This document shows positions 1 through 64,000 of a DNA stretch of 64,000 nucleotides, piece after piece (position 1 is the first letter of the stretch; the number at the start of each line of letters is the position of its first letter). A model generated the notes under the pieces. The model ran no database searches. It was not told where the DNA came from and was given only the letters and a program-made list of their open reading frames with translations. Made by a program: the position numbers and the translations under genes. Source of the stretch: Chloroflexota bacterium (GTDB lineage Bacteria; Chloroflexota; Anaerolineae; Anaerolineales; VGOW01); assembly GCA_016197225.1 (NCBI GenBank), contig JACPWC010000080.1:1-64000 (forward strand), read 5' to 3'.

Positions 1-3000
1 AACGACGAGGCCTCGCCGGCCTCCGGGGCGAGTCGAATCTCGCCCCAGGCGGCGGCCTCACCGCGCCACAACTTCTTCACACCCTGAAACGTCGGCCCAT
101 ATTCCACGCCCAACTCGCTCAGGCTCCGGTAATAGTCGCCGGCGTCAACCGCCTCGCCGCCGACTTCGGCCAGGTCAATCTTCTTGAGCGCCGTTTGCGC
201 TTCGCCCACGCGGATCTCGCCCGTCGCGTGAAGCTTCCACGAGTCGGTGCTGTCTTCAACTTCCAGGCTGAGAATCTTGAACGACGCCCTGCCATCTTCA
301 ACCGGCGAGAGCACCACCTGGGCCACGCGCGTTTCGCCTTCAGGCAACATGAACGGATTCAGGATGGACACCGATTCCAACACGAGCGGCCCCGGCCCAA
401 GCTGGGAGGCCGCCGCCAGCGCCATTTCCAAATAGCCTGTGCCGGGGAAGATCACCGTTTCATAAATCTGATGATCTTTGAGAAACGAAGGCCAGTCGGC
501 GCTGAACTCGGACTCGAACACCGTCTCTTTGAGAGCCGGCGAGCGCAGGCGCCCGTGCAAAAGCGGGTGTAGCACTTTGCGATCCCTGGCCCGGTCGTCA
601 CGACGCGACTCAGGCAGAGTGAACCAGTAGCGCGCGCGTTGAAACGGATAAGTGGGCAGAGTCACTTTGCTACGCGCTGGCGCGTAGTCGGCGTCGAAAC
701 CGGCCCAGTCCACGTTCAGGCCTTGCATGTAAAGCGCGCCCAGGCTGTCGAGCAACGATTGCCAGTCGTCGCGGCCTTCGCGCAAAGAGGGCAACCACGT
801 GGCCGGCTGACCCCCGCCCGGCCAGCACTGCTGGCCCATGCTCATCAACGTGGGCTTGGGGCCAATTTCAATAAACAAGTCGTAACCCTGCTGTTGCAGA
901 GCCAGAATTGAGTCGGCGAAGCGCACTGCGCCGCGCACGTGCCGCCGCCAGTAATCGGCATTCGTCAAATCGTCCGCCGTCGCCATTTGGCCGGTGACGT
1001 TGGACATCACGCCAATTTGCGGCGTTGCAAAGCTCACGCCCGCCGCCACCTGCTCAAACTCGTCCAGTATCGGCTCCATGAGCGGCGAATGGAAGGCATG
1101 TGAGACCACAAGCCGCTTGGACTTGACGCCTTCAGCCTTCAACTTTTCAACGATGGTTTGAATCGCCTGGCCCGCGCCCGAGATGACGACGTTGGCCAGG
1201 CCGTTGATGGCGGCGATGGAAACCGCCTCGGGCGCAGGCGCAGTTGCAATCGCCTTCGTCACCCGCGCCTCGTCGGCGAACACGGCCACCATTTCACCGC
1301 CGGCAGGCAAGGCCCCCATCAGCCGCCCGCGCTCGGCGATGAGCCGGAGGCCGTCTTCCAGGCTGAACACCCCGGCCACACACGCGGCCACGTACTCGCC
1401 CACGCTGTGGCCCAGCACCACCGTCGGCTCCACGCCCCACGACCGCCACAACTCGGCCAACGCATATTCGACGGCGAAGAGGGCCGGTTGGGTGTAGGCG
1501 GTTTGGTCGAGCAGAGACGGCGACCCCGTTGGAGAAAAGAGAAGCGAGAGGAGAGATGGGTTGAGATAGGGCCGAAGCAATTCGTCGCACTTGTCCAACG
1601 TCTTGCGAAACGAAGGCTGAGTCTCGTAAAGCTGGCGAGCCATGCCGGCGTATTGCGAGCCTTGCCCGGTGAAGAGGAAAGCCACACGGGGCTGGCCTTT
1701 GGCAACTGTGGTGTTGACGGGCATTTTGCCGTCGGCGACGGCGGCCAGCTTCTCGCGCAACTGCTCGGTTGTGTTGGCCGTGAGCGCGACGCGGCTGGAG
1801 AAATGTGAGCGCCCGGTGTTGGCGGTGTAACACAGATCGGCCAGCGAGATATTCGGTGTCTCGACAAACTGGCGGGCCAGGTCGCGAGTGGCGGCTTCCC
1901 CTTTGGCCGAGAGCGCCAGCAGGTGAAGCGGTCGTTCCACCGGCGGCGCGGGCGGTTTCTCTCGCATTGGCGCTTCTTCAATAATCAAATGCGCGTTGGT
2001 GCCGCTGAAGCCAAATGAACTGACTCCGGCAACTCGCTTCTTGTCGCCGGCCGGCCAGGAAAGATTCTGAGTCGGAATCTTGACCGGCAATTCGTCCCAC
2101 GGAATGAGCGGGTTCGGATTGTGGAAGTGCAGGTTGGAGGGGATGACGCCGTTTTGCATGGCGAGCACGATCTTAATCAGCCCGGCCACGCCCGCCGCGC
2201 CTTCAAGGTGGCCGATGTTGCTCTTCACTGCCCCAATCATCAGCGGGTTTTCAAAAGAATGAGAGTCGGCCATTACCGCGCCGATGGCGTTGACTTCGAT
2301 AGGGTCGCCAAGTGAAGTGCCTGTGCCGTGCGCTTCGATGTAGTTTACGTCGCCCGGCTCAAGTTTGGCGTCGGCCAGGGCGGCGCGAATGACGGCCTCC
2401 TGCGACGGGCCGTGCGGCGCGGTGAGGCCGTTGCTCCGGCCATCCTGATTAATCGCCGAGCCACGAACAAGGGCCAGAATGGTGTCGCCGGCGGCCAGGG
2501 CGTCCGAGAGCCGTTTGAGGACGACGACGCCGCACCCTTCGCCGCGCACGTAGCCGTTGGCCAAAGCGTCAAAGGTTTTGCAATGCCCGTCGGCAGACAA
2601 CATGCGCCCGCGCGAGGTGGCAATGGCCCCATCCGGCCCCAGAGTCAGATTCACGCCGCCGGCCAGGGCCAGGGCGCTCTCACCAAGCCGCAAGCTCTGG
2701 ACTGCTAAATGAATGGACACCAGCGACGAGGAGCAAGCGGTGTCCACCGTCACGCACGGCCCGTGCAGGCCAAGCGTGTACGAAATGCGGCCGGCGGCAA
2801 TGCTGTGAGCCGCGCCTGACCCCGAGTAGGTGTCCATGATCTCGACCCCGCCCAGCCGAGCCTGCATTTGAGAATAGTCATTGGTGCACATGCCCACGAA
2901 CACGCCGGTCTGGCTCCCGGCCAGGCTATTTGGCGACATGCCGGCGTTTTCCAACGCCTCCCAACTCACCTCCAACAGCAGGCGGTGCTGAGGATCCATT

Positions 3001-3365
3001 GTGATCGCTTCACGCGGCGAGATGCCGAAGAAGGCGGCGTCGAACTTGTCGGGGAAGGCGTCGAGGAATGCGCCGTGACGGGTGTACATCTTGCCCATCG
3101 CATCCGGGTTGGCGTCATAATACTCGTCCGCATTCCAGCGCTCGGGCGGAACTTCGGTCACGGCATCCACGTTGTCGCGCAAAAGTTGCCAGAACTCTTC
3201 CGGGCTGTTCGCGCCGCGTGGGAAGCGGCAACTCAAGCCAATGATGGCAATCGGCTCGCGCCGGGCCTGCTCACTGGCGTCGAGTTTGGCTTGCATCTCT
3301 TCCAGGGCCACGAGCGCATTTTGCAACAGCGCCCGGCGATCCAATTGTTCCGAAGTATTATTCAT
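1..3365 (-). CDS. Type I polyketide synthase module, KS-AT-DH..., cut by window edge
   Basis: This is the last PKS gene visible in the assembly line; its C-terminus lies beyond base 1. A start at 3365 gives MNNTSEQLDRRALLQNALVA, a docking-helix-like N-terminus, with a GGAG ribosome site a few bases upstream and the previous stop 12 bases away. The ketosynthase (about residues 38-465) has the active-site motif VDTACSSS (Cys about 211). The acyltransferase has [10 protein letters not shown] and a HAFH motif, which usually marks malonyl-CoA choice. A dehydratase begins near residue 925. Its first motif reads HQIYETVIFP (His965, Pro974), where the usual glycine of HxxxGxxxxP is glutamate. The catalytic aspartate of the DH would lie past the edge, so activity cannot be judged. 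Whether KR, ER, cMT, ACP or thioesterase domains follow is unknown. Confidence 0.95.
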   Translation of the reverse strand, partial: MNNTSEQLDRRALLQNALVALEEMQAKLDASEQARREPIAIIGLSCRFPRGANSPEEFWQLLRDNVDAVTEVPPERWNADEYYDANPDAMGKMYTRHGAFLDAFPDKFDAAFFGISPREAITMDPQHRLLLEVSWEALENAGMSPNSLAGSQTGVFVGMCTNDYSQMQARLGGVEIMDTYSGSGAAHSIAAGRISYTLGLHGPCVTVDTACSSSLVSIHLAVQSLRLGESALALAGGVNLTLGPDGAIATSRGRMLSADGHCKTFDALANGYVRGEGCGVVVLKRLSDALAAGDTILALVRGSAINQDGRSNGLTAPHGPSQEAVIRAALADAKLEPGDVNYIEAHGTGTSLGDPIEVNAIGAVMADSHSFENPLMIGAVKSNIGHLEGAAGVAGLIKIVLAMQNGVIPSNLHFHNPNPLIPWDELPVKIPTQNLSWPAGDKKRVAGVSSFGFSGTNAHLIIEEAPMREKPPAPPVERPLHLLALSAKGEAATRDLARQFVETPNISLADLCYTANTGRSHFSSRVALTANTTEQLREKLAAVADGKMPVNTTVAKGQPRVAFLFTGQGSQYAGMARQLYETQPSFRKTLDKCDELLRPYLNPSLLSLLFSPTGSPSLLDQTAYTQPALFAVEYALAELWRSWGVEPTVVLGHSVGEYVAACVAGVFSLEDGLRLIAERGRLMGALPAGGEMVAVFADEARVTKAIATAPAPEAVSIAAINGLANVVISGAGQAIQTIVEKLKAEGVKSKRLVVSHAFHSPLMEPILDEFEQVAAGVSFATPQIGVMSNVTGQMATADDLTNADYWRRHVRGAVRFADSILALQQQGYDLFIEIGPKPTLMSMGQQCWPGGGQPATWLPSLREGRDDWQSLLDSLGALYMQGLNVDWAGFDADYAPARSKVTLPTYPFQRARYWFTLPESRRDDRARDRKVLHPLLHGRLRSPALKETVFESEFSADWPSFLKDHQIYETVIFPGTGYLEMALAAASQLGPGPLVLESVSILNPFMLPEGETRVAQVVLSPVEDGRASFKILSLEVEDSTDSWKLHATGEIRVGEAQTALKKIDLAEVGGEAVDAGDYYRSLSELGVEYGPTFQGVKKLWRGEAAAWGEIRLAPEAGEASS

Positions 3366-3376
3366 GAGTGACTCCT

Positions 3377-6300
3377 TTACCCAATCCGCTTTAACTTCTT
3401 GGCCAGCAAAGCCGCCAATTCGTCTTCTGAAAGATGATCGTGTTCCGACCCGGCCCTGACCGGCTCAGCCTGCGCCTTCAACCCGGCCTTTGGTTTCTCG
3501 GTCTGCTCGGCCAGCAGGTCGCGGCCCAGATAACTGGTGAGGGCGTTGACCGACGGGTGATCGAAGAGCAGGGTGGCGGGCAGAGACCGCCCCACCGACT
3601 GGCTCAGCACGTTCCGCAATTCAACCGCCATCAATGAGTCAAGGCCAAGTTGATTGAGCGGCTGTTCGGGATCGATCTGCGACGGATCGAGCCGCAGGAC
3701 TTTAACCGCCTGGGCGCGAACATGATCCATGAGCACCGCCCGGCGCTGATTCGGCGGAGCAACCGCCAACTGCTGTGTCAGACTGTGTTTAGTCGTCCCC
3801 CTCTTCTCGATCCTGGCCGGGGTCTGCGCCTGATCCGCAAATTTGGCGAACAGCGGCGGCACGCCGTTGGCAAAGCTTTGCAAAAACACAGGCCAGTTCA
3901 CTGGCATCACTGCCACTTGCGCCTGAGCCTGCCGCATCAAGTAATCGAGCGCCTGCAGGCCCTGCTCCGGCTCAATGACGCCCAGGCCTTCCATGAGGAT
4001 TCGCTCGCCAACCTTGTGAGTCACTACCGAGCCAACTTTGTCCCACCCGCCCCAGTTGATGCTCAAGGCGGGCAAACCCAGCGCCCGGCGGTGATGGGCC
4101 AGCGCATCCAAGAAGGCATTGGCCGCCGCATGGTTGCTCTGCCCCATCCGGCCCAGCAGAGAAACGCCCGACGAGAACAACACAAAGAAGTCCAGTGGCA
4201 GGGCCTGGGTCAACACGTGCAAATTCCACGCGCCATCCACTTTGGCCGCCATGACCCGGGTAAAGCGATCCCGGTTTTGTTGCAGGATCACGCCATCATC
4301 CAGAACACCTGCCGAGTGAATAAGACCGGCCAGCGGAAAGCCCGACGAGGCAATGTCGGCCAACACCTGCTCCACCTGCTCGAATTTGGAAACGTCAGCC
4401 TGCGCGATCACAACTTGCGCGCCGGCGCGAGTCAGCTTCTCCAGCGCCGCCCGCGCCGTTTCAGTCGGCTGACTGCGCCCCATCAACACCAGACGCCGCG
4501 CCCCGCGCCCCGCCATCCACTCCGCCGCCAGCAGGCCCAGGCCGCTCAGCCCGCCAGTGATCAGGTAAGTGGCCTCGGCCCGGAAGGTGGTTGAAGCGTT
4601 GATCGTCCGACTGTCCACCGCGCCGCGCACCAGTTTGCGGGCGTAACGCTTTTGCCCGCGCAGGGCAATTTGATCCTCTTTGGAATCGCGAGTCAGGATT
4701 TCATCCATCAGCGCCTCAATCTGGGCCGCCGGGTTGAACGGGTCAAGGTCAATGCGCAGGCAATTCAACTCAGGATGCTCCAACGTGATCACCCCGCCCA
4801 ACCCCCAAACTGGCGATTGCGCAACAGCCAGCGGCGCCGGCTCGCCTGCCGGTTGCGCGCCACGCGTCATCAGCCACAGGGCCGTCGAGTTGTTGTTGGA
4901 CTTCGCCAACGCCTGAGTCAGATGTAGAAGGCTGGCCGTGCCTTGCATCTGAGTCTTGTCCAGGCCGGCCGGGGAAGCCGTCTCTGATTGAGTTGCATCA
5001 AGCGCCCACAGGTGAAGAACGCCCCGATACGACGACACAGTCAACAAACGTTCAAAATCTTCAGGGCGAGCCGGGTTCAATGTGTAACTGCCGTCGGGCA
5101 TTCGCTCATAAGCCGGGCCGGGCCGGGCAAGCGTGATCTGCGCGCCGCGAGTTTGCAACTGCCCGGCCACTTGCTCGCCCAGGCCGGCCTCGTCGGCAAG
5201 GATCAGCCATTTGCCTTCTGCCGTCGCCGCCTGAGTTTGCGCCAGCGGCTTGCGCGCCAAAATCACCGCCTGTTGCGACAGGAAGTCGCTGTTGTCTTTA
5301 GTCTGCGGCGCACAGGCAACGCCCTCGAAGCCGATCTCCGTCAGAACCTTCAGCCACTGCGCCTGCGAGATCAACGCATACGAAGGCCGCAGGTCGCTGT
5401 CGGTAAACGACCACCAGCCTCCGGTCAGGCCAACCGTAAGGTCGCCAAAACGTTGAGGGGTGACGCCTTCCAGCAATACCAGCAGGCCGCCGGGCGCCAG
5501 CAAGTTCTGAACATGCCGCAGGGTCTGCCGCAGATCGCCGGTGGCATGTAAAACGTTGGCGGCCAAAATCATATCGAACTGGCCCGCTTCAAAGCCTTGC
5601 CCTTCCGGGTTCTTGCCGGCATCCAAAACCTGATATTGAACAAAAGGATAAGCGGCAAATTTTTGCCGGGCCTTGTTGGTGAACAAAGGCGAGACGTCGG
5701 TGAAGACGTAGTCGGTTTGACCGGCGGGCAATCTTGGCAGAACGTGTGAGGTCGTGCCGCCTGTGCCGCCGCCGATCTCCAAAATTCGGATACGGCGGCC
5801 GGCGGGCAATGTCGCCAGCGCGGCGCTCACGGCTTCGCGCAGCAGCGTGTTGTACAGTTGCGATGACGGCGAGCTTTGATACAAATTCTCAGCCGCCGTG
5901 AGCGAGCCGCCGGGGAACAACAACTGCAACGGATCAACGTCGCCTCTCAGCACTTCGGCCAGTTGTTGCGCGCACTGCCCGGTCAACATTAGTTCGGCGC
6001 TGTGGGCGGGATAGTCGGCCAACAGCTTTTGCCAGATCGCATCCGGGTCCTGAGTTTCGGACAGGCGGCGCACTTGCCATTCGGAGCCGGCCAGGGTGAG
6101 CAAGCCATCTTCGCCCAGCATGCCCAACATGCGCTCAACCAGGCGGCGGTGCTGGCTTTGAATAGGCAACTGTTGCATTAATATCTTCGCCGAAAGGCGT
6201 TGCCCAACTTGCCACTTCCAGCCCAGCTTGCTTAAACCTTGAATCACATAAGCGGCGCACATGGCATCGAGCCGGGGCCATAACTCGTCATAGGCTTCAA

Positions 6301-9196
6301 TGTGATGGCGCGCTCTCAATCCGGCCACATGCGACTGCGCCTGAGACGCAATCTCCTGCGGCGCGGGCAGAAAATTAGCCCCAATCGTCCGCGGCTGTTC
6401 CTGCCATTCGATCTCGTACAGCCAATCGGCAAAACCGGCTTGAGCGGGCGCCCGGCTCACAGGCTCGGCGCGGCGCGAGCCGCCTGCAAACCAATAGCGT
6501 TCTCGGCGGAAGGGATAAGTGGGCAAAACGATCTTCCGGCGTGGATAGTCATGGTCGAACTCAGCCCAATCCACATTTACGCCACGAACGTAGAGCGCGC
6601 CCAAACTCTCCAGCACCTGCGCCCAATCGTCGCGCCCTTTCCGGAGCGAGGGCAACCAGGCGGCCTCGCCTTCAGGCAAACATGCCTGCCCCAGCCCAAG
6701 CAAAGTCGTGCCCGGCCCGATCTCCAGGAATACGCTCGGCCCCAGTTCACGCGCCGACTGGATCGCCGCCGCGAACTGAACAGCGGCCATGACGTGACGA
6801 TGCCAGTAAGCGGCGTTGGCAATCTCACTGCCCTTCACGGCCCGCCCGGTCACATTTGAGATCAAGGCAATGCGCGGTTGCGAGTAATTAATGCCTGAGG
6901 CGACTCGCATGAACTCATCGAGCATTGGCTTCATGAGCGGCGAGTGGAAGGCGTGCGAGACGGCGAGCCGTTTGGATTTGACGCCGCCCGCTTCGAGAGT
7001 CTTGACAACGGCTTGAACGGCCTCACCCGCGCCCGAGATGACGACGTTAGCCGGGCCGTTGATGGCGGCGATGGAAACCGCCTCGGGCGCAGGCGCGGTT
7101 GCAATCGCCTTCGTCACCCGCGCCTCGTCGGCGAACACGGCCACCATTTCGCCGCCGCCGGGCAAGGCCCCCATCAGTCGCCCGCGCTCGGCAATCAGCT
7201 TCAGGCCGTCTTCCAGGCTGAACACCCCGGCCACACATGCGGCCACGTACTCGCCCACGCTGTGGCCCAGCACCACCGTCGGCTCCACGCCCCACGACCG
7301 CCACAACTCGGCCAGCGCATATTCGACGGCGAAGAGGGCCGGTTGGGTGTAGGCGGTTTGGTCAAGCAGAGACGGCGACCCCGTTGGAGAATAGAGAAGC
7401 GAGAGGAGAGAGGGGTTGAGATAGGGCCGAAGCAATTCGTCGCACTTGTCCAACGTCTTGCGAAACGAAGGCTGAGTCTCGTAAAGCTGGCGAGCCATGC
7501 CGGCGTACTGCGAGCCTTGCCCGGTGAAGAGGAAGGCAACTTCGGGCGTGGTCTTCACCACGCTGTGTTGACTCTTCCCAGCCGTAACGTCATTCAACTT
7601 CTCGCGCAGTTGCGGGCCAGAGTCGGCGATGAGGGCCAGGCGATGACTGAAATGGGCGCGGCCCGCGTTGGCTGTGAAGCAGACATCGGCCACAGGTTCA
7701 AGCGAATGAGCCGCATAGTCCTGCACCAGTTCTTTCAACGCGCCTTCGCTCTTGGCCGAAAGCGCCAACAGATGCAATGGCCGTTCCACGTCCGCCTTGG
7801 CCATTTCGGGCTGGGGCGCTTCTTCGACGATGATGTGCGCGTTGGTGCCGCTGAAGCCGAACGAACTTAGTCCGGCAATGCGGCGGTCGGCGGCCCAGGG
7901 CGTCCGTTCGACGGGAATGGCGATCGGCAACTCAGACCAGGCGATGTGCGGATTCCGTTGGCTCAGGTGGAGATGCGGTGGGAGCTCCCGATGTTGCAAG
8001 GCCAGCACCAGCTTGATGAAACCGACGATGCCCGCCGCCGCTTCAAGATGGCCCACGTTCGTTTTCACCGACCCGATCAGCAACGGGTTAGCCGCCGACC
8101 GCCCCCTGCCCAACACTGCGCCCAGCGCCTTCATCTCAATCGGGTCGCCCAGCGAAGTGCCGGTGCCGTGTGTCTCAACGTAACTCATCTCGCCGGGTTC
8201 AACGCCGGCATTGGCGAGCGCGGCCCGAATCACCGCTTCCTGCGACGGGCCGTTGGGCGCGGTCAGGCCGTTGCTTCGGCCATCTTGATTAATTGCCGAG
8301 CCGCGCATCACAGCCAGGATGGTGTCGCCGTCAGCCAGGGCGTCCGAGAGCCGTTTGAGGACGACGACGCCGCACCCCTCGCCGCGCACGAAACCATCGG
8401 CGCTGGCGGCAAAGGCCTTGCACCGGCCATCGCTTGCCATCATGTGCGCCTTTGAAAGCGCCACCGTCACATCCGGCGCAAGAATGAGGTTGACGCCGCC
8501 CGCCAGCGCGGCGCGGCACTCGCCGTTACGCAAACTTTGCGCGGCCAGGTGCAGGGCCACCAGCGATGACGAGCAAGCTGTGTCTACGGCCAGGTTGGGG
8601 CCATGCACGCCGAGGAAGTACGACAGCCGCCCGGCGGCCACACTGTGGGCGCTCCCTGAGGCCAGATAAGCGTCAATCGCCTGCGGGCCGCGCTCCAGCA
8701 ACAACTGGGCATAATCGCGATTGCAAATACCCAGGAAGACGCCGGTCGAAGAGCCGTCCAGTTTATCGGCAGACAGGCCGGCATTCTCCAGCGCCTGCCA
8801 GCTCACTTCCAGCAGAAGCCGCTGTTGCGGATCCATGCTCTCGGCCTCACGCGGCGAGATGCCGAAAAACTGCGGGTCAAACTTATCAACGTCTGCCAGG
8901 AAGCCGCCCCAGCGGCTGGACATTTTGCCGAGCGCATCCGGATCAGAATCGTAATAGGCGTTCACGTCCCAACGGTCGCCCGGCACTTCGGTGATGGCGT
9001 CCACACCGTTTTGCAATAACTGCCAGAACGATTCGGGGTCGTTAGCCCCGCCCGGAAACCGGCAGGCCATGCCGACGACGGCAACCGGCTCGTGGCGCTG
9101 GCGCTCCAGCGTCTCCAGCTTGGTTTGCAACTCCAGCGCCAGCAGTTGCAGGCGCTTCGGCGACAGCTTTGAAATTCGATCCAGAAACTCGCTCAT
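3377..9196 (-). CDS. Type I polyketide synthase module, KS-AT-cMT-KR-ACP
   Basis: A 1939-residue single-module PKS protein. Domains in order: N-terminal docking helix (1-35); ketosynthase (36-460; Cys208 in VDTACSSS, His343, His383); acyltransferase (550-870; Ser646 in GHSVGEY, HAFH at 748-751, predicted malonyl-CoA); C-methyltransferase (about 925-1315; SAM motif ILEIGGGTGG at 1138-1147); ketoreductase (about 1330-1790; TGGLSGLG at 1547-1554); ACP (Ser1854 in GLDSLMAV); acidic C-terminal docking tail (LSEDELAALLAKKL). There is no DH or ER, so the expected unit is alpha-methyl, beta-hydroxy. The KR carries LDD (B-type signature), but the usual catalytic tyrosine position reads GQSNHAAANAF, with His in its place. 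It lies 3 bases after the upstream gene and 11 before the next. Confidence 0.97.
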   Translation of the reverse strand: MSEFLDRISKLSPKRLQLLALELQTKLETLERQRHEPVAVVGMACRFPGGANDPESFWQLLQNGVDAITEVPGDRWDVNAYYDSDPDALGKMSSRWGGFLADVDKFDPQFFGISPREAESMDPQQRLLLEVSWQALENAGLSADKLDGSSTGVFLGICNRDYAQLLLERGPQAIDAYLASGSAHSVAAGRLSYFLGVHGPNLAVDTACSSSLVALHLAAQSLRNGECRAALAGGVNLILAPDVTVALSKAHMMASDGRCKAFAASADGFVRGEGCGVVVLKRLSDALADGDTILAVMRGSAINQDGRSNGLTAPNGPSQEAVIRAALANAGVEPGEMSYVETHGTGTSLGDPIEMKALGAVLGRGRSAANPLLIGSVKTNVGHLEAAAGIVGFIKLVLALQHRELPPHLHLSQRNPHIAWSELPIAIPVERTPWAADRRIAGLSSFGFSGTNAHIIVEEAPQPEMAKADVERPLHLLALSAKSEGALKELVQDYAAHSLEPVADVCFTANAGRAHFSHRLALIADSGPQLREKLNDVTAGKSQHSVVKTTPEVAFLFTGQGSQYAGMARQLYETQPSFRKTLDKCDELLRPYLNPSLLSLLYSPTGSPSLLDQTAYTQPALFAVEYALAELWRSWGVEPTVVLGHSVGEYVAACVAGVFSLEDGLKLIAERGRLMGALPGGGEMVAVFADEARVTKAIATAPAPEAVSIAAINGPANVVISGAGEAVQAVVKTLEAGGVKSKRLAVSHAFHSPLMKPMLDEFMRVASGINYSQPRIALISNVTGRAVKGSEIANAAYWHRHVMAAVQFAAAIQSARELGPSVFLEIGPGTTLLGLGQACLPEGEAAWLPSLRKGRDDWAQVLESLGALYVRGVNVDWAEFDHDYPRRKIVLPTYPFRRERYWFAGGSRRAEPVSRAPAQAGFADWLYEIEWQEQPRTIGANFLPAPQEIASQAQSHVAGLRARHHIEAYDELWPRLDAMCAAYVIQGLSKLGWKWQVGQRLSAKILMQQLPIQSQHRRLVERMLGMLGEDGLLTLAGSEWQVRRLSETQDPDAIWQKLLADYPAHSAELMLTGQCAQQLAEVLRGDVDPLQLLFPGGSLTAAENLYQSSPSSQLYNTLLREAVSAALATLPAGRRIRILEIGGGTGGTTSHVLPRLPAGQTDYVFTDVSPLFTNKARQKFAAYPFVQYQVLDAGKNPEGQGFEAGQFDMILAANVLHATGDLRQTLRHVQNLLAPGGLLVLLEGVTPQRFGDLTVGLTGGWWSFTDSDLRPSYALISQAQWLKVLTEIGFEGVACAPQTKDNSDFLSQQAVILARKPLAQTQAATAEGKWLILADEAGLGEQVAGQLQTRGAQITLARPGPAYERMPDGSYTLNPARPEDFERLLTVSSYRGVLHLWALDATQSETASPAGLDKTQMQGTASLLHLTQALAKSNNNSTALWLMTRGAQPAGEPAPLAVAQSPVWGLGGVITLEHPELNCLRIDLDPFNPAAQIEALMDEILTRDSKEDQIALRGQKRYARKLVRGAVDSRTINASTTFRAEATYLITGGLSGLGLLAAEWMAGRGARRLVLMGRSQPTETARAALEKLTRAGAQVVIAQADVSKFEQVEQVLADIASSGFPLAGLIHSAGVLDDGVILQQNRDRFTRVMAAKVDGAWNLHVLTQALPLDFFVLFSSGVSLLGRMGQSNHAAANAFLDALAHHRRALGLPALSINWGGWDKVGSVVTHKVGERILMEGLGVIEPEQGLQALDYLMRQAQAQVAVMPVNWPVFLQSFANGVPPLFAKFADQAQTPARIEKRGTTKHSLTQQLAVAPPNQRRAVLMDHVRAQAVKVLRLDPSQIDPEQPLNQLGLDSLMAVELRNVLSQSVGRSLPATLLFDHPSVNALTSYLGRDLLAEQTEKPKAGLKAQAEPVRAGSEHDHLSEDELAALLAKKLKRIG

Positions 9197-9199
9197 TGC

Positions 9200-12100
9200 T
9201 TATTGTGTCCCTTTGATTTTTTCGGCCAGCAATCTGTCCACGTCTTCGTCCGAAAGCTCTTCAATTGAATCCAGAACTTCACCCGTTCCGTTGCCGGATG
9301 GCTCCAGTTCGACCGGCGTTTCTATCAGTGGCGGCTCAACCGGGGTCAACGCCAGCGCCTCTTTCGCCAGATAATCGGCCAGGGCTTCGACGGTCGGGTA
9401 ATCGAAGACGAGGGTGGCCGGCAACTGCCGCTTCAATCCGAGTCCGGTTCCCAGCAGGTTGCGCAGTTCAACGGCCATCAACGAGTCTAGCCCCATCTCG
9501 TTCAACGGCTGGCGTTGGTTGACCTGAGTCGAGCCGAGCCGCAAAACTTTGATCACCTGATTGCTCACGTAGCCCAGCAACAACTTTCGCTGTTGCGCCG
9601 GCAGGGCGTCGGTCAACTGCCGAAAAATTTCAGGCTCGGCTGTCGCCGGTTGTTCGGCAACGACGCGCGCCTGCGCCTGGCCCGTCATTTCGGAAAGCCA
9701 GCGCGGCTCGCGGCCCGGCGCAAATTGGCGCATGAAGACCGGCCAGTTCAGAGGCATCGCCGCCACCTGAGCTTTGGCCTGGCGCATGAGCCGGCTCAAC
9801 ACCTGTAAGCCCTGTTTCGGCTCGATGATGCTCAGACCTTGCATTTGGATGCGCTCGCCGACGTTGTGCTTAACCACCGCCCCGACTTCGGCCCACGCGC
9901 CCCAGTTGATGCTCAGGGCCGGCAGGCCGCGCGCGCGGCGGTGGTGCGCCAGCGTATCCATGAAGGCGTTGGCCGCCGCGTGGTTGCCCTGGCCGCGCGA
10001 GCCGAGCAAAGAGGCCACCGACGAGAACAGCACAAAGAAATCGAGCGGCGCATCCTGAGTCAACGTGTGCAAGTGCCACGCGCCGGCCACCTTCGGGGCC
10101 ATCACCGTTTCAAAGCGGCTCCACGCCTGCTTCACCAACACGCCGTCGTCCAGCACGCCCGCCGAGTGAATGACGCCCCGCAAAGGCGGCATGGACTGTT
10201 TGATGCCCGCCAACACTTTCTCTACCTGATCGCGGTCAGAAACATCGGCCTGAGCGACAATCACTTTAGCGCCCGCCAGTTCCAATTCATCCAAAACTTT
10301 CCGCGCCGACTCGGTTGGGCCACTGCGCCCCATCAACATCAGATGCCGCGCCCCGCGCTCGACCATCCACTCGGCCACCAGCAGGCCCAACCCGCTCAGG
10401 CCGCCGGTGATCAAGTACGTTGCCTCTGCCCGGAACGAGTCCGGGGCAACCGCCTCTGGCTGGGTCACGACGATCTTGCCAATGTGCCTGGCCTGGGCCA
10501 TGAAGCGGAACGCTTCGGCCACTTGCTCAAGCGGGAAGGCGCGAAGGGGCAAGGCTTGCAGCCGGCCAGCTTCCACATCGGCCATCAACTCGCGCCAAAC
10601 GGGCCGGACGGTCGTCGGGCGCTCTTCAATGTCATCAGCCAGCGGCACGGTGAAATAAGAAACGTCGGGCCGGGCCTCAGCCACCTGCGCCTGGCTCCAG
10701 GCCTCACGCTTGCCCATTTCGACAAAGCGGCCACCTTGAGCCAGCGCCGAAAGACTCTTTGGGATAAATTCACCGGCCAGCGAGTTGAGAACGACATCCA
10801 CGCCGCGCCCGCCGGTGAGTGACGTGATTTCAGCCGCGAATTCGAGCGAGCGCGAGTCCATGACGTGCTGAACGCCCAGCGACTTGAGATAGGCTTGCTT
10901 CTCCGGGGAACCGGCCGTGCCGAAAATTTCCGCCCCGGCTCGTTGAGCCAGTTGAACTGCCGCCAGCCCCACGCCGCCGCTGGCGGCGTGAATCAGAATC
11001 TTGTCGCCAGCCGAGAGGCGGGCCAGCTTGTTCAGCGCGTAGTGCGCGGTGAGGAAGGCCAGCGGAATCGCCGCCGCTTCTTCAAAGCTCAGGTTTTTTG
11101 GCTTGGGCAGAACAAGAGTCGCGGAAGCGATCACAAACGTGCTGAAACAGCCGCCGGCAATGGCAACCACTTCGTCGCCCGCTTTGAAGTCACTGACGCC
11201 CTGGCCGACGGCGGAGACTACCCCGGCGCACTCACTCCCCACCGGCTGTGGATCGTCGCGCATTGCCAGCGCATTCATCACGTCGCGGAAATTAAGGCCG
11301 GTGGCGCGAACCCGAATCTCGACTTCGCCGGGGCCGGGCGCGCGGCGGGTTAGCGGCTTCAGCTTCATCTCGTCGAACACGCCGTGGCGCGAAAGCTCCA
11401 GCCCCACCGGCTGGCGCGCCAGGTCATGCTCAGGCTCATTCTTGACTTCGTTGTGCGCCAGCCGGGCGGCGTGGCGAACGCCGTCGCGAAGCGCGATTTG
11501 GTCTTCGGAGTCGGGCGAGGCAATTTCGGCGAGCAGTAAGTCAACGCCGTCAGCCGCTGGGTCAAGGTCAATGAGCGCGCAGTGAAGTTCGGGATGCTCG
11601 AGGGCGATGACTTTGCCCAGACCCCACAGCGGCGATTGAGCAACTGCCAGCGGCGAGCCGTTCACTGCTTGCGCGCCGCGTGTGACCAGCCACAAGCGCG
11701 ACTGCGAACCAGAGGCGGCCAGGGCCTGAACGAGATGCAGGGCGCTGCCGCAGGCAAAGGCTTGAGCGGGTTCCAAAGTGTCATCCGGCGTTGTCACGTC
11801 CAGACTCCACAGATGAATCACGCCCTGCCAGGAGTCTTTTTCATTCAGCAGTCGCCTGAAGTCGTCGGCATTCTGCGCCGAGCCGGGCCGGGCCAGAACC
11901 GGGTTGCCCCCGCGCGCGGCGATGGCCCCGGCCAACTTCTCGCCGAGGTTGGCATCACTCAGGATCAGCCAGTCGCCCTTGAGAGTCGTCGTCGCTCGAG
12001 CCATGATGATGGCCTGCACCGAGAGTTCGCCGCCCTCGGTTGCCGGAATCATGGCGGAGGCGGAGAACCCTGAGTCTTCAAGCAACTGCGTCCACTCGCG

Positions 12101-15100
12101 CCGCTGGAGCAAGGGATACGACGGGCGCAGGTCGGCGTCCACGAAGCGCCACCAGCCGTCGGTGAGGCCGAACGAAACGTCCACCCAGCGTTGTTTGGCC
12201 GTAATCTCGCTCATCATCAACAGGCCGTCGGGCGCAAGCAGTTGATGAACGTGTTTGAGCGTTTGCCGCAAGTCGGCGGTGGCGTGGATGACGTTGGCGG
12301 CGATGATGAGATCGAACTGATGCGGCTCAAACTCCTGCCCCGCCGGATCGTTCTCGATGTTCAACATTTGATACTTGACGAACGGATAGCCGCCGAACTT
12401 CTGCGTTGCTTTGGCCGTGAACGAGGGCGAGATGTCGGTGAATGTGTACTCGGCGCGGCCGGCGGGCAGGCGCGGCAGCACCGCCGAGGTTGTGCCGCCG
12501 GTGCCGGCCCCGATTTCGAGAACGCGCAAAGTTCGATCTTTAGGCAGTTGAGCAATGATGGAATCAATTGCCGTTTGAATGAGGGCGTTGTACGTTCGAG
12601 CGAACGGCGACTCTTGATAGAGCTTCTCGGCCACGCCGAGCGAGCCAGCCGGGAACAATAGTTGAAGCGGATCAACCGAACCCGACAATGCCCCGGCCAA
12701 CTGCGAGCCGCAACGCTGAGCAAAGGCCAACTCGGCGTCGAAGGCCGGATATTGTTTCAGCAACGAGTCGTAGCGCGCCTGCAAAGCCGACTCGGTTGGG
12801 GCGGCCACTTTGACCACCTCCCACCCAGAGCCGGTTGCCCGCAAGACTCCATCTTCGGCCAACATTTCCAGAAAGCGGCCCAACAGTCGGCGATGCTGAT
12901 CCAGCACACCCAACTCTTTCGCCAACGACTCAGCGGCCACGCGCTGGCCGACCTTCGGCTTCCAGCCAAGTTGATGCAGAGCCAGCAAAACGTAATCGGC
13001 GCACAGGGCGTCAATCAACGGATTGAGTTCGCGGTAGGCGGCCAACCCGTGTTCGGCGCTCAGGCGAGTCACGTCAGCAGAGGCCGTCTCTGAAATTTGA
13101 GCCGGAGCCGGAATGAACGACGCCGACTCGGTTCGCGGTTGTGGCCGCCACTGCACTTCGTACAGCCAATCGTCCAACTGCTTTTCGGAGAGACGCAGGA
13201 GGGCTTCGCGCTTGGCGCGCTTGAGGTGCACGCCCTTCACTTCGCCGAGCGCTTGCCCGTTCTCGTCGAGCAGGCGCACGTCGGCGGTCAGCGTTTCCTT
13301 GCCTTCTGTCGAGCGCACGATAGCATGGCTCCACACCTGCGCGCCGGGGCGGCGATGCAAGACGAAGCTTTCGATGTTCACCGGCATGTAAACGTCGGTC
13401 GAGCCGTTGGATGGCACGGCGGAAGCCAGCGGTTGCAGGCAAGCGTCGAGGAGGGCCGGGTGAACGTGGTAGTCGCCGGCTTCGGCTTCGAGCGTGGCTG
13501 TAAGTTGAAGCTTGCCAAGCGCTTCGCCGTCGCGCCGCCAGATCTGCTGAACGCCGTGCAGGCTGGGGCCAAACTCCAGGCCGCGCTCGCGCAACATTTG
13601 GTAATGCGCTTCGGCGGAAACCTGCTCGACGCAACGCGCTTGCACTTCGGCCAATGAAACAGAGGCGGCTTCACCGTCGAACGACGCGGCGCGCACTTTG
13701 CCGGTGGCGTGCAGTTGCCAATCGTCGTCATCGCCGGAGCTGAAAAGCTGGAACGTACCGTCGGACTTCAGAATAAATTGAATCGAGCGCGTCTCGTCTT
13801 CGCCGACGACGAGCGCTTCGTGAATGATCAAATCTTCCAGCACATGCCGGCCCGCGCCCAAAGCTACGTTCGCGGCGGCCAGCGCCATTTCCATGTAAGC
13901 CGTGCCGGGCAGAACCGCAACGCCGTAAACGCGATGGTCGTTCAAGAGAGGCAGGCCGTCGAGGCTGAACTGCGACTCAAACTGAATCTCTTTGAGCGCC
14001 GAGCGCAACCGTTGGCCGAGCAAGGGGTGAACGGTTTTGCCGCCGCGCGCGGGTGCGGCCTGTTGCGCCGGTTTGGCCGGCGTGAGCCAGTAGCGCTGGC
14101 GTTGGAAAGGATAGGTGGGCAAAACCACTTTGCGCCGCAAATAATCTTTATCGAACCCGGCCCAGTCAACGTTGATGCCTTGAACGTAAAGCGCGCCCAG
14201 GCTGTCGAGTATCGTCTGCCAGTCATCGCGGCCTTCGCGCAGAGACGGCAACCAGGACGCAGGTTGAGCATCGCCCGGCCAGCACTGTTGGCCCATGCTC
14301 ATCAGAGTCGGCTTGGGGCCGATTTCGACGAAGAGTTGGTAGCCCAGCTTCTGCAAAGTTTCAATCGAAGCCGCGAACTGCACTGCGCCGCGCACGTGCT
14401 GGCGCCAGTAGTCCGCGTCGGGGGCCTCGCGCAGGCGTTGGCCGGAAATATTGGAAATGAAGGAAAGGCGGGGAGCGTTGAAGCTCACTTGACTCGCAAC
14501 CCGCTCAAACTCGTCGAGCACCGGCGCCATGAGCGGCGAGTGGAAGGCGTGCGAGACCGTGAGCCGTTTCGATTTGATGCCTTCCGCCTTCAACTTTTCG
14601 ACGATGGCTTCGACGGCTTCGCCTGTGCCGGAGATGACGACGTTTTTGGGGCCGTTGATGGCGGCGATGGAAACCGACTCCGAGTGGGTTGCGATGGCCT
14701 TCGTCACCGTCGCTTCTTCGGCGAACACGGCGGCCATTTCGCCGCCCGCCGGCAGAGCGCCCATCAAGCGCCCGCGCTCGGCAATCAGCTTGAGGCCGTC
14801 TTCAAGGCTGAACACACCGGCCACGCAGGCGGCCACGTATTCGCCCACACTGTGGCCCATCACCGCCGTCGGCTGGACACCCCACGAGCGCCACAATTCG
14901 GCCAGGGCGTATTCAATCGCGAACAGGGCGGGTTGGGTGTAGGCGGTTTGGTCGAGCAGAGACGGTTGAGAGTAGAGAAGAGAGAGAAGAGATTGGTTGA
15001 GGTGCGGGCGCAGAATTTCATCGCACTTGTCGAGAGTTTGACGGAACGTCGGCTGAGTCTCGTAGAGTTGGCGGGCCATGCCTGCATACTGCGAACCCTG

Positions 15101-16786
15101 GCCGGTGAAGAGGAAGGCGATCTTCGGGCGTTCATTGCCGTAGACTTCGCCGCTGGTCACGCTGGAGGCGTCGCCGCCGGCAAATGCCGAAAGCTTCTGG
15201 CGCACTTCGTCGGTGGACGAAGCAGTGACGGCCAGACGATGTGATAGTTGCGCCCGGCCAGTGTTGGCGGTGAAGCAAACGTCGGCCAGCGAGCGCGAGT
15301 CGAGGGAGTCTGCAAATCGGCGGGCCAGTTCGCGGGCGGCGGCTTCACCTTTGGCCGAAAGGGTGAAAAGATGAAGCGGTCGCTCAATCGCCGAAGGGGT
15401 CACGGCCAGAGTCGGCGCTTCTTCCAATACGATGTGAACATTCGTGCCGCTGAATCCGAAAGAACTGACGCCGGCGATGCGCTTGCCAGTCCAGGGTGTG
15501 AGTTCAGCAGGAATAGTAATTGGCAAGTCGGCCCAGGGGATGTGCGGGCTGGGCGTCTTGAGATGAAGGTGCGGCGGAATTTCTTTGTGTTGCAGGGCAA
15601 GCACAACTTTGATGAGACCGGCGATTCCGGCGACGGCCTCGAGATGGCCGAAGTTTGTTTTCACCGAGCCAATCATGAGCGGCTCGGTCCGGCCTTCGCC
15701 CAGCGCCGCGCCGAGCGCCTGGACTTCGATGGGATCGCCGAGCGAGGTGCCGGTGCCGTGCGCTTCGACGTAGCTCACGTCGAGCGGCGACACGCCGCCA
15801 TTGGCCAGCGCTTCGCGAATCACCGCCACTTGCGACGGGCCGTTGGGCGCGGTGAGGCCGCTACTGGGGCCGTCCTGATTGGCCGCCGTGCCGCGAATGA
15901 GAGCGAGGATGTTGTCGCCGTCGGCGATGGCGTCCGAGAGGCGCTTGAGGACGATGACGGCGCATCCTTCGCCGCGCACGAAGCCGTCGGCCTCGGCGTC
16001 AAAGGTCTTACAACGCCCGTCGGCAGACATCATATGATATTTGGAGAAGGTGACCGTCAACTCCGGTGAGAGCATCAGGTTCACGCCGCCGGCCAGCGCC
16101 AGGCGCGACTCGCCCGCCCGCAAACTTTGCGTAGCCAGGTGCACCGCCGTCAACGCCGATGAGCAGGCTGTGTCAACAGAGAGGCTGGGGCCTTGCAAAC
16201 CAAGAACGTAGGAGAGACGGCCAGAGGCGATGCTGTGGGCAATGCCGGAAGCGTAATAAGCGTCGAGGTGTGTCAGGCCGTCCTTGAGAGAGATTTGGCT
16301 GTAGTCGTAAGTGGTGATTCCGATGAAGACGCCGGTGCGACTGCTGGAAAGTTTGTCGGGCGCGATGCCGGCGTGCTCCAGCGCTTCCCACGTCACTTCG
16401 AGCAAGAGCCGCTGTTGCGGATCCATGCTGGCCGCCTCACGCGGGGCAATGCCGAAAAACTGGGCGTCGAACTCGGCCACGCGCTTGACGAAGCCGCCCC
16501 AGCGCGACGACATCTTGCCGGGCGCGTCCGGGTCGGGGTCGTAGTAAGCGTTGATGTCCCAGCGGTCGGCGGGCACTTCGGAGATCGCGTCCACGCCGTC
16601 GCGCAGCAACTGCCAGAACGACTCGGAGTCGTTCGCGTCGCCGGGAAAGCGAAGCCCCAGGCCGACGATGGCAATCGGTTCGGTTCGCTGGCGCTCAACG
16701 GCATCGAGCTTGGCCTGCATGTTCTCCAGCGCCAACAGCGCCCGCTTGAGGGGCGAGAGTTGGGCGGAGTTTGAAGTGTCTGTCAT
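9200..16786 (-). CDS. Type I polyketide synthase module, KS-AT-DH-cMT-ER-KR-ACP
   Basis: A 2528-residue, fully reducing methylating module. N-terminal docking helix (SPLKRALLALENMQ); ketosynthase (Cys208, His343, His381); acyltransferase (Ser646 in GHSVGEY, HAFH at 746-749, malonyl type); dehydratase (920-1200; HRVYGVAVLP with His951, and Asp1114 in [10 protein letters not shown], both canonical); C-methyltransferase (1215-1600; VLEIGAGTGG at 1422-1431); enoylreductase (about 1795-2110; HAASGGVGLAA at 1933-1943); ketoreductase (TGGLSGLG near 2127, LDD motif); ACP (Ser2435). Expected unit: alpha-methyl, fully saturated. As in the next module downstream, the KR tyrosine position reads GQGNHAAANAF. 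The start overlaps the upstream PKS stop by 4 bases (ATGA), implying coupled translation. Confidence 0.97.
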   Translation of the reverse strand: MTDTSNSAQLSPLKRALLALENMQAKLDAVERQRTEPIAIVGLGLRFPGDANDSESFWQLLRDGVDAISEVPADRWDINAYYDPDPDAPGKMSSRWGGFVKRVAEFDAQFFGIAPREAASMDPQQRLLLEVTWEALEHAGIAPDKLSSSRTGVFIGITTYDYSQISLKDGLTHLDAYYASGIAHSIASGRLSYVLGLQGPSLSVDTACSSALTAVHLATQSLRAGESRLALAGGVNLMLSPELTVTFSKYHMMSADGRCKTFDAEADGFVRGEGCAVIVLKRLSDAIADGDNILALIRGTAANQDGPSSGLTAPNGPSQVAVIREALANGGVSPLDVSYVEAHGTGTSLGDPIEVQALGAALGEGRTEPLMIGSVKTNFGHLEAVAGIAGLIKVVLALQHKEIPPHLHLKTPSPHIPWADLPITIPAELTPWTGKRIAGVSSFGFSGTNVHIVLEEAPTLAVTPSAIERPLHLFTLSAKGEAAARELARRFADSLDSRSLADVCFTANTGRAQLSHRLAVTASSTDEVRQKLSAFAGGDASSVTSGEVYGNERPKIAFLFTGQGSQYAGMARQLYETQPTFRQTLDKCDEILRPHLNQSLLSLLYSQPSLLDQTAYTQPALFAIEYALAELWRSWGVQPTAVMGHSVGEYVAACVAGVFSLEDGLKLIAERGRLMGALPAGGEMAAVFAEEATVTKAIATHSESVSIAAINGPKNVVISGTGEAVEAIVEKLKAEGIKSKRLTVSHAFHSPLMAPVLDEFERVASQVSFNAPRLSFISNISGQRLREAPDADYWRQHVRGAVQFAASIETLQKLGYQLFVEIGPKPTLMSMGQQCWPGDAQPASWLPSLREGRDDWQTILDSLGALYVQGINVDWAGFDKDYLRRKVVLPTYPFQRQRYWLTPAKPAQQAAPARGGKTVHPLLGQRLRSALKEIQFESQFSLDGLPLLNDHRVYGVAVLPGTAYMEMALAAANVALGAGRHVLEDLIIHEALVVGEDETRSIQFILKSDGTFQLFSSGDDDDWQLHATGKVRAASFDGEAASVSLAEVQARCVEQVSAEAHYQMLRERGLEFGPSLHGVQQIWRRDGEALGKLQLTATLEAEAGDYHVHPALLDACLQPLASAVPSNGSTDVYMPVNIESFVLHRRPGAQVWSHAIVRSTEGKETLTADVRLLDENGQALGEVKGVHLKRAKREALLRLSEKQLDDWLYEVQWRPQPRTESASFIPAPAQISETASADVTRLSAEHGLAAYRELNPLIDALCADYVLLALHQLGWKPKVGQRVAAESLAKELGVLDQHRRLLGRFLEMLAEDGVLRATGSGWEVVKVAAPTESALQARYDSLLKQYPAFDAELAFAQRCGSQLAGALSGSVDPLQLLFPAGSLGVAEKLYQESPFARTYNALIQTAIDSIIAQLPKDRTLRVLEIGAGTGGTTSAVLPRLPAGRAEYTFTDISPSFTAKATQKFGGYPFVKYQMLNIENDPAGQEFEPHQFDLIIAANVIHATADLRQTLKHVHQLLAPDGLLMMSEITAKQRWVDVSFGLTDGWWRFVDADLRPSYPLLQRREWTQLLEDSGFSASAMIPATEGGELSVQAIIMARATTTLKGDWLILSDANLGEKLAGAIAARGGNPVLARPGSAQNADDFRRLLNEKDSWQGVIHLWSLDVTTPDDTLEPAQAFACGSALHLVQALAASGSQSRLWLVTRGAQAVNGSPLAVAQSPLWGLGKVIALEHPELHCALIDLDPAADGVDLLLAEIASPDSEDQIALRDGVRHAARLAHNEVKNEPEHDLARQPVGLELSRHGVFDEMKLKPLTRRAPGPGEVEIRVRATGLNFRDVMNALAMRDDPQPVGSECAGVVSAVGQGVSDFKAGDEVVAIAGGCFSTFVIASATLVLPKPKNLSFEEAAAIPLAFLTAHYALNKLARLSAGDKILIHAASGGVGLAAVQLAQRAGAEIFGTAGSPEKQAYLKSLGVQHVMDSRSLEFAAEITSLTGGRGVDVVLNSLAGEFIPKSLSALAQGGRFVEMGKREAWSQAQVAEARPDVSYFTVPLADDIEERPTTVRPVWRELMADVEAGRLQALPLRAFPLEQVAEAFRFMAQARHIGKIVVTQPEAVAPDSFRAEATYLITGGLSGLGLLVAEWMVERGARHLMLMGRSGPTESARKVLDELELAGAKVIVAQADVSDRDQVEKVLAGIKQSMPPLRGVIHSAGVLDDGVLVKQAWSRFETVMAPKVAGAWHLHTLTQDAPLDFFVLFSSVASLLGSRGQGNHAAANAFMDTLAHHRRARGLPALSINWGAWAEVGAVVKHNVGERIQMQGLSIIEPKQGLQVLSRLMRQAKAQVAAMPLNWPVFMRQFAPGREPRWLSEMTGQAQARVVAEQPATAEPEIFRQLTDALPAQQRKLLLGYVSNQVIKVLRLGSTQVNQRQPLNEMGLDSLMAVELRNLLGTGLGLKRQLPATLVFDYPTVEALADYLAKEALALTPVEPPLIETPVELEPSGNGTGEVLDSIEELSDEDVDRLLAEKIKGTQ

Positions 16787-19700
16787 TTCGTCATCCCATC
16801 CAGCTTCTTCAACAACAACGCTTCCACTTCGTCTTCCGAAAGTTGTTCAATCGCGTCTGCCGAGAGCGCGGACTGGGCCGCCTCGAGGCGCGGCTGAGTC
16901 TGCGCCGGCTTCTCGCCGTCAAACATCTCGCGCTCCAGATAACGCGCAATCGCTTCAACCGTCGGGTAATCGAACATCAACGTCGCCGGCAGTTTGCGCG
17001 CCAGCCCCAGGCCGCTCGTCAGCAGGTTCCGCAGTTCAACCGCCATCAACGAGTCCACGCCCAAATCCATCAAGCGCTGTTTGCGGTCGAGCGGGTGTGA
17101 CGGATCGATTCGCAGGACTTTGGTGACCTGGGTTCGCGCAAACCCGACCAGCAACTCTTCGCGCTCGTCGGGCAAAGCCGACTCCAACTGACTCCGCAAC
17201 TCCTCAGCCGGAGTCGGGGAAGCCGATACGGATTGGGCAACTTGATTCGTTCGAGTCCCTTCCCACTCCGGTTCAGCCGACTCTGCCCTCTGCCCCGTCA
17301 ACGGCGCGCGCGCCACCAAAATATGCTGACGCAAAATTTCCGCCGCCGAGCCGCGCTCTGGCAAAGCCATCGCTTCGTCAAAGCCGTTCGCTTGGAACGT
17401 CGCCAGCCACTGCTCCGCCGACAGCAACGGGTTGTCGGTTCGCAGGTCGTCTTCAAACAACTGCCAGCCTTCGATGAGGCCGGTGGTGATGTCGAACCAC
17501 GATTGATGATCGGTCGCTTCGTACAGCACCAGCAGGCCGCCTGGCGCGAGGAGCGTTCTCGCGTTCTGCAAAGTCTGATGCAGGTTGCGGGTGGCGTGCA
17601 GGGCGTTGGCGGCCACCACCACGTCGAAGCTGTGTGGCGTGTAGCCTTGCGCCGCCGGGTCTTGCTCGATGTCCAGCAGGCCGTAACGCACAAACGCATA
17701 GTCTTTGAAGTTCTGTCCGGCGCGAGCCAGGAAGAAGTCCGAAACGTCGGTGTAGTGGTAAACCGAGTCGGGCGAGAGGGCGGGCAACAACGCCGACGAC
17801 GTGCCGCCCGTGCCAGCGCCAATTTCAATCACCCGCAGTTGCTTGCCGCCTTTCGCCTTCTGCGCCGCTTCGACCACCGAGCGGGCGATGCTGTTGAAGT
17901 AGCGGGCCACTGCCCAATCGCGATAAATGTATTCGACGACCGTGTACTCGCCGCCGGGGAACAAGGTTTCCAGCGGACTCTCTTTGCCGGTTAGCACCGC
18001 CGCCAGCTTCGACCCGCATCCTTCGACGTAGTTCAACAGAGTCGGAGCGTCAGCCAGCGTCGCCCGCGCTTCATTCAAAATCGAAGTCAGTTCGGGATCA
18101 GGCAACGGCTTGAGGCTGACAAATGTTTCGCCATCCTGAGTCAACAGGCCTTCGGCGGCCAGCTTCTCCAGCCAGCGCCTCAGCAGGTGGCGATAGGTGT
18201 CGGCAATGTTGCACTGGGCCATCAGCGACTCTGCCGTCTGCTTCTCGCCCGCCTTGCCGAAAACGCCCAACTCGCGGAAGGCGGCGGCCACGTAGGCAAC
18301 GGTCAAACGGTGCAAACAGTCCCACTTGGCCGAGTAAGTTGAAAGAGTCAGATCGAGCGGGCCTTGTCCCGCCTGGCCCTGCCCCGCCCGCACGACAGAT
18401 TCCCAAACGTCGCGCTTCGGCTCAGGCCGAGATTGCGCCGCGTCCGTCCAATAACGCAAACGCTCAAACGGATAAGTGGGCAGTGGCAGGCGCCGGCGCG
18501 AGTACGGCTTGTCGAAGCCGGCCCAGTTCACGCTCGCGCCGCGAACGTACAAAGCGCTCAGGCTCTCAAGAATTTGCTCCCAGTCGCTCCGCCCGTCGCG
18601 CAAAGACGGCAGCCACAGGCCCGCGCCCTCGCCGCCCGGCCAGCACCGCTGGCCCATGCCCAGCAGAGTCGGCTTGGGGCCGATCTCCACGAACACTTTG
18701 TAGCCCTGCTCGTGCAACGTCTTCAGCGAGTCGGCGAAGCGCACCGGCTGTTGAATGTGTCGCCGCCAGTAGCCGGCGTCAAACTCATTTTGCAGTTGGC
18801 CGCTCAGGTTTGAGATCAGGCCGATGCGCGGCGGGGAATATTTGATCGTTGCGGCAACACGCTCGAACTCGTCGAGCATCGGAGCCATCATCGGCGAGTG
18901 AGAGGCAATCGAAATTTCCAGCCGCCGCGATTTGATGCCCGCCTCTTTTAGATTAGCGACGACCGACTGAACGGCCTCGGGCGCGCCAGAGATGACGACG
19001 TTCGACGGGCCGTTGATGGCCGCAATCGAAATCTTGTCGGCGAACGGGGCAACCGCCTCTGCCACACGGGCCTCGTCGGCAAACACGGCCACCATCTCGC
19101 CCGCCAGCGACTTGGTTTGCATCAGCCGCCCGCGTTCGTAGCTCAGCTTCAATCCATCTTCAAGGTTATACACGCCCGCCACGCAGGCGGCCACAATCTC
19201 GCCCGCACTGTGGCCGAGAACAACGGTTGGCTCGATGCCCCAACTCTTCCACAACTCGGCCAGCGCGTACTGGATTGCGAACAGAGCCGGTTGGGTGTAC
19301 ATCGTTTCGTCGAGCGGCGACGGTTGAGAGTTGAGAAGAGAGATGAGAGATTGGTTGAGGTGCGGACGAAGCAATTCATCACACTTGTCGAGTGTCTTTC
19401 GGAAAACAGGCTGGGTCTCGTAGAGTTGGCGGCCCATGCCCACGTACTGCGCGCCCTGCCCGGTGAACATGAAGACGACTTCGGGCGGGGTCGGTTGGAT
19501 CATGTGCCCACTCGCCATACCAAGCGACTCGCGCCCTTCAACAAAGGCAACAAGTTTCTCTCGCGCCTGAGGAACAGAGTCGGCGACTACGGCCAGCCGG
19601 TGAGCGAAGTGGGAGCGGCCAGAGTTGGCGGTGAAGCAAACGTCGGCCAGCGATTGAGAGTCAAGTTGATTGATAAATCGGCGGCTCAACGTTTTGAGCG

Positions 19701-21165
19701 CCGTCTCACTTCTGGCCGAGAGAGTCAATAAATGCAGTGGCCGCTCAACGTCCGCAGTTTTGCGTTCAACCACCGGCGCTTCTTCCAAAACAATATGCGC
19801 GTTCGTGCCGCTGAAGCCGAAGGAGCTGACACCGGCGATGCGCTTGCCAGCCCAGGGCGCGCGTTGGGTGGGAACAGTGATTGGCAAGTCGGCCCAGGGG
19901 ATGAACGGGCTAAGCGTCTTCAAATGAAGGTGCGGCGGAATCTCTTTGTGTTGAAGCGCGAGCACGGCCTTGATGAGTCCGGCGATGCCCGCCGCCGCTT
20001 CCAGATGACCGACGTTTGTTTTCACCGAGCCGATCATCAACGGGTTGGCCGCCTCTCGACCCTGGCCGAGAACTGCGCCCAGCGCCCGCACTTCAATCGG
20101 GTCGCCGAGCGAGGTGCCGGTTCCGTGCGCTTCGGCGTAACTCACCTCGTGCGGCGCAACGCCGCTGTTCGCCAGCGCCTCACGAATCACCGCTTCCTGG
20201 GCCGGGCCGTTCGGCGCGGTGAGGCCGCCGCTCCGGCCATCATGGTTGATGGCCGCCCCGCGAACGACGGCTAAAATGTTGTCGCCGTCGGCTTGCGCGT
20301 CCGAGAGTCGCTTGAGGGCAATCATGCCGCAACCCTCACCGCGCACGTAGCCGTCCGCCGCCGCGTCGAACGTCTTGCACCGCCCGTCGGCGGCCATCAT
20401 CCGCGACCTAGAGAAGTTGATGTGAACTTCGGGCGTCAGGATCACACTGACGCCGCCCGCCAGCGCCAGATTGCATTCACCCTTGCGCAAACTTTGCACG
20501 GCCAGATGCACGGCCACTAGCGACGACGAGCAGGCCGTGTCAATCGCCACGTTTGGCCCGTGCAGGCCGAGCAAGTACGAGAGGCGGCCTGCGGCCACGC
20601 TGTAGGTGTTGCCGGTCGCGGCGTAAGTGTCAATGCGATCCGGGTCGGCGTAGACCATGCGAAAGTAGTCGCTGTTGCTGATGCCGACGAACACGCCCGT
20701 CTGACTGCCCATCAATTTTTCCGGCGACTGCCCGGCGTGCTCCAGCGCCTCCCAACTTACTTCAAGGAGCAGGCGATGTTGCGGGTCCATGCTGGCCGCC
20801 TCACGCGGGGCGATGCCGAAGAAGTAGGGGTCGAACTTGTCCACGTCGGCCAGCCACGCGCCGAAACGGGTGGACATCTTGCCCGGCTTGTCGGGGTCGG
20901 CGTCGTAGTAAGCATTGATGTCCCAACGCTCCGGCGGCACTTCGGCGATAGTGTCCACGCCGTCGCGCAGAAGAGTCCAGAACGACTCAGGATCATTCGC
21001 GCCGCCGGGGAATCGGAGACCGAGGCCGACGATAGCAATGGGTTCCGTCTTCTGTCGTTCAGCCTGATCCAGCTTCTCGCGCAGTTCGCGGATTTCGAGA
21101 AGCGCCCGCTTCACGGGCGATAGATTCGCAGTGGTGTCCGTCTCTGTTTGATTGGCGTTGATCAT
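16783..21165 (-). CDS. Type I polyketide synthase module, KS-AT-cMT-ACP, no reduction
   Basis: A 1460-residue module with no reductive domains. Docking helix (LSPVKRALLEIRELREKLDQ), ketosynthase (Cys212 in IDTACSSS, His347, His387), acyltransferase (Ser653 in GHSAGEIVAA), C-methyltransferase (about 915-1290; VIEIGAGTGG at 1112-1121), ACP (Ser1372 in GVDSLMAV) and a docking tail (LSEDEVEALLLKKL). After the methyltransferase the chain passes straight through a linker to the ACP, so the expected unit is an alpha-methyl beta-ketone. The AT differs from its neighbours: GHSAGE rather than GHSVGE, and IASH at 753-756 instead of HAFH. This leaves extender choice uncertain; with a cMT present, malonyl-CoA plus SAM methylation remains plausible. 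Confidence 0.97.
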   Translation of the reverse strand: MINANQTETDTTANLSPVKRALLEIRELREKLDQAERQKTEPIAIVGLGLRFPGGANDPESFWTLLRDGVDTIAEVPPERWDINAYYDADPDKPGKMSTRFGAWLADVDKFDPYFFGIAPREAASMDPQHRLLLEVSWEALEHAGQSPEKLMGSQTGVFVGISNSDYFRMVYADPDRIDTYAATGNTYSVAAGRLSYLLGLHGPNVAIDTACSSSLVAVHLAVQSLRKGECNLALAGGVSVILTPEVHINFSRSRMMAADGRCKTFDAAADGYVRGEGCGMIALKRLSDAQADGDNILAVVRGAAINHDGRSGGLTAPNGPAQEAVIREALANSGVAPHEVSYAEAHGTGTSLGDPIEVRALGAVLGQGREAANPLMIGSVKTNVGHLEAAAGIAGLIKAVLALQHKEIPPHLHLKTLSPFIPWADLPITVPTQRAPWAGKRIAGVSSFGFSGTNAHIVLEEAPVVERKTADVERPLHLLTLSARSETALKTLSRRFINQLDSQSLADVCFTANSGRSHFAHRLAVVADSVPQAREKLVAFVEGRESLGMASGHMIQPTPPEVVFMFTGQGAQYVGMGRQLYETQPVFRKTLDKCDELLRPHLNQSLISLLNSQPSPLDETMYTQPALFAIQYALAELWKSWGIEPTVVLGHSAGEIVAACVAGVYNLEDGLKLSYERGRLMQTKSLAGEMVAVFADEARVAEAVAPFADKISIAAINGPSNVVISGAPEAVQSVVANLKEAGIKSRRLEISIASHSPMMAPMLDEFERVAATIKYSPPRIGLISNLSGQLQNEFDAGYWRRHIQQPVRFADSLKTLHEQGYKVFVEIGPKPTLLGMGQRCWPGGEGAGLWLPSLRDGRSDWEQILESLSALYVRGASVNWAGFDKPYSRRRLPLPTYPFERLRYWTDAAQSRPEPKRDVWESVVRAGQGQAGQGPLDLTLSTYSAKWDCLHRLTVAYVAAAFRELGVFGKAGEKQTAESLMAQCNIADTYRHLLRRWLEKLAAEGLLTQDGETFVSLKPLPDPELTSILNEARATLADAPTLLNYVEGCGSKLAAVLTGKESPLETLFPGGEYTVVEYIYRDWAVARYFNSIARSVVEAAQKAKGGKQLRVIEIGAGTGGTSSALLPALSPDSVYHYTDVSDFFLARAGQNFKDYAFVRYGLLDIEQDPAAQGYTPHSFDVVVAANALHATRNLHQTLQNARTLLAPGGLLVLYEATDHQSWFDITTGLIEGWQLFEDDLRTDNPLLSAEQWLATFQANGFDEAMALPERGSAAEILRQHILVARAPLTGQRAESAEPEWEGTRTNQVAQSVSASPTPAEELRSQLESALPDEREELLVGFARTQVTKVLRIDPSHPLDRKQRLMDLGVDSLMAVELRNLLTSGLGLARKLPATLMFDYPTVEAIARYLEREMFDGEKPAQTQPRLEAAQSALSADAIEQLSEDEVEALLLKKLDGMTK

Positions 21166-21189
21166 CTAAATTCCCTTGCTTACGAGCAG

Positions 21190-21233
21190 TAGCATCCTGA
21201 GCGAAGTCGAAGGACGGGCCTCCGCTCAGGGTG
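21190..21233. repeat. Palindromic element supplying a PKS stop codon
   Basis: A 12-bp near-perfect inverted repeat (GCATCCTGAGCG paired with CGCTCAGGGTGC) around a 20-base middle that includes GAAGTCGAAGG. It lies in the 60-base gap between two PKS genes and runs into the upstream one: the last codons and TGA stop of the gene ending at 21226 are read from the right arm. The GAGCGAAGTCGAAGG core resembles the middle of the in-frame elements at 23842 and 31318. Confidence 0.75.
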
Positions 21234-24200
21234 CTTGCTTTGTCTTTGAATTCGCCAGTTCAGCCAACAGCAACGCTTCAGCTTCATCATCCGAAAGCTG
21301 TTCCAACTCGGCCACCGCCGCCGCGTGTTGGTCGGCTTCCTGTTTCACTTCAGCTTCCTCTTCGGCCCGACCGTCTTTCAAGGCCAGCACGTCGTCGAAC
21401 ACGTACCCGGCCAAAGTTTCAAGAGTCGGGTAATCGAAGAGGAGGGTCGCGGGCAGTGTCCGGCCCAACGACTGGCCGAGCGCGTTTCGCAGTTCGACAG
21501 CCATCAGCGAGTCGAGTCCCATCTCGTTCAACGGCTGGCGCGGGTCAATGGCTTGCGACGGATTCAGGCCCAGCACTCTGATGGCCTGCTCACGCACGTG
21601 CGCCGCCAACACCGACAACTTCTTGTTCGGTGAAATCTCGGCCAGGCGGCTCAAAATTTCGGACTGGTCTTTGGCCGGTTGCGTTTGTTTGGCTTGCGCC
21701 TGAGCGATCAAGTCTGAGAGCAGAGGCGACACGTTGCCGCGCTGGCTCAACGTTGTCCAGTTGATAGGCAGGACTCCGATTTGCGCCGACTCAGCAGTAC
21801 TGAGCAGTTGCCCCAAAACGGCCATGCCCTGCTCCGGCGTCATTGCGCCCATGCCCTGCGCCGCCCACCGCCGCTGATCCTGACCCTCCAGCGCCGCCGC
21901 CATGCCGACCTCGCTCCACGCTCCCCAGTTGATACTGAGGGCGGGCAGGCCTTGCGCTTTGCGGTAATGCGCCAGCGCGTCCATGAAGGCGTTGCCGGCG
22001 GCGTAGTTGCCCTGCCCCGGCGAGCCTAACAGCGACGCCGCCGAGGAGAACATTACAAAGAAGTCGAGCGGCAAATGCTGAGTGAGCGTGTGCAGGTTCC
22101 ACGCGCCGTCAATCTTGGGCGCGGTTGCGTTGGTAAACTTCTGCCAGTTCTGTTGTTGCAGGATTCCGTCGTCGAGCGCGCCGGCGGCGTGAACGATGCC
22201 TTTCAACGGCGGCTCGATACCGGCGAGCAGTTTTTGAATCTGATCGGCCTTCGCCACGTCAACTTGCGCGACCTGAACGTGGACGCCCATTGCCTGTAAT
22301 TCGCTCACCACGCGAGAGGCGGCTTCACCGGGTTGGCGGCGGCCCGCCAGCACCAGATTCTGCGCCCCCTGATCGGCCAGCCATCGCGCCACGCGCAATC
22401 CAAGTCCGCCGAGGCCGCCAGTGATCAAGTAAGAAGCATCGCCGCGAATCGTTACCGGATGAGGCTGGGTGATGACGACCTTGCCGATCTGTTTGGCTTG
22501 CGCCATGTAGCGGAAGGCGCTGGCGGCGTCGCCGAGCGGGAAGGCGCGGCGCGGCAGTGGCTTGAGCGAGCCGTCGGCGAAGGCGGCCAGCAATTCTTGA
22601 AGCATTGTTTGAATGAAGGCCGGGTCGGCGCGAATGGTGTCGGTCAGGTCGAAAGCGGCGTAGAACACATCCGGCCTGGCTTGCGTCATTTGCTCCTTGC
22701 TCCAAATGCCGCGCTTGCCAATTTCGAGGAAGCGGCCATTCGGCGCGAGCGATGACAGACTCTTGGCGATGAAGTCGCCGCTCAGCGAGTTGAGGACGAT
22801 GTCCACGCCCTGCCCGTTCGTGGCCGCTTTGATCTCGTCGGCGAAGTCGAGGGCGCGCGAGTTCATGATGCGCTCGCGTGCGACGCCGAGCGACTCGAGG
22901 TGCTTGCGCTTTTCGGGGCTGCCAACGGTGGCGAAGACTTCCGCCCCGGCGCGTTGGGCCAACTGCACTGCCGCCAGCCCCACCCCGCCTGCCGCCGCGT
23001 GGATAAGCACCTTGTCGCCCGCCCTCATCTTCGCCAGATGATGCAGGCCGTAGTAAGCGGTGAGGAAGGTGATCGGAATGGTGACCGCCTCGACAAAACT
23101 CATCGCCGCCGGTTTGTGAATCACGAGATCGGCGTCCGCAATGGCGAAGGTGCTGAAACTGTGCGGGGCGAGGGCAATCACTTCGTCGCCGACGTTGAAG
23201 CGGCTCACGCCTTCGCCGACTGCGACCACCGTGCCCGCGCACTCGTTGCCAAGCGGCACGTCTTCGCCGATCATGCCGAGAACGTTCAACACTTCTTTGA
23301 AGTTCAGGCCGGTGGCATGCACCTGTATCTCAACTTCGCCGGGGCCGGGCGCGCGGCGGGAGGCGGGTTGAAGCGTGAGGTTGTCCAGCGTGCCGTAGTT
23401 GGTAATTTGTAATTGAACGGGTTGGCGCTTCTCTGCGTTCGTCGCTCGCGCCAGGCGGGCCACGTAGCGACCCTCGCGGCGCAACGCAATTTGAGTCTCG
23501 GTTTCATTCGACCATAACTCGGCCAGAAGCGACTCGGTTTCGTCGCTCGCCGGACTCAGATCGACTCGCGCACAACGCAGTTCGGGATGCTCCAGCGCAA
23601 TCACGCCGCCCAGGCCCCACAGTGACGATTGCGCCACTGCCACCGGCTCGTCGTTCACCGCCTGCGCCCCGCGAGTGACCAGCCACAGGCGCGGCGGCGT
23701 TGAGGCTTGCGTTTTGGCGATGGCCTGCACGAGCTGAAGCGCACTGCCGCAAACCAAATCCTGGTCGGCGGTTTCGGAGTTGGCGTCGAGACTCCATAGG
23801 TGAACGATGCCGCGCCAGTTTTGCTGACTCAGCAACTGGTCTGAGACCCTAAGGGTCTCGCCCACTTCGCTTCGCTCCGGGGTGCTTCGCAAGACCCTTA
23901 GGGTCTCACAAGTCTCGCCCAACTCCGCCAATCGCTTCGCCAGTGTTTCACCCACGCCTTGCGAGTCGGCGAGGATGAGCCACTTGCCTTGCCCGTCCGG
24001 TTTGCCTTGCGCCTCAAGCGGCTTGAGTTGCCATTCGACTTCGTACAGCCAGTCGTCGTAGTTGCGCTCGCTACGCTCACCCGCGCGTCCCAGGGCTTCA
24101 CGGCTGGCGCGTTTGAGATGGAAGCCTTTGATTTCGGCGACGACGTTCCCGGCCTCATCAAGCAATTGTACGTCGGCGGTCACGGTCTGGGTGTTTGCGC

Positions 24201-27200
24201 CATCGGCAGGGCGCAGGCGGGCATGACTCCACAGGTGAACCTCAGGGCGTCTGTGAAGCTGAAAATGATCCACGCCCATGGGCAGGTAAGTCTCTGCGCC
24301 GTCGGGCAGGATCGTGGCCGCCACTTGCAAACAAGCATCCAGCAGAGCCGGGTGAATTTTATAGACATCAGCTTCGGGCAATAACGTATCGGGCAATTGA
24401 ATCTCGCCCAGGGCTTCAGCCTCGCGCCGCCAAATTTGCTTCACGCCCCGAAAGCGAGAGCCGAAGTCCAGCCCGCGTTCACGCATTTGCCGGTAGTGTG
24501 TTTCGGCAGAAATCGCTTCGCGGCAACGCGCTCGCGCCTCTTCTAATTTAACTGGAACAGGGTTGCTGGCAAGCGTTGCCCGCACCTGCCCGCTGGCATG
24601 AAGACGCCACGCCCCGGTCTTTTCATCTGTCAGGCTGAAAATTTTGAACGAGGCCAGTTCTGCCGACTCAGGCGTGATCACCGTTTGAAGGGTCTGCGCG
24701 CCTTCGTCCGGCAGAGTCAGAGCTTCATGAAGGATCAGGCCTTCCACAGAAACGGCGGTGAAACCGTTAGCGTCAAGAGCCGCCGCCCCGGCAGAGGCCG
24801 CCAGTTCCACGTAAACGGTAGCGGGCAGAACCACCGTCCCAAAAATGCGGTGATCATTCAAGAAGGCGGGTTGGTCAGCGCCGAGCGCCGTCTCAAAGAC
24901 AATTTCTTTTCCGGCGGAGCGCAGTCGCTGGCCGGGCAGGGAACGGCTGGCAGAAGGCGCCGTCGTTCGCCGTGCCGAAGCCGGGAGCCAGTAACGCTCG
25001 CGCTGGAAAGGGTAGGTGGGCAATATCACGCGGCGGCGCGACTCACCCTGATAAAAACCCGGCCAGTCGGCGTCCACGCCGCGCGCGTAGAGGCCGCCCA
25101 AACTTTCGAGCATTTGCAACCGGCCGTCGCGCTTCTTTCTTAATGAAGAGAGCCACAGGCCCGCGCCGTCGGGCAAACATTGCTGGCCCATTTCGATCAG
25201 GGTCGGGCTGGGGCCAAGCTCCAAAAACAATTCAAAGCCCTGCGCGTCCATGGCTTCGATAGCCGACGAGAAGCGCACGGCCTCGCGCACGTGCCGCCGC
25301 CAGTAAGCGGCGTCCGGAAGTTCGCCGGATTTGAAGGGCTGGCCGGTGACGTTCGAGAACAGCGTCAGGCGCGGCGCGTTGAACTGCGCCTCACGAGCCG
25401 CCGACTCGAAGGCGTCGAGCATCGGTTCCATAAGCGGCGAGTGAAAGGCGTGGGAGACGTTGAGACGGCGTGTCTTAACGCCGTCGGCTTCCAGTTTTTG
25501 CAGGATGGCCTCAACGGCTTCGCCCTCGCCGGAGACCACGACGTTGCGCGGGCCGTTGACGGCGGCGATGGCGACACGATTCGAATACGGGGCAACCGCC
25601 TCTCGCGCCCGGGCCTCGTCGGCCAAAATGGCCGCCATCTTTCCGCCGGCAGGCAGGGCCTGCATCAGGCGGCCACGCTCGGCGATCAGTTTCAAACCGT
25701 CTTCCAAACTAAACACGCCGGCCACGCAGGCGGCCACGTACTCGCCCACACTGTGGCCCATCACCGCCGACGGCTGGACGCCCCACGACTGCCACAATTT
25801 CGCCAAAGAGTATTCAATCGCGAACAGGGCCGGTTGGGTGTAAGCGGTCTGATCGAGCAGAGGCAACTCTGAAGGAGAATAGAGAAGAGAGAGGAGAGAT
25901 TGATTGAGGTGGGGCCGAAGCAATTCGTCGCACCTGTCGAGCGTCTCGCGGAAGACGGGCTGGGTCTCGTAAAGCTTGCGGCCCATGTCGGCATATTGCG
26001 AGCCTTGCCCGGTGAACAAGAACGCCACCTTTGGCTGAGTCCGGCCCGGCAAAGCACTGCTCACCAGACCGCCCGTCGTTTGCCCGGCGAGAAAGGCCGA
26101 CAACTTCTCACGCGCCTGCTCAACCGACTCCGCCGTGAGGGCCAGACGATGATTGAAATGTGAGCGCCCGGCGCTGGCAGTGAAACACACGTCGGCCAGC
26201 GAGGCCGAAGGCTTTGTCAAGTAATGCTCGTATCGCTCGGCAAGTTGCTTGAGGGCAGAGTCGGTCTTGGCTGAAAGCGTGAGGAGATAAGATGAATGCT
26301 CGACAGCCGGGGTTGGATCGGAGGCCGGGGCCGCCGCCACGACGGCGTGGGCGTTGGTGCCGCTGGCCCCGAACGAACTCACGCCTGCGATCCGGTCGCC
26401 GCCCGCCCAGGGCGTGCGCTGGGTGGGGATGACGGCGGGAACTGCGCTCCAGTTGATGTTGGGATTGAGGCTTTGCAAATGCAGGTGAGGCGGCAGTTCC
26501 TCGTTTTGCAAAGCCAGCACGACCTTGATCAATCCGGCCACCCCCGCCGCCGACTCGGCGTGGCCGATGTTGGTTTTGACCGAGCCGAGCATGAAGGGCG
26601 ACTCTTTGGGCCGCCCCTGACTCAGCACGGCGGCCAGCGCCCGCACTTCAATCGGGTCGCCCAGCGGTGTGCCGGTGCCGTGCGCTTCCACGTAGCTCAC
26701 CTGGGCCGGCTCGACTCGGGCGTTCGCCAGCGCCGCCCGGAGCATCATCTCCTGGGCCAGCTTATTGGGCACGGTGAAGCCACTGCTGAAGCCGTCCTGG
26801 TTGACGGCAGTGCCGCGAATGACGGCCAGAATGGGATCGCCGTTTGCCTGGGCGTCCGAGAGGCGCTTGAGGACGACAACGCCACAGCCCTCACTGCGAA
26901 CCATGCCGTCGGCGCGGGCGTCGAACGTCTTGCAACGGCCATCGGCGGCCATCATCTTCGCCTTCGACGTGCCAATCGTCAGGTCCGGAGTCAGGATCAG
27001 GTTCACGCCGCCGGCCAGCGCCATGTCCGACTCGCCGCTTCGCAAACTCTGCACGGCCAGATGCGCCGCCGTCAACGACGACGAGCAGGCGGTGTCCACC
27101 GCCAAGCTGGGGCCGTGCAAACCAAAAATGTAAGAAAGCCGACCGGCGACGGCGTTGAGTGAAGCGCCGGTCACACGATAAGCGTCAATGTCTTCGGGGT

Positions 27201-27705
27201 TATTCTGCAAAAGCAAATAGTCGTTGTAACTGACGCCGACAAACACTCCGGTTCGACTGCCCATCAAGCCGGCCGGCGGCTGGCCTGCGCGCTCCAGCGC
27301 CTCCCAGGCAACTTCCAACAACAGCCGTTGTTGTGGATCAATTTTCCGGGCTTCACGCGGCGCAATGCCAAAGAAGGCGGCGTCGAACTGGTCAGCCGCC
27401 TCTAAAAACCCGCCCCAGCGGGTGACCATTTTCCCCGGCGTGTCCGGGTCAGAGTCGTAATAGGCCTCAGCATCCCAGCGTTCGGGCGGAACTTCCCGGA
27501 CGGCGTCCACACCGTTGGCCATCAATTGCCAGAACGCTTCCGGCGAATTGGCGTTGCCGGGAAAGCGACACCCCAGGCCGATGACGGCAATGGGTTCATG
27601 GCGTGAACGCTCAAGGGATTCCAGTTTGACCCGCATCTTTTGCAGGGCCACCAGCGCCTCTTTCAGACGGGCCTGATAATCAATCGGCTCTGGGCGATTA
27701 CTCAT
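21226..27705 (-). CDS. Type I polyketide synthase module, KS-AT-DH-ER-KR-ACP
   Basis: A 2159-residue fully reducing module without a methyltransferase. Docking helix (residues 9-37), ketosynthase (Cys207, His342, His382), acyltransferase (Ser652 in GHSVGEY, HAFH at 752-755, malonyl type), dehydratase (925-1215; His952 in [10 protein letters not shown], Asp1123 in [10 protein letters not shown]), enoylreductase (about 1425-1745; [11 protein letters not shown] at 1569-1579), ketoreductase (TGGLGGLG near 1762; LDD; Tyr1901 in [11 protein letters not shown], the normal tyrosine), ACP (Ser2066 in GLDSLMAV). Expected unit: saturated, unbranched. The linker between DH and ER holds an in-frame palindromic insertion at residues 1266-1288 (about [17 protein letters not shown]). 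The C-terminal Q-A-P-stop is encoded by another palindrome. The start overlaps the first module's stop by 4 bases. Confidence 0.97.
23842..23908. repeat. In-frame palindromic element within a PKS gene
   Basis: Perfect 17-bp inverted arms (23842-23858 and 23892-23908; left arm TGAGACCCTAAGGGTCT) enclose 33 bases. Each arm is itself nearly self-complementary. The middle shares CGGGGTGCTTCGCAAGAC with the element at 31318. It is read as codons inside the PKS linker with no frame break, giving [13 protein letters not shown]. Sister modules have no matching peptide at this place, so this is an insertion. Confidence 0.9.
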
Positions 27706-30700
27706 CTGCCATCCTTTATCAGATCATCAATTGCGCCAAGCTCATCGTCAAGCATGGTGATCAATTCATCTTCGGAGAGCATGTCCAGCTTTGCTTTTTC
27801 TTGCGCGTCACTCGCGGCGGCAAGTTCAGGCCGAGGCTTGGCCGGTTCGGGCGCGGCCAGCTTGAGCACATCTTTGGCCAGATAGTGGGTCATGGTCTCC
27901 ACCGTCGGGTATTCCAGGGCAACCGTCGGCGGCAGGGAGCAACCCAGGGCAACTTCGAGCCGGGTTCGCAACTGCACCGCCATCATCGAATCCATGCCAA
28001 TTTTGAAAAAGCCCTGTCGCGCATCAAGCGACTCAGGCGTCGTAAAGCCCAGAACTCTGGCAACCTGTTCGCGCACATAGCCAAACAGAATCTCCGATCG
28101 TTCGTGCGGCGCGGCCTCCTGTAAGCGCCGGGCAAACCCATCAGGCGCTTTTGCAGAAGGCTCGGTCATCGTTTTTGTGAGGGCGGCCGGATGTTCAAGT
28201 AGCGGTCGGGTGCGCCGGGCTTCGTAGACGGGTCTGAAAATACCCCAATCAACGGCGGCTACCACTTGTTGAGTCGCGCCCGTTTCCAACAAGTAGCCCA
28301 TCGCCGCCGCCGCTTTTTCCGGCGGCATGGCGCTCAGGCCAACCTGAGTGAAGAGGCGGGCCAGATCATCGGTTGCCAGGCCGTCACCCGCCCACCAGCC
28401 CCAGTTGACGGCAAGGGCGGGCAAGCCTGAGGCGCGACGATGATGAGCCAGGGCGTCGAGGAAATGATTGGCGGCGGCGTAATGAGCCAGACCCTGCGAA
28501 CCCCAAACCGATGCGCCGGACGAGAACATGACGAAGAAATCCAGCGCCATCTTTTGAGTCAGTTGATGCAAAGCCCAGGCTCCCGACACTTTAGGGTGAA
28601 GGATGGCCTGAAAGGAGTCGGCATCCAATTCTTTCAGCGGTTTATTGGTCGTCAGGCCGGCGGCATGAATAACGCCGCGCACCGGCGGCGTTGTGCGCCG
28701 GAACAACTCGGTCATCTGCGCCAAGTCGGCAACGTCGGCTTTGGCAACCGTCACCGTTGCGCCCTGTTCTTCGAGAGCTTGCACCGCCGCAATTTGTTTG
28801 CCAAATTTGCTGTCCGGCGAAACGGTCTTCCACTCACTGCGCTCAGGCAATCCGGTTCGGCCAGTGAGCAGGAGGTGTTGCGCGCCGTTGACGGCCAGCC
28901 AGCGGGCGACCTGCAAACCAACACCGCCCAGGCCGCCGCTGATCAAGTAGGTGGCGTCAGGCCGAAGAGTCAGTGGGCGCGCCTCTACCGGCTTCTCGCG
29001 GCTCCGTTCCAGTCGGGCTACGTAACGTTCGCCATCGCGGAAGGCGATCTGATCCTCGCCATCCGATTCCCAAATTTCGTCGAGCAGGGTGACAGCATCT
29101 TCGGCGGTTGTCGTCACGGATGGCAAATCAACGAGGCCGCCCCAGGACTCTGGATGCTCCAGCGCCATCACCCGCCCAAGACCCCACAGTGGCGCTTGCG
29201 CGAGCGCCAAAGATTCGGGCTTCACGGGTTGAGCGCCGCGCGTCACCAGCCACAGGCGCGGCCTCGCCCCTTCATTTCGCGGCAAGGCCTGCATCAAACG
29301 CAGGGCGCTTTCACAACTTGCGGTGACTGAGTCCAGCGTGGCCTCCAGCCCTCTTAAGTAAATGACGCCTCGATGTGGCTTGGTCAATAAGTCTTCGATA
29401 TTTGTTTCATCGGCAAGCGCCAGGGCGCAAGTCTCGCCTTTTGCCTCCAACAGTTTCGCCAGCGCCGCGCCCAGCCCGCCCTCATCTGCCAAAATCAGCC
29501 AGCGGCCTGGAGCGTCAACGCGCTTCTGCATTGAAGCACGCGGTTTGGCCTGCCAGGTCAGGTCGTAAAGCCAGTCGGCTTCAAACGGCCAAACGCCGAT
29601 GTTGCCGCTGACGCAACACTTCCAAGAGTCGGCTTCCCCGACCCGGCTAAAAATCTGGAACGAGGCGGCATTGTCATCATCGCGAGTCAGGATCATTTGA
29701 GATTCCGATTCGCCGTCTTCAGGCAAGGGCTGATGAATCACAACTTGCTTGACGGTACATACTCGTCCCTCAAACACTGTCTTGGCCGCTGTGAGAGCCA
29801 TCTCAACATAAAGGCTCGAAGCCGTGACTTCAAGTTGATGGGCGCGCAAATATTTGCGAAAGCGCCCGTCGAGCTTGTTCTGCCAGAAGTGGCTGCCGGG
29901 CAGGTGGGCCAGGCCTGGCAGGCGGTGGCCGAGGAGAGGATCGCCAGCGCCAGCCAACGCCCAGGCCGGGCGAGTGGTTGAAGTGGCCGCTCCGGCCTCC
30001 AACCAGAAATGCCGTCGTTGCCAGGGATAGGCCGGCAAACGAACGTGCCGCCCGCCGTTCGGGAAGCGTTTGCGCCAGTCGGGCATGTAGCCCAGCGTGT
30101 ACATCACGCCAAGCGCGCCGAGCATGGCCGCGCTTTCGTCGGCCTCGCGTTGCAGAGACGGCACGGTGTGGCCGGTCTGGTTGAGATGATGCAGTGTTTC
30201 GTCCACCGACGGCAGAAGAATCGGATGGGGACTCATTTCAATGAAGACGGTGTGGCCCGCTTTCGCCAGGCGTTGAACGGCGTTCGAGAACAGCACCGGC
30301 TGGCGCAAATTTTTCGCCCAGTAGTTCGCGTCGAAGGTTGAGCCGTCGGTGGTGGCGTCAATCACCGTCGAGTCAATCGGTGTTGAGGCGGCTCGCGGTT
30401 GCAGGCCGTCCAGCGCGGCCAGCAAGTCGGCGCGCAGGGACTCCATTTGCGGGCTGTGTGAGGCCACGTCCACCTTCACCGGGCGGCAAAAGACGTTGCC
30501 GGCGCGGAGAGCGCCCAGCACTGCTTCGAGCGCCGCCGGGTCGCCGGAGAGCACCGTAGATTTGGGACTGTTGCTGACCGCAATCGAGAGTTTATCTTCG
30601 TAACCGAGCACGGCTTCTTGCGCCTGAACCAGCGACAACCCGACCACGGCCATTGCGCCTTGCCCGGCCACCCGCTTGAGCAATTTGCTCCGTTGGCAGA

Positions 30701-32717
30701 TGACACGCGCCGCGTCTTCTAAGGTGAGAGCGCCGGCCACGTGGGCGGCGGCGACTTCGCCCATGCTGTGGCCCACCACTGCGTCCGGCTCGATTCCCCA
30801 CGACCGCCAGAGCGCGGCCAGCGCCACTTCGATAGCGAACAACGCCGGCTGAATGACGTCAATCTCGTTCAAACGTGATTGCTCCGGGTTGGCCGTCAAC
30901 TGTTCGAGCAACGACCAGTCTACAAACGGGCGAAAGGCCTGGTCGCAACGTTCCAGCGTTTCACGAAAGACCGGCTCGCTCGTCAGCAGTCCGCGCCCCA
31001 TGCCGAACCACTGCGACCCCTGACCCGGAAACACAAAGACAACGCCGGGTTGCCGCTCGGCGCTCTTGCGGCCAGCAGACAGGCCGGCAGATGGCTGGTC
31101 GTTCAAGAAAGCATCCAGTTGGCGGACAAGTTCATCTCCTGAGCGGCCAACAACGGCCAGACGATGTTCGTGATGCGCGCGGCGGACGCTGGCGGTGTAA
31201 CAGATGTCGTGGAGTGAACAGTTATCAGTGAACAGTAAGTCGCGGTAGGCGCGAGCCAGGGCTTGCAAGGCTTCGGGTGTGTGGGCCGAGAGCGGCAACA
31301 AATACACTCCATCTTCCGAGACACCAAGTGTCCCGCCCTCTCCGCTTCGCTTCGGGGTGCTTCGCAAGACACTTGGTGTCTCAGACGCTTCTTGCAGAAC
31401 GACGTGCGCGTTTGTCCCCGCAATCCCAAAGGAACTCACACCAGCAGTGGGCGGGCCGGAGTCGGCAGGCCAGGGTGTCAGCGTCGGCTTCACAGTGAGC
31501 TTCAAGTCGTCCCAGGCAATGTTGGGATTGGGCGTTTGCAGGTGAAGCGTCGCCGGAAGCTGTTTGTGTTTGAGTGACAGAGCAACTTTGATCAGGCCGG
31601 CCACGCCCGCCGCGCCCTCCGTGTGGCCGAAGTTGGTCTTCACCGAGCCGACGATGCAGGGCTGATCGGGAGAACGACCTTTGCCAAGCACCGCACCCAG
31701 CGCGCCAAGTTCGACAGGGTCGCCGGCGGCTGTGCCAGTGCCGTGCGCTTCGAGGTAGTGAACCCGGCTTGGGTCAACACCAGCGTGGCGATAAGCCTTG
31801 ACCAGCATTTCTTCCTGGCCTTCCTGGCCGGGCGTCGCCAGAAAGCCGCTGGTGCGGCCATCATTATTGACGGCGCTGCCGCGAATGACGGCGTAGATCG
31901 GATCGCCGTCGGCGATGGCTTGCGAGAGGCGCTTGAGGGCGACCACGCCCGCGCCCTCACTGCGAACGTAGCCATCAGCGCGCGCGTCGCCGAACTTGCA
32001 ACGGCCATCGGGGGCCATCATTTTGGATTGTGAGTAGGCGATGGTGATGTGCGGCTGGAGAATGACGTTTGCGCCGCCGGCGAGGGCCAGCGAGCATTCG
32101 CCGGTTCGCAGGCTCTGGCAGGCAAGGTGAACGGCGACGAGCGATGAGGCGCAAGCACAGTCGAGCGTAAAGCTGGGGCCTTGAAAACCGAAGGCGTAAG
32201 AGAGCCGGCCCGAGGCCGAGTAACGGCCACTGCCGGTGGTCATGTAGAAGTCCACTAGCGCCGGGTCGTTGAACATCCGCGCTTCGTAATCGTTGAGCCA
32301 CAAGCCGACGAAGACTCCGGTCTGACTGCCAACCAGTTTATCCGGCGCTTGCCCGGCATCTTCCAATGCCTCCCAAGCCGTCTCCAACAGCAGGCGTTGT
32401 TGCGGATCCATGCGATCGGCTTCACGCGGTGAGATGCCGAAGAAGAGGGCGTCGAACTTGTCAATGTCGTCGAGGAAGCCGCCCCAGCGAGTCATCATCT
32501 TGCCGGGCGTGGCCGGTTTGGAGTCGTAAAATGCGTCTACATCAAACCGGCTGGCTGGAATTTCGGCGATCGCGTCGAGGCCGTTCACCAGCGCATTCCA
32601 AAAACTCTCCGGGCTGTTCACGCCGCCGGGGAAGCGGCAACCGATGCCGATGATGGCGATTGGCTCAACAGCTTGTGTCCGGCTTTCATCTGAGGTGGAG
32701 GGCAGACTCATGGTCAT
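27702..32717 (-). CDS. Type I polyketide synthase first module, KS-AT-(remnant DH)-KR-ACP
   Basis: A 1671-residue module and the first PKS gene to be transcribed. It lacks the docking helix of its sisters and goes straight into the ketosynthase (about 18-440), consistent with being the first extension module. The KS motif is LDCACASS (Cys189) rather than DTACSSS; His325 and His365 are present. The acyltransferase has GHSMGEVAAA (Ser651) and VASH at 751-754, a pattern I associate with mycobacterial-type PKS and with methylmalonyl use; specificity is uncertain. A short DH remnant (925-1045) follows, with neither HxxxGxxxxP nor the catalytic aspartate. Then come a KR (SGGLGGVG near 1260, Tyr1413 in LAHYAAANHF, no LDD motif), an ACP (Ser1577 in GMDSMMAV) and a docking tail (LSEDELITML). 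Start 32711 is an alternative. Confidence 0.96.
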   Translation of the reverse strand: MTMSLPSTSDESRTQAVEPIAIIGIGCRFPGGVNSPESFWNALVNGLDAIAEIPASRFDVDAFYDSKPATPGKMMTRWGGFLDDIDKFDALFFGISPREADRMDPQQRLLLETAWEALEDAGQAPDKLVGSQTGVFVGLWLNDYEARMFNDPALVDFYMTTGSGRYSASGRLSYAFGFQGPSFTLDCACASSLVAVHLACQSLRTGECSLALAGGANVILQPHITIAYSQSKMMAPDGRCKFGDARADGYVRSEGAGVVALKRLSQAIADGDPIYAVIRGSAVNNDGRTSGFLATPGQEGQEEMLVKAYRHAGVDPSRVHYLEAHGTGTAAGDPVELGALGAVLGKGRSPDQPCIVGSVKTNFGHTEGAAGVAGLIKVALSLKHKQLPATLHLQTPNPNIAWDDLKLTVKPTLTPWPADSGPPTAGVSSFGIAGTNAHVVLQEASETPSVLRSTPKRSGEGGTLGVSEDGVYLLPLSAHTPEALQALARAYRDLLFTDNCSLHDICYTASVRRAHHEHRLAVVGRSGDELVRQLDAFLNDQPSAGLSAGRKSAERQPGVVFVFPGQGSQWFGMGRGLLTSEPVFRETLERCDQAFRPFVDWSLLEQLTANPEQSRLNEIDVIQPALFAIEVALAALWRSWGIEPDAVVGHSMGEVAAAHVAGALTLEDAARVICQRSKLLKRVAGQGAMAVVGLSLVQAQEAVLGYEDKLSIAVSNSPKSTVLSGDPAALEAVLGALRAGNVFCRPVKVDVASHSPQMESLRADLLAALDGLQPRAASTPIDSTVIDATTDGSTFDANYWAKNLRQPVLFSNAVQRLAKAGHTVFIEMSPHPILLPSVDETLHHLNQTGHTVPSLQREADESAAMLGALGVMYTLGYMPDWRKRFPNGGRHVRLPAYPWQRRHFWLEAGAATSTTRPAWALAGAGDPLLGHRLPGLAHLPGSHFWQNKLDGRFRKYLRAHQLEVTASSLYVEMALTAAKTVFEGRVCTVKQVVIHQPLPEDGESESQMILTRDDDNAASFQIFSRVGEADSWKCCVSGNIGVWPFEADWLYDLTWQAKPRASMQKRVDAPGRWLILADEGGLGAALAKLLEAKGETCALALADETNIEDLLTKPHRGVIYLRGLEATLDSVTASCESALRLMQALPRNEGARPRLWLVTRGAQPVKPESLALAQAPLWGLGRVMALEHPESWGGLVDLPSVTTTAEDAVTLLDEIWESDGEDQIAFRDGERYVARLERSREKPVEARPLTLRPDATYLISGGLGGVGLQVARWLAVNGAQHLLLTGRTGLPERSEWKTVSPDSKFGKQIAAVQALEEQGATVTVAKADVADLAQMTELFRRTTPPVRGVIHAAGLTTNKPLKELDADSFQAILHPKVSGAWALHQLTQKMALDFFVMFSSGASVWGSQGLAHYAAANHFLDALAHHRRASGLPALAVNWGWWAGDGLATDDLARLFTQVGLSAMPPEKAAAAMGYLLETGATQQVVAAVDWGIFRPVYEARRTRPLLEHPAALTKTMTEPSAKAPDGFARRLQEAAPHERSEILFGYVREQVARVLGFTTPESLDARQGFFKIGMDSMMAVQLRTRLEVALGCSLPPTVALEYPTVETMTHYLAKDVLKLAAPEPAKPRPELAAASDAQEKAKLDMLSEDELITMLDDELGAIDDLIKDGR
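31318..31382. repeat. In-frame palindromic element within the first PKS gene
   Basis: Perfect 15-bp arms (31318-31332 and 31368-31382; left arm GAGACACCAAGTGTC) enclose 35 bases. It is read in frame in the KS-AT linker, residues 446-467, giving E-T-P-S-V-L-R-S-T-P-K-R-S. The 18-base core CGGGGTGCTTCGCAAGAC is identical to that at 23842, but the arms differ at several positions on both sides so that pairing is kept. Orientation and reading frame are the same in both hosts. Confidence 0.9.
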
Positions 32718-32881
32718 CGCTAAAGAAAGAATAGAAAAACTTCTTCGCGGGTTTTTTCACCTCTGTGAAGAAGCTTATGGCTAGTTATTTGGATTAGGAG
32801 TATCCGGCTTATAAGTTAAGATGTCTGTGACAAAGATTGGTCAATATCTCGTCAAGGTTTCTTTTGCATCCCAGGGTCTCT
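32718..32881 (-). promoter_or_regulatory. AT-rich gap upstream of the PKS genes, possible promoter or attenuator
   Basis: This is the largest gap in the PKS-strand run and is clearly richer in A+T than the genes. Reading the minus strand, TTGACG and TTGACC occur near 32838-32860 but no convincing -10 box lies at the right distance. Nearer the first PKS gene, CTTCTTC (32767-32773) can pair with GAAGAAG (32740-32746), followed by a T-rich run, a weak terminator-like hairpin. The gap may hold a separate PKS promoter or an attenuator; neither is proven. Confidence 0.3.
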
Positions 32882-33634
32882 TTATTTGAAGGATTGCCAT
32901 TGCCACTTCGTGATACTCAAGTCCTGTCCCTCAACGGCCAGCGCGGCCACGTAGCCCGCCCCAACATCCAACTCACAAAGCGACCAGCGTAACGCTTCTT
33001 CGGGGCGACCGGCCACCCACAACAAGTTGGCGGCTTCCCCCGGAGTCAACGACACGTCAAACTGATCCAGGGGCCGCGAGAGTCCTTCGCCAATCGCTTT
33101 GATGTAAGCCTCCTTGCGAGTCCAGCAGGTGAAGAAAGCCGGTTGCCGTTCGCTCACCGGCAAAGAATTGAGAATGACGTTTTCGCGCGGCGAAAAATTC
33201 CGGGCCGCCACCTGTTCCATGTCGAGCACCGGGCGGATGTATTCGACATCAACGCCGATCTCTCGATCCTGAGTCACGGCCAGCACGGCGAGTTCGTGGG
33301 AATGCGCCAGATTGAATTGGAGGCCGGGGAAGCCGCCACTGTTTTGCAGGCCGGGCTTGCCCTGCGGCCCGTAGTTGAACTGCACCTGATCAGGTTCAAT
33401 GCCCAAATAACTGGCGAGCACCGTTCTGAGAAACCCGCGCCCAACAATGAAATGATGGCGATGAACGTCGAAGTGAAAGCGTTCGGCCCGCTGGTGCTCG
33501 TCGGCGCTCAACGTTTGGGCCAGTTGCGAAAGGACCCGGCTCGGCTGATTCAGATCAGCCCGCCACAGGTGAACGTCGTTGCCCCTCAGCGCCGGGCTGG
33601 CCGGCGGCGAGGGCCAGGCATCGTCAATCGTCAT
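32882..33634 (-). CDS. 4'-phosphopantetheinyl transferase, Sfp type
   Basis: A 250-residue Sfp/Gsp-type enzyme that would move phosphopantetheine from CoA to the ACP serines of the neighbouring PKS. Family motifs are all visible in order: GPQGKPGL, FNLAHSHELAVLAV, the Mg-binding IGVDVEYIRP, and FFTCWTRKEAYIKAIGEGL. Length is usual for the family. Its ATG overlaps the thioesterase stop by one base (TGATG), so the two are probably translated together, 5' of the PKS genes. It may also serve other carrier proteins in the cell. Confidence 0.96.
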   Translation of the reverse strand: MTIDDAWPSPPASPALRGNDVHLWRADLNQPSRVLSQLAQTLSADEHQRAERFHFDVHRHHFIVGRGFLRTVLASYLGIEPDQVQFNYGPQGKPGLQNSGGFPGLQFNLAHSHELAVLAVTQDREIGVDVEYIRPVLDMEQVAARNFSPRENVILNSLPVSERQPAFFTCWTRKEAYIKAIGEGLSRPLDQFDVSLTPGEAANLLWVAGRPEEALRWSLCELDVGAGYVAALAVEGQDLSITKWQWQSFK

Positions 33635-34407
33635 CAGGTCAGATGAGTCAGAGTTTGCTCAAGTTGGCGCGACAGACTCTTTAGGAGAAGCGCCTGATCG
33701 TTTTGCAAAAAGAAATGGTTGCCGGGAAACATCTCCATTGCAAACACATTTTGCGTTTGAGCGCGCCAGGCCGCCAGTGCCTCCTGCTTCACCGTGCCGT
33801 CTTTCAAACCGCCAAAGGCCGAGATGGGGCAAGCCAGAGGATCGTCTGGCTGACAATTGTACGTTTCGACCATCGCCAGGTCGGCGCGCAAGACGGGCAA
33901 AAAGATTTGCACCAGCTCCGGCTCCTGCAGGAACGCCAGAGAAAGGCCGTCGTAACGCTGGCGAAGGGCGGCAATGAATTCTGCTTCGGGCAATGGGTGG
34001 ATCGGCGGGAGCGGGTCGGGCAGTTGGGGCGCGCGGCGGGCCGACACAAACAAATGGGCCGGGTTCAGCCCCCGGCGTTTTCGCAGGACGCGAGCCAGTT
34101 CAAAAGAGAGTAGCGCGCCCAGGCTGTGGCCGAAGAATGCGAAAGGCTTATCTAAATATGGAAGCATGGCCTCGGCCAGAACGTCAACCAATGATAGAAG
34201 CCGGTTGTGAAGCGGTTCGCGCAGGCGGCTGTCGCGGCCCGGCAATTGAACATAGCAGGCTTCGACATCGGGCGGCAGAGCTTGCGCCCAGCCGCGAAAC
34301 ACGGCCACCCCGCCGCCGGCAAACGGGAAGCAGAACAGGCGCAAGCGGGCCTGAGGTTTAGGAGTCGGTCGGGCAAGCCACAAACTGGAAGCAGATTGGG
34401 TCGTCAT
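33634..34407 (-). CDS. Type II thioesterase (editing alpha/beta hydrolase)
   Basis: A 257-residue external thioesterase of the kind found beside PKS and NRPS genes. It would clear wrong or stalled acyl groups from carrier proteins. Visible are the N-terminal LFCFPFAGGG strand-turn, the nucleophile elbow FFGHSLGA, and the C-terminal catalytic histidine in GNHFFLQ. No signal peptide is present, so it is cytoplasmic. It starts 6 bases after the amidotransferase-like gene and overlaps the transferase gene, placing it in the PKS accessory operon. It is not a chain-release domain of the synthase itself. Confidence 0.95.
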   Translation of the reverse strand: MTTQSASSLWLARPTPKPQARLRLFCFPFAGGGVAVFRGWAQALPPDVEACYVQLPGRDSRLREPLHNRLLSLVDVLAEAMLPYLDKPFAFFGHSLGALLSFELARVLRKRRGLNPAHLFVSARRAPQLPDPLPPIHPLPEAEFIAALRQRYDGLSLAFLQEPELVQIFLPVLRADLAMVETYNCQPDDPLACPISAFGGLKDGTVKQEALAAWRAQTQNVFAMEMFPGNHFFLQNDQALLLKSLSRQLEQTLTHLT

Positions 34408-34413
34408 CCGGCC

Positions 34414-36261
34414 CTAATCATACAACCGTCTGAGCATCATTTCGTAAGTGATGATCGGGGCGATCTTGCCAATCGTCCACTCCTCCTGGCCGGAGAGGTG
34501 GCGGTTCATAAGCGAGCGCGCCAACTCCGGCCTAAACAAGCCGCGCTCAGCCAGGCGCGGATCGTAGAGGATCGATTCGGCCCAGTCGCGGAGGTCGGTG
34601 CGCAGGTAGTTTTCGTAATCGGCGTAAAGCGTGGGGTGCTCGGTAAACATCGGGCGCACGTGGCGGTTGAACCGGCGCTTAAGTTTGACGGCTACGGCGT
34701 GCGTCTCCCGGATGAGGGCGCGGGTGGTGGGGAGAAACTCATCGTGATCGTAGGGAATGTAGGCCAGGTTGGGCGTCTCACGCTGGATCAGTGCCCGGTA
34801 CAGCTTCTTGTGGCCGCGCACTGTTGCCGGGATGGAGTATAGAAACTCAAACAGATCGTAATCAAAAAACGGAAAGCGGGTTTCGATGTGCGAACGGGCA
34901 AAGGTGACCATGTTGCGGGTCAGGCGGTCACAGTGATTCCGGATGTAGAAATATTCGCCGCGCACGTCCGGGCGGTGATCAAGGTAGTGAGCGAGTTCTG
35001 CCCGAAACGAATCGAAGGCCAGGCCTTTCATTTGTTTCCAGGCCGCTTCAGTGTAAAGGCCCTGCTCTTCGGCTTCGGTCAGCGACGGCCAGGTGTATTT
35101 TTGGTTGAAGAGATAAAACAGCCGGGTGGTCAGCGCCAGATCGTCAACCGCCTGAGTCTGAAGCGGCTCAATGGAATCATCGTGGCCCATCACCGTGCCG
35201 CCGTCCCAGCCGGTGAGATTCAAATCCATGACCTGGCGGGCCAGAGGCAGGGAGCTAAGGCCGTGGGCGTGAATCCAACTGTGGAAGCCTTCGGTTAGCT
35301 CCAGGTGAAAATCCACGTTGTCTTTGATCCAGTTTCCATCCTTCAACTCTGTCCAATGGTGGTCACTGCCAACGGCCTCGGCGATCTGGCGACCGTAGAC
35401 AACATCGCGGCAGTTTTTGACTCCGAAGGTCATCGAGGCCACTGGCCGGCGGTCAATCATGCCGAGGATGGTGCGCGAGTCCAGGCCGCCACTCAAATAG
35501 ACGCCGGGGCGATAGTGATCGCCGGAGAGGCGGCGGACGGCGCGGCGCATCAGGCGGCCCACCTCCTCGGCGGCTTCGCCGAATTCAATGTTGGGGCGGT
35601 GAGGAATATCCTTGAAAGTCCAGTAGGGCGTAATGGCACAAGTCGCTGAGTTCAGATCGTAAACCAGCGTTGAGGCGTTGGGCAGAAAGTGAATGTCTTC
35701 AAAGAAGGTGCGCTCACCCAGCAAGTGCTGGAAGCGCATGTATTGCGCCAGCGCCGTCATGTCCGGCTTCCTGGGGAACGCTGCGTCGCACAGGATACCT
35801 TTGACTTCGGGGGCAAAGATCAGCCGTCCGGCGTGATGGGTGTAAAACAGGGTATAAAGACCAAATCGATCATTGGCGATCACCACCCGGTTTCGGCCCT
35901 TGTCCCAGATGGCGATGACGAAAGCGCCGTTGAGATGTTTGGCGAAGTCGTGGCCCGACTCTTCGTAAAGTGTTAGCGCCGTTTGTTCAGGTGGCTGGCC
36001 GTCGTTCACGTCCCGGCCTCTCACTTTGTAAATCTCGCCGGCCATCACCAGCGCAATCGTTCGGTCTGAGTTCCAGATTGGCTGGGGCGCTTTGTTGAAG
36101 ATGCCAATGCCGAGCCGGCCCAGGGCCAGGTTGCGCGTTTCGTCCGCCCAAATATCATTCACATACCAGTCGCGGTGCGACATGCTGGCGGCCATTTTCT
36201 TTGCCAGCAGGCCGGCTTCAATTCTTCTTTCAGGATCAACAATTCCGAAAACTCCGCTCAT
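34414..36261 (-). CDS. Asparagine-synthetase-like amide ligase lacking Cys2
   Basis: A 615-residue protein with the two-domain layout of glutamine-dependent asparagine synthetase: an N-terminal Ntn-like domain (1 to about 210) and a synthetase domain with the ATP-pyrophosphatase loop LSGGLDSRTI (near residue 255). The start reads MSGVFGIVDPE, where active enzymes have MCGI: the glutaminase nucleophile Cys2 is serine. It should therefore not release ammonia from glutamine efficiently. Related enzymes without Cys2, such as beta-lactam synthetases, use the adenylating half to form amide bonds with other amines. Its place in the PKS accessory operon suggests it acts on a PKS intermediate or product; this is inference. 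Use of free ammonia is the alternative. Confidence 0.85.
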   Translation of the reverse strand: MSGVFGIVDPERRIEAGLLAKKMAASMSHRDWYVNDIWADETRNLALGRLGIGIFNKAPQPIWNSDRTIALVMAGEIYKVRGRDVNDGQPPEQTALTLYEESGHDFAKHLNGAFVIAIWDKGRNRVVIANDRFGLYTLFYTHHAGRLIFAPEVKGILCDAAFPRKPDMTALAQYMRFQHLLGERTFFEDIHFLPNASTLVYDLNSATCAITPYWTFKDIPHRPNIEFGEAAEEVGRLMRRAVRRLSGDHYRPGVYLSGGLDSRTILGMIDRRPVASMTFGVKNCRDVVYGRQIAEAVGSDHHWTELKDGNWIKDNVDFHLELTEGFHSWIHAHGLSSLPLARQVMDLNLTGWDGGTVMGHDDSIEPLQTQAVDDLALTTRLFYLFNQKYTWPSLTEAEEQGLYTEAAWKQMKGLAFDSFRAELAHYLDHRPDVRGEYFYIRNHCDRLTRNMVTFARSHIETRFPFFDYDLFEFLYSIPATVRGHKKLYRALIQRETPNLAYIPYDHDEFLPTTRALIRETHAVAVKLKRRFNRHVRPMFTEHPTLYADYENYLRTDLRDWAESILYDPRLAERGLFRPELARSLMNRHLSGQEEWTIGKIAPIITYEMMLRRLYD

Positions 36262-36339
36262 GTTTTAGGTCAGCTTGCCTTTCTCCAAAGTGAGCAAAGG
36301 ATACCTGATAAGTTGAACTCTGGAAATAGAGGCTCTTTC

Positions 36340-37491
36340 TTACATCCCAAACAAATGGGTGAGGACGGTGGTGGCCGCTCCACCCACACTTTGAAGCATG
36401 GCGATTTGGGCACCCGGCACTTGATTCTTTCCAGCCCGTCCTGTAAGTTGCAAAACAATCTCACAAGTTTGATAGAGAGCGGTTGCGCCAATGGGATGGC
36501 CGCGCGCTTTGAGGCCGCCCATTGTGGCAATTGGAATCCGCCCGCGCAACTTGATCTGATCCTCAGCGGCCAGCCGCCACCCCTGCCCTTGTTTGGCGTA
36601 ACCTGTCGCTTCCAACAGCAGGCAGGTCATGATGCTGAAGGCGTCGTGGGCTTCAAACAAGTCCACGTCGTTGCGGTGGATGTTGGCCCGCCGGAAGGCG
36701 GCCTGGGCCGAGGTATAAGCCGCCTCAAGCCACAAGGGATCGCGGCGGTCGAAAACGCGGAAACGATCGGTGGCGACGCTGGAGGCCAGGATGTGAACCG
36801 GATGATCCGAGTAAGCCCGCGCCTCGGCTTGAGGGGCCAGCACCACCGCCGCCGCCCCGTCGCAAATCGGCGCGCAATCGAGCAGGCGGATCGGCGGGCT
36901 GATGAGGCGTGAGGCCATCACCTCACGCGCTGTGATGCGCTTGTCGCGAAAGAGGGCATTGGGGTTGGTGCGGGCGTTGCGATGGGCGTTGACGGAGAAA
37001 TTGGCAAAGGCGTCTTCCGGCGCTTTGTAGCGGTCAAGATACATCCGCATCAACTCGGCGTTGCGGCTGATGAGGGTCGCGCCGCCCGGCAATTCTTTTT
37101 CGGCGTCGAGGGCTTTGGCTAATGCCGGTGTCGCCACGCCCTCGCTCATCTTCTCCACGCCGACGGCAATGGCCAAACTAGCCTCGCCGCTGGCTACGGC
37201 AAAGTAAGCCATGCGCAAGGCGGCGGCCCCGGTGGCCGTGGCCGCTTTCACCTCCAACGCCTCAATGCCGTGCAGTCCAGCCTGATCGGCAATCAGGGCC
37301 GCCACGTGCTTTTGTCCCTGAAGCTCGTCGCTCAACATGTTGCCGGCGAACAGGGCGTCCACCCGCTCCACCCCGGCGTCTTCCATAGCCTTGCGCGCCG
37401 CCAGCGCGCCCAACTCGCGCAAACTCTGCGGGCTGGCTTTGACAACCTCAACCTGACCGATCCCAACAATGCTCACCGGACGAATGGACAT
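36340..37491 (-). CDS. Thiolase-family protein lacking the nucleophilic cysteine
   Basis: A 383-residue protein of the thiolase fold, nearest in look to SCP2-type or archaeal-type acetyl-CoA acetyltransferases: it has EAHDAFS and GGLKARGHPIGAT near the C-terminus. At the place where the family has the acylated cysteine (pattern AACASG), the sequence reads [14 protein letters not shown], so Cys is Thr. Claisen condensation or thiolysis by the normal route would be blocked. It may bind acyl-CoA, or act as a starter-unit selector or decarboxylase-like relative. It heads the gene run leading to the PKS, with a GAGGAA ribosome site before the ATG; 78 bases separate it from the next gene, so co-transcription is likely but not shown. 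Confidence 0.85.
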   Translation of the reverse strand: MSIRPVSIVGIGQVEVVKASPQSLRELGALAARKAMEDAGVERVDALFAGNMLSDELQGQKHVAALIADQAGLHGIEALEVKAATATGAAALRMAYFAVASGEASLAIAVGVEKMSEGVATPALAKALDAEKELPGGATLISRNAELMRMYLDRYKAPEDAFANFSVNAHRNARTNPNALFRDKRITAREVMASRLISPPIRLLDCAPICDGAAAVVLAPQAEARAYSDHPVHILASSVATDRFRVFDRRDPLWLEAAYTSAQAAFRRANIHRNDVDLFEAHDAFSIMTCLLLEATGYAKQGQGWRLAAEDQIKLRGRIPIATMGGLKARGHPIGATALYQTCEIVLQLTGRAGKNQVPGAQIAMLQSVGGAATTVLTHLFGM

Positions 37492-37568
37492 TTGACTCGT
37501 TCCTCAGTTGAATGCTTTGTGGCCGAAAATTATCTCATAGTTGGAATCAATGGCGTATAATCGTTGGT
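37492..37568. promoter_or_regulatory. Divergent intergenic region between rtcB and the thiolase-like gene
   Basis: A 77-base gap between divergent genes must carry both promoters. On the plus strand a perfect TATAAT at 37556-37561 ends 7 bases before the rtcB ATG at 37569, which would give a leaderless or nearly leaderless mRNA; no good -35 box is seen. On the minus strand GATAAT occurs with no clear partner, and GAGGAA precedes the thiolase-like ATG. Confidence 0.4.
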
Positions 37569-39497
37569 ATGATTTCGGGAAAGATTCTCAAACTCAACGG
37601 CTGGCCCGACGGCAAGATCATCGGCCTGGCTAAAGCCGTTGCCGAACAATTGGAAGCCGACACCTTCGGCGACCGGGACGCGATCCTGGCCCGCCTCGAC
37701 TCGGTTCGCCAGAACCCCGGCAACTTTTTGGCCGACCCGCTCCTGGCCGACCTGGCCCGCGAATGTTTGCGGCTGGCGCAGCGTGAAGCCTCAAAGCAGG
37801 ATGATACTCTGCGTTCGCTCCCGCTTCAATACCGAGTCTGGGGCGAAGAACACATTGACGGCGAAGCCTTGCGCCAGATGGACTCGGCCATGCGCCTGCC
37901 GATCAGCGCCGCCGGGGCGTTGATGCCGGATGCCCACGTGGGTTACGGCCTGCCCATCGGCGGCGTCCTCGCCACCCAAAACACCGTCATCCCTTACGCC
38001 GTGGGCGTGGACATTGCGTGCTTCGTCGGAGATACGAAAGTTCCTCTATTGGATGGGAAGGATTACACTTTGGCTGATCTCGCCAAGAGAACGGAACCGT
38101 TTTACGTGTATGCCTGCAAGCCGGATGGCAAAATTGTTATAGCCCTGGCAACCGCGATTAAGACCCAAGAGAACGCCGAACTTGTTGAAGTGACGATTGA
38201 CAACGGTGAAAAAATCCTTTGCACGCCTGAGCACGAATTTATGTTGCGAGACGGCGCCTATCAAAAGGCTTCTGAGCTTGGGGCAGGGCAATCGCTTATG
38301 CCCTTTTATTCTCAACGGGATAACGAGGGCTACGTCCGAATCCAGCAAAACTACTCTGGCCGATGGCATCGTGCACATTGGATGGCTGGGATCACCGGCA
38401 AACTCTCCAATCACAAAGTTATATCCGTGCAACGTGTAGAAGCGCGTCAAGATGTTTACTGCCTCGTCGTTCCTCAACATCACAACTTCGCGCTTTCAGC
38501 AGGAGTATTTGTTCATAACTGCCGAATGCGCCTGTCTATATATTCTGTCTCACCCCACCTCATCGGCCAGAAGCCGGGCCAGTTCGAGAAGTCACTGCTG
38601 GAGCAAACACAGTTCGGCATGGGCGCAGAATGGAAGGGCAACCGCCGCGCCGAGCACGCCGTGCTCGACGACCCGGCCTGGAACGCGACCCGCCTGCTTC
38701 GCTCACTGCAAGACAATGCTCACCGACAACTTGGCACGAGCGGAACCGGCAACCACTTTGTCGAGTGGGGCACGTTCACCCTCAAGCAGGATTCGCCGGA
38801 GTTGGAATTGAAGGCGGGCGAGTATCTGGCTTTGCTCTCGCACAGCGGCTCGCGCTCCGTCGGCTTCAAGATTGCCGACTTCTACTCGAAGCTGGCGATG
38901 GAGAAACATCCAACGCTCGACAAGAGCGCCCGCCACCTCTCGTGGCTCTCACTCGACTCGGAAGAAGGGCAAGAGTATTGGCTCTCGATGGAGTTGGCCG
39001 GCAAGTTCGCCTCGGCCAACCATTACGTCATTCATCATCGGGTGGCCGCCGCCGCCGGCCTCAAGGAACTCGTCGTCGTCGAGAACCATCATAACTTTGC
39101 CTGGCGAGAAAAATCTCCGGACGGAAGCGAAGTGATTGTCCATCGCAAGGGCGCGACTCCGGCCGGGCCGGGCGTGCTGGGCGTGATTCCGGGTTCGATG
39201 GGCGACGCCGGTTACGTGGTTCGGGGCAAAGGGGTAGCCGACTCTTTAAGTTCGGCCTCGCACGGCGCAGGGCGGCAGATGAGCCGCAAGGCCGCCATCC
39301 ACAGCATCACCAAGACTGCCCGCGATGCTTATTTGCGCGAACGCGGCGTTACCCTGCTCGGCGGCGGGCTGGACGAAGCGCCGCAGGCCTACAAGCCCAT
39401 CGAGTCGATCATCGCCGCCCAAAGCGATCTGGTGGACATCATTGGCAAGTTCACCCCCAGGCTGGTGCGCATGGCCGACGAACCGGGAGACATTTAG
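37569..39497 (+). CDS. rtcB: RNA-splicing ligase RtcB containing an intein
   Basis: RtcB joins 2',3'-cyclic phosphate and 5'-OH RNA ends using GTP and manganese, in tRNA splicing or RNA repair. The host protein is about 475 residues after removal of a 167-residue intein. Visible are MPDAHVGYGLPIGG, the metal site VGVDIA followed after the intein by CRMRL, GTGNHFVEWG, LSHSGSR and the guanylylated-histidine region SSASHGAGRQMSR. I start it at 37569 (MISGKILKLNGW) rather than 37512, because the extra 19 residues are not RtcB-like and would overlap the promoter. The intein interrupts the chain exactly before the metal-binding cysteine, so no active ligase exists until splicing occurs. Convergent with the next gene. 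Confidence 0.97.
   Translation: MISGKILKLNGWPDGKIIGLAKAVAEQLEADTFGDRDAILARLDSVRQNPGNFLADPLLADLARECLRLAQREASKQDDTLRSLPLQYRVWGEEHIDGEALRQMDSAMRLPISAAGALMPDAHVGYGLPIGGVLATQNTVIPYAVGVDIACFVGDTKVPLLDGKDYTLADLAKRTEPFYVYACKPDGKIVIALATAIKTQENAELVEVTIDNGEKILCTPEHEFMLRDGAYQKASELGAGQSLMPFYSQRDNEGYVRIQQNYSGRWHRAHWMAGITGKLSNHKVISVQRVEARQDVYCLVVPQHHNFALSAGVFVHNCRMRLSIYSVSPHLIGQKPGQFEKSLLEQTQFGMGAEWKGNRRAEHAVLDDPAWNATRLLRSLQDNAHRQLGTSGTGNHFVEWGTFTLKQDSPELELKAGEYLALLSHSGSRSVGFKIADFYSKLAMEKHPTLDKSARHLSWLSLDSEEGQEYWLSMELAGKFASANHYVIHHRVAAAAGLKELVVVENHHNFAWREKSPDGSEVIVHRKGATPAGPGVLGVIPGSMGDAGYVVRGKGVADSLSSASHGAGRQMSRKAAIHSITKTARDAYLRERGVTLLGGGLDEAPQAYKPIESIIAAQSDLVDIIGKFTPRLVRMADEPGDI
38019..38519 (+). other. 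Mini-intein in RtcB, inserted before the active-site cysteine
   Basis: A 167-residue in-frame insert runs from Cys (CFVGDTKVPLLDG, block A) to HN (AGVFVHN, block G), followed by the +1 Cys of the host. Block B has CTPEHEF with the T-x-x-H pair; block F has RQDVYCLVVPQHHNF. About 60 residues lie between B and F, too few for a LAGLIDADG nuclease. The stretch GYVRIQQNYSGRWHRAH could be a worn HNH remnant, but that is a guess. Lines 38041-38160 are 48% GC, against 68% in the adjacent host line 37921-37980. All splicing residues appear intact. Confidence 0.93.
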
Positions 39498-39506
39498 CCA
39501 AGCACA

Positions 39507-39543
39507 ATGTAGAGCGACGCGAAGCGGGCAACTCGCTCTACAT
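39507..39543. terminator. Palindrome between convergent genes, terminator-like
   Basis: A perfect 10-bp inverted repeat (ATGTAGAGCG at 39507-39516, CGCTCTACAT at 39534-39543) with a 17-base loop sits between the convergent rtcB and hydrolase genes. It lacks a T-run, so it is not a classical intrinsic terminator. Its loop GCGAAGC resembles the core of the elements in the PKS genes, and the hydrolase stop codon (TAG) is read from its right arm. Confidence 0.6.
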
Positions 39544-41304
39544 ATTCAACAACTTCGATTCGCTGATCGCCATTTCAATAAACAACGCCGACGACCAGCC
39601 GAAGATCGAAGCGGCTTTGGGCGGGGCTTCGCCGGTGTTGGGGTTGTAATATTCGTAGACATCGTCTCCGGCCAGCATCATGGCCAGAGTGCGGCGCCGA
39701 AGTTCGCGGGCCAGGTCGTCGTAACCCGCCCGCTCCAGACCCTCCATCAGCAAATAGTTGACATTCACCCACGTCGGCCCGCGCCACATTTGTAAAGGAT
39801 CGAATTTAGGATCGTCGAGTGCTACTGTCGGCACGGGAAACTGCGGCCAGAACTGATTCTTGTCGGTGAGGTGGCCGACGAGGCGGGTTGCGATCTCGGA
39901 CGGCATGCGCCCGGTGATGAGCGGGAAGAGGTTGAACGGGGTGCGGACGCGAATCGGCGCTCCCCCCTTCCTGGCCCAGAACAACCCGGCCTCTTCATCC
40001 CACATCGAGCGAATTATCCGCTGGGCCAGCGCCTCGGCCCGCCCGGCCCACATCTCAGCGTCGGCTTTTTCGCCGATGATGGTTGCCATCTTCGCCAACG
40101 ACTCCTGTTGCAAACACAAATAAGTGTTCAGGTCGGGCGCTTCCACTGGCATGCCCTCGTCCCACAGCGGGCTGTCGTCGAGGCCGGACGAAAACGGATG
40201 CTGATATTCGCACAGGCCGTTGCCGTCCAGGTCGTTCTTCTCAAACCACCAGTTGTTCCAGCGCACAATCGGCTCGTAAATCTCGTCGAGAAACTCGCGG
40301 TCGCCGTCGGCTTCAAACAACTTCCAGGCCGCCCAGGCCACCAACGGTGGTTTGGTCACGTCGGCCTCCACCGGGAACGTCAGGCGCGTCACCGTGCCTT
40401 CGTCGTGAACCGCGTCCGGGATCATGCCGTCTTCCCGCTGATGATCGAGCACGATGCGAATCTGATCCTTCGCCAGCTTCAGGTCAACGTGGCGATAGGC
40501 CAGGGCGTGGAAATATGCATCCCACTGCCACACGCCCACGTAGTGAATCTTGGACGGCGTCATCGCCTCGCGGGTGGTGTAAAAGCGGGTGGAGATCAGC
40601 CCGGCGCGCATGATCCACCAGGCGTAATAATATTGGGCGCGATACGGCCCGGCCACTTCGGGCGCGGCGGCAAACCACTCGTGCCAGCGTTTGGCCGCCG
40701 ACTCCAGGGCAACCGCCGGCTCAGGTATCCACCGGTTGAAGCCGAGACGCGGGGTGATGTTGACGAGCAGTGACCGGCCACCCGGTGAAGCGTCAAACGA
40801 TAAACGAATCAACTGGCTCCCGCCGTCAACGGCGGTCGTCTCGTTCTTCAACAAACGGGCATTGGTAGTGTAAGCAATGTTGCGGCGGATGTCGCCGGTG
40901 AGGCGCAGAACGCCGCCACGCCGGTCGGTTTGGGCGCGATCCAGGTTGGCGCGGAAGGTCAGGCCGCAGACGGCGGGCGGCAGAACGATCAGTAAAGTCT
41001 CGGCATCCACAAAGCAAATGGTGAAAGCGCCGAGGGCAGTCTGGCAATCAATACGATGAGGATAAGTGGTCAGTTCAAAGTCGAGCGCCCGGCCTTCACC
41101 GTCGGTGAAGCGCCATTCGTCCACGATGGGCGGACGATTGCGATAGGCCGAGAGCTGGCCTTCGCGTTTGAACCAGCGCTCGGCCAGCCGCACGGCGAGA
41201 TGATGATCGGCGTGAAAGACCATGAGCCGTGAGCCGCGCTCGCTAAATGGGATCTGGCGCAAGTTGATTCGATTCTTGAGGAGTTCAAGAAAAGGCAATG
41301 TCAT
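39538..41304 (-). CDS. GH63-like glycoside hydrolase, probable glucosylglycerate hydrolase
   Basis: A 588-residue (alpha/alpha)6-barrel glycosidase, with no signal peptide and so cytoplasmic. The C-terminal catalytic half has VGVWQWDAYFHAL (Asp262, likely general acid) and YNPNTGEAPPKAASIFGW (Glu559, likely general base), the pattern of GH63 and mannosyl/glucosylglycerate hydrolases. Also seen are LDHQREDGMIPDAV and WRGPTWVNVNYLLMEGL. The gene overlaps the upstream gpgS-type gene by 4 bases (ATGA), which points to glucosylglycerate or a close relative as substrate. Other alpha-glucosides cannot be ruled out. Its last codons and stop lie in a palindrome. Confidence 0.85.
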   Translation of the reverse strand: MTLPFLELLKNRINLRQIPFSERGSRLMVFHADHHLAVRLAERWFKREGQLSAYRNRPPIVDEWRFTDGEGRALDFELTTYPHRIDCQTALGAFTICFVDAETLLIVLPPAVCGLTFRANLDRAQTDRRGGVLRLTGDIRRNIAYTTNARLLKNETTAVDGGSQLIRLSFDASPGGRSLLVNITPRLGFNRWIPEPAVALESAAKRWHEWFAAAPEVAGPYRAQYYYAWWIMRAGLISTRFYTTREAMTPSKIHYVGVWQWDAYFHALAYRHVDLKLAKDQIRIVLDHQREDGMIPDAVHDEGTVTRLTFPVEADVTKPPLVAWAAWKLFEADGDREFLDEIYEPIVRWNNWWFEKNDLDGNGLCEYQHPFSSGLDDSPLWDEGMPVEAPDLNTYLCLQQESLAKMATIIGEKADAEMWAGRAEALAQRIIRSMWDEEAGLFWARKGGAPIRVRTPFNLFPLITGRMPSEIATRLVGHLTDKNQFWPQFPVPTVALDDPKFDPLQMWRGPTWVNVNYLLMEGLERAGYDDLARELRRRTLAMMLAGDDVYEYYNPNTGEAPPKAASIFGWSSALFIEMAISESKLLNM

Positions 41305-43100
41305 GGCCGGTCTTTCCTCCGCGCCGCGTACTCCGGCATTCCGATCATCGGCGGGCGGTCGCGCTCTACGATCTCTTCTACGTCTAAAAAGTAGTTGCCA
41401 GACTGATGACGAATCAACTTCATGGATTTGTTCACGTCGTCCAAAATCGCGCGGTTGTAACGCCGCTCCAGCTTGCGAATCACGGCCTGCAGGATCGCAA
41501 ACGACATCTTGCTCAACGCCTCCAGCGGCTGGTTGTGGTGGATGCGCTCCAGCAAGTCCACCTGGGCAATCGCCCCCAGCCCGTATTTCTCAAACACGTC
41601 AATCAACAACCCGGTCTCCACGCCGTAGCCGGAGAAAAACGAGAACTGCTCCAGCGCCGAGCGGCGGCCGGCATATTCGCCGGACAGCGGCTGGATCACG
41701 CCCGACAGTTCGGGATAAAACAGATTGAGCAAGGGCCGGGCCGTCAACTCGGTCACCCGCCCCCCGCCCCCGGCCTGAGTCTTGTCTCCCACTTTGAGCG
41801 GGCGGCGATAGAAGCCTTTGACGAATTGGATGAGCGGGTTGAGCAGAAGCGGCCCGATGATGCCATAGACAAAACGCGGATGGATGTTGACGATGTCGGT
41901 GTCAACCCAGGCAATAATATCGCCCTCAGTCACAAGCAGACTCTTCCACAAAGCCTCGCCCTTGCCTCGCCGCGCGTCCAGCTCGGGCAAAATCTGTTGA
42001 TGAATGTAAACGGGCACGCCAAGCGATTTGGCAATCTCCCGCGTCCGGTCGGTGGAATTTGAATCGATCAACACGATCTCGTCCAGCAAAGGCGTTTCGT
42101 CCATCAAAGCCCGCTTTACTGTTTCGATCACCCGGCCCACGGTGGCTTCCTCATTCAAGGCGGGCAGAGCCAGGCTGATCTTAAGGCTCTGCTTCTCTTT
42201 GAGGGCCAGCAAGCGCCTCAGGTCGGCGAACTCGCCGGCGTGAAACGTGTTCTCGGCAAACCACTTGTCCACCAGAATCGAAATCGCCTGCGTCCCGGCC
42301 ATCTCGTCAAGCGGCGTGGGCGGCATCGGGCGGCGGGTCTTCACCGCCATCACCGCCGCCGGCGACTCTTGCAAAACCCGGTCGGCCACCGGGCCGAGCG
42401 AGGCGTTGCTCAGCAACGGTTGAGCCGTCGCCCCTATCACCACCAGATCAAACGCCCCGGCCCGCCCCAAAATTATCCCGGCCGGGTCGGCGGTGGGCGC
42501 CGACTCTGTTTGCACCTCGGGCAAACGCTTCAACACCTGCTCCAGGCCGCGAAAGGGCGCGTCGGTCGCGGCCTGATCCTGCAGGGTCAGGTGAAGCGCG
42601 GTGAGTTGTCGAGGGCGCAAACTTAAACCTACTCGTAGCGCCAGTTCGGCGTGCGGCCCGCCGCGCACCGGCATTAGCACCCGGCCCGGCTCTTTGGGGA
42701 ACGGCCCGCGCACCAGCGCCACGTCGCACGGCGGGCGGGCCAGCACTTCGGCCACAGTCACGCAGAGCGAGTCCAGTTGGCATCGCCACTCCAGCAACAA
42801 CAAGTCCGGCTTCTCAGACTCGATCACTTCCAACAAGTCGGCCCAGGGCGTGTGCGAGACCAGCACCGCCGATTTGCTCCGCACCTGCACGCCATCGGCC
42901 AGCTCACGCAGAAGTTTTCGCACGTGCCGCGCTTTGGTCGCCCCGGCGCTCAACGGTTCACCGGCCGGCATTGGCACCAGACCGACCAGCACCACGTCCG
43001 GCGCCAGGGCGCGGGCGGCGGCCAGGGTTGTATCGTAATCACAATCGTAGACAACCGGCGCCAGAGCAGAGCGAAGCGAGGTAAAGCGATGCTTCTTCAC
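41301..43100 (-). CDS. gpgS: Glucosyl-3-phosphoglycerate synthase fused to two Usp-like domains
   Basis: A 599-residue fusion. Residues 1-132 and 136-256 are two universal-stress-protein-like units; the second ends in the Usp nucleotide-binding pattern (IGATAQPLL...LGPVADRVLQ). Residues 280-599 are a GT81 enzyme that makes glucosyl-3-phosphoglycerate from NDP-glucose and 3-phosphoglycerate: ALPALNEEATVG, RRGKGEALW, the metal site WVDTDIVN (Asp400-Asp402), GGGGRVTELTARPLL, PLSGEYAGRR, GYGVETGLL, AQVDLLERIHHNQ. The usual enzyme is about 300 residues, so the N-terminal half is extra, perhaps sensing ATP or stress. A phosphatase (GpgP) gene is not seen nearby. It overlaps both neighbours by 4 bases. 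Confidence 0.92.
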   Translation of the reverse strand: MKKHRFTSLRSALAPVVYDCDYDTTLAAARALAPDVVLVGLVPMPAGEPLSAGATKARHVRKLLRELADGVQVRSKSAVLVSHTPWADLLEVIESEKPDLLLLEWRCQLDSLCVTVAEVLARPPCDVALVRGPFPKEPGRVLMPVRGGPHAELALRVGLSLRPRQLTALHLTLQDQAATDAPFRGLEQVLKRLPEVQTESAPTADPAGIILGRAGAFDLVVIGATAQPLLSNASLGPVADRVLQESPAAVMAVKTRRPMPPTPLDEMAGTQAISILVDKWFAENTFHAGEFADLRRLLALKEKQSLKISLALPALNEEATVGRVIETVKRALMDETPLLDEIVLIDSNSTDRTREIAKSLGVPVYIHQQILPELDARRGKGEALWKSLLVTEGDIIAWVDTDIVNIHPRFVYGIIGPLLLNPLIQFVKGFYRRPLKVGDKTQAGGGGRVTELTARPLLNLFYPELSGVIQPLSGEYAGRRSALEQFSFFSGYGVETGLLIDVFEKYGLGAIAQVDLLERIHHNQPLEALSKMSFAILQAVIRKLERRYNRAILDDVNKSMKLIRHQSGNYFLDVEEIVERDRPPMIGMPEYAARRKDRP

Positions 43101-44353
43101 AGATCGGCTCCTTTCAGCAACGGCGCAATGTGCTCGTTGTAAACTTTTTCCCAGGTGAACCTTTGGCGGGCGCGAACGGCAAAACGATAAGCCGGGTCGG
43201 CTTGCAGGCGCGAAGCTATCAGGCCGGCGACAATTTTTGGTTCAGCCTCCGGCGAGAAGCGCGTCACATCCTCGCCGCCCAGATCGCGAAGAGGCGGGAT
43301 GTCGGCGCAGAAGATCGGGAGGCGGGCAATGGCCGCCTCGAGGAGTGGGATGCCGAATCCTTCCTCGCGGCTGGTGAGGAGCAGGGCATCGGCCAGTCTA
43401 AAAAAGTCGGCCACCACTGAGTCGGGCAACCCTTCGGCTCCGCTCAGGGCGTCGGCGTGCTCGGCCACGAAGTGGGCAACGCCCTTCAAGCCCAGTTCAT
43501 CCCGCAAAGTCAGAAGGCTTCGTTTGTATTCGGCGTTGGCCGGGTTGTGCGGGCCTTCGGGGCCGGTGACGACGAGGGCGGCCTGCGGCAGGTCGCGGCG
43601 CAGTTCGGCCTGGGCGCGCAAAGCCAGCTCTATGTTTTTGCGCGGTGTGAGGCGGACAGGCAAGAGCAGGAGCGGCTCGGCCTCAGCCAGCTTCAGCTTT
43701 TCAAACAGCATTTGAGTTTGCGGTTCAAGTTTGAGCAGATGTCTGGTTTCGACTCCGTTGGGAACGACGACGATGGACTGGGCAGAGATGTGAAGCAGGC
43801 CGGCCAACTCACGGCGGCGAAACTCGGAGACAACCACGTGACGCCCGCCCCAATCCATTCGCAGTAAATCCCAGGGCCAGCCGTCGTGTAATTCAGAACG
43901 ATAACGCGGCGTCGTCCAGGCCAGGTCGTGATGCCAGAGGATGAGCTTGGGGAAGGCGGCAGTCTGGCGGAGGGAATGCAGGGCGGCAGTGAGGGCTAAA
44001 TTTTTGTGAAGGGAACAGACGTTGTGGGCGATGAGGATGTCAACGTCGGCGAGGGCGGGATGCAGAACCGAGGCGATTTCTTTGACGAGGCGGCTAAACC
44101 GGGGCGGGGCGCGTCCCACGTCCAGTTCGGTTTTGACGGCCAGCACTTCAGGGTGGCGGGAGTCCATCAGCGGCAGTCGAATCAGCCGGATGCGTTCGTC
44201 CCAGAGTTCGCCGCGCCCGGCCAGCACCCGAACGTCATGCCCGGCGTCCGCCATCAGCCGGGCGTGATGCGCCAGCACGCTTTCGACGCCGCCCACAATT
44301 GGCGGCGTCGAATAATGAATGAGGGCGATGGAACGCGAACGCGAAGCGGTCAC
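43097..44353 (-). CDS. GT4-family glycosyltransferase
   Basis: A 418-residue GT-B enzyme of family 4. The N-terminal domain opens with ALIHYSTPPIVGGVESVLAH, the usual acceptor-side GGxE motif. The C-terminal nucleotide-sugar half has VVVPNGVE, LLLPVRLTPRKNIELAL and the E-x7-E motif in SREEGFGIPLLEA. No membrane segment is visible. Its place between a receiver gene and gpgS, with 4-base overlaps on both sides, suggests it acts on a glucosylglycerate-type product or adds a further sugar, but the acceptor is unknown. A REP-like 20-mer (43430-43449) is read in frame as part of LSGAEGL. Confidence 0.88.
   Translation of the reverse strand: MTASRSRSIALIHYSTPPIVGGVESVLAHHARLMADAGHDVRVLAGRGELWDERIRLIRLPLMDSRHPEVLAVKTELDVGRAPPRFSRLVKEIASVLHPALADVDILIAHNVCSLHKNLALTAALHSLRQTAAFPKLILWHHDLAWTTPRYRSELHDGWPWDLLRMDWGGRHVVVSEFRRRELAGLLHISAQSIVVVPNGVETRHLLKLEPQTQMLFEKLKLAEAEPLLLLPVRLTPRKNIELALRAQAELRRDLPQAALVVTGPEGPHNPANAEYKRSLLTLRDELGLKGVAHFVAEHADALSGAEGLPDSVVADFFRLADALLLTSREEGFGIPLLEAAIARLPIFCADIPPLRDLGGEDVTRFSPEAEPKIVAGLIASRLQADPAYRFAVRARQRFTWEKVYNEHIAPLLKGADL
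43430..43449. repeat. REP-like imperfect palindrome within the GT4 gene
   Basis: On the minus strand this reads CCCTGAGCGGAGCCGAAGGG, an imperfect palindrome close to CCTGAGCGAAGTCGAAGG in the element at 21190. It is coding here. A chance match is possible in a 20-base GC-rich stretch. Confidence 0.35.
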
Positions 44354-44733
44354 GTCGTCAGGCCAAGCACCTCCCGAACCTGGTCGCGCAAGACCGAAGG
44401 CTCGAAGGGTTTGTTGAGGTAGGCGGTCACGCCCTGAAAGCGGGCGATGACGCGGTGAGTCAGTTCGGTGTGCGAGGTGAGCATGACGACCGGCACGCCG
44501 TCCAGCTTGTTGCCGTCTTCGGCCAGCTTGTCCAGCACGTCCCAGCCGCGCATATCGGGCAGGGTCACGTCGAGCAGAACCAGGTCGGGCTTCGTCGTCG
44601 AGAGCAAGCGAATGGCGTCTTCGCCATTGCTGGCATGGAGGAGTTCGATAGGCAGGTCTTTGAGGGTGAGCTTGATGATGGCGAAGTTTTCCAGCTCGTC
44701 TTCGACGCTGACCACGCGATACACTTGACTCAT
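44350..44733 (-). CDS. Single-domain response regulator (CheY-like receiver)
   Basis: A 127-residue receiver domain with no output domain. The acidic pocket is in VVSVEDE, the phosphorylated aspartate in LVLLDVTLPDM, the switch threonine in VVMLTSH and the conserved lysine in YLNKPFEP. It is first in a four-gene operon in which every junction overlaps by 4 bases (ATGA) with the GT4, Usp-GpgS and GH63-like genes downstream. It therefore probably relays a signal to these enzymes by protein contact rather than by DNA binding. No cognate kinase is adjacent. Confidence 0.93.
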   Translation of the reverse strand: MSQVYRVVSVEDELENFAIIKLTLKDLPIELLHASNGEDAIRLLSTTKPDLVLLDVTLPDMRGWDVLDKLAEDGNKLDGVPVVMLTSHTELTHRVIARFQGVTAYLNKPFEPSVLRDQVREVLGLTT

Positions 44734-44781
44734 GGCAAGCTCTCTTTCATTTGACGTAACTGCTCACCAGGCAGGAAATTG

Positions 44782-44854
44782 GAACGCAGATTACGCAGAT
44801 TGGCGCAGATATTTTTGAAAAAAATCAGCGACGATCAGCGTTTTATCCGCGTTC
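44782..44854. repeat. Intergenic imperfect hairpin repeat
   Basis: GAACGC (44782-44787) pairs with GCGTTC (44849-44854), with interrupted pairing of ACGCAGAT and ATCAGCG units between. It fills most of the gap between the receiver operon promoter side and the rarA end. Same theme as the hairpins at 48002 and 60002 (reiterated ACGC(A/G)GAT). Confidence 0.55.
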
Positions 44855-44873
44855 TAATAGAAGCCGCGAGTAG

Positions 44874-46283
44874 TTACCATTTCGCCATCTTGCGTTTGAT
44901 GGCGATCACTTCGTCCATTGACAGGTCTGGCAAATCGGTCGTCGTTTCAATGTTCAAAGCCTTGCGTTGCGCTTCACGCCAGCGGGCCAGCCGTTCCTTC
45001 ACCGCCGTCTCGTAGCCTTCGTCGGACGGGCGATAGAAGTACGTGCCGAGCATGGCCGTCGGCAGGTATTGCTGGCCGACGTGGTGGCCGTCGTGTTCGT
45101 GTGGGTAAGTGTATCCCTCGCCGTGCCCAAGTGCTTTGGCGTCGCGAGTCGTGTCCTGCAAGTGGCGCGGCACGTCCACTTTGCCTTCCTCTTCAATTTT
45201 AGCGTAAGCCTTGAAGTACGCGCCGGCGCTGTTGCTCTTCTCGGCGGTCGCCAGGTAGAGCGTGGCTTCGACAATCGGGTAAATGCCTTCCGGCATGCCA
45301 ACAAACTCAAAGGCTTGCATGGCGGCGCTGGCCACCACCAGCCCCATCGGGTCGGCCAGGCCAATGTCCTCGCCCGCCAGAATCAACAGCCGCCGTAAAA
45401 CAAAGCGCGGACTCTCGCCGGCGTACAACATCTTCGCCAGCCAATATAACGCCGCGTCGGGATCGGAGCCGCGCACGCTTTTGATGAAGGCGCTAATCGT
45501 GTCGTAGTGGGCGTCGCCGTCTTTATCGTACAACACCGCCCGCCGCTGGATCGATTCGACTGCCACTTCAAGGCTGACTCCGGTGACGCCGTCACTACCA
45601 GGGGAAGTTGTTTCTACCGCCAACTCCAGCGCGTTGAGGGCGTTGCGGGCGTCGCCGCCGGCCACGTTGATCAGGTGGGCCATCGCCTCGGGCGCGATTT
45701 CGACTCGCTTGCGCCCGTAGCCGCGCTCCGGGTCGGCGGCGGCCCGCTCGATCACCTTTTGCACTTCTTCGTCGGCCAGCGGGCGCAGTTGAAAGATTCG
45801 CGAGCGCGAAACGAGCGCGCCGATCACTTCAAAATACGGGTTCTCGGTTGTCGCGCCGATCAACGTAATCGTGCCATCTTCGACGTGGGGCAGAAGCGCG
45901 TCCTGCTGGGCTTTGTTCCAGCGATGCACTTCGTCAACGAAGAGCGTCGTGCGTATTCCGTTCAATTTGCGGCGCTCTTTGGCCTCGGCGATCACTTTGC
46001 GAAGTTCGGCCACGCCGGAGAGCACGGCGCTGATGGTTTCAAAATGGGAATGGGTGCTGTTGGCGATGACCATCGCCAGGGTGGTCTTGCCGGTTCCGGG
46101 CGGCCCCCAGAGGAGGATGGAGGAGAAGAGGCGGTCGGCCTCAATGGCCCGGCGCAGAAGTCGCCCTGGCCCCACAATGTGCTCCTGGCCGATGTACTCG
46201 TCCAGCGCGCGCGGCCTCATCCGGGCCGCAAGAGGGGCTTCGTCTTTGAGGCGCTGGGTGAGGGCGTGGTCGAAGAGGTCCAT
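44874..46283 (-). CDS. rarA: Replication-associated recombination protein A (AAA+ ATPase)
   Basis: A 469-residue RarA/MgsA protein, a clamp-loader-like AAA+ ATPase that acts at stalled forks. Motifs: MRPRALDEYIGQEHIVGPG, Walker A GPPGTGKTTLA, Walker B TTLFVDEVHRWNK, sensor region LIGATTENPYFEV, and the C-terminal MgsA region (HVGQQYLP). I place the start at 46283 (MDLFDHALTQ); the 14 extra upstream codons to 46325 have no family likeness and would overlap the HNH gene's end. It is last in a minus-strand run after sufE, the AbrB-like gene and the HNH gene, 32 bases behind the latter. Confidence 0.96.
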   Translation of the reverse strand: MDLFDHALTQRLKDEAPLAARMRPRALDEYIGQEHIVGPGRLLRRAIEADRLFSSILLWGPPGTGKTTLAMVIANSTHSHFETISAVLSGVAELRKVIAEAKERRKLNGIRTTLFVDEVHRWNKAQQDALLPHVEDGTITLIGATTENPYFEVIGALVSRSRIFQLRPLADEEVQKVIERAAADPERGYGRKRVEIAPEAMAHLINVAGGDARNALNALELAVETTSPGSDGVTGVSLEVAVESIQRRAVLYDKDGDAHYDTISAFIKSVRGSDPDAALYWLAKMLYAGESPRFVLRRLLILAGEDIGLADPMGLVVASAAMQAFEFVGMPEGIYPIVEATLYLATAEKSNSAGAYFKAYAKIEEEGKVDVPRHLQDTTRDAKALGHGEGYTYPHEHDGHHVGQQYLPTAMLGTYFYRPSDEGYETAVKERLARWREAQRKALNIETTTDLPDLSMDEVIAIKRKMAKW

Positions 46284-46315
46284 GTCAACAAAACAAAAGT
46301 GAAAGGCCGAGGTTA

Positions 46316-47284
46316 TTAGACACAACGTTTAGCGTGAGAGAGTAGAAGTTCTGGATCAGGCGAAAACCTCTTTGGCAGGATCAACTGTCTGCCTTCAAAA
46401 CTTATTAACCAATCGAACGTTGCGTTGGAGTTCTTGTCTGCTTCTTTTAGCCTTTTCGTAAATCGGACACGAAGATCGGAATCTATCCACATCAGGTGTC
46501 TATCAAAAGCTCGATCATGAAGGGCATTTAGACAAAGACCATTTCTTGGATTGAGTCGGTTTCTTGCGTCTTCTGACCAAGGGGCGATGTGACTGGCTAC
46601 GAGCAACTCGTGCAAGGATAATCCAGTAATACAACATTGGTAGTTATAAGCGGAAAGAATTCGGCGGCGAAAAAAGCTCTGGTTGACGCGAACACGAAGC
46701 AAAGTTTCGCGTTCGCGGCCCTCACCTGGCAACTCATCTTCATTAATATCTTCAACTCGCTCGATAGGCTTATTGAGGCGCTGTGCAAGTAGGCGCGCAC
46801 TTTCGTAGGCTAAAGCCTCGGGTTGGGCAACAAATTCTGTCCAAATTTCATCCTCGCCTTTCGCGCCGTGGGTGAGTCCCTGTATCCCTCGAGCCTGAAG
46901 CGCAGGATCATGCCTTGCAAGATTGCCAAGCTTATTTGAAACAGATCCAGCTTTCCGACCTAAAAGCGCGGCTAGCTCTATCACTTTTGGATTGCGCATG
47001 TGCATCGTTCCAAAGGGGATTTGATTGTAAAGATGGAAAGCAATAATGTGTTCTTCGCGCGTCCAATTTTCTCCGTCATGCTCTACTGGAATTTCCAGAC
47101 CAGATTGTCCACTTTGGCACTTCGGGCATTTATATTCTCGCGCGCGCGTGCTATCACATCCGTAGATAAAGTTACAATGTCGGCATTTGAGAATCCAAAC
47201 ACGCGAGTTTATACTCGGCCCTTTGGTCTCAGTTTGACGAAGCAATTCCTGGTTGTTCTGGTTGATATCTCCTGAATTATTCAT
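46316..47284 (-). CDS. HNH endonuclease with N-terminal zinc ribbon
   Basis: A 322-residue protein. The N-terminal part has a CRHC...CPKC zinc ribbon (about residues 34-55), then a helical region with RKAGSVSNKLGNLARHDP. The C-terminal HNH core reads YNYQCCITGL, LLVASHIAPWSED, NPRNGLCLNALHDRAFD, as in putative restriction endonucleases of the COG3440 type. I choose the start at 47284 (MNNSGDINQN); the longer form to 47365 would overlap the small upstream gene. Base composition is unlike the neighbours (one 60-base line at 46621 is 40% GC), suggesting recent arrival. Role in defence or a mobile unit is possible; no methylase or partner is adjacent. Confidence 0.85.
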   Translation of the reverse strand: MNNSGDINQNNQELLRQTETKGPSINSRVWILKCRHCNFIYGCDSTRAREYKCPKCQSGQSGLEIPVEHDGENWTREEHIIAFHLYNQIPFGTMHMRNPKVIELAALLGRKAGSVSNKLGNLARHDPALQARGIQGLTHGAKGEDEIWTEFVAQPEALAYESARLLAQRLNKPIERVEDINEDELPGEGRERETLLRVRVNQSFFRRRILSAYNYQCCITGLSLHELLVASHIAPWSEDARNRLNPRNGLCLNALHDRAFDRHLMWIDSDLRVRFTKRLKEADKNSNATFDWLISFEGRQLILPKRFSPDPELLLSHAKRCV

Positions 47285-47310
47285 AACTCTGACCAAAAAG
47301 AAATACAGTA

Positions 47311-47511
47311 TCAGGTTTTCCTCTCGCGCTTTTTTTCTTCTATCAACGCCTTGAGCAACCCCCACCCCTTATATTTGCCCCGCAGGCTATGAATAAAGTC
47401 GTGGGTGACGGGCGTCAGGACGATGCGCCCGCCCTGCTCACCAATCTCTATTTGTTTCCGCGTTTCTTTTTTGACGGCTGATGTCCGCCTCACGTCAGTT
47501 GTTCTCGCCAT
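47311..47511 (-). CDS. Small AbrB/VapB-antitoxin-like protein
   Basis: A 66-residue basic protein. Its C-terminal half (GGRIVLTPVTHDFIHSLRGK, then YKG, LLKALIEEKKRE) resembles the tail of SpoVT/AbrB-type antitoxins. The N-terminal half looks shortened: between KETRKQIEIGE and GGRIVLTPV the usual strand is missing. It overlaps the sufE stop by 17 bases and ends 26 bases before the HNH gene. No PIN-domain toxin is adjacent, so it may be an orphan or decaying antitoxin, or a regulator. Function is inferred weakly. Confidence 0.45.
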   Translation of the reverse strand: MARTTDVRRTSAVKKETRKQIEIGEQGGRIVLTPVTHDFIHSLRGKYKGWGLLKALIEEKKRERKT

Positions 47512-47947
47512 TCAACTCCCTCTTCGCCAACCTCTTGATATAAGCCAGTATCGCCCTCATCCCGTTCAACCGCTGGCCGCTCAACACCTCCTGCAAGCCC
47601 ATCGCATAGTAAAAGTCGCCGGGGATGGCCAGGATTTCTTCGGGCGTCGAGCCGTCCACTCCTTCGCTGAGCAGGGCGGCGTAGCCGCGCACCGAGGGCG
47701 ACTCTTCGGGCACGTCGAAGTAAAACTTCATTTGGTTGTCGGTCGTCTCGGCGTGGACGAAGACGGGCGTCATGCACTCGTGCACTTGCTCGAACTGCTC
47801 GCGGTGGCCCTGTAACGAGGCCGGCAGGGGCGGCATGCGCTGCGAGTAGTCGAACAGCAAGTCCAGTTTTTCGCGGCCTTCGCAGAGGTTGAAGTCTTCG
47901 ACGATCTCTTTCAGGCGCGGCGGAAGGGGAGAGGGTGTGTCAGTCAT
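47495..47947 (-). CDS. sufE: SufE-family Fe-S cluster assembly sulfur acceptor
   Basis: A 150-residue SufE protein, which takes persulfide sulfur from the cysteine desulfurase SufS and stimulates it. Visible are the start helix PPRLKEIVEDFNLCEGREKL, the acceptor cysteine in VHECMTPVFVHAE, and the C-terminal LLSEGVDGSTPEEILAIPGD followed by GLQEVLSGQRLNGMRAI. Length is normal. No sufS, sufB or sufC is nearby, so it stands alone here. The small AbrB-like gene overlaps its 3' end. Confidence 0.93.
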   Translation of the reverse strand: MTDTPSPLPPRLKEIVEDFNLCEGREKLDLLFDYSQRMPPLPASLQGHREQFEQVHECMTPVFVHAETTDNQMKFYFDVPEESPSVRGYAALLSEGVDGSTPEEILAIPGDFYYAMGLQEVLSGQRLNGMRAILAYIKRLAKRELNGENN

Positions 47948-48001
47948 GGCAACTTCATTTTACCCGAAAGGCTCTACCGGGTTGGCGCGAAAAGAAATTT
48001 T

Positions 48002-48056
48002 GGACGCGGATAAACGCGGATTTTTTATCAGCGAAAATCTGTGTTCATCCGCGTCC
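48002..48056. repeat. Intergenic hairpin repeat
   Basis: Perfect 10-bp arms GGACGCGGAT (48002-48011) and ATCCGCGTCC (48047-48056), with ACGCGGAT repeated inside. It lies in the 152-base gap between the HD-GYP gene's end and the sufE start. One of the long-hairpin group in this half of the window. No T-run follows on either strand. Confidence 0.7.
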
Positions 48057-48099
48057 TTATAAACCTCAAACGGCTTCAACATTTTGCCGGCATGCTTCC

Positions 48100-49824
48100 T
48101 CAACGCGCTACCAGCTTCAAGAAAGCTTCCACCACTTGCGGGTCGAAGTGCGTCCCGGCCCCGGCCCTAAGCTCGGCGTACACCTTTTCTTCCGGCCAAC
48201 CCTTGCGATAAGGCCGGTCAGAACGAAGCGCATCCCACACATCCGCCACGGCGAAAATGCGGGCCGCCAACGGAATTTGCTCGCCCTTGAGTCCACGCGG
48301 GTAGCCGGAGCCGTCCCAGTGCTCGTGATGGCAGTAGGGAATGTCGAGCGCCGGGCGCAGAAACGTGATCGGCGAAAGGATGTTGTAGGCGTACATCGGG
48401 TGGCGGCGCATCTCCACCCACTCCTCGACGCTCAAGTCGCCGGCTTTGAGCAGAACCGCGTCACGAATGCCCATCTTGCCAATGTCGTGCAGAAGCGCGC
48501 CGCGGCGAATGTGCAGAAGCATCGTCGCGTCGTGAATGCCCATCGCCTGAGCCAGACGCAACGTCATCTCGGTCACCCGGCGGCTGTGCCCTTCCGTCTC
48601 CCGATCTTTCAAGTCGAGAAAGTTCGACCAGCCCTCCAGAGTCGAATCGTAAGCCAGGGCCAGTTCATTGGCGTTGCGCTCGGCCTCGGCCAGCAGGCGC
48701 GCGTTCTCCAGCGCGGCGGCGGCCTGGTTGACAAAGCTCTGCAAAAACTGCACCCGCTCCGGCGTAAAGAAGCCGGCCTGATCGCTGTAAAGATTCAAAA
48801 CGCCAAATGGCCGGTCGCGGTTGATCAAGGGGAAAGCGGCGCTTGTTTGGAAGCCTTGAACCAGCGCCGTCCGCCACAACATAGTTTCCACCTCGTTGTT
48901 CAAATCGGCGATGACCACCGGGAAGCCGTTTCGGATGGCCCGGCCACTGGGGCCTTGCCCCTGCGGCGAGTCATCCCAGCGGACGTTGATCTGGCTTGGG
49001 TGGCGGACGTGTTCGGGGAAATGGGCCAGTGAGCGCACCCGGCCATCCGGCTCGGCCCGGCCCAGCCAGGCCAACTGCACGTTGAAGGCATTGACGCAAG
49101 TGCGGACGACATCTTCGGCCAGCTCTTGCAAATTGAGTCCCAGGGTGAGCTTCTGGGCGCTGGAATACAAGGCCACCAGGTTTTCCATGCGGTGCAAACT
49201 GTCCGAATACAAACGGGCGTTGGCAACGGCCTGCGCCGCCTGGGTGGCCAGGCTCTGCAAGAGCGACATCTCTTCGGCAGTGAAGTAACGTTGCTGGCCG
49301 AGCGTCAACACATCCAGCGTGCCAATCAGCTGACTGCCCCGGAGCATGACGGCCGCCATTACCGTGCGCACGTTCAACGATTTATACAGGCCGTTTTCCG
49401 GCATGTTGGTGTGCGCCTGAGCGTCGGGCAGGACGAACAATGATTCGCGGCGTTGAAGGAGTTGATCGTAAAGCGAGCGCGGCGCGGGCGCCGTCCGCCG
49501 GTAAATTTCCGGCGCAAGGCCAAAGGCGGCCACATAAACCAGCCCGCCCTGTTTGTCGTCGGGCCGGCTCACCGCCGCAACCGGCGTGTTCAAGGCGCGG
49601 GCTGTTTCTTCGACAACGGCTTCGAGGAGGATGTTCAGATCGAGCAATGAACTGAGGCGGGCCGTGACCCGGGCCAGTGTTTCAAAGTGGGCCGCCGCCT
49701 GCCGCGTGCGGGCCTCCGCCTGTCGGCGTTCAGCGATCTCCCGCCTGATCTTTCTCGAGCCAAAGAGAGAGAGGGCGCTGAACGCAAAGGCCAGAATCAA
49801 AAGAGCGTAAACGAGTTGATCCAT
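48100..49824 (-). CDS. GAF-GAF-HD-GYP protein, probable cyclic-di-GMP phosphodiesterase
   Basis: A 574-residue signalling protein. One membrane helix lies at residues 4-21, so the enzyme faces the cytoplasm from the membrane. A short coiled stretch follows (26-50), then two GAF sensor domains (about 52-205 and 225-375). The HD-GYP domain (about 390-574) has GHSRRVTEM, the HD pair in LLHDIGKMGI (His446-Asp447), RRHPMYAY (His475), HHEHWDGSGYP (499-509) and ARIFAVADVWDAL. All expected metal ligands are visible, so an active phosphodiesterase is likely. The signal bound by the GAF domains is unknown. Divergent from the MoxR operon across 150 bases. Confidence 0.94.
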   Translation of the reverse strand: MDQLVYALLILAFAFSALSLFGSRKIRREIAERRQAEARTRQAAAHFETLARVTARLSSLLDLNILLEAVVEETARALNTPVAAVSRPDDKQGGLVYVAAFGLAPEIYRRTAPAPRSLYDQLLQRRESLFVLPDAQAHTNMPENGLYKSLNVRTVMAAVMLRGSQLIGTLDVLTLGQQRYFTAEEMSLLQSLATQAAQAVANARLYSDSLHRMENLVALYSSAQKLTLGLNLQELAEDVVRTCVNAFNVQLAWLGRAEPDGRVRSLAHFPEHVRHPSQINVRWDDSPQGQGPSGRAIRNGFPVVIADLNNEVETMLWRTALVQGFQTSAAFPLINRDRPFGVLNLYSDQAGFFTPERVQFLQSFVNQAAAALENARLLAEAERNANELALAYDSTLEGWSNFLDLKDRETEGHSRRVTEMTLRLAQAMGIHDATMLLHIRRGALLHDIGKMGIRDAVLLKAGDLSVEEWVEMRRHPMYAYNILSPITFLRPALDIPYCHHEHWDGSGYPRGLKGEQIPLAARIFAVADVWDALRSDRPYRKGWPEEKVYAELRAGAGTHFDPQVVEAFLKLVAR

Positions 49825-49974
49825 CTAATCAATTTTGTCCCATGCAAAAATGGAAGCCGTGCCGAGGGGCGGGCGAGACTAATTATAGGCCATGAAGCTT
49901 TTCGCCGCCGAGACACTCTAATTTAGCAACGACATGCTATCATTGTTCCATCTTTAGCCTCTCCCGGAGATTTC

Positions 49975-50922
49975 ATGTTTCAAGTCCAACCCTTTGCAGA
50001 AAGAATAGTCGCTAACATTGAAAAAGTCATCGTCGGCAAGCGCGAGGCGGTAGAGCAGGCCGTCATCAGCCTGCTCTCGCAAGGCCACCTGCTCATCGAA
50101 GACGTGCCGGGCGTGGGCAAGACCATGCTGGCCCGGAGCCTGGCCCGCTCGTTGGGTTGTTCCTTCAACCGCATTCAGTTCACGCCCGACATGCTCCCCA
50201 GCGACGTGACCGGCGTGTCCATGTTCAACCAGGTCTCGCGCCAGTTCGAGTTCCGCCCCGGCCCGGTGATGGCCCAGATCGTGCTGGCCGATGAAATTAA
50301 TCGCGCCACGCCCAAGACCCAATCCGCTTTGTTGGAGGCGATGGAAGAACATCAAATCTCGGTGGACGGCGTCACCCACGCCCTGCCTCAGCCCTTCATG
50401 GTGCTCGCCACCCAAAACCCGATCGAACACGAAGGCACCTTCCCGCTTCCTGAGGCCCAACTAGATCGCTTCTTGCTTCGCATCCGGCTCGGCTACTCCG
50501 ACATGGAAGACGAGATCAACATTCTGGAGCGCCAGCAGATTCGCCATCCCCTGCAAACGCTGGAGCAGGTGGTCTCGGCGGACGAACTGCGCCAGGCGCA
50601 GGAAGCAGTGCGGACGATTCATGTTTCTCCAGCCGTCAAGCGTTACATTGTCGAGATCACCAGCCGCACCCGGAAACACCCGGCGGTGTATTTGGGCGCC
50701 AGCCCGCGTGGCAGTCTCACCCTGCACCGGGCCGGGCAGGCGCGAGCGGCCATCGCAGGCCGCGACTACGTCCTGCCCGACGACGTGAAGGCCCTGGCCC
50801 TGCCCGCGCTGGCCCACCGCGTCATCCTCGGCCCCAGCGCCCGCCTCAAAGACATCACCGCCGAGGCCGTCGTGCAGGAAATTCTCAAACAACTGCCCGT
50901 GCCTGGCGCCGAGGCCAGGTAA
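49975..50922 (+). CDS. MoxR-family AAA+ ATPase
   Basis: A 315-residue MoxR ATPase. Walker A is [15 protein letters not shown] (about 43-57), Walker [22 protein letters not shown] (near 105), then [21 protein letters not shown] clear GGAG site stands 6 bases before the ATG. Members act as chaperones that help mature partner proteins, usually encoded beside a DUF58 protein and a transglutaminase-like membrane protein, which is the arrangement here. The likely partner is the DUF58 protein downstream. Confidence 0.96.
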
Positions 50923-50938
50923 AACACGAAGTCACCAA

Positions 50939-50992
50939 GACACGAAGACACCAGGTTTTCTTTGTGCCTTTGTGCCCTGGTGTCTTCGTGTC
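50939..50992. repeat. Intergenic hairpin repeat within the MoxR-DUF58 operon
   Basis: Perfect 17-bp arms: GACACGAAGACACCAGG (50939-50955) and CCTGGTGTCTTCGTGTC (50976-50992), with a 20-base loop. The arm is built of repeated CACGAAG. It lies in the gap between two genes of one operon, just before the chosen DUF58 start, and could affect transcript stability or relative output. Close relative of the hairpin at 57234. Confidence 0.8.
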
Positions 50993-51008
50993 AACGTTGC
51001 TATCAACA

Positions 51009-52304
51009 ATGAAACCTGATCTGCGCCTCAACAACCGTCTCCTGCCAATCCTCACTGGTTTGCTAATCGTGTTGCAATTGATCATGCCTTACAAAGGCTG
51101 GGTGATCCTGCTGGTGGTGCTGGGCGGCGCGTGGTTCATCTGCTGGCTGTGGGCGCTCCTGCTGGCGCGAGGCCTGACTCTCACCCGCGAGATGCGATTC
51201 GGCTGGGCACAGGTGGGCGACCGGCTCGAAGAACGATTCACCCTTATCAACGACAGCGCCGCCCCCGCGCCCTGGGTCGAGATCACCGACCACTCCACCC
51301 TGCCCGGCTCGCGAGCCAGCCGGGTGACGGGCGTGGGCGGCAGAGATTCTCTGCGCTGGTATGTCGAAGCGGTGTGCAACCGGCGCGGGGTATACACCCT
51401 CGGCCCCACCACCCTGCGAACCGGCGACCCCTTTGGCATTTACACCGTCGCCCTGCAGAACCCGGCCACCAGCACCCTCATGATCATGCCGCCCATCGTC
51501 CCCCTGCCCGCCATCGAAGTCTCACCCGGTGGCCGCGCCGGCGAGGGCCGGCCTCGAGCCAACACTCTGGAACGAACGGTAAGCGCTTCGGGCGTGCGCG
51601 ACTACTCGCCCGGCGACAGCCTTCATTCAATTCACTGGCCCACCTCGGCCCGGCGCGAGTCGCTTTTTGTCCGCCTCTTCGACAGCACCCCGGCCGGCGA
51701 CTGGTGGATTTTTTTGGACATGGACTGGCGCGCTCAGGCCGGGCATGGCCTGGACTCAACCGACGAGCATGGCGTGATTTTGGCCGCCTCGCTCGCCGAC
51801 CGGGGGCTGGCCGCCGGTAAGGCCGTCGGGCTGGTGGCCCACAGCGATCAACTGTTGTGGTTGCCGCCTCAAGCGGGCGAGGGCCAACGCTGGGAAATTT
51901 TGCGGGCGCTGGCGCTGGTGGCGCGTGGCCCGCAACCGCTCTCCGAACTGCTGGCGCGGGCGCGGCCCTCCTTCCGCCAACTCGCCAGCGTCATCATCAT
52001 CACCCCGGCAATTGACGGAAGCTGGATCGAATCCATCCTGCCGCTCCTGCAACGTGGCGTGGCCCCGACGGTGTTGCTCATGGACACGATCTCGTTCGGC
52101 AAGCGGACGAGCCGGGAGCAACTCGAGGCCACGACGACGACCCTCGCCGAGCTTGGCGTTGCTCACTACCTCATCACCCGCGATCTGCTCGACCAGCCCG
52201 AACTGCGTCCCGGCACACAAGGACAATGGGATTGGCAAGTGTCGCCGCACGGCAAGGCCATGCCTCGCACGCGCCGCGACCTGACCTGGAAGGTGCTGTC
52301 GTGA
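51009..52304 (+). CDS. DUF58 domain membrane protein
   Basis: A 431-residue protein with two close N-terminal membrane helices (about residues 10-48) and a cytoplasmic or exposed C-terminal region. The DUF58 signature GVRDYSPGDSLHSIHWPTSA is followed by RRESLFVRLFD; a VWA-like fold follows (FLDMDWRAQ). I start at 51009 (MKPDLRLNNRLLP); the form from 50964 would begin inside the hairpin repeat. No strong ribosome site is seen. The 3' end overlaps the next ATG by one base. Works with the MoxR ATPase by family precedent; the exact task is unknown. Confidence 0.9.
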   Translation: MKPDLRLNNRLLPILTGLLIVLQLIMPYKGWVILLVVLGGAWFICWLWALLLARGLTLTREMRFGWAQVGDRLEERFTLINDSAAPAPWVEITDHSTLPGSRASRVTGVGGRDSLRWYVEAVCNRRGVYTLGPTTLRTGDPFGIYTVALQNPATSTLMIMPPIVPLPAIEVSPGGRAGEGRPRANTLERTVSASGVRDYSPGDSLHSIHWPTSARRESLFVRLFDSTPAGDWWIFLDMDWRAQAGHGLDSTDEHGVILAASLADRGLAAGKAVGLVAHSDQLLWLPPQAGEGQRWEILRALALVARGPQPLSELLARARPSFRQLASVIIITPAIDGSWIESILPLLQRGVAPTVLLMDTISFGKRTSREQLEATTTTLAELGVAHYLITRDLLDQPELRPGTQGQWDWQVSPHGKAMPRTRRDLTWKVLS

Positions 52305-54646
52305 TGGACACCATCTTTCGCTTTCTGCGTTGGGGCATCGGCAAAATTGGCCTGCGGCCTCTGCTGACCTTTCTGCTTCTGTTTTTCGCCTTGCGCGGCG
52401 TGGCCGTCGGCCTCTCGGAAGTGACTCGCGGCCTGGACGCCAACCTGGCCGTCACTGTTGCTTTCGTGGCCATGATCTTCGCCTGGTTATTAGCCCGGCT
52501 CACGGTGCGCGGCTGGCTAGCCTGGCTGGCCCTCATTGTCGTCGGTATCTTCTTCTTGATCGTTCGCGTGGGCCAGTTGGGCGACGAACTGCTGAACGTG
52601 ATCGGGGCCGTGCCGCCGCTCGTCGTCGGCCTCTTTCGTTGGCGTATAGCTGGCCCGCCCGATCTAAATCCCCTGCTCATCGCCATCATCGAGACTTTAA
52701 TCGGCATTGGCGCTCTGCTGGGACGACTCGCAGAATGGGCCGTGGCCGTCTCGCGTGGGCAATCGGCGTTCGACCCGGTGTCGGCGGCCCTGATGTGGAG
52801 CGCCATGTTGTGGCTGGCCTCGGCCTGGGCGGGCTGGGCAGTGCGCCGTCTCGCGCAACCCATTCAAGGATTGATTCCGGCCATTGCCCTCTTCGCCGTC
52901 GTTCGCTATTACGCCGGCGCAAACCCCAACGCCATGCTGGTTCCGGTGGGCGTTGCCCTGTTGCTGGCCGCCCTGACTCAGTATAGCGCCCGCCTGACTC
53001 ACTGGCGGGTTGACGGTTTCGACTTCCCCGAAGACCTGTGGCAGGACATCGCCAGGGCGGCCATCCCGTTGACTCTGTTTTTGGTGCTGGCCGCCTGGTT
53101 CCTGCCCTCGATCTCGATTCGCGACGCCGTCCGCTCGTTTCAAAAACTGTTCGAGTCGCAAACCGAAGCGACGAACGACACCAACCCCATTCCCGACTCG
53201 CTGGGGTTGAACCGCCAAACCGGCCCCAACCCGGCCTCGCCCCTCGACTTCATTCGCGCTCCCGGCCTGCCGCGCAGTCACCTGCTCACCGCCGGCCAGG
53301 AACTGGAGCGCGAACTGGCCCTGCTGGTCACCGTGCGCGGCCTGCCCGCGAACGAACCGCCGCCACGCCTCTACTGGCGCAGTGTGACATACGATCAGTA
53401 CACCGGGCGCGGCTGGCAAACCAGCGGCACGCAAACGATAGAGTACGCGGCGAATGAATCGCCCATCGCGGCCAACCCCGGCCACCGGCTGATTGATCAA
53501 GAGGTGAGAGTCGTCGGCGATCAGGCCGGCTTGCTGTTTGCCGCCGGCACGCTTCTCACCACCGATCAAGATTACAGCATCGCTTGGCGCTCGGAGGACG
53601 ATTATTTTGGCGCCAACGTCAGCCTCGAAGCGACAACCTACCGCGCCCTTTCGATGACGCCCGTTTACAGCGAAGAGCAATTGCGAAGCGCCGGATCGAA
53701 TTATCCGCAGTGGGTGATTGATCATTACCTGAGTTTGCCCGACGAGATTCCGCCGCGCGTCCTCGACCTGGCTCGCGACCTCACCGCCACCGAACGCACG
53801 CCCTACGACCGCGCCCGGGCCATCGAAAAATATCTTCGCGCTTACACCTACACCCTCGACATCGCCGCCCCGCCCGCCGACCGCGACGTGGCCGACTACT
53901 TCCTTTTTGATCTCAAGCGCGGCTACTGCGATTACTATGCCACTTCAATGGTCGTGCTGGCCCGCGCCGCCGGCCTCCCGGCCCGGCTCGTCATTGGCTA
54001 CGTGAGCGGCGAGTACGACGAAGCCAACAACCGCTACATCGTCACCGAAGCCGACGCCCACTCGTGGGTCGAAGTGTATTTTCCAGACTACGGCTGGATC
54101 GAGTTTGAGCCGACCGGAGGCCGGGCTGAACTGGAGCGACCTTCGGAAGCGACCGTCGCCGCCTTTGCCGAACTGCAACTCACACCTCAGCCCGAACCGG
54201 CCCAACAGGTGAGGCCGACTCCACAGGGATGGTTGATTCTGTTCACGAGCGTTGGGGTGTTGATCGGGCTGGGCGTTATCTGGGCCGCCACCGAAGGCTG
54301 GCGGCTCAACCGTCTGTCGCCGGTTGCGGCGACGACGATCATTTACGAGCGCCTGCGCCGCTTCGCAAAACGTCTGGCCGTCTCTCCTGAAACGGGCGAC
54401 ACCGCCGACGAATTTGCCGACTCGTTCATCAATCGCCTGGCCGTGCTGGCCGAGAACCCGCGCTGGCGCGAGTCGCTGGCCGAGGCCGCCAAAGACTCGG
54501 ATTGGCTGATTGAGTTATATAAGCGAGCCAGCTACAGCCCGCACCCGCCGGGCGCAGCCGAGCGCGCTCGCGCTGTGCAAACCTGGTTCAAGCTTCGTTG
54601 GCGGCTGTGGGTCGTGTGGGCCTTGCACCCAGCCCGGGCAACGTAG
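52304..54646 (+). CDS. Transglutaminase-like membrane protein (DUF3488 type)
   Basis: A 780-residue protein with a hydrophobic N-terminal third (six or so membrane helices up to about residue 285), a large extracytoplasmic region, a transglutaminase core and a last membrane helix (WLILFTSVGVLIGLGVIWAA) before a cytoplasmic tail. The core has GYCDYYATSMVVLARAAGLP (nucleophile Cys), DAHSWVEVYF (His) and WIEFEPTGG where the third triad residue is expected. Overlapping TGATG places the start at 52304, or GTG at 52301. It completes the MoxR-DUF58-transglutaminase trio, which may act as a cysteine protease or crosslinker at the cell surface. Confidence 0.93.
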   Translation: MDTIFRFLRWGIGKIGLRPLLTFLLLFFALRGVAVGLSEVTRGLDANLAVTVAFVAMIFAWLLARLTVRGWLAWLALIVVGIFFLIVRVGQLGDELLNVIGAVPPLVVGLFRWRIAGPPDLNPLLIAIIETLIGIGALLGRLAEWAVAVSRGQSAFDPVSAALMWSAMLWLASAWAGWAVRRLAQPIQGLIPAIALFAVVRYYAGANPNAMLVPVGVALLLAALTQYSARLTHWRVDGFDFPEDLWQDIARAAIPLTLFLVLAAWFLPSISIRDAVRSFQKLFESQTEATNDTNPIPDSLGLNRQTGPNPASPLDFIRAPGLPRSHLLTAGQELERELALLVTVRGLPANEPPPRLYWRSVTYDQYTGRGWQTSGTQTIEYAANESPIAANPGHRLIDQEVRVVGDQAGLLFAAGTLLTTDQDYSIAWRSEDDYFGANVSLEATTYRALSMTPVYSEEQLRSAGSNYPQWVIDHYLSLPDEIPPRVLDLARDLTATERTPYDRARAIEKYLRAYTYTLDIAAPPADRDVADYFLFDLKRGYCDYYATSMVVLARAAGLPARLVIGYVSGEYDEANNRYIVTEADAHSWVEVYFPDYGWIEFEPTGGRAELERPSEATVAAFAELQLTPQPEPAQQVRPTPQGWLILFTSVGVLIGLGVIWAATEGWRLNRLSPVAATTIIYERLRRFAKRLAVSPETGDTADEFADSFINRLAVLAENPRWRESLAEAAKDSDWLIELYKRASYSPHPPGAAERARAVQTWFKLRWRLWVVWALHPARAT

Positions 54647-54779
54647 TATGCACTCAAAGGTTGATGCTGTTGGCGAATTCCTCTTGAGGAGCCAGCACCC
54701 CAGGTGCGCCCGCCAGGAATTGGCTGACACGTTTTGCGCGCACCCACAGATGAATTGAACAAATCTGCAGATTAATTCT

Positions 54780-54809
54780 TTGACAAGTCCTAACACCGGG
54801 CGCTATAAT
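54780..54809 (+). promoter_or_regulatory. Strong sigma-70-type promoter for the ribXY transcript
   Basis: Perfect consensus boxes: TTGACA at 54780-54785 and TATAAT at 54804-54809, with an 18-base spacer. The start point would fall near 54816, about 13 bases before the first paired base of the riboswitch. The 130 bases before it, after the transglutaminase stop, hold no gene that I recognise. Confidence 0.85.
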
Positions 54810-54828
54810 CAGATCAACTAAATATATA

Positions 54829-55145
54829 CCTTCGGGGCAGGGTGCAGGAAGAGACATTCCTAACTCCCGATCGGCGGTAAGTCGGCCACAGGGTGTTCGG
54901 GCCAAACATCGAACATCATCACGACAAGCCCGCGAGCCGAGAGGCAATCCGATTGCGAGGAACAAGCAATCGTGGTTGCCCGGAAGCACGATCCGGTTAG
55001 AATCCGGAGCCGACAGTAATTCGACCTGAAAAAGACTTGCCACGAATTACGCGAATTTCCGCGAATTGAAAACTATGGTTTCATTCGTGATAATCCGTGA
55101 AATTCGTGGCTGAGACTCAGGGCGATCAGTCTGGATGAAAGAAGG
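54829..55145 (+). ncRNA. FMN riboswitch (RFN element) with an enlarged P6
   Basis: The conserved RFN blocks occur in order: P1 strand CCTTC at 54829-54833, GGGGCAGGGT, CTCCCGATCGGCGGT, AGCCCGCGAGCC, GATCCGGTTAGAATCCGGAG, CCGACAGT, and finally AGTCTGGATGAAAGAAGG, whose GAAGG (55141-55145) closes P1. Normally GACAGT and AGTC are a few bases apart; here about 110 bases (55018-55127) lie between them, holding a palindromic element. All core blocks look intact, so FMN binding is plausible. It precedes a riboflavin-transporter-like gene pair, the expected target. Likely control: FMN binding favours the downstream terminators. Confidence 0.92.
55039..55110. repeat. Palindromic element inside the riboswitch P6 loop
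   Basis: Perfect 10-bp outer arms GCCACGAATT (55039-55048) and AATTCGTGGC (55101-55110), with further imperfect pairing of CGCGAAT and ATTCGTG units inside. Flanking CCTGA (55025-55029) and TCAGG (55117-55121) could pair too and continue the stem towards P6. It belongs to the same group of long intergenic hairpins as those at 50939, 57234 and 62918. Confidence 0.85.
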
Positions 55146-55186
55146 GGCAAAACGCCGCAGTGGCGCGGCTTTTGCTATATGCGCGT

Positions 55187-55236
55187 CCCCGAAACTGCGG
55201 GTGGTCATTCAGGCCCGCCAGAATCGGGGTTTTTTT
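55187..55236 (+). terminator. Intrinsic terminator after the FMN riboswitch
   Basis: CCCCGA (55187-55192) pairs with TCGGGG (55224-55229) and GCGGG (55197-55201) with CCCGC (55214-55218); seven T follow at 55230-55236. Its place between riboswitch and coding sequence fits the expression platform of a transcription-attenuating RFN element. Confidence 0.85.
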
Positions 55237-55285
55237 GCGCTCAGGCTAACATCTGATCAACTGGATCAGGTGTTTGGTTTGCTTT

Positions 55286-55320
55286 GCCCCGCAGGTGAAA
55301 CTTTCTGTGGGGCATTTTTT
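55286..55320 (+). terminator. Second hairpin with T-run abutting the ribX start codon
   Basis: GCCCCGCAG (55286-55294) pairs with CTGTGGGGC (55305-55313) with one G-U pair, followed by A and six T ending directly before the ATG at 55321. The right arm holds GTGGGG, the only ribosome-site-like sequence for ribX, so the hairpin could both stop transcription and hide the ribosome site. A further hairpin (CATCTGATC / GATCAGGTG) lies just upstream. Confidence 0.7.
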
Positions 55321-56151
55321 ATGGCCGTCGCAAATCCGCTCAACTCCATTCTCCCGGCAGACCCGGCCAGCCGGCCGGACTCGAAACGTTCACTGCGCGC
55401 TCTGCGAGTCCAGCAGGCGCTATTGTTGCCCATCTCGTTGACGACGCTTCTGCTGGCCTGGCAGGGCCTGATCTGGTTCAAGGGCTACCCGGCTTTTATT
55501 TTGCCGCCCCCGGCGCGCGTTTGGGCGCGCCTCATGCAGGCTTTGGCTGACGGCACGCTCGTTCGGCACGCTTCCATTACGCTCGGCGAGAGTCTGAGCG
55601 GGCTGGCGCTCGGCCTGGCCGTGGCCGCCGTGCTGGGCTACCTGCTGGCCCAGTCGCGCACCATCGAACGCCTGCTGGCGCCGTATCTGGTGGCGTCGCA
55701 GTCCGTGCCCGTCGTCGCCATCGCCCCTCTGCTCGTCATCTGGTTCGGTTCCGGCCTCACCTCCAAAGTGTTGATCTGCGCCCTGATCGTTTTCTTTCCG
55801 GTGCTGATCAACATCATCGTCGGCGTGCGCTCGGTGGAGCCGGACTTGCGCGACCTGATGCGCTCTCTGCGGGCCAGCCGCTGGCAGACGTTCATGCTTC
55901 TGGAACTCCCTTCGGCCCTGCCGCTGTTGCTGGGCGGGTTGAAAATTGGGGCGACGCTGTCGGTGATCGGGGCCGTCGTCGGCGAGTTCGTGGGCGCGGA
56001 TCGCGGGCTGGGTTTCCTCATTAGCGCCGCGCGCGGCCAGTTCGACACGGCGCTGGTGTTTGTGGCCGTCCTGGCCCTCATTACGATTGCCATGACGCTC
56101 TACGGCTGTGTGGCCCTGCTGGAAAAAGTTTTGCTGGCCTGGAAAGGCTAA
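55321..56151 (+). CDS. ribX: ABC transporter permease, probable riboflavin transporter RibX
   Basis: A 276-residue permease of the NitT/TauT and thiamine-precursor type with about six membrane helices. The cytoplasmic EAA loop is visible: EPDLRDLMRSLRASRWQTF followed by LPSALPLLLGGLKIG. I start at 55321 (MAVANPLNS); the open frame reaches back to 55135, but that ATG is inside the riboswitch and its extra residues are not permease-like. The FMN riboswitch upstream and the binding-protein gene 36 bases downstream match the RibXY riboflavin systems known from Chloroflexota. No ATPase gene is adjacent, so it may share one from elsewhere. Confidence 0.9.
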   Translation: MAVANPLNSILPADPASRPDSKRSLRALRVQQALLLPISLTTLLLAWQGLIWFKGYPAFILPPPARVWARLMQALADGTLVRHASITLGESLSGLALGLAVAAVLGYLLAQSRTIERLLAPYLVASQSVPVVAIAPLLVIWFGSGLTSKVLICALIVFFPVLINIIVGVRSVEPDLRDLMRSLRASRWQTFMLLELPSALPLLLGGLKIGATLSVIGAVVGEFVGADRGLGFLISAARGQFDTALVFVAVLALITIAMTLYGCVALLEKVLLAWKG

Positions 56152-56187
56152 TCTCACTTCTGTAACTATCAAAGGAAAAACATCAAC

Positions 56188-57225
56188 ATGAAAAAGGCAA
56201 TTTCTCTTCTACTCGCGCTCGCTGTTGCCGGGTGCGCCGGCAACACGCCTACTGCCGCTCCGCTGAACACGCTTCCCCCGGCAGAGACGGCTACCCCGAC
56301 GATAGCGCCCACCGCGACTCCGATCCCGCACGTCAAGCTGGCCATGGGCTTCATCCCCGACATTCAGTTTGCGCCGTTCTACGTGGCCGCCGAGAAAGGT
56401 TACTTTGACGAGCAAGGCATTGAGATCGAATTTGTGACCATGTTCGAGAACGACTCGGTGCCGCTGATTGGCGCAAACGAGTTGCAGTTCGCCAATGTGA
56501 GCGCCGAGCAGGTGATTCAAGCGCGGGCGCAGGGCCTGCCCGTGACGTATGTTTTCGCCTGGTATCAAAAGTTTCCGATTGTGATCGCCTCCAAAGCCGG
56601 GGAGGGGATTGTGAATCCCGAAGGGTTGCGAGGCCGCACGGTGGGCCTGCCCGGTTTGTTTGGGGCCAGCTATATCGGCCTGCGCGCCCTGCTTGCTTCG
56701 CAAGGCATCCCCGAAAGCGATGTGCTATTGGAAGCCATCGGCTTCACGCAAGTTGAAGCCCTGACGGCGGATCAGGTGCAGGCGGTGGTGGGCTATGCCA
56801 GCAATGAGCCGGTGAAACTTAAAGCAACCGGCCAGGAGATCAACGTGATCAACGTGTCCGACTATGCTCAACTGGCCGGCAACGGGTTGGTGACCAACGA
56901 GCAAACGTTGACCGAGCATCCTGAACTGGTGCAGGGCATGGTGACGGCTTTGCTCAAAGGGTTGACCGACACGATTGCCGACCCGGATGAGGCCTTTGAA
57001 ATTTCCAAGAAGTACGTGGAGACTCTGGCGACCGCCGACGAAGCGACCGCCGCCACCGCCCGCCAGGTTTTAGCCGCCTCGATTGAGTTGTGGCAAGCAC
57101 CGGAACTTGGGGTGGCCGACCTGGGCCAGTGGGAGCAAACGCAAAATACGTTGTTGCAAATGGGGTTGATCACCGAGCCGGTTGATTTCAACGTGACGGT
57201 GACGAATGAATTTGTGAGGCCATAA
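56188..57225 (+). CDS. ribY: Substrate-binding lipoprotein, probable riboflavin-binding RibY
   Basis: A 345-residue NMT1/THI5-like periplasmic-type binding protein. A lipoprotein signal peptide ends at LAVAGC (Cys16), followed by a Thr/Pro/Ala-rich linker to about residue 46. The mature domain begins VKLAMGFIPDIQFAPFYVAA and EKGYFDEQGIEIEFV, typical of the family, with VGLPGLFGASYIGLRALLAS later. GGA lies before the ATG. Partner of RibX by adjacency and the shared riboswitch. Thiamine-precursor binding is the main alternative, but the FMN riboswitch argues for riboflavin. Confidence 0.9.
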   Translation: MKKAISLLLALAVAGCAGNTPTAAPLNTLPPAETATPTIAPTATPIPHVKLAMGFIPDIQFAPFYVAAEKGYFDEQGIEIEFVTMFENDSVPLIGANELQFANVSAEQVIQARAQGLPVTYVFAWYQKFPIVIASKAGEGIVNPEGLRGRTVGLPGLFGASYIGLRALLASQGIPESDVLLEAIGFTQVEALTADQVQAVVGYASNEPVKLKATGQEINVINVSDYAQLAGNGLVTNEQTLTEHPELVQGMVTALLKGLTDTIADPDEAFEISKKYVETLATADEATAATARQVLAASIELWQAPELGVADLGQWEQTQNTLLQMGLITEPVDFNVTVTNEFVRP

Positions 57226-57233
57226 AAAGAATC

Positions 57234-57281
57234 CACGAAGACACACGAAGTTCACTAAGATTTCCTTCGTGTGTCTTCGTG
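57234..57281. repeat. Hairpin repeat between convergent ribY and a kinase gene
   Basis: Perfect 17-bp arms CACGAAGACACACGAAG (57234-57250) and CTTCGTGTGTCTTCGTG (57265-57281) with a 14-base loop; outer ATCCA and TGGAT add further pairing. It fills the gap between convergent genes and could end transcription in both directions, although there is no T-run. Confidence 0.85.
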
Positions 57282-57291
57282 TCCTTGTGGA

Positions 57292-58551
57292 TCAGACTTC
57301 TCGTGGTAGCGTAAAAAAGAACCGCGCCCCCTGCTCGGTTGCGCTCTCGACGCCGATTTGGCCGCCGTGCGCTTCGACGATGCCTTTGGCAATCGCCAGC
57401 CCCAGCCCGGCGCCGCCGGTGGCCCGGCTCCGCGATTTTTCGCCGCGATAAAACTGCTGGAAGATGAACGGCAAGTCTTCAGCCCGAATCCCTTCACCCG
57501 TATCTTGAATTTCAACCAGCACGCCTGCGGAAGATTTGGAGGCGCGCACTTGCACTTTGCCGCCCGCCGGAGTGTGGCGCAAGGCGTTGCTCACCAGGTT
57601 CGCCACCACCTGGCCGATTCGGCGCGTGTCAATCAGGATCGGGTCAACCCCTGGGGCGGCGCTCCCTTCGAGAGTCACGCCCTGCCGGGCCGCCAACTCG
57701 GAGAAGCTCTCGATGGTGTCGGAGATCAAGTCTGAGAGCGAGCCTGGGTGGCGCGAGAGTTGCAGGCCGCCGGCGTCAATCTGCGCCATTTGAAAGAGAT
57801 CGTCAATCAACAAAGAGAGTGAGCGGATGTCTCTCTGCATCGTCGTCAGGTAGCGTTTGACGGTGTCGGCGTCGTCCACCATGCCGTCGGCCAGGGCTTC
57901 CACCATCGCCCGGATCGAGGCCAGCGGCGTGCGCAAGTCGTGGCCCACCCAGGCGATCAGGTCGCGCCGCAGGGTGTCCAACTCCTCCTGCTTTTTGATG
58001 GCGGTTTCGATCTGGGCGGCCATGGTGTTGAAGGTGCGGGCCAGGTCGGCCAGTTCGTCACTGCCCGTCACTGGCACGCGAGTCGCCAGGTCGCCTTCGG
58101 CGACGCTATTGGCCGCCTGATTCAAAACCACGATCCGGTCGGTCAGGGCCTCGGAGAGAAAGTATCCCAACGAAATGGCGATGCCCCCGGCGAACACCAG
58201 CAGGACGGTCGCCAGCAACAAGTCGTGCAGACTGGCAAACATCAGCCGCGCCGTCAGCCAGACATTGAAAAACGTCAACAGGCTGGAGAGCGCATAGCCG
58301 CCCAGCACGGTAAGGCGGATGCGCGGCGAGCGGCTGATCCAGCCGAGCCGGTACGCGCCGTAACCGGCGGCCACCGAGATCATGGCCGTGATGGTGAGGA
58401 AGAGCGCCATCAGCCCGATCTCGTTCACCGGCGGACTCATGAGCAAATAAAAGATGCCGAGCGAGACGAGGACAGCCAGGGCCACGCCGCCGGCCGAGCG
58501 CAACATCAGCGATGGTTTGTGGGAGGGGCGATCAGAGAGAGTGGTGTCCAT
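57292..58551 (-). CDS. Membrane sensor histidine kinase
   Basis: A 419-residue kinase with four predicted membrane helices (about 19-38, 45-70, 78-104, 108-132) and almost no extracellular loop, so it may sense within the membrane. A HAMP linker follows (about 133-185), then the phosphoacceptor domain with WVGHDLRTPLASI (His204) and an ATPase domain with VANLVSNALRHTP, IQDTGEGI and GAGLGLAIAKGIVEAHGG. All boxes needed for autophosphorylation are present. It follows its response regulator gene after a 79-base gap that holds an inverted repeat. Signal unknown. Confidence 0.95.
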   Translation of the reverse strand: MDTTLSDRPSHKPSLMLRSAGGVALAVLVSLGIFYLLMSPPVNEIGLMALFLTITAMISVAAGYGAYRLGWISRSPRIRLTVLGGYALSSLLTFFNVWLTARLMFASLHDLLLATVLLVFAGGIAISLGYFLSEALTDRIVVLNQAANSVAEGDLATRVPVTGSDELADLARTFNTMAAQIETAIKKQEELDTLRRDLIAWVGHDLRTPLASIRAMVEALADGMVDDADTVKRYLTTMQRDIRSLSLLIDDLFQMAQIDAGGLQLSRHPGSLSDLISDTIESFSELAARQGVTLEGSAAPGVDPILIDTRRIGQVVANLVSNALRHTPAGGKVQVRASKSSAGVLVEIQDTGEGIRAEDLPFIFQQFYRGEKSRSRATGGAGLGLAIAKGIVEAHGGQIGVESATEQGARFFFTLPREV

Positions 58552-58570
58552 TTACAACCCTTGAAACGAC

Positions 58571-58609
58571 AACGTCAAACTTCAAGAGATAGGCTTGTCG
58601 TTTGACGTT
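58571..58609. repeat. Inverted repeat between regulator and kinase genes
   Basis: AACGTCAAAC (58571-58580) and GTTTGACGTT (58600-58609) are perfect 10-bp arms, with a further GTTTGACG overlap. Could be a hairpin in the shared transcript or a regulator site; neither can be told from sequence. Confidence 0.6.
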
Positions 58610-58630
58610 TGACGAGTGACGTTTTGCGCC

Positions 58631-59320
58631 TCACGGCTCAAACTTGTATCCGACTCCCCACACCGTCAAAATATGTTTCGGGTCGGAGGGGTCGGGTTCG
58701 ATCTTCTCGCGCAGGCGGCGCATGTGAACGGTGACGGTGCTGGGGTCAATGTACTCGGCCAGGCCCCACACGCGCTCCAGCAGTTGATCGCGGGTGAACA
58801 CCTGGCGCGGGTGGCGGGCCAGCACCCACAGCAGATCAAATTCTTTGGCGGTGAGCATTTTCTCCTCGCCGTTTATCTCCACCAACCGGGTCTGTGGATC
58901 GATCTGGATGTCGTCGAAGACCAGAGCCTGCTCCTGGGCGCTCACCGCCGGAGGCCGCGCCCGCCGCAAAACCGCCTTCACCCGGCTCACCAGCTCCTGC
59001 GGGCTAAAGGGCTTCACCACGTAATCGTCAGCGCCCATTTCCAAGCCGGCAATACGGTCAGCCTCTTCGCGCCGGGCGGTGAGCATAATGATGGGCACGT
59101 CACCTTGCAACCGTAGCCATCGCGTCAACTCCAGGCCGCCCAGCTTGGGCAACATCAGGTCGAGCACTACCAGGTCGGGCAGGCCGCGCTCCAGCATGGC
59201 TTTGGCCGCCAACCCGTCGGTTGCCACCGTCACCTGAAACCCGGCGCGCTTAAGATACAGGCTCACCACCTCACTGATACTCGGCTCATCTTCCACCACC
59301 AGCACAGTCATTTCGGCCAT
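58631..59320 (-). CDS. OmpR/PhoB-type response regulator
   Basis: A 229-residue two-domain regulator. The receiver has VLVVEDEPS, phospho-Asp54 in LVVLDLMLPKLGG, IIMLTAR and Lys in DDYVVKPFSP. The C-terminal winged helix shows KMLTAKEFDLLWVLARHPRQ, VFTRDQLLERVWG and VTVHMRRLREKIEPDP followed by ILTVWGVGYKF. Paired with the kinase gene downstream on the same strand. The ATG lies 13 bases after the DM13 gene's stop, so the DM13 gene may be co-transcribed. Confidence 0.97.
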   Translation of the reverse strand: MAEMTVLVVEDEPSISEVVSLYLKRAGFQVTVATDGLAAKAMLERGLPDLVVLDLMLPKLGGLELTRWLRLQGDVPIIMLTARREEADRIAGLEMGADDYVVKPFSPQELVSRVKAVLRRARPPAVSAQEQALVFDDIQIDPQTRLVEINGEEKMLTAKEFDLLWVLARHPRQVFTRDQLLERVWGLAEYIDPSTVTVHMRRLREKIEPDPSDPKHILTVWGVGYKFEP

Positions 59321-59333
59321 CGCTCACCCGTTG

Positions 59334-59891
59334 TCATGGAGTCAACAGCGCCGCCGCAAAGGCGACGCTAAACTGCCGGCACCACACGACCACCGATTTA
59401 TACACCGATAAGTCGGTTCCTGCTGGAATAGCGTACTCCTGCGAACCCGAAGCACTCGCCAACGCGCCAAGATATAACAACGGCGAGTTGTTCACAACGC
59501 CGCTAAAGCTGACGTAATCCAGCGTCACCTCGCTCGCGCCGGAAAGAATGACAAACAAATCCGGCCCCTGACTAAGGTTGAAGTCGTCGCTGAGTCGCAG
59601 AACGCCCGTCGTGGGATCAAGCGTGTACGATCCGGTGACCGCCACCTCCTGTTTGAAGAACTGGCCGGACAGTAGCGGCTTTGACTCTGTTTGAGCAACC
59701 GTAGGCGGGGCCGGGGAAGCCGCCTCTTGAGGGGGCGCCGTTTCGGTGACAATCACCGAATTGGCCGGGACCTGAGTCGAAACGGCGGGGCTGGGCAGAG
59801 TCGGGGCGCGGGTGGGGAGCGCGGCGGCGGGAGCGCCGCACGCGGCCAGCAGAGCCATCCAACAGATCAATCCGAGTTTTGCAAAACGCAT
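59334..59891 (-). CDS. DM13-domain lipoprotein
   Basis: A 185-residue exported lipoprotein. Signal peptide with lipobox LLAAC (Cys18), a Pro/Ala/Thr-rich linker to about residue 72, then a DM13 domain: SGQFFKQEVAVTGSYTL, GVLRLSDDFNLSQGPDLFVI, LYLGALASASGSQEYAIPAG, YKSVVVWCRQFSVAFAAALL. The conserved cysteine in VVWC, thought to matter for redox roles in this family, is present. AGGAGAGG stands about 12 bases before the ATG. First in a run with the two-component genes, so it may be a sensor accessory or a target. Confidence 0.88.
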   Translation of the reverse strand: MRFAKLGLICWMALLAACGAPAAALPTRAPTLPSPAVSTQVPANSVIVTETAPPQEAASPAPPTVAQTESKPLLSGQFFKQEVAVTGSYTLDPTTGVLRLSDDFNLSQGPDLFVILSGASEVTLDYVSFSGVVNNSPLLYLGALASASGSQEYAIPAGTDLSVYKSVVVWCRQFSVAFAAALLTP

Positions 59892-60001
59892 GAGTCTTAC
59901 AACCTCTCCTGAAAAAGCTGGCTCCAGTGTAGGCAGTAAAACTTACGGAAGTATTAATAATCTTGCTTCGGATATCTTATCTGTACAGAGAGCAAAAAAC
60001 C

Positions 60002-60102
60002 AGAACGCGGATTTCGCGGACGCTTCGCACGCGGATGAACGCAGATAAAACCCTAAAAGAGATCGGCGAAAATCCGCGTCCATCAGCGTTTATCTGCGTT
60101 CT
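60002..60102. repeat. Compound intergenic hairpin repeat
   Basis: Outer AGAACGC (60002-60008) pairs with GCGTTCT (60096-60102); a stronger alternative is GAACGCAGATAAA (60037-60049) with TTTATCTGCGTTC (60089-60101), 13 bp perfect. Units ACGCGGAT and ATCCGCGT recur. It occupies much of the 274-base gap between the desaturase end and the DM13 gene; I saw no gene in the rest of the gap. Confidence 0.75.
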
Positions 60103-60165
60103 AAAAAACCGGCCTATGCTGTTGCATTTTCGGTTGTAGATCCAGATCGGAAGGCGCTTTTGGGT

Positions 60166-61191
60166 CTAGCGCGCCCGCAACCGTTTGAGGTGGCTGAACC
60201 CCACCAGCCTTTGTCCTCGCTCGTCCCAAAGCTTCAACGACACCGCCCTCAAACTTTCCCAGAAGGTGACGATGGTAACATGCTGGAAGAGCGGATTCTC
60301 TTTGTAACACTTCTCCAGGTTGTAGTTGGGAATGCGCGGGCTGAGGTGATGAATATGATGGAAGCCGATGTTGCCGGTGAACCACTGCAACACTTTGGGG
60401 AGTTTATAGTAGGAACTGCCCTGCAAAGCGGCGGCGGCGTACTGCCACTCCGGGTGGTCTTTCCAATACGTGTCTTCAAACTGGTGTTGAATGTAGAACA
60501 TCCACACGCCTGCGGTGGAGGCCAGCCAGATGACGGGCAGTTGGATCATGAGATATTCCTTGAAGCCCATCGTTGCGCCCAGCACGAGGGCAATGGCCAA
60601 CATCGCCAAATTGGTGAGATGCAGGTTGACTTTCTCGCGCTTGCCGGAGTGCGGCGAGATAAAGCGGTGGGCGACGACGAAGACGTACAGCGGCCCCAGG
60701 CCGAACATCACAAACGAACTGCGATAGACTCGATAGCCCAGCCGCTTCCACCACGGCGACTGCCGGTATTCTTCCACCGTCATCGTGTACACATCGCCCA
60801 CCCCGCGCCGATCCAGGTCGCCAGACGAAGCGTGGTGGATGGCGTGCTCGCGCCGCCACTGCAAATACGGCGTGAAGGTGAGAATCCCGGCAGCCGTGCC
60901 GATGATTTCGTTGGCTTTATTCGACTTGAAGAACGAGCCGTGGCCGCAATCGTGCAGGATGATGAAGATGCGGACCAGCAAACCGGCAGTGGGCACGGCC
61001 AGGGCCAGCGTCAGCCAGTACGAGACCGACAGACTCCAGTACATCAGCGCCCAGGCCAGCAGGTAAAGCCCAAACGTGTTGACGATCTGCCAGATGCTTC
61101 TGCCCAGGTGCGGGTTCTGGTATTGGGCCACCAGGGCCTGCCACGACTCATGAGCTTTCTTGAAAGTTTCGTTGTTAATTGAGGGGATCAC
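60166..61191 (-). CDS. Membrane fatty acid desaturase
   Basis: A 341-residue integral membrane di-iron desaturase. Three histidine boxes are visible: HDCGHGS (about 80), HAIHH (about 115) and HHIHH (about 278). Membrane helices flank them (VNTFGLYLLAWALMYWSL, LALAVPTAGLLVRIFI). The pattern matches acyl-lipid delta-12/omega-3-type desaturases, introducing double bonds into membrane fatty acids; regiochemistry cannot be read from sequence. The start codon is GTG at 61191, with AAAGGAG six bases before it. Divergent from the ATPase gene at 61329. Confidence 0.95.
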   Translation of the reverse strand: MIPSINNETFKKAHESWQALVAQYQNPHLGRSIWQIVNTFGLYLLAWALMYWSLSVSYWLTLALAVPTAGLLVRIFIILHDCGHGSFFKSNKANEIIGTAAGILTFTPYLQWRREHAIHHASSGDLDRRGVGDVYTMTVEEYRQSPWWKRLGYRVYRSSFVMFGLGPLYVFVVAHRFISPHSGKREKVNLHLTNLAMLAIALVLGATMGFKEYLMIQLPVIWLASTAGVWMFYIQHQFEDTYWKDHPEWQYAAAALQGSSYYKLPKVLQWFTGNIGFHHIHHLSPRIPNYNLEKCYKENPLFQHVTIVTFWESLRAVSLKLWDERGQRLVGFSHLKRLRAR

Positions 61192-61288
61192 AAGTTACTC
61201 CTTTAAAGTGTTGAGCGCCACATGTCTGGCGCGTGAGCAAGTATTCTACCACTGCGACCCGCCTGCCCGCCGAAATTTTTTCTAAATG

Positions 61289-61294
61289 TATAAT
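61289..61294 (+). promoter_or_regulatory. Candidate -10 box for the MoxR-like ATPase gene
   Basis: TATAAT preceded directly by TG (TGTATAAT) lies 34 bases before the ATG at 61329, in a local A/T-rich stretch. No matching -35 box is clear. Supports the start at 61329 over the upstream in-frame ATG at 61233, which would precede the promoter. Confidence 0.45.
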
Positions 61295-61328
61295 CATCAA
61301 ATCATCACGCCTGTTTGATGGAGCGACC

Positions 61329-62912
61329 ATGCCCGCCCGAAATCCTTTTCAAAAAGTTTCCGCCGCCCCCACCAATCCGCACCCGAAGGGTGGCAAGACC
61401 AAGCTGTTTGACGTGGCCGATTTGTACAAAGGGCCGGCCGCCGACGCGGCCCCCACTGCCGACGGCGGCCTGCCCCTGGATGAGAAATTGCGGCAGGCCT
61501 ATTTCTGGATCGTCAACCACGCCATCATCAGCCCGCACTACGACATCGAATACAACGACGGGCCGCACCAAACGTTCACCTTTGGCGACAGCAAGGCCAG
61601 AGTCAACCTGCCGTCGGGCCAGAGCTATTCGAGCTTTGTGCTTCTGCCCCTGCTGAACTTTGCCGTGCGCCGCCGCTGTTTGCTTGTTGGCGGGCCGGGG
61701 CGCGGCAAAACGTCGAGCGCGATTCTGATGGCGGTGCTGGCCGGCTACAGCCTCAAAGACATCAAGCGCGGCATCCAGCACGGCCAGCCGCAAATGACGA
61801 TCTCCGACCTGCTGGGCAACCCCCTGCCCGCCGACCTGGTCAACGCCAAAAGCATGGACGAGATTCGCATCTCGTGGCGCAAGTGGCTGAGCATGAGAAT
61901 CAAAATCATTGACGAGTACAACCGCATTCCCACCCGCACCCAGAGCGCCCTGCTGACGGTGATGGGCGACAACTACGCCGAGATTCTGGATCAGATTTAC
62001 GAGTGCCCGGAGTCGGCCTGGTATCTCACCGCCAACGACGACGCCGGCGGCGGCACGTATCAAGTCATCGAAGCTTTGCGCGACCGGATTGACGTGGTGG
62101 TGAAGACTCTGCATTTCAACAATCGCTTCCTCAACGAACTGCTGACCCGCATCGAAGAAGGCATCGAGCCGGCTCAGGTCGTTCCGAGGGACATCATCTT
62201 CACTGAGGCCGAGATTGACCGGATGAGCAAAGAGATTCTGGAGGTGACTCTGCCACCGGAAATTCGCCGCCGCCTGGAGTTTTTCGCCAGCCAGTTTGAA
62301 TTTCTCGAACCGGCCGCCGAGCAGTTGGAATACAAGACCAAAGACACGGCCAAGCTGGCCGGGGCCGACTTCAACACCCTCTCGGCCAGTGAGACCGGCA
62401 AAGACCGGGTGAAGGATTTGGGGAGCCAGACACGCAACGGCTTCTCGGTGCGGGCGCTGATGACGGCGCTGGTGTTCGTCAAGGCCATGGCTTATTTCCG
62501 GGGCAACCGGGAGGTGGACATCAACGACGTTCGCCAGATCATGCCCTTTGTTCTGCACGACAAACTGCAACTCAACCCCGAGTCGCCGTTTTTTGAAGCG
62601 CCGGGCAATGCCGTGTATCGTATTGATCGTGTCGGTTGGATTCGCAAGCTCTTCGATCTGGCTTGCGCCGAGTATGACGGGCTGAATCTTGACAAGGACG
62701 ATCCGCTGGCGGGACTCGAAACTGAATTTGAAGCCGGGCTGGAGGGCGTGACCGAGGCCGAGGCCCGCAGTCGCTTGGTGAAGATCGAACGTCTGCTGGC
62801 CGAATGGAGCAAGGGCCGCAAACTCTACGGCCATGTGTTTGACGATGTGTTGAAGCTGAAGTATTTGCACCAGAGGTATACGAATTACCTCAAGTGGTTG
62901 AAATACAAATGA
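61329..62912 (+). CDS. MoxR-like AAA+ ATPase
   Basis: A 527-residue ATPase longer than ordinary MoxR (about 320). Walker A is LVGGPGRGKTSSAI; the Walker B/sensor area reads IKIIDEYNRIPTRTQSALL then TVMGDNYAEIL, as in MoxR and related chaperone ATPases, where the usual DEINR is DEYNR. The C-terminal 200 residues (including ADFNTLSASETGKDRVKDLG) are not from a domain that I recognise. No DUF58 or VWA partner gene is seen before the window ends, so its client is unknown. Soluble, no signal peptide. Confidence 0.88.
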   Translation: MPARNPFQKVSAAPTNPHPKGGKTKLFDVADLYKGPAADAAPTADGGLPLDEKLRQAYFWIVNHAIISPHYDIEYNDGPHQTFTFGDSKARVNLPSGQSYSSFVLLPLLNFAVRRRCLLVGGPGRGKTSSAILMAVLAGYSLKDIKRGIQHGQPQMTISDLLGNPLPADLVNAKSMDEIRISWRKWLSMRIKIIDEYNRIPTRTQSALLTVMGDNYAEILDQIYECPESAWYLTANDDAGGGTYQVIEALRDRIDVVVKTLHFNNRFLNELLTRIEEGIEPAQVVPRDIIFTEAEIDRMSKEILEVTLPPEIRRRLEFFASQFEFLEPAAEQLEYKTKDTAKLAGADFNTLSASETGKDRVKDLGSQTRNGFSVRALMTALVFVKAMAYFRGNREVDINDVRQIMPFVLHDKLQLNPESPFFEAPGNAVYRIDRVGWIRKLFDLACAEYDGLNLDKDDPLAGLETEFEAGLEGVTEAEARSRLVKIERLLAEWSKGRKLYGHVFDDVLKLKYLHQRYTNYLKWLKYK

Positions 62913-62917
62913 TTTTG

Positions 62918-62988
62918 ATCCACAGATTTACGCAGATTTTCACAGACGGATTAAACAAATCTGCGCTAATCTGTGTAAATCTGTGGAT
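62918..62988. repeat. Long hairpin repeat before the cyclase gene
   Basis: Arms of 21 bp with one G-T mismatch: from ATCCACAGATTTACGC (62918-62938) to the right arm ending AAATCTGTGGAT (62968-62988). It begins six bases after the ATPase stop and ends eight bases before the cyclase ATG. It may end the first transcript and lies where a ribosome site for the second would be expected. Confidence 0.85.
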
Positions 62989-62996
62989 AACAAAAA

Positions 62997-64000
62997 ATGA
63001 ATGCTCTAGCCGCCTACCTTCCTCAAGACCGTCTCCGTGCCCTCGCCCGCGGTGAAACCCTGCCCGACCGCACGGCCGGCTCCGCGCTATTTGCCGACAT
63101 CTCCGGCTTCACACCATTGACCGAAGCCTTGCGTGACTCGCTCGGCCCGCGACGCGGCGCGGAAGAATTGACCAGGCATCTCGATGCCGTGTACACCGCC
63201 CTCATCGCCGAAATCGAAAAGTATGGCGGCAGTGTCATCGGCTTTGCAGGAGATGCGATTACTTGCTGGTTCGACGATGCGCATGGTCAAGCCGCGCCGC
63301 GCGCGACGGCGTCCGCGTTCGCGCTACAAAAAGCGATGCAGGCATTCACGGCGATCGCTTTGCCCAATGGCTCAACGACGGCGCTGACCTTGAAGGTCGC
63401 GGTCGCCACTGGCTCTGCGCGCCGTTTCGTGGTGGGCGACCCAAAGATCAACTATCTGGACGCATTGGCTGGCGCGGCGGTGGCTCGTACATCCACAGGG
63501 GAGCATCTTGCAAATAAAGGTGATGTGCTCCTAGACGAAGCCACCGTGGACGCGATTGGTGAATCATTGACAATCAAAGAATGGCGCAGCGATGCCCAGA
63601 ACGGTGAGCGCTTTGCAGTGGCCACACAATTCGCAAGTGAATCAAACACACCTGCATTACCTGCAACCTCGCGCCCACCTGCCGCAAACAAATTGCGTGT
63701 GTGGATGCACCAACTTGTGTATGAGCGCGAAATATCTGGGCAAGGCTCCTTCCTCACCGAGTTCCGGCCATGCGCGGTGTCGTTTGTGCGCTTTGTGGGG
63801 ATTGATTACGACGCGGACGACGCGCAAGCCCAACTCGATTCATTCATCCGGCAACTGCAAGGCATTACGGCCCGTTACGACGGCGCTGTCCTGCAACTCA
63901 CCATTGGCGACAAGGGCAGTTACATCTACGTCAACTTTGGAGCGTTATCCGCGCATGAGGATGATGCGCGGCGGGCGGTGAGGGCGGCTTTGGAGTTGAG
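62997..64000 (+). CDS. Soluble-adenylyl-cyclase-like class III cyclase, cut by window edge
   Basis: The first 334 residues of a longer protein; the 3' end is outside. Residues about 25-180 form a class III cyclase domain: ALFADISGFTPLTEAL (metal Asp) and YGGSVIGFAGDAITCWF (second metal Asp). From about 240 a second cyclase-like domain begins: AVSFVRFVGIDYD, ITARYDGAVLQLTIGDKGSY and AHEDDARRAVRAALEL. Tandem domains of this style are typical of ADCY10-like proteins, in which an AAA-type ATPase and repeats follow; that part is not visible. Start at 62997 (MNALAAYLPQD) has no clear ribosome site. Confidence 0.9.
   Translation, partial: MNALAAYLPQDRLRALARGETLPDRTAGSALFADISGFTPLTEALRDSLGPRRGAEELTRHLDAVYTALIAEIEKYGGSVIGFAGDAITCWFDDAHGQAAPRATASAFALQKAMQAFTAIALPNGSTTALTLKVAVATGSARRFVVGDPKINYLDALAGAAVARTSTGEHLANKGDVLLDEATVDAIGESLTIKEWRSDAQNGERFAVATQFASESNTPALPATSRPPAANKLRVWMHQLVYEREISGQGSFLTEFRPCAVSFVRFVGIDYDADDAQAQLDSFIRQLQGITARYDGAVLQLTIGDKGSYIYVNFGALSAHEDDARRAVRAALEL

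Follow-up and report, generated by a model that had tools for sequence, protein, structure and literature searches.

Dispersed palindromic repeats at the tip of the P6 stem of a predicted FMN riboswitch in a genus of Anaerolineales

The predicted FMN riboswitch in the ribXY leader of an uncultured Chloroflexota bacterium carries, at the tip of its P6 stem, a copy of a palindromic repeat that is dispersed through the same genome. The riboswitch was analysed in a stretch of 64,000 nucleotides (hereafter the window), which lies in contig C80 of a 4.8 Mb genome in 126 contigs (G000). Our best reading, to which we give a rough probability of 0.8 as a joint figure for the whole explanation, is that the window holds one intact-looking predicted FMN aptamer controlling ribXY, and that its loop L6 is a permissive site that palindromic repeats have colonised at least three times. 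Three unrelated repeat families occur among five species of the genus, and at least three acquisitions or exchanges are therefore needed.

The FMN riboswitch aptamer (RFN element) occupies positions 54829–55145 of the forward strand, and its L2, P3, P4 and L6 are expanded. Residues 54829–54833 pair with 55141–55145 to form P1. The initial annotation had claimed that all conserved RFN blocks are in order, and they are indeed all found between 54829 and 55145: CCTTCGGGGCAGGGTG, ATCGGCGGTAA, AGCCCGCGAGC, GATCCGG..CCGGAGCCGACAGT and GTCTGGATGAAAGAAGG. Its estimate of about 110 bases between two blocks that normally lie a few bases apart also holds, as GCCGACAGT (55009–55017) is separated from GTCTGGATG (starting at 55129) by 111 nt, compared with 3–4 nt in 70 of 75 other leaders. 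All five species of the genus have the same 17-mer, GTCTGGATGAAAGAAGG, as their 3' block.

The stock Rfam model RF00050 matches positions 54824–55040 with a score of 35.7 bits, below its gathering score of 66.2 bits, which is a detection threshold and no biological feature. The 3' end of this match is wrongly put inside the insert. A clade covariance model (R2), for which 11 other ribX leaders and the Rfam secondary structure were used and the window was left out, covers positions 54824–55150 with a score of 85.7 bits and an E-value of 1e-22; as its calibration was short, the E-values of R2 are rough, yet the margin is very wide. The proposed check with the Rfam FMN model has thus a divided outcome, since the stock model fails on the 3' block, whereas R2 has it in place, with the additional bases accommodated in P6 as an insertion. 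At full length under R2, the element has the ordered blocks and the P1–P6 architecture of RF00050, and it is located upstream of riboflavin transport genes, homologues of ribX and ribY. In the other four species of the genus (the congeners), whose L6 loops measure 48–60 nt, the Rfam scores range from 63 to 88 bits, with three at 82–88 bits and G002 at 63.3 bits. The shortfall of the window fits the length of its insertions. The aptamer presumably still binds FMN. Rfam matches to a miRNA and to anti-hemB in the window are far below the cutoff and were dismissed as chance.

That an FMN riboswitch precedes the riboflavin transporter genes ribXY is established in Chloroflexi (PMC4418817), and we name the window genes after that work. 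ribX (55321–56151) encodes an ABC transporter permease (PF00528), and ribY (56188–57225) encodes an NMT1/THI5-like substrate-binding protein (PF09084); both are on the forward strand, as are all leader features described here. Judged by RibX, the nearest relatives of the genome are metagenome-assembled genomes of Anaerolineales/Chloroflexi. A promoter, TTGACA-18-TATAAT with 12 of 12 matches (54780–54809), is positioned just upstream of the aptamer. Two terminator-like hairpins are arranged in tandem between the aptamer and ribX. The putative leader terminator, assigned by eye, is a two-part hairpin CCCCGA..TCGGGG followed by TTTTTTT (55187–55236), and the other hairpin, also with a T run, directly precedes the ribX start (55285–55320). 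Related leaders repeatedly have a GCCCCG...GGGGC hairpin and a T run immediately ahead of the start codon. The L2 T-loop of the window holds an extra hairpin (54845–54863), and an L2 hairpin of similar length was found only in G002. Another additional hairpin, GGCAATCC...GGTTGCC (54943–54980), extends P4 and is absent in all four congeners; it was considered as a repeat and dropped, as it has a single 25-nt partial match in the genome.

The expanded L6 (55018–55128, 111 nt) is composed of an outer stem and a 78-nt palindrome at its tip. The base of P6 is formed by CAG (55014–55016) pairing with CTG (55131–55133) with a probability of ~0.77–0.78. The outer extension of P6 is formed by TCGACCTG (55021–55028) and its partner CAGGGCGA (55118–55125), which have pair probabilities of 0.92–0.99 and one A-G mismatch. 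The insert was initially described as a palindrome, which is correct for 78 of the 111 nt; the remainder is outer P6 stem, partly common to the congeners. In the solved structure of the FMN riboswitch, the T-loop L2 receives A90 of L6, and C30 is the pairing partner of the L6 residue G93 (PMC3764141). According to our own mapping of the conserved CAGUA.AGUC string, A55018 corresponds to A90, A55128 to A92 and G55129 to G93, which would make residue 91 the replaced position of L6. The window retains A55018, A55128 and G55129. In the 75 other leaders, including those with long loops, the last residue of L6 is an A in all cases and the first is an A in 60. The extra stem would exit L6 between the equivalents of A90 and A92, and since A90 and G93 are kept, a self-contained hairpin could protrude at residue 91 and leave the FMN pocket untouched.

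Folding of the whole leader, a thermodynamic prediction that includes neither ligand nor tertiary contacts, places 99.96% of the expected pairing of the palindrome within the palindrome itself. The pair probabilities of P1, P2, P5 and P6 with and without the palindrome are equal within 0.01. The suggestion that a stem-ended insert could extend P6 with the core unharmed is consistent with these predictions. Trimming L6 to the short form lowers the predicted pairing of P6 from ~0.78 to ~0.34. The P3 core helix is poorly predicted by plain folding in every version, with or without the insert, and the folding energy is therefore no proof of an active aptamer.

The palindrome (55036–55113) has three CRCGAATT units in each arm and ends in TTGCC...GGCTGA. 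It has 29 BLAST matches in its own genome. Because it matches other places in the genome with E-values of 1e-10 to 1e-4, and a pattern derived from it has 14 genomic hits as opposed to none in the reversed control, the palindrome is a copy of a dispersed family and not a chance structure. The copies elsewhere share the arms of three CRCGAATT units and the common ends TTTGCC...GGCTGA. A covariance model of this ACGAATT family yields 89 matches over both strands, with at least 38 distinct sites among the matches listed. At three pairs, the arms co-vary between A-U and G-C, and complementarity is kept. The initial annotation spoke of a mobile palindrome tolerated inside a ligand-binding RNA; a dispersed copy does reside in an intact-looking aptamer, but mobility of the family is suggested only by its copy number and dispersion. 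AGACT flanks the window copy on both sides, but a common target-site duplication could not be established among the other copies. No empty site for the palindrome was found among the congeners, all four of which have a long L6. A GTAG or CGTC tag is absent from the hairpin ends of the window copies, and no known RNA was detected at the Rfam cutoff near 20 genomic copies. The palindrome was rejected as an intrinsic terminator: since no T run follows it on the forward strand, transcription should not end there.

General repeat finding within the window recovers only distant relatives of the palindrome. At E-values of up to 0.04, the covariance model finds five other related hairpins, at 44780–44856, 47999–48059, 57229–57294, 60001–60103 and 62916–62990. 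They share the plan of the P6 palindrome, with units of ~10 nt iterated in each arm, and the letters of the units vary by copy (GCAGATT, GCGGAT or CACGAAGA). Related hairpins in other gaps of the window thus exist as proposed, but there are five rather than at least six, and with other unit letters. The hairpin at 57229–57294 lies where ribY and a histidine kinase gene converge, between their ends.

The long L6 is nearly confined to the genus of the window, and a milder form is found in family f10. In the 75 other scored ribX leaders of Anaerolineae, L6 is 3 nt long in 52, 4 nt in 18 and 30 nt in one, and the four congeners, which are part of this set, have L6 loops of 48, 51, 58 and 60 nt. 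One further leader of family f10 has a 32-nt L6. A pattern scan for L6 loops of 25–55 nt in 400 genomes of the order identified four genomes; two belong to congeners, and the other two, which have short hairpins, to family f10. The initial annotation had proposed comparing P6 lengths among relatives and regarded equally long, unrelated P6 stems as evidence against an insertion. All four congeners do have long P6 stems, but most of these are repeats as well, so that an observation that appears to count half against the idea strengthens it. A repeat copy is thus present inside P6 and L6, as had been claimed, but since the L6 loops of all four congeners are 48–60 nt long, the palindrome did not simply land in a normal 3-nt loop.

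The contents of L6 differ among the congeners, which are represented by draft genomes, in a sample of one genus with five species, one of them without a recognisable repeat. The L6 loops of G004 and G001 contain GTAGGGGCAGGCCTTGCGCTTGCCC and GTAGGGGCAAGCCTTGCGCTTGCCC, respectively, and share the motif GTAGGGGCA[AG]GCCTTGCGCTTGCCC. Both inserts carry the GTAG tag and are of the GTAG-type REP; GTAG plus a hairpin is the hallmark of REP elements, which have been reported in Chloroflexi (PMC3733652). With up to three mismatches, the L6 repeat has 33 genomic matches in G001, 14 in G004, none in G000 and none in the reversed control. The L6 of G002 contains a long, irregular hairpin that is unique in its genome, and a long L6 therefore does not require a repeat.

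The L6 of G003 holds a perfect 33-nt palindrome, AGAATTCCGATTTCT-TAA-AGAAATCGGAATTCT, which is single-copy as a sequence and was assigned by architecture, not by close sequence, to a class of palindromes with a 15-bp stem of varying letters, a 3-nt loop and the ends AGA...TCT. This class accounts for 17 of the 26 perfect hairpins in 130 kb of G003 contigs chosen arbitrarily and regardless of repeats; shuffled sequences contain none. Palindromes of the form AGA-N9-TCT-NNN-AGA-N9-TCT have a density of ~130 per Mb in G003 (contigs L242–L286 and L307–L326; for example, L245 11634–11666 and 11900–11932). Their arms co-vary, which would not be expected of a repeat that spreads by simple copying. A second member of the class is located just before the ribX start codon of G003, between the leader terminator and the start codon (L007 2959–2993), and is missing in the sister species G001 (L008). 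The RibX proteins of the two sisters are near-identical, with branch lengths of 0.012 and 0.016, and their 5' aptamer parts are 96.7% identical without gaps, yet their L6 palindromes are unrelated. The outer stem is partly shared, with AATTCG...CGATAA or CGATCA in G000 and G004 and the compensating AATTCAC...GTGATAA in G003.

We hypothesize that a longer P6 stem was present or arose first in the genus, and that palindromic repeats of at least three unrelated families later came to its tip in different species. Because the outer stem is partly shared, the lengthening of P6 in the genus probably predates the present tips. Transposition, or recombination with copies elsewhere, may have brought the repeats there. 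The FMN-bound aptamer with its extended P6 would control ribXY as in relatives, and the palindrome would be a protruding passenger, presumably close to neutral. It is also possible that the palindrome helps P6 to form, and, because of the insert, the 3' half of the aptamer would appear 78 nt later during transcription. From the ~80–200 hairpins per Mb that were seen and an intergenic share assumed to be about an eighth of the genome, we roughly estimate that a few percent of genomes would have a palindrome at any one site of 20 nt. Palindromes in three of the four congeners are thus unlikely under even scattering, with the window that drew attention set aside. Both survivorship in a permissive loop and a real hotspot could produce such a distribution.

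The low stock Rfam score and the expansion of L2, P3 and P4 would suit a riboswitch in decay, with the insert marking a non-functional leader. We consider this quite improbable, given that the conserved blocks are retained, that five species share an identical 3' 17-mer, that the promoter is perfect and ribXY intact, and that the insert-bearing congeners score 63–88 bits. The insert could also be an ordinary variable P6 insertion whose likeness to genomic repeats is coincidental, as riboswitches tolerate long variable stem-loop insertions (PMC2258182), and G002 and two leaders of family f10 have long P6 hairpins without recognised repeat status. However, close copies occur elsewhere in the same genomes, the reversed or shuffled controls are at zero and four of the five species contradict a coincidence, which makes this explanation extremely improbable.

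Another proposal is that selection favours a long P6 in the genus, and that stems are exchanged with dispersed palindromes by recombination or gene conversion instead of being inserted. The retention of a long L6 in all five species, the gain in predicted P6 pairing and one compensatory change in the outer stem (TCG/CGA versus TCA/TGA) are in its favour, but it is unlikely, since lengths of 48 to 111 nt and unrelated apical sequences permit only a weak demand on shape, and 70 other leaders manage without. It is conceivable, if doubtful, that L6 is a true integration hotspot, where the hairpin as single-stranded DNA is targeted by transposition of the REP type (RAYT/IS200-like) or similar. Four of the five species hold repeat palindromes at the one tip, RAYT-family genes (PF01797) are present in all five genomes, and GTAG repeats of T. 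roseum, a member of Chloroflexota, and of A. variabilis have been reported inside palindromes (PMC3733652). On the other hand, the ACGAATT and 33-mer families lack the GTAG tag, and no copies of the ACGAATT or L6-type REP repeats were found beside RAYT genes, although one other GTAGGGGC hairpin pair is near a partial RAYT match in G004. In addition, no fresh insertion was seen, and survivorship in a permissive loop explains the same pattern. We tentatively speculate that residue 91 of L6 is a recurrent docking site, where unrelated mobile palindromes arrive and replace one another and the riboswitch grows and is reshaped by serial hairpin capture, possibly with the P6 hairpin in single-stranded DNA itself serving as the target.

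The window riboswitch resembles other members of RF00050 in its conserved blocks, in the order of P1–P6 and in its position upstream of ribXY, as in other Chloroflexi (PMC4418817), but differs in the length of L6 (111 nt versus 3–4 nt), in having a genomic repeat at the tip and in the expansions of L2, P3 and P4. Variable insertions in riboswitches are long stem-loops at specific peripheral sites that leave the core undisturbed (Barrick and Breaker 2007, PMC2258182). The insert described here is similarly peripheral, with the core undisturbed, whereas its source could be identified as dispersed palindromic repeats, which belong to several unrelated families but occupy a single site. The L6 inserts of G001 and G004 correspond to GTAG-tagged REP elements (PMC3733652), being multi-copy and consisting of GTAG and a short hairpin in a phylum with reported GTAG repeats; in contrast to the known elements, they reside inside a ligand-binding RNA, and the ACGAATT palindrome of the window and the G003 33-mer are not GTAG elements. 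A pneumococcal BOX element is located between two T-box riboswitches in a leader that still seems to work (PMC3049150). There, too, a small repeat is joined with a riboswitch in one leader, but it lies between two riboswitches and not inside an aptamer. Genomic repeats are found in other structured RNAs as well: STRR repeats reportedly occur within the RNase P RNA of heterocystous cyanobacteria, as the title of a 1997 paper by Vioque has it. Those repeats are short and tandem, and the RNA is a ribozyme, whereas the repeats described here are dispersed palindromes and the RNA is a riboswitch. In the literature that we searched, in which subscription journals were thinly covered, we came across no description of dispersed palindromes within the aptamer of a riboswitch or of one loop occupied by several families, and no stated origin for riboswitch variable insertions.

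The presence of three unrelated genomic repeat families at one structurally permissive aptamer position suggests that mobile hairpins can enlarge riboswitches when captured at positions where they are harmless, and the palindromic inserts show one way for structured RNAs to gain stems. The sister species G003 and G001, with near-identical 5' aptamers and unrelated inserts, are natural matched pairs for studying the effects of peripheral helices on folding speed and ligand response. Riboswitches of this kind can escape stock covariance models, as illustrated by the 35.7 bits from Rfam and the 85.7 bits from the clade model. In a separate part of the window (1–32700), six diverged direct-repeat modules are spaced at 4–7.6 kb and are 60–99% identical; at a guess, they look like a modular polyketide synthase cluster.
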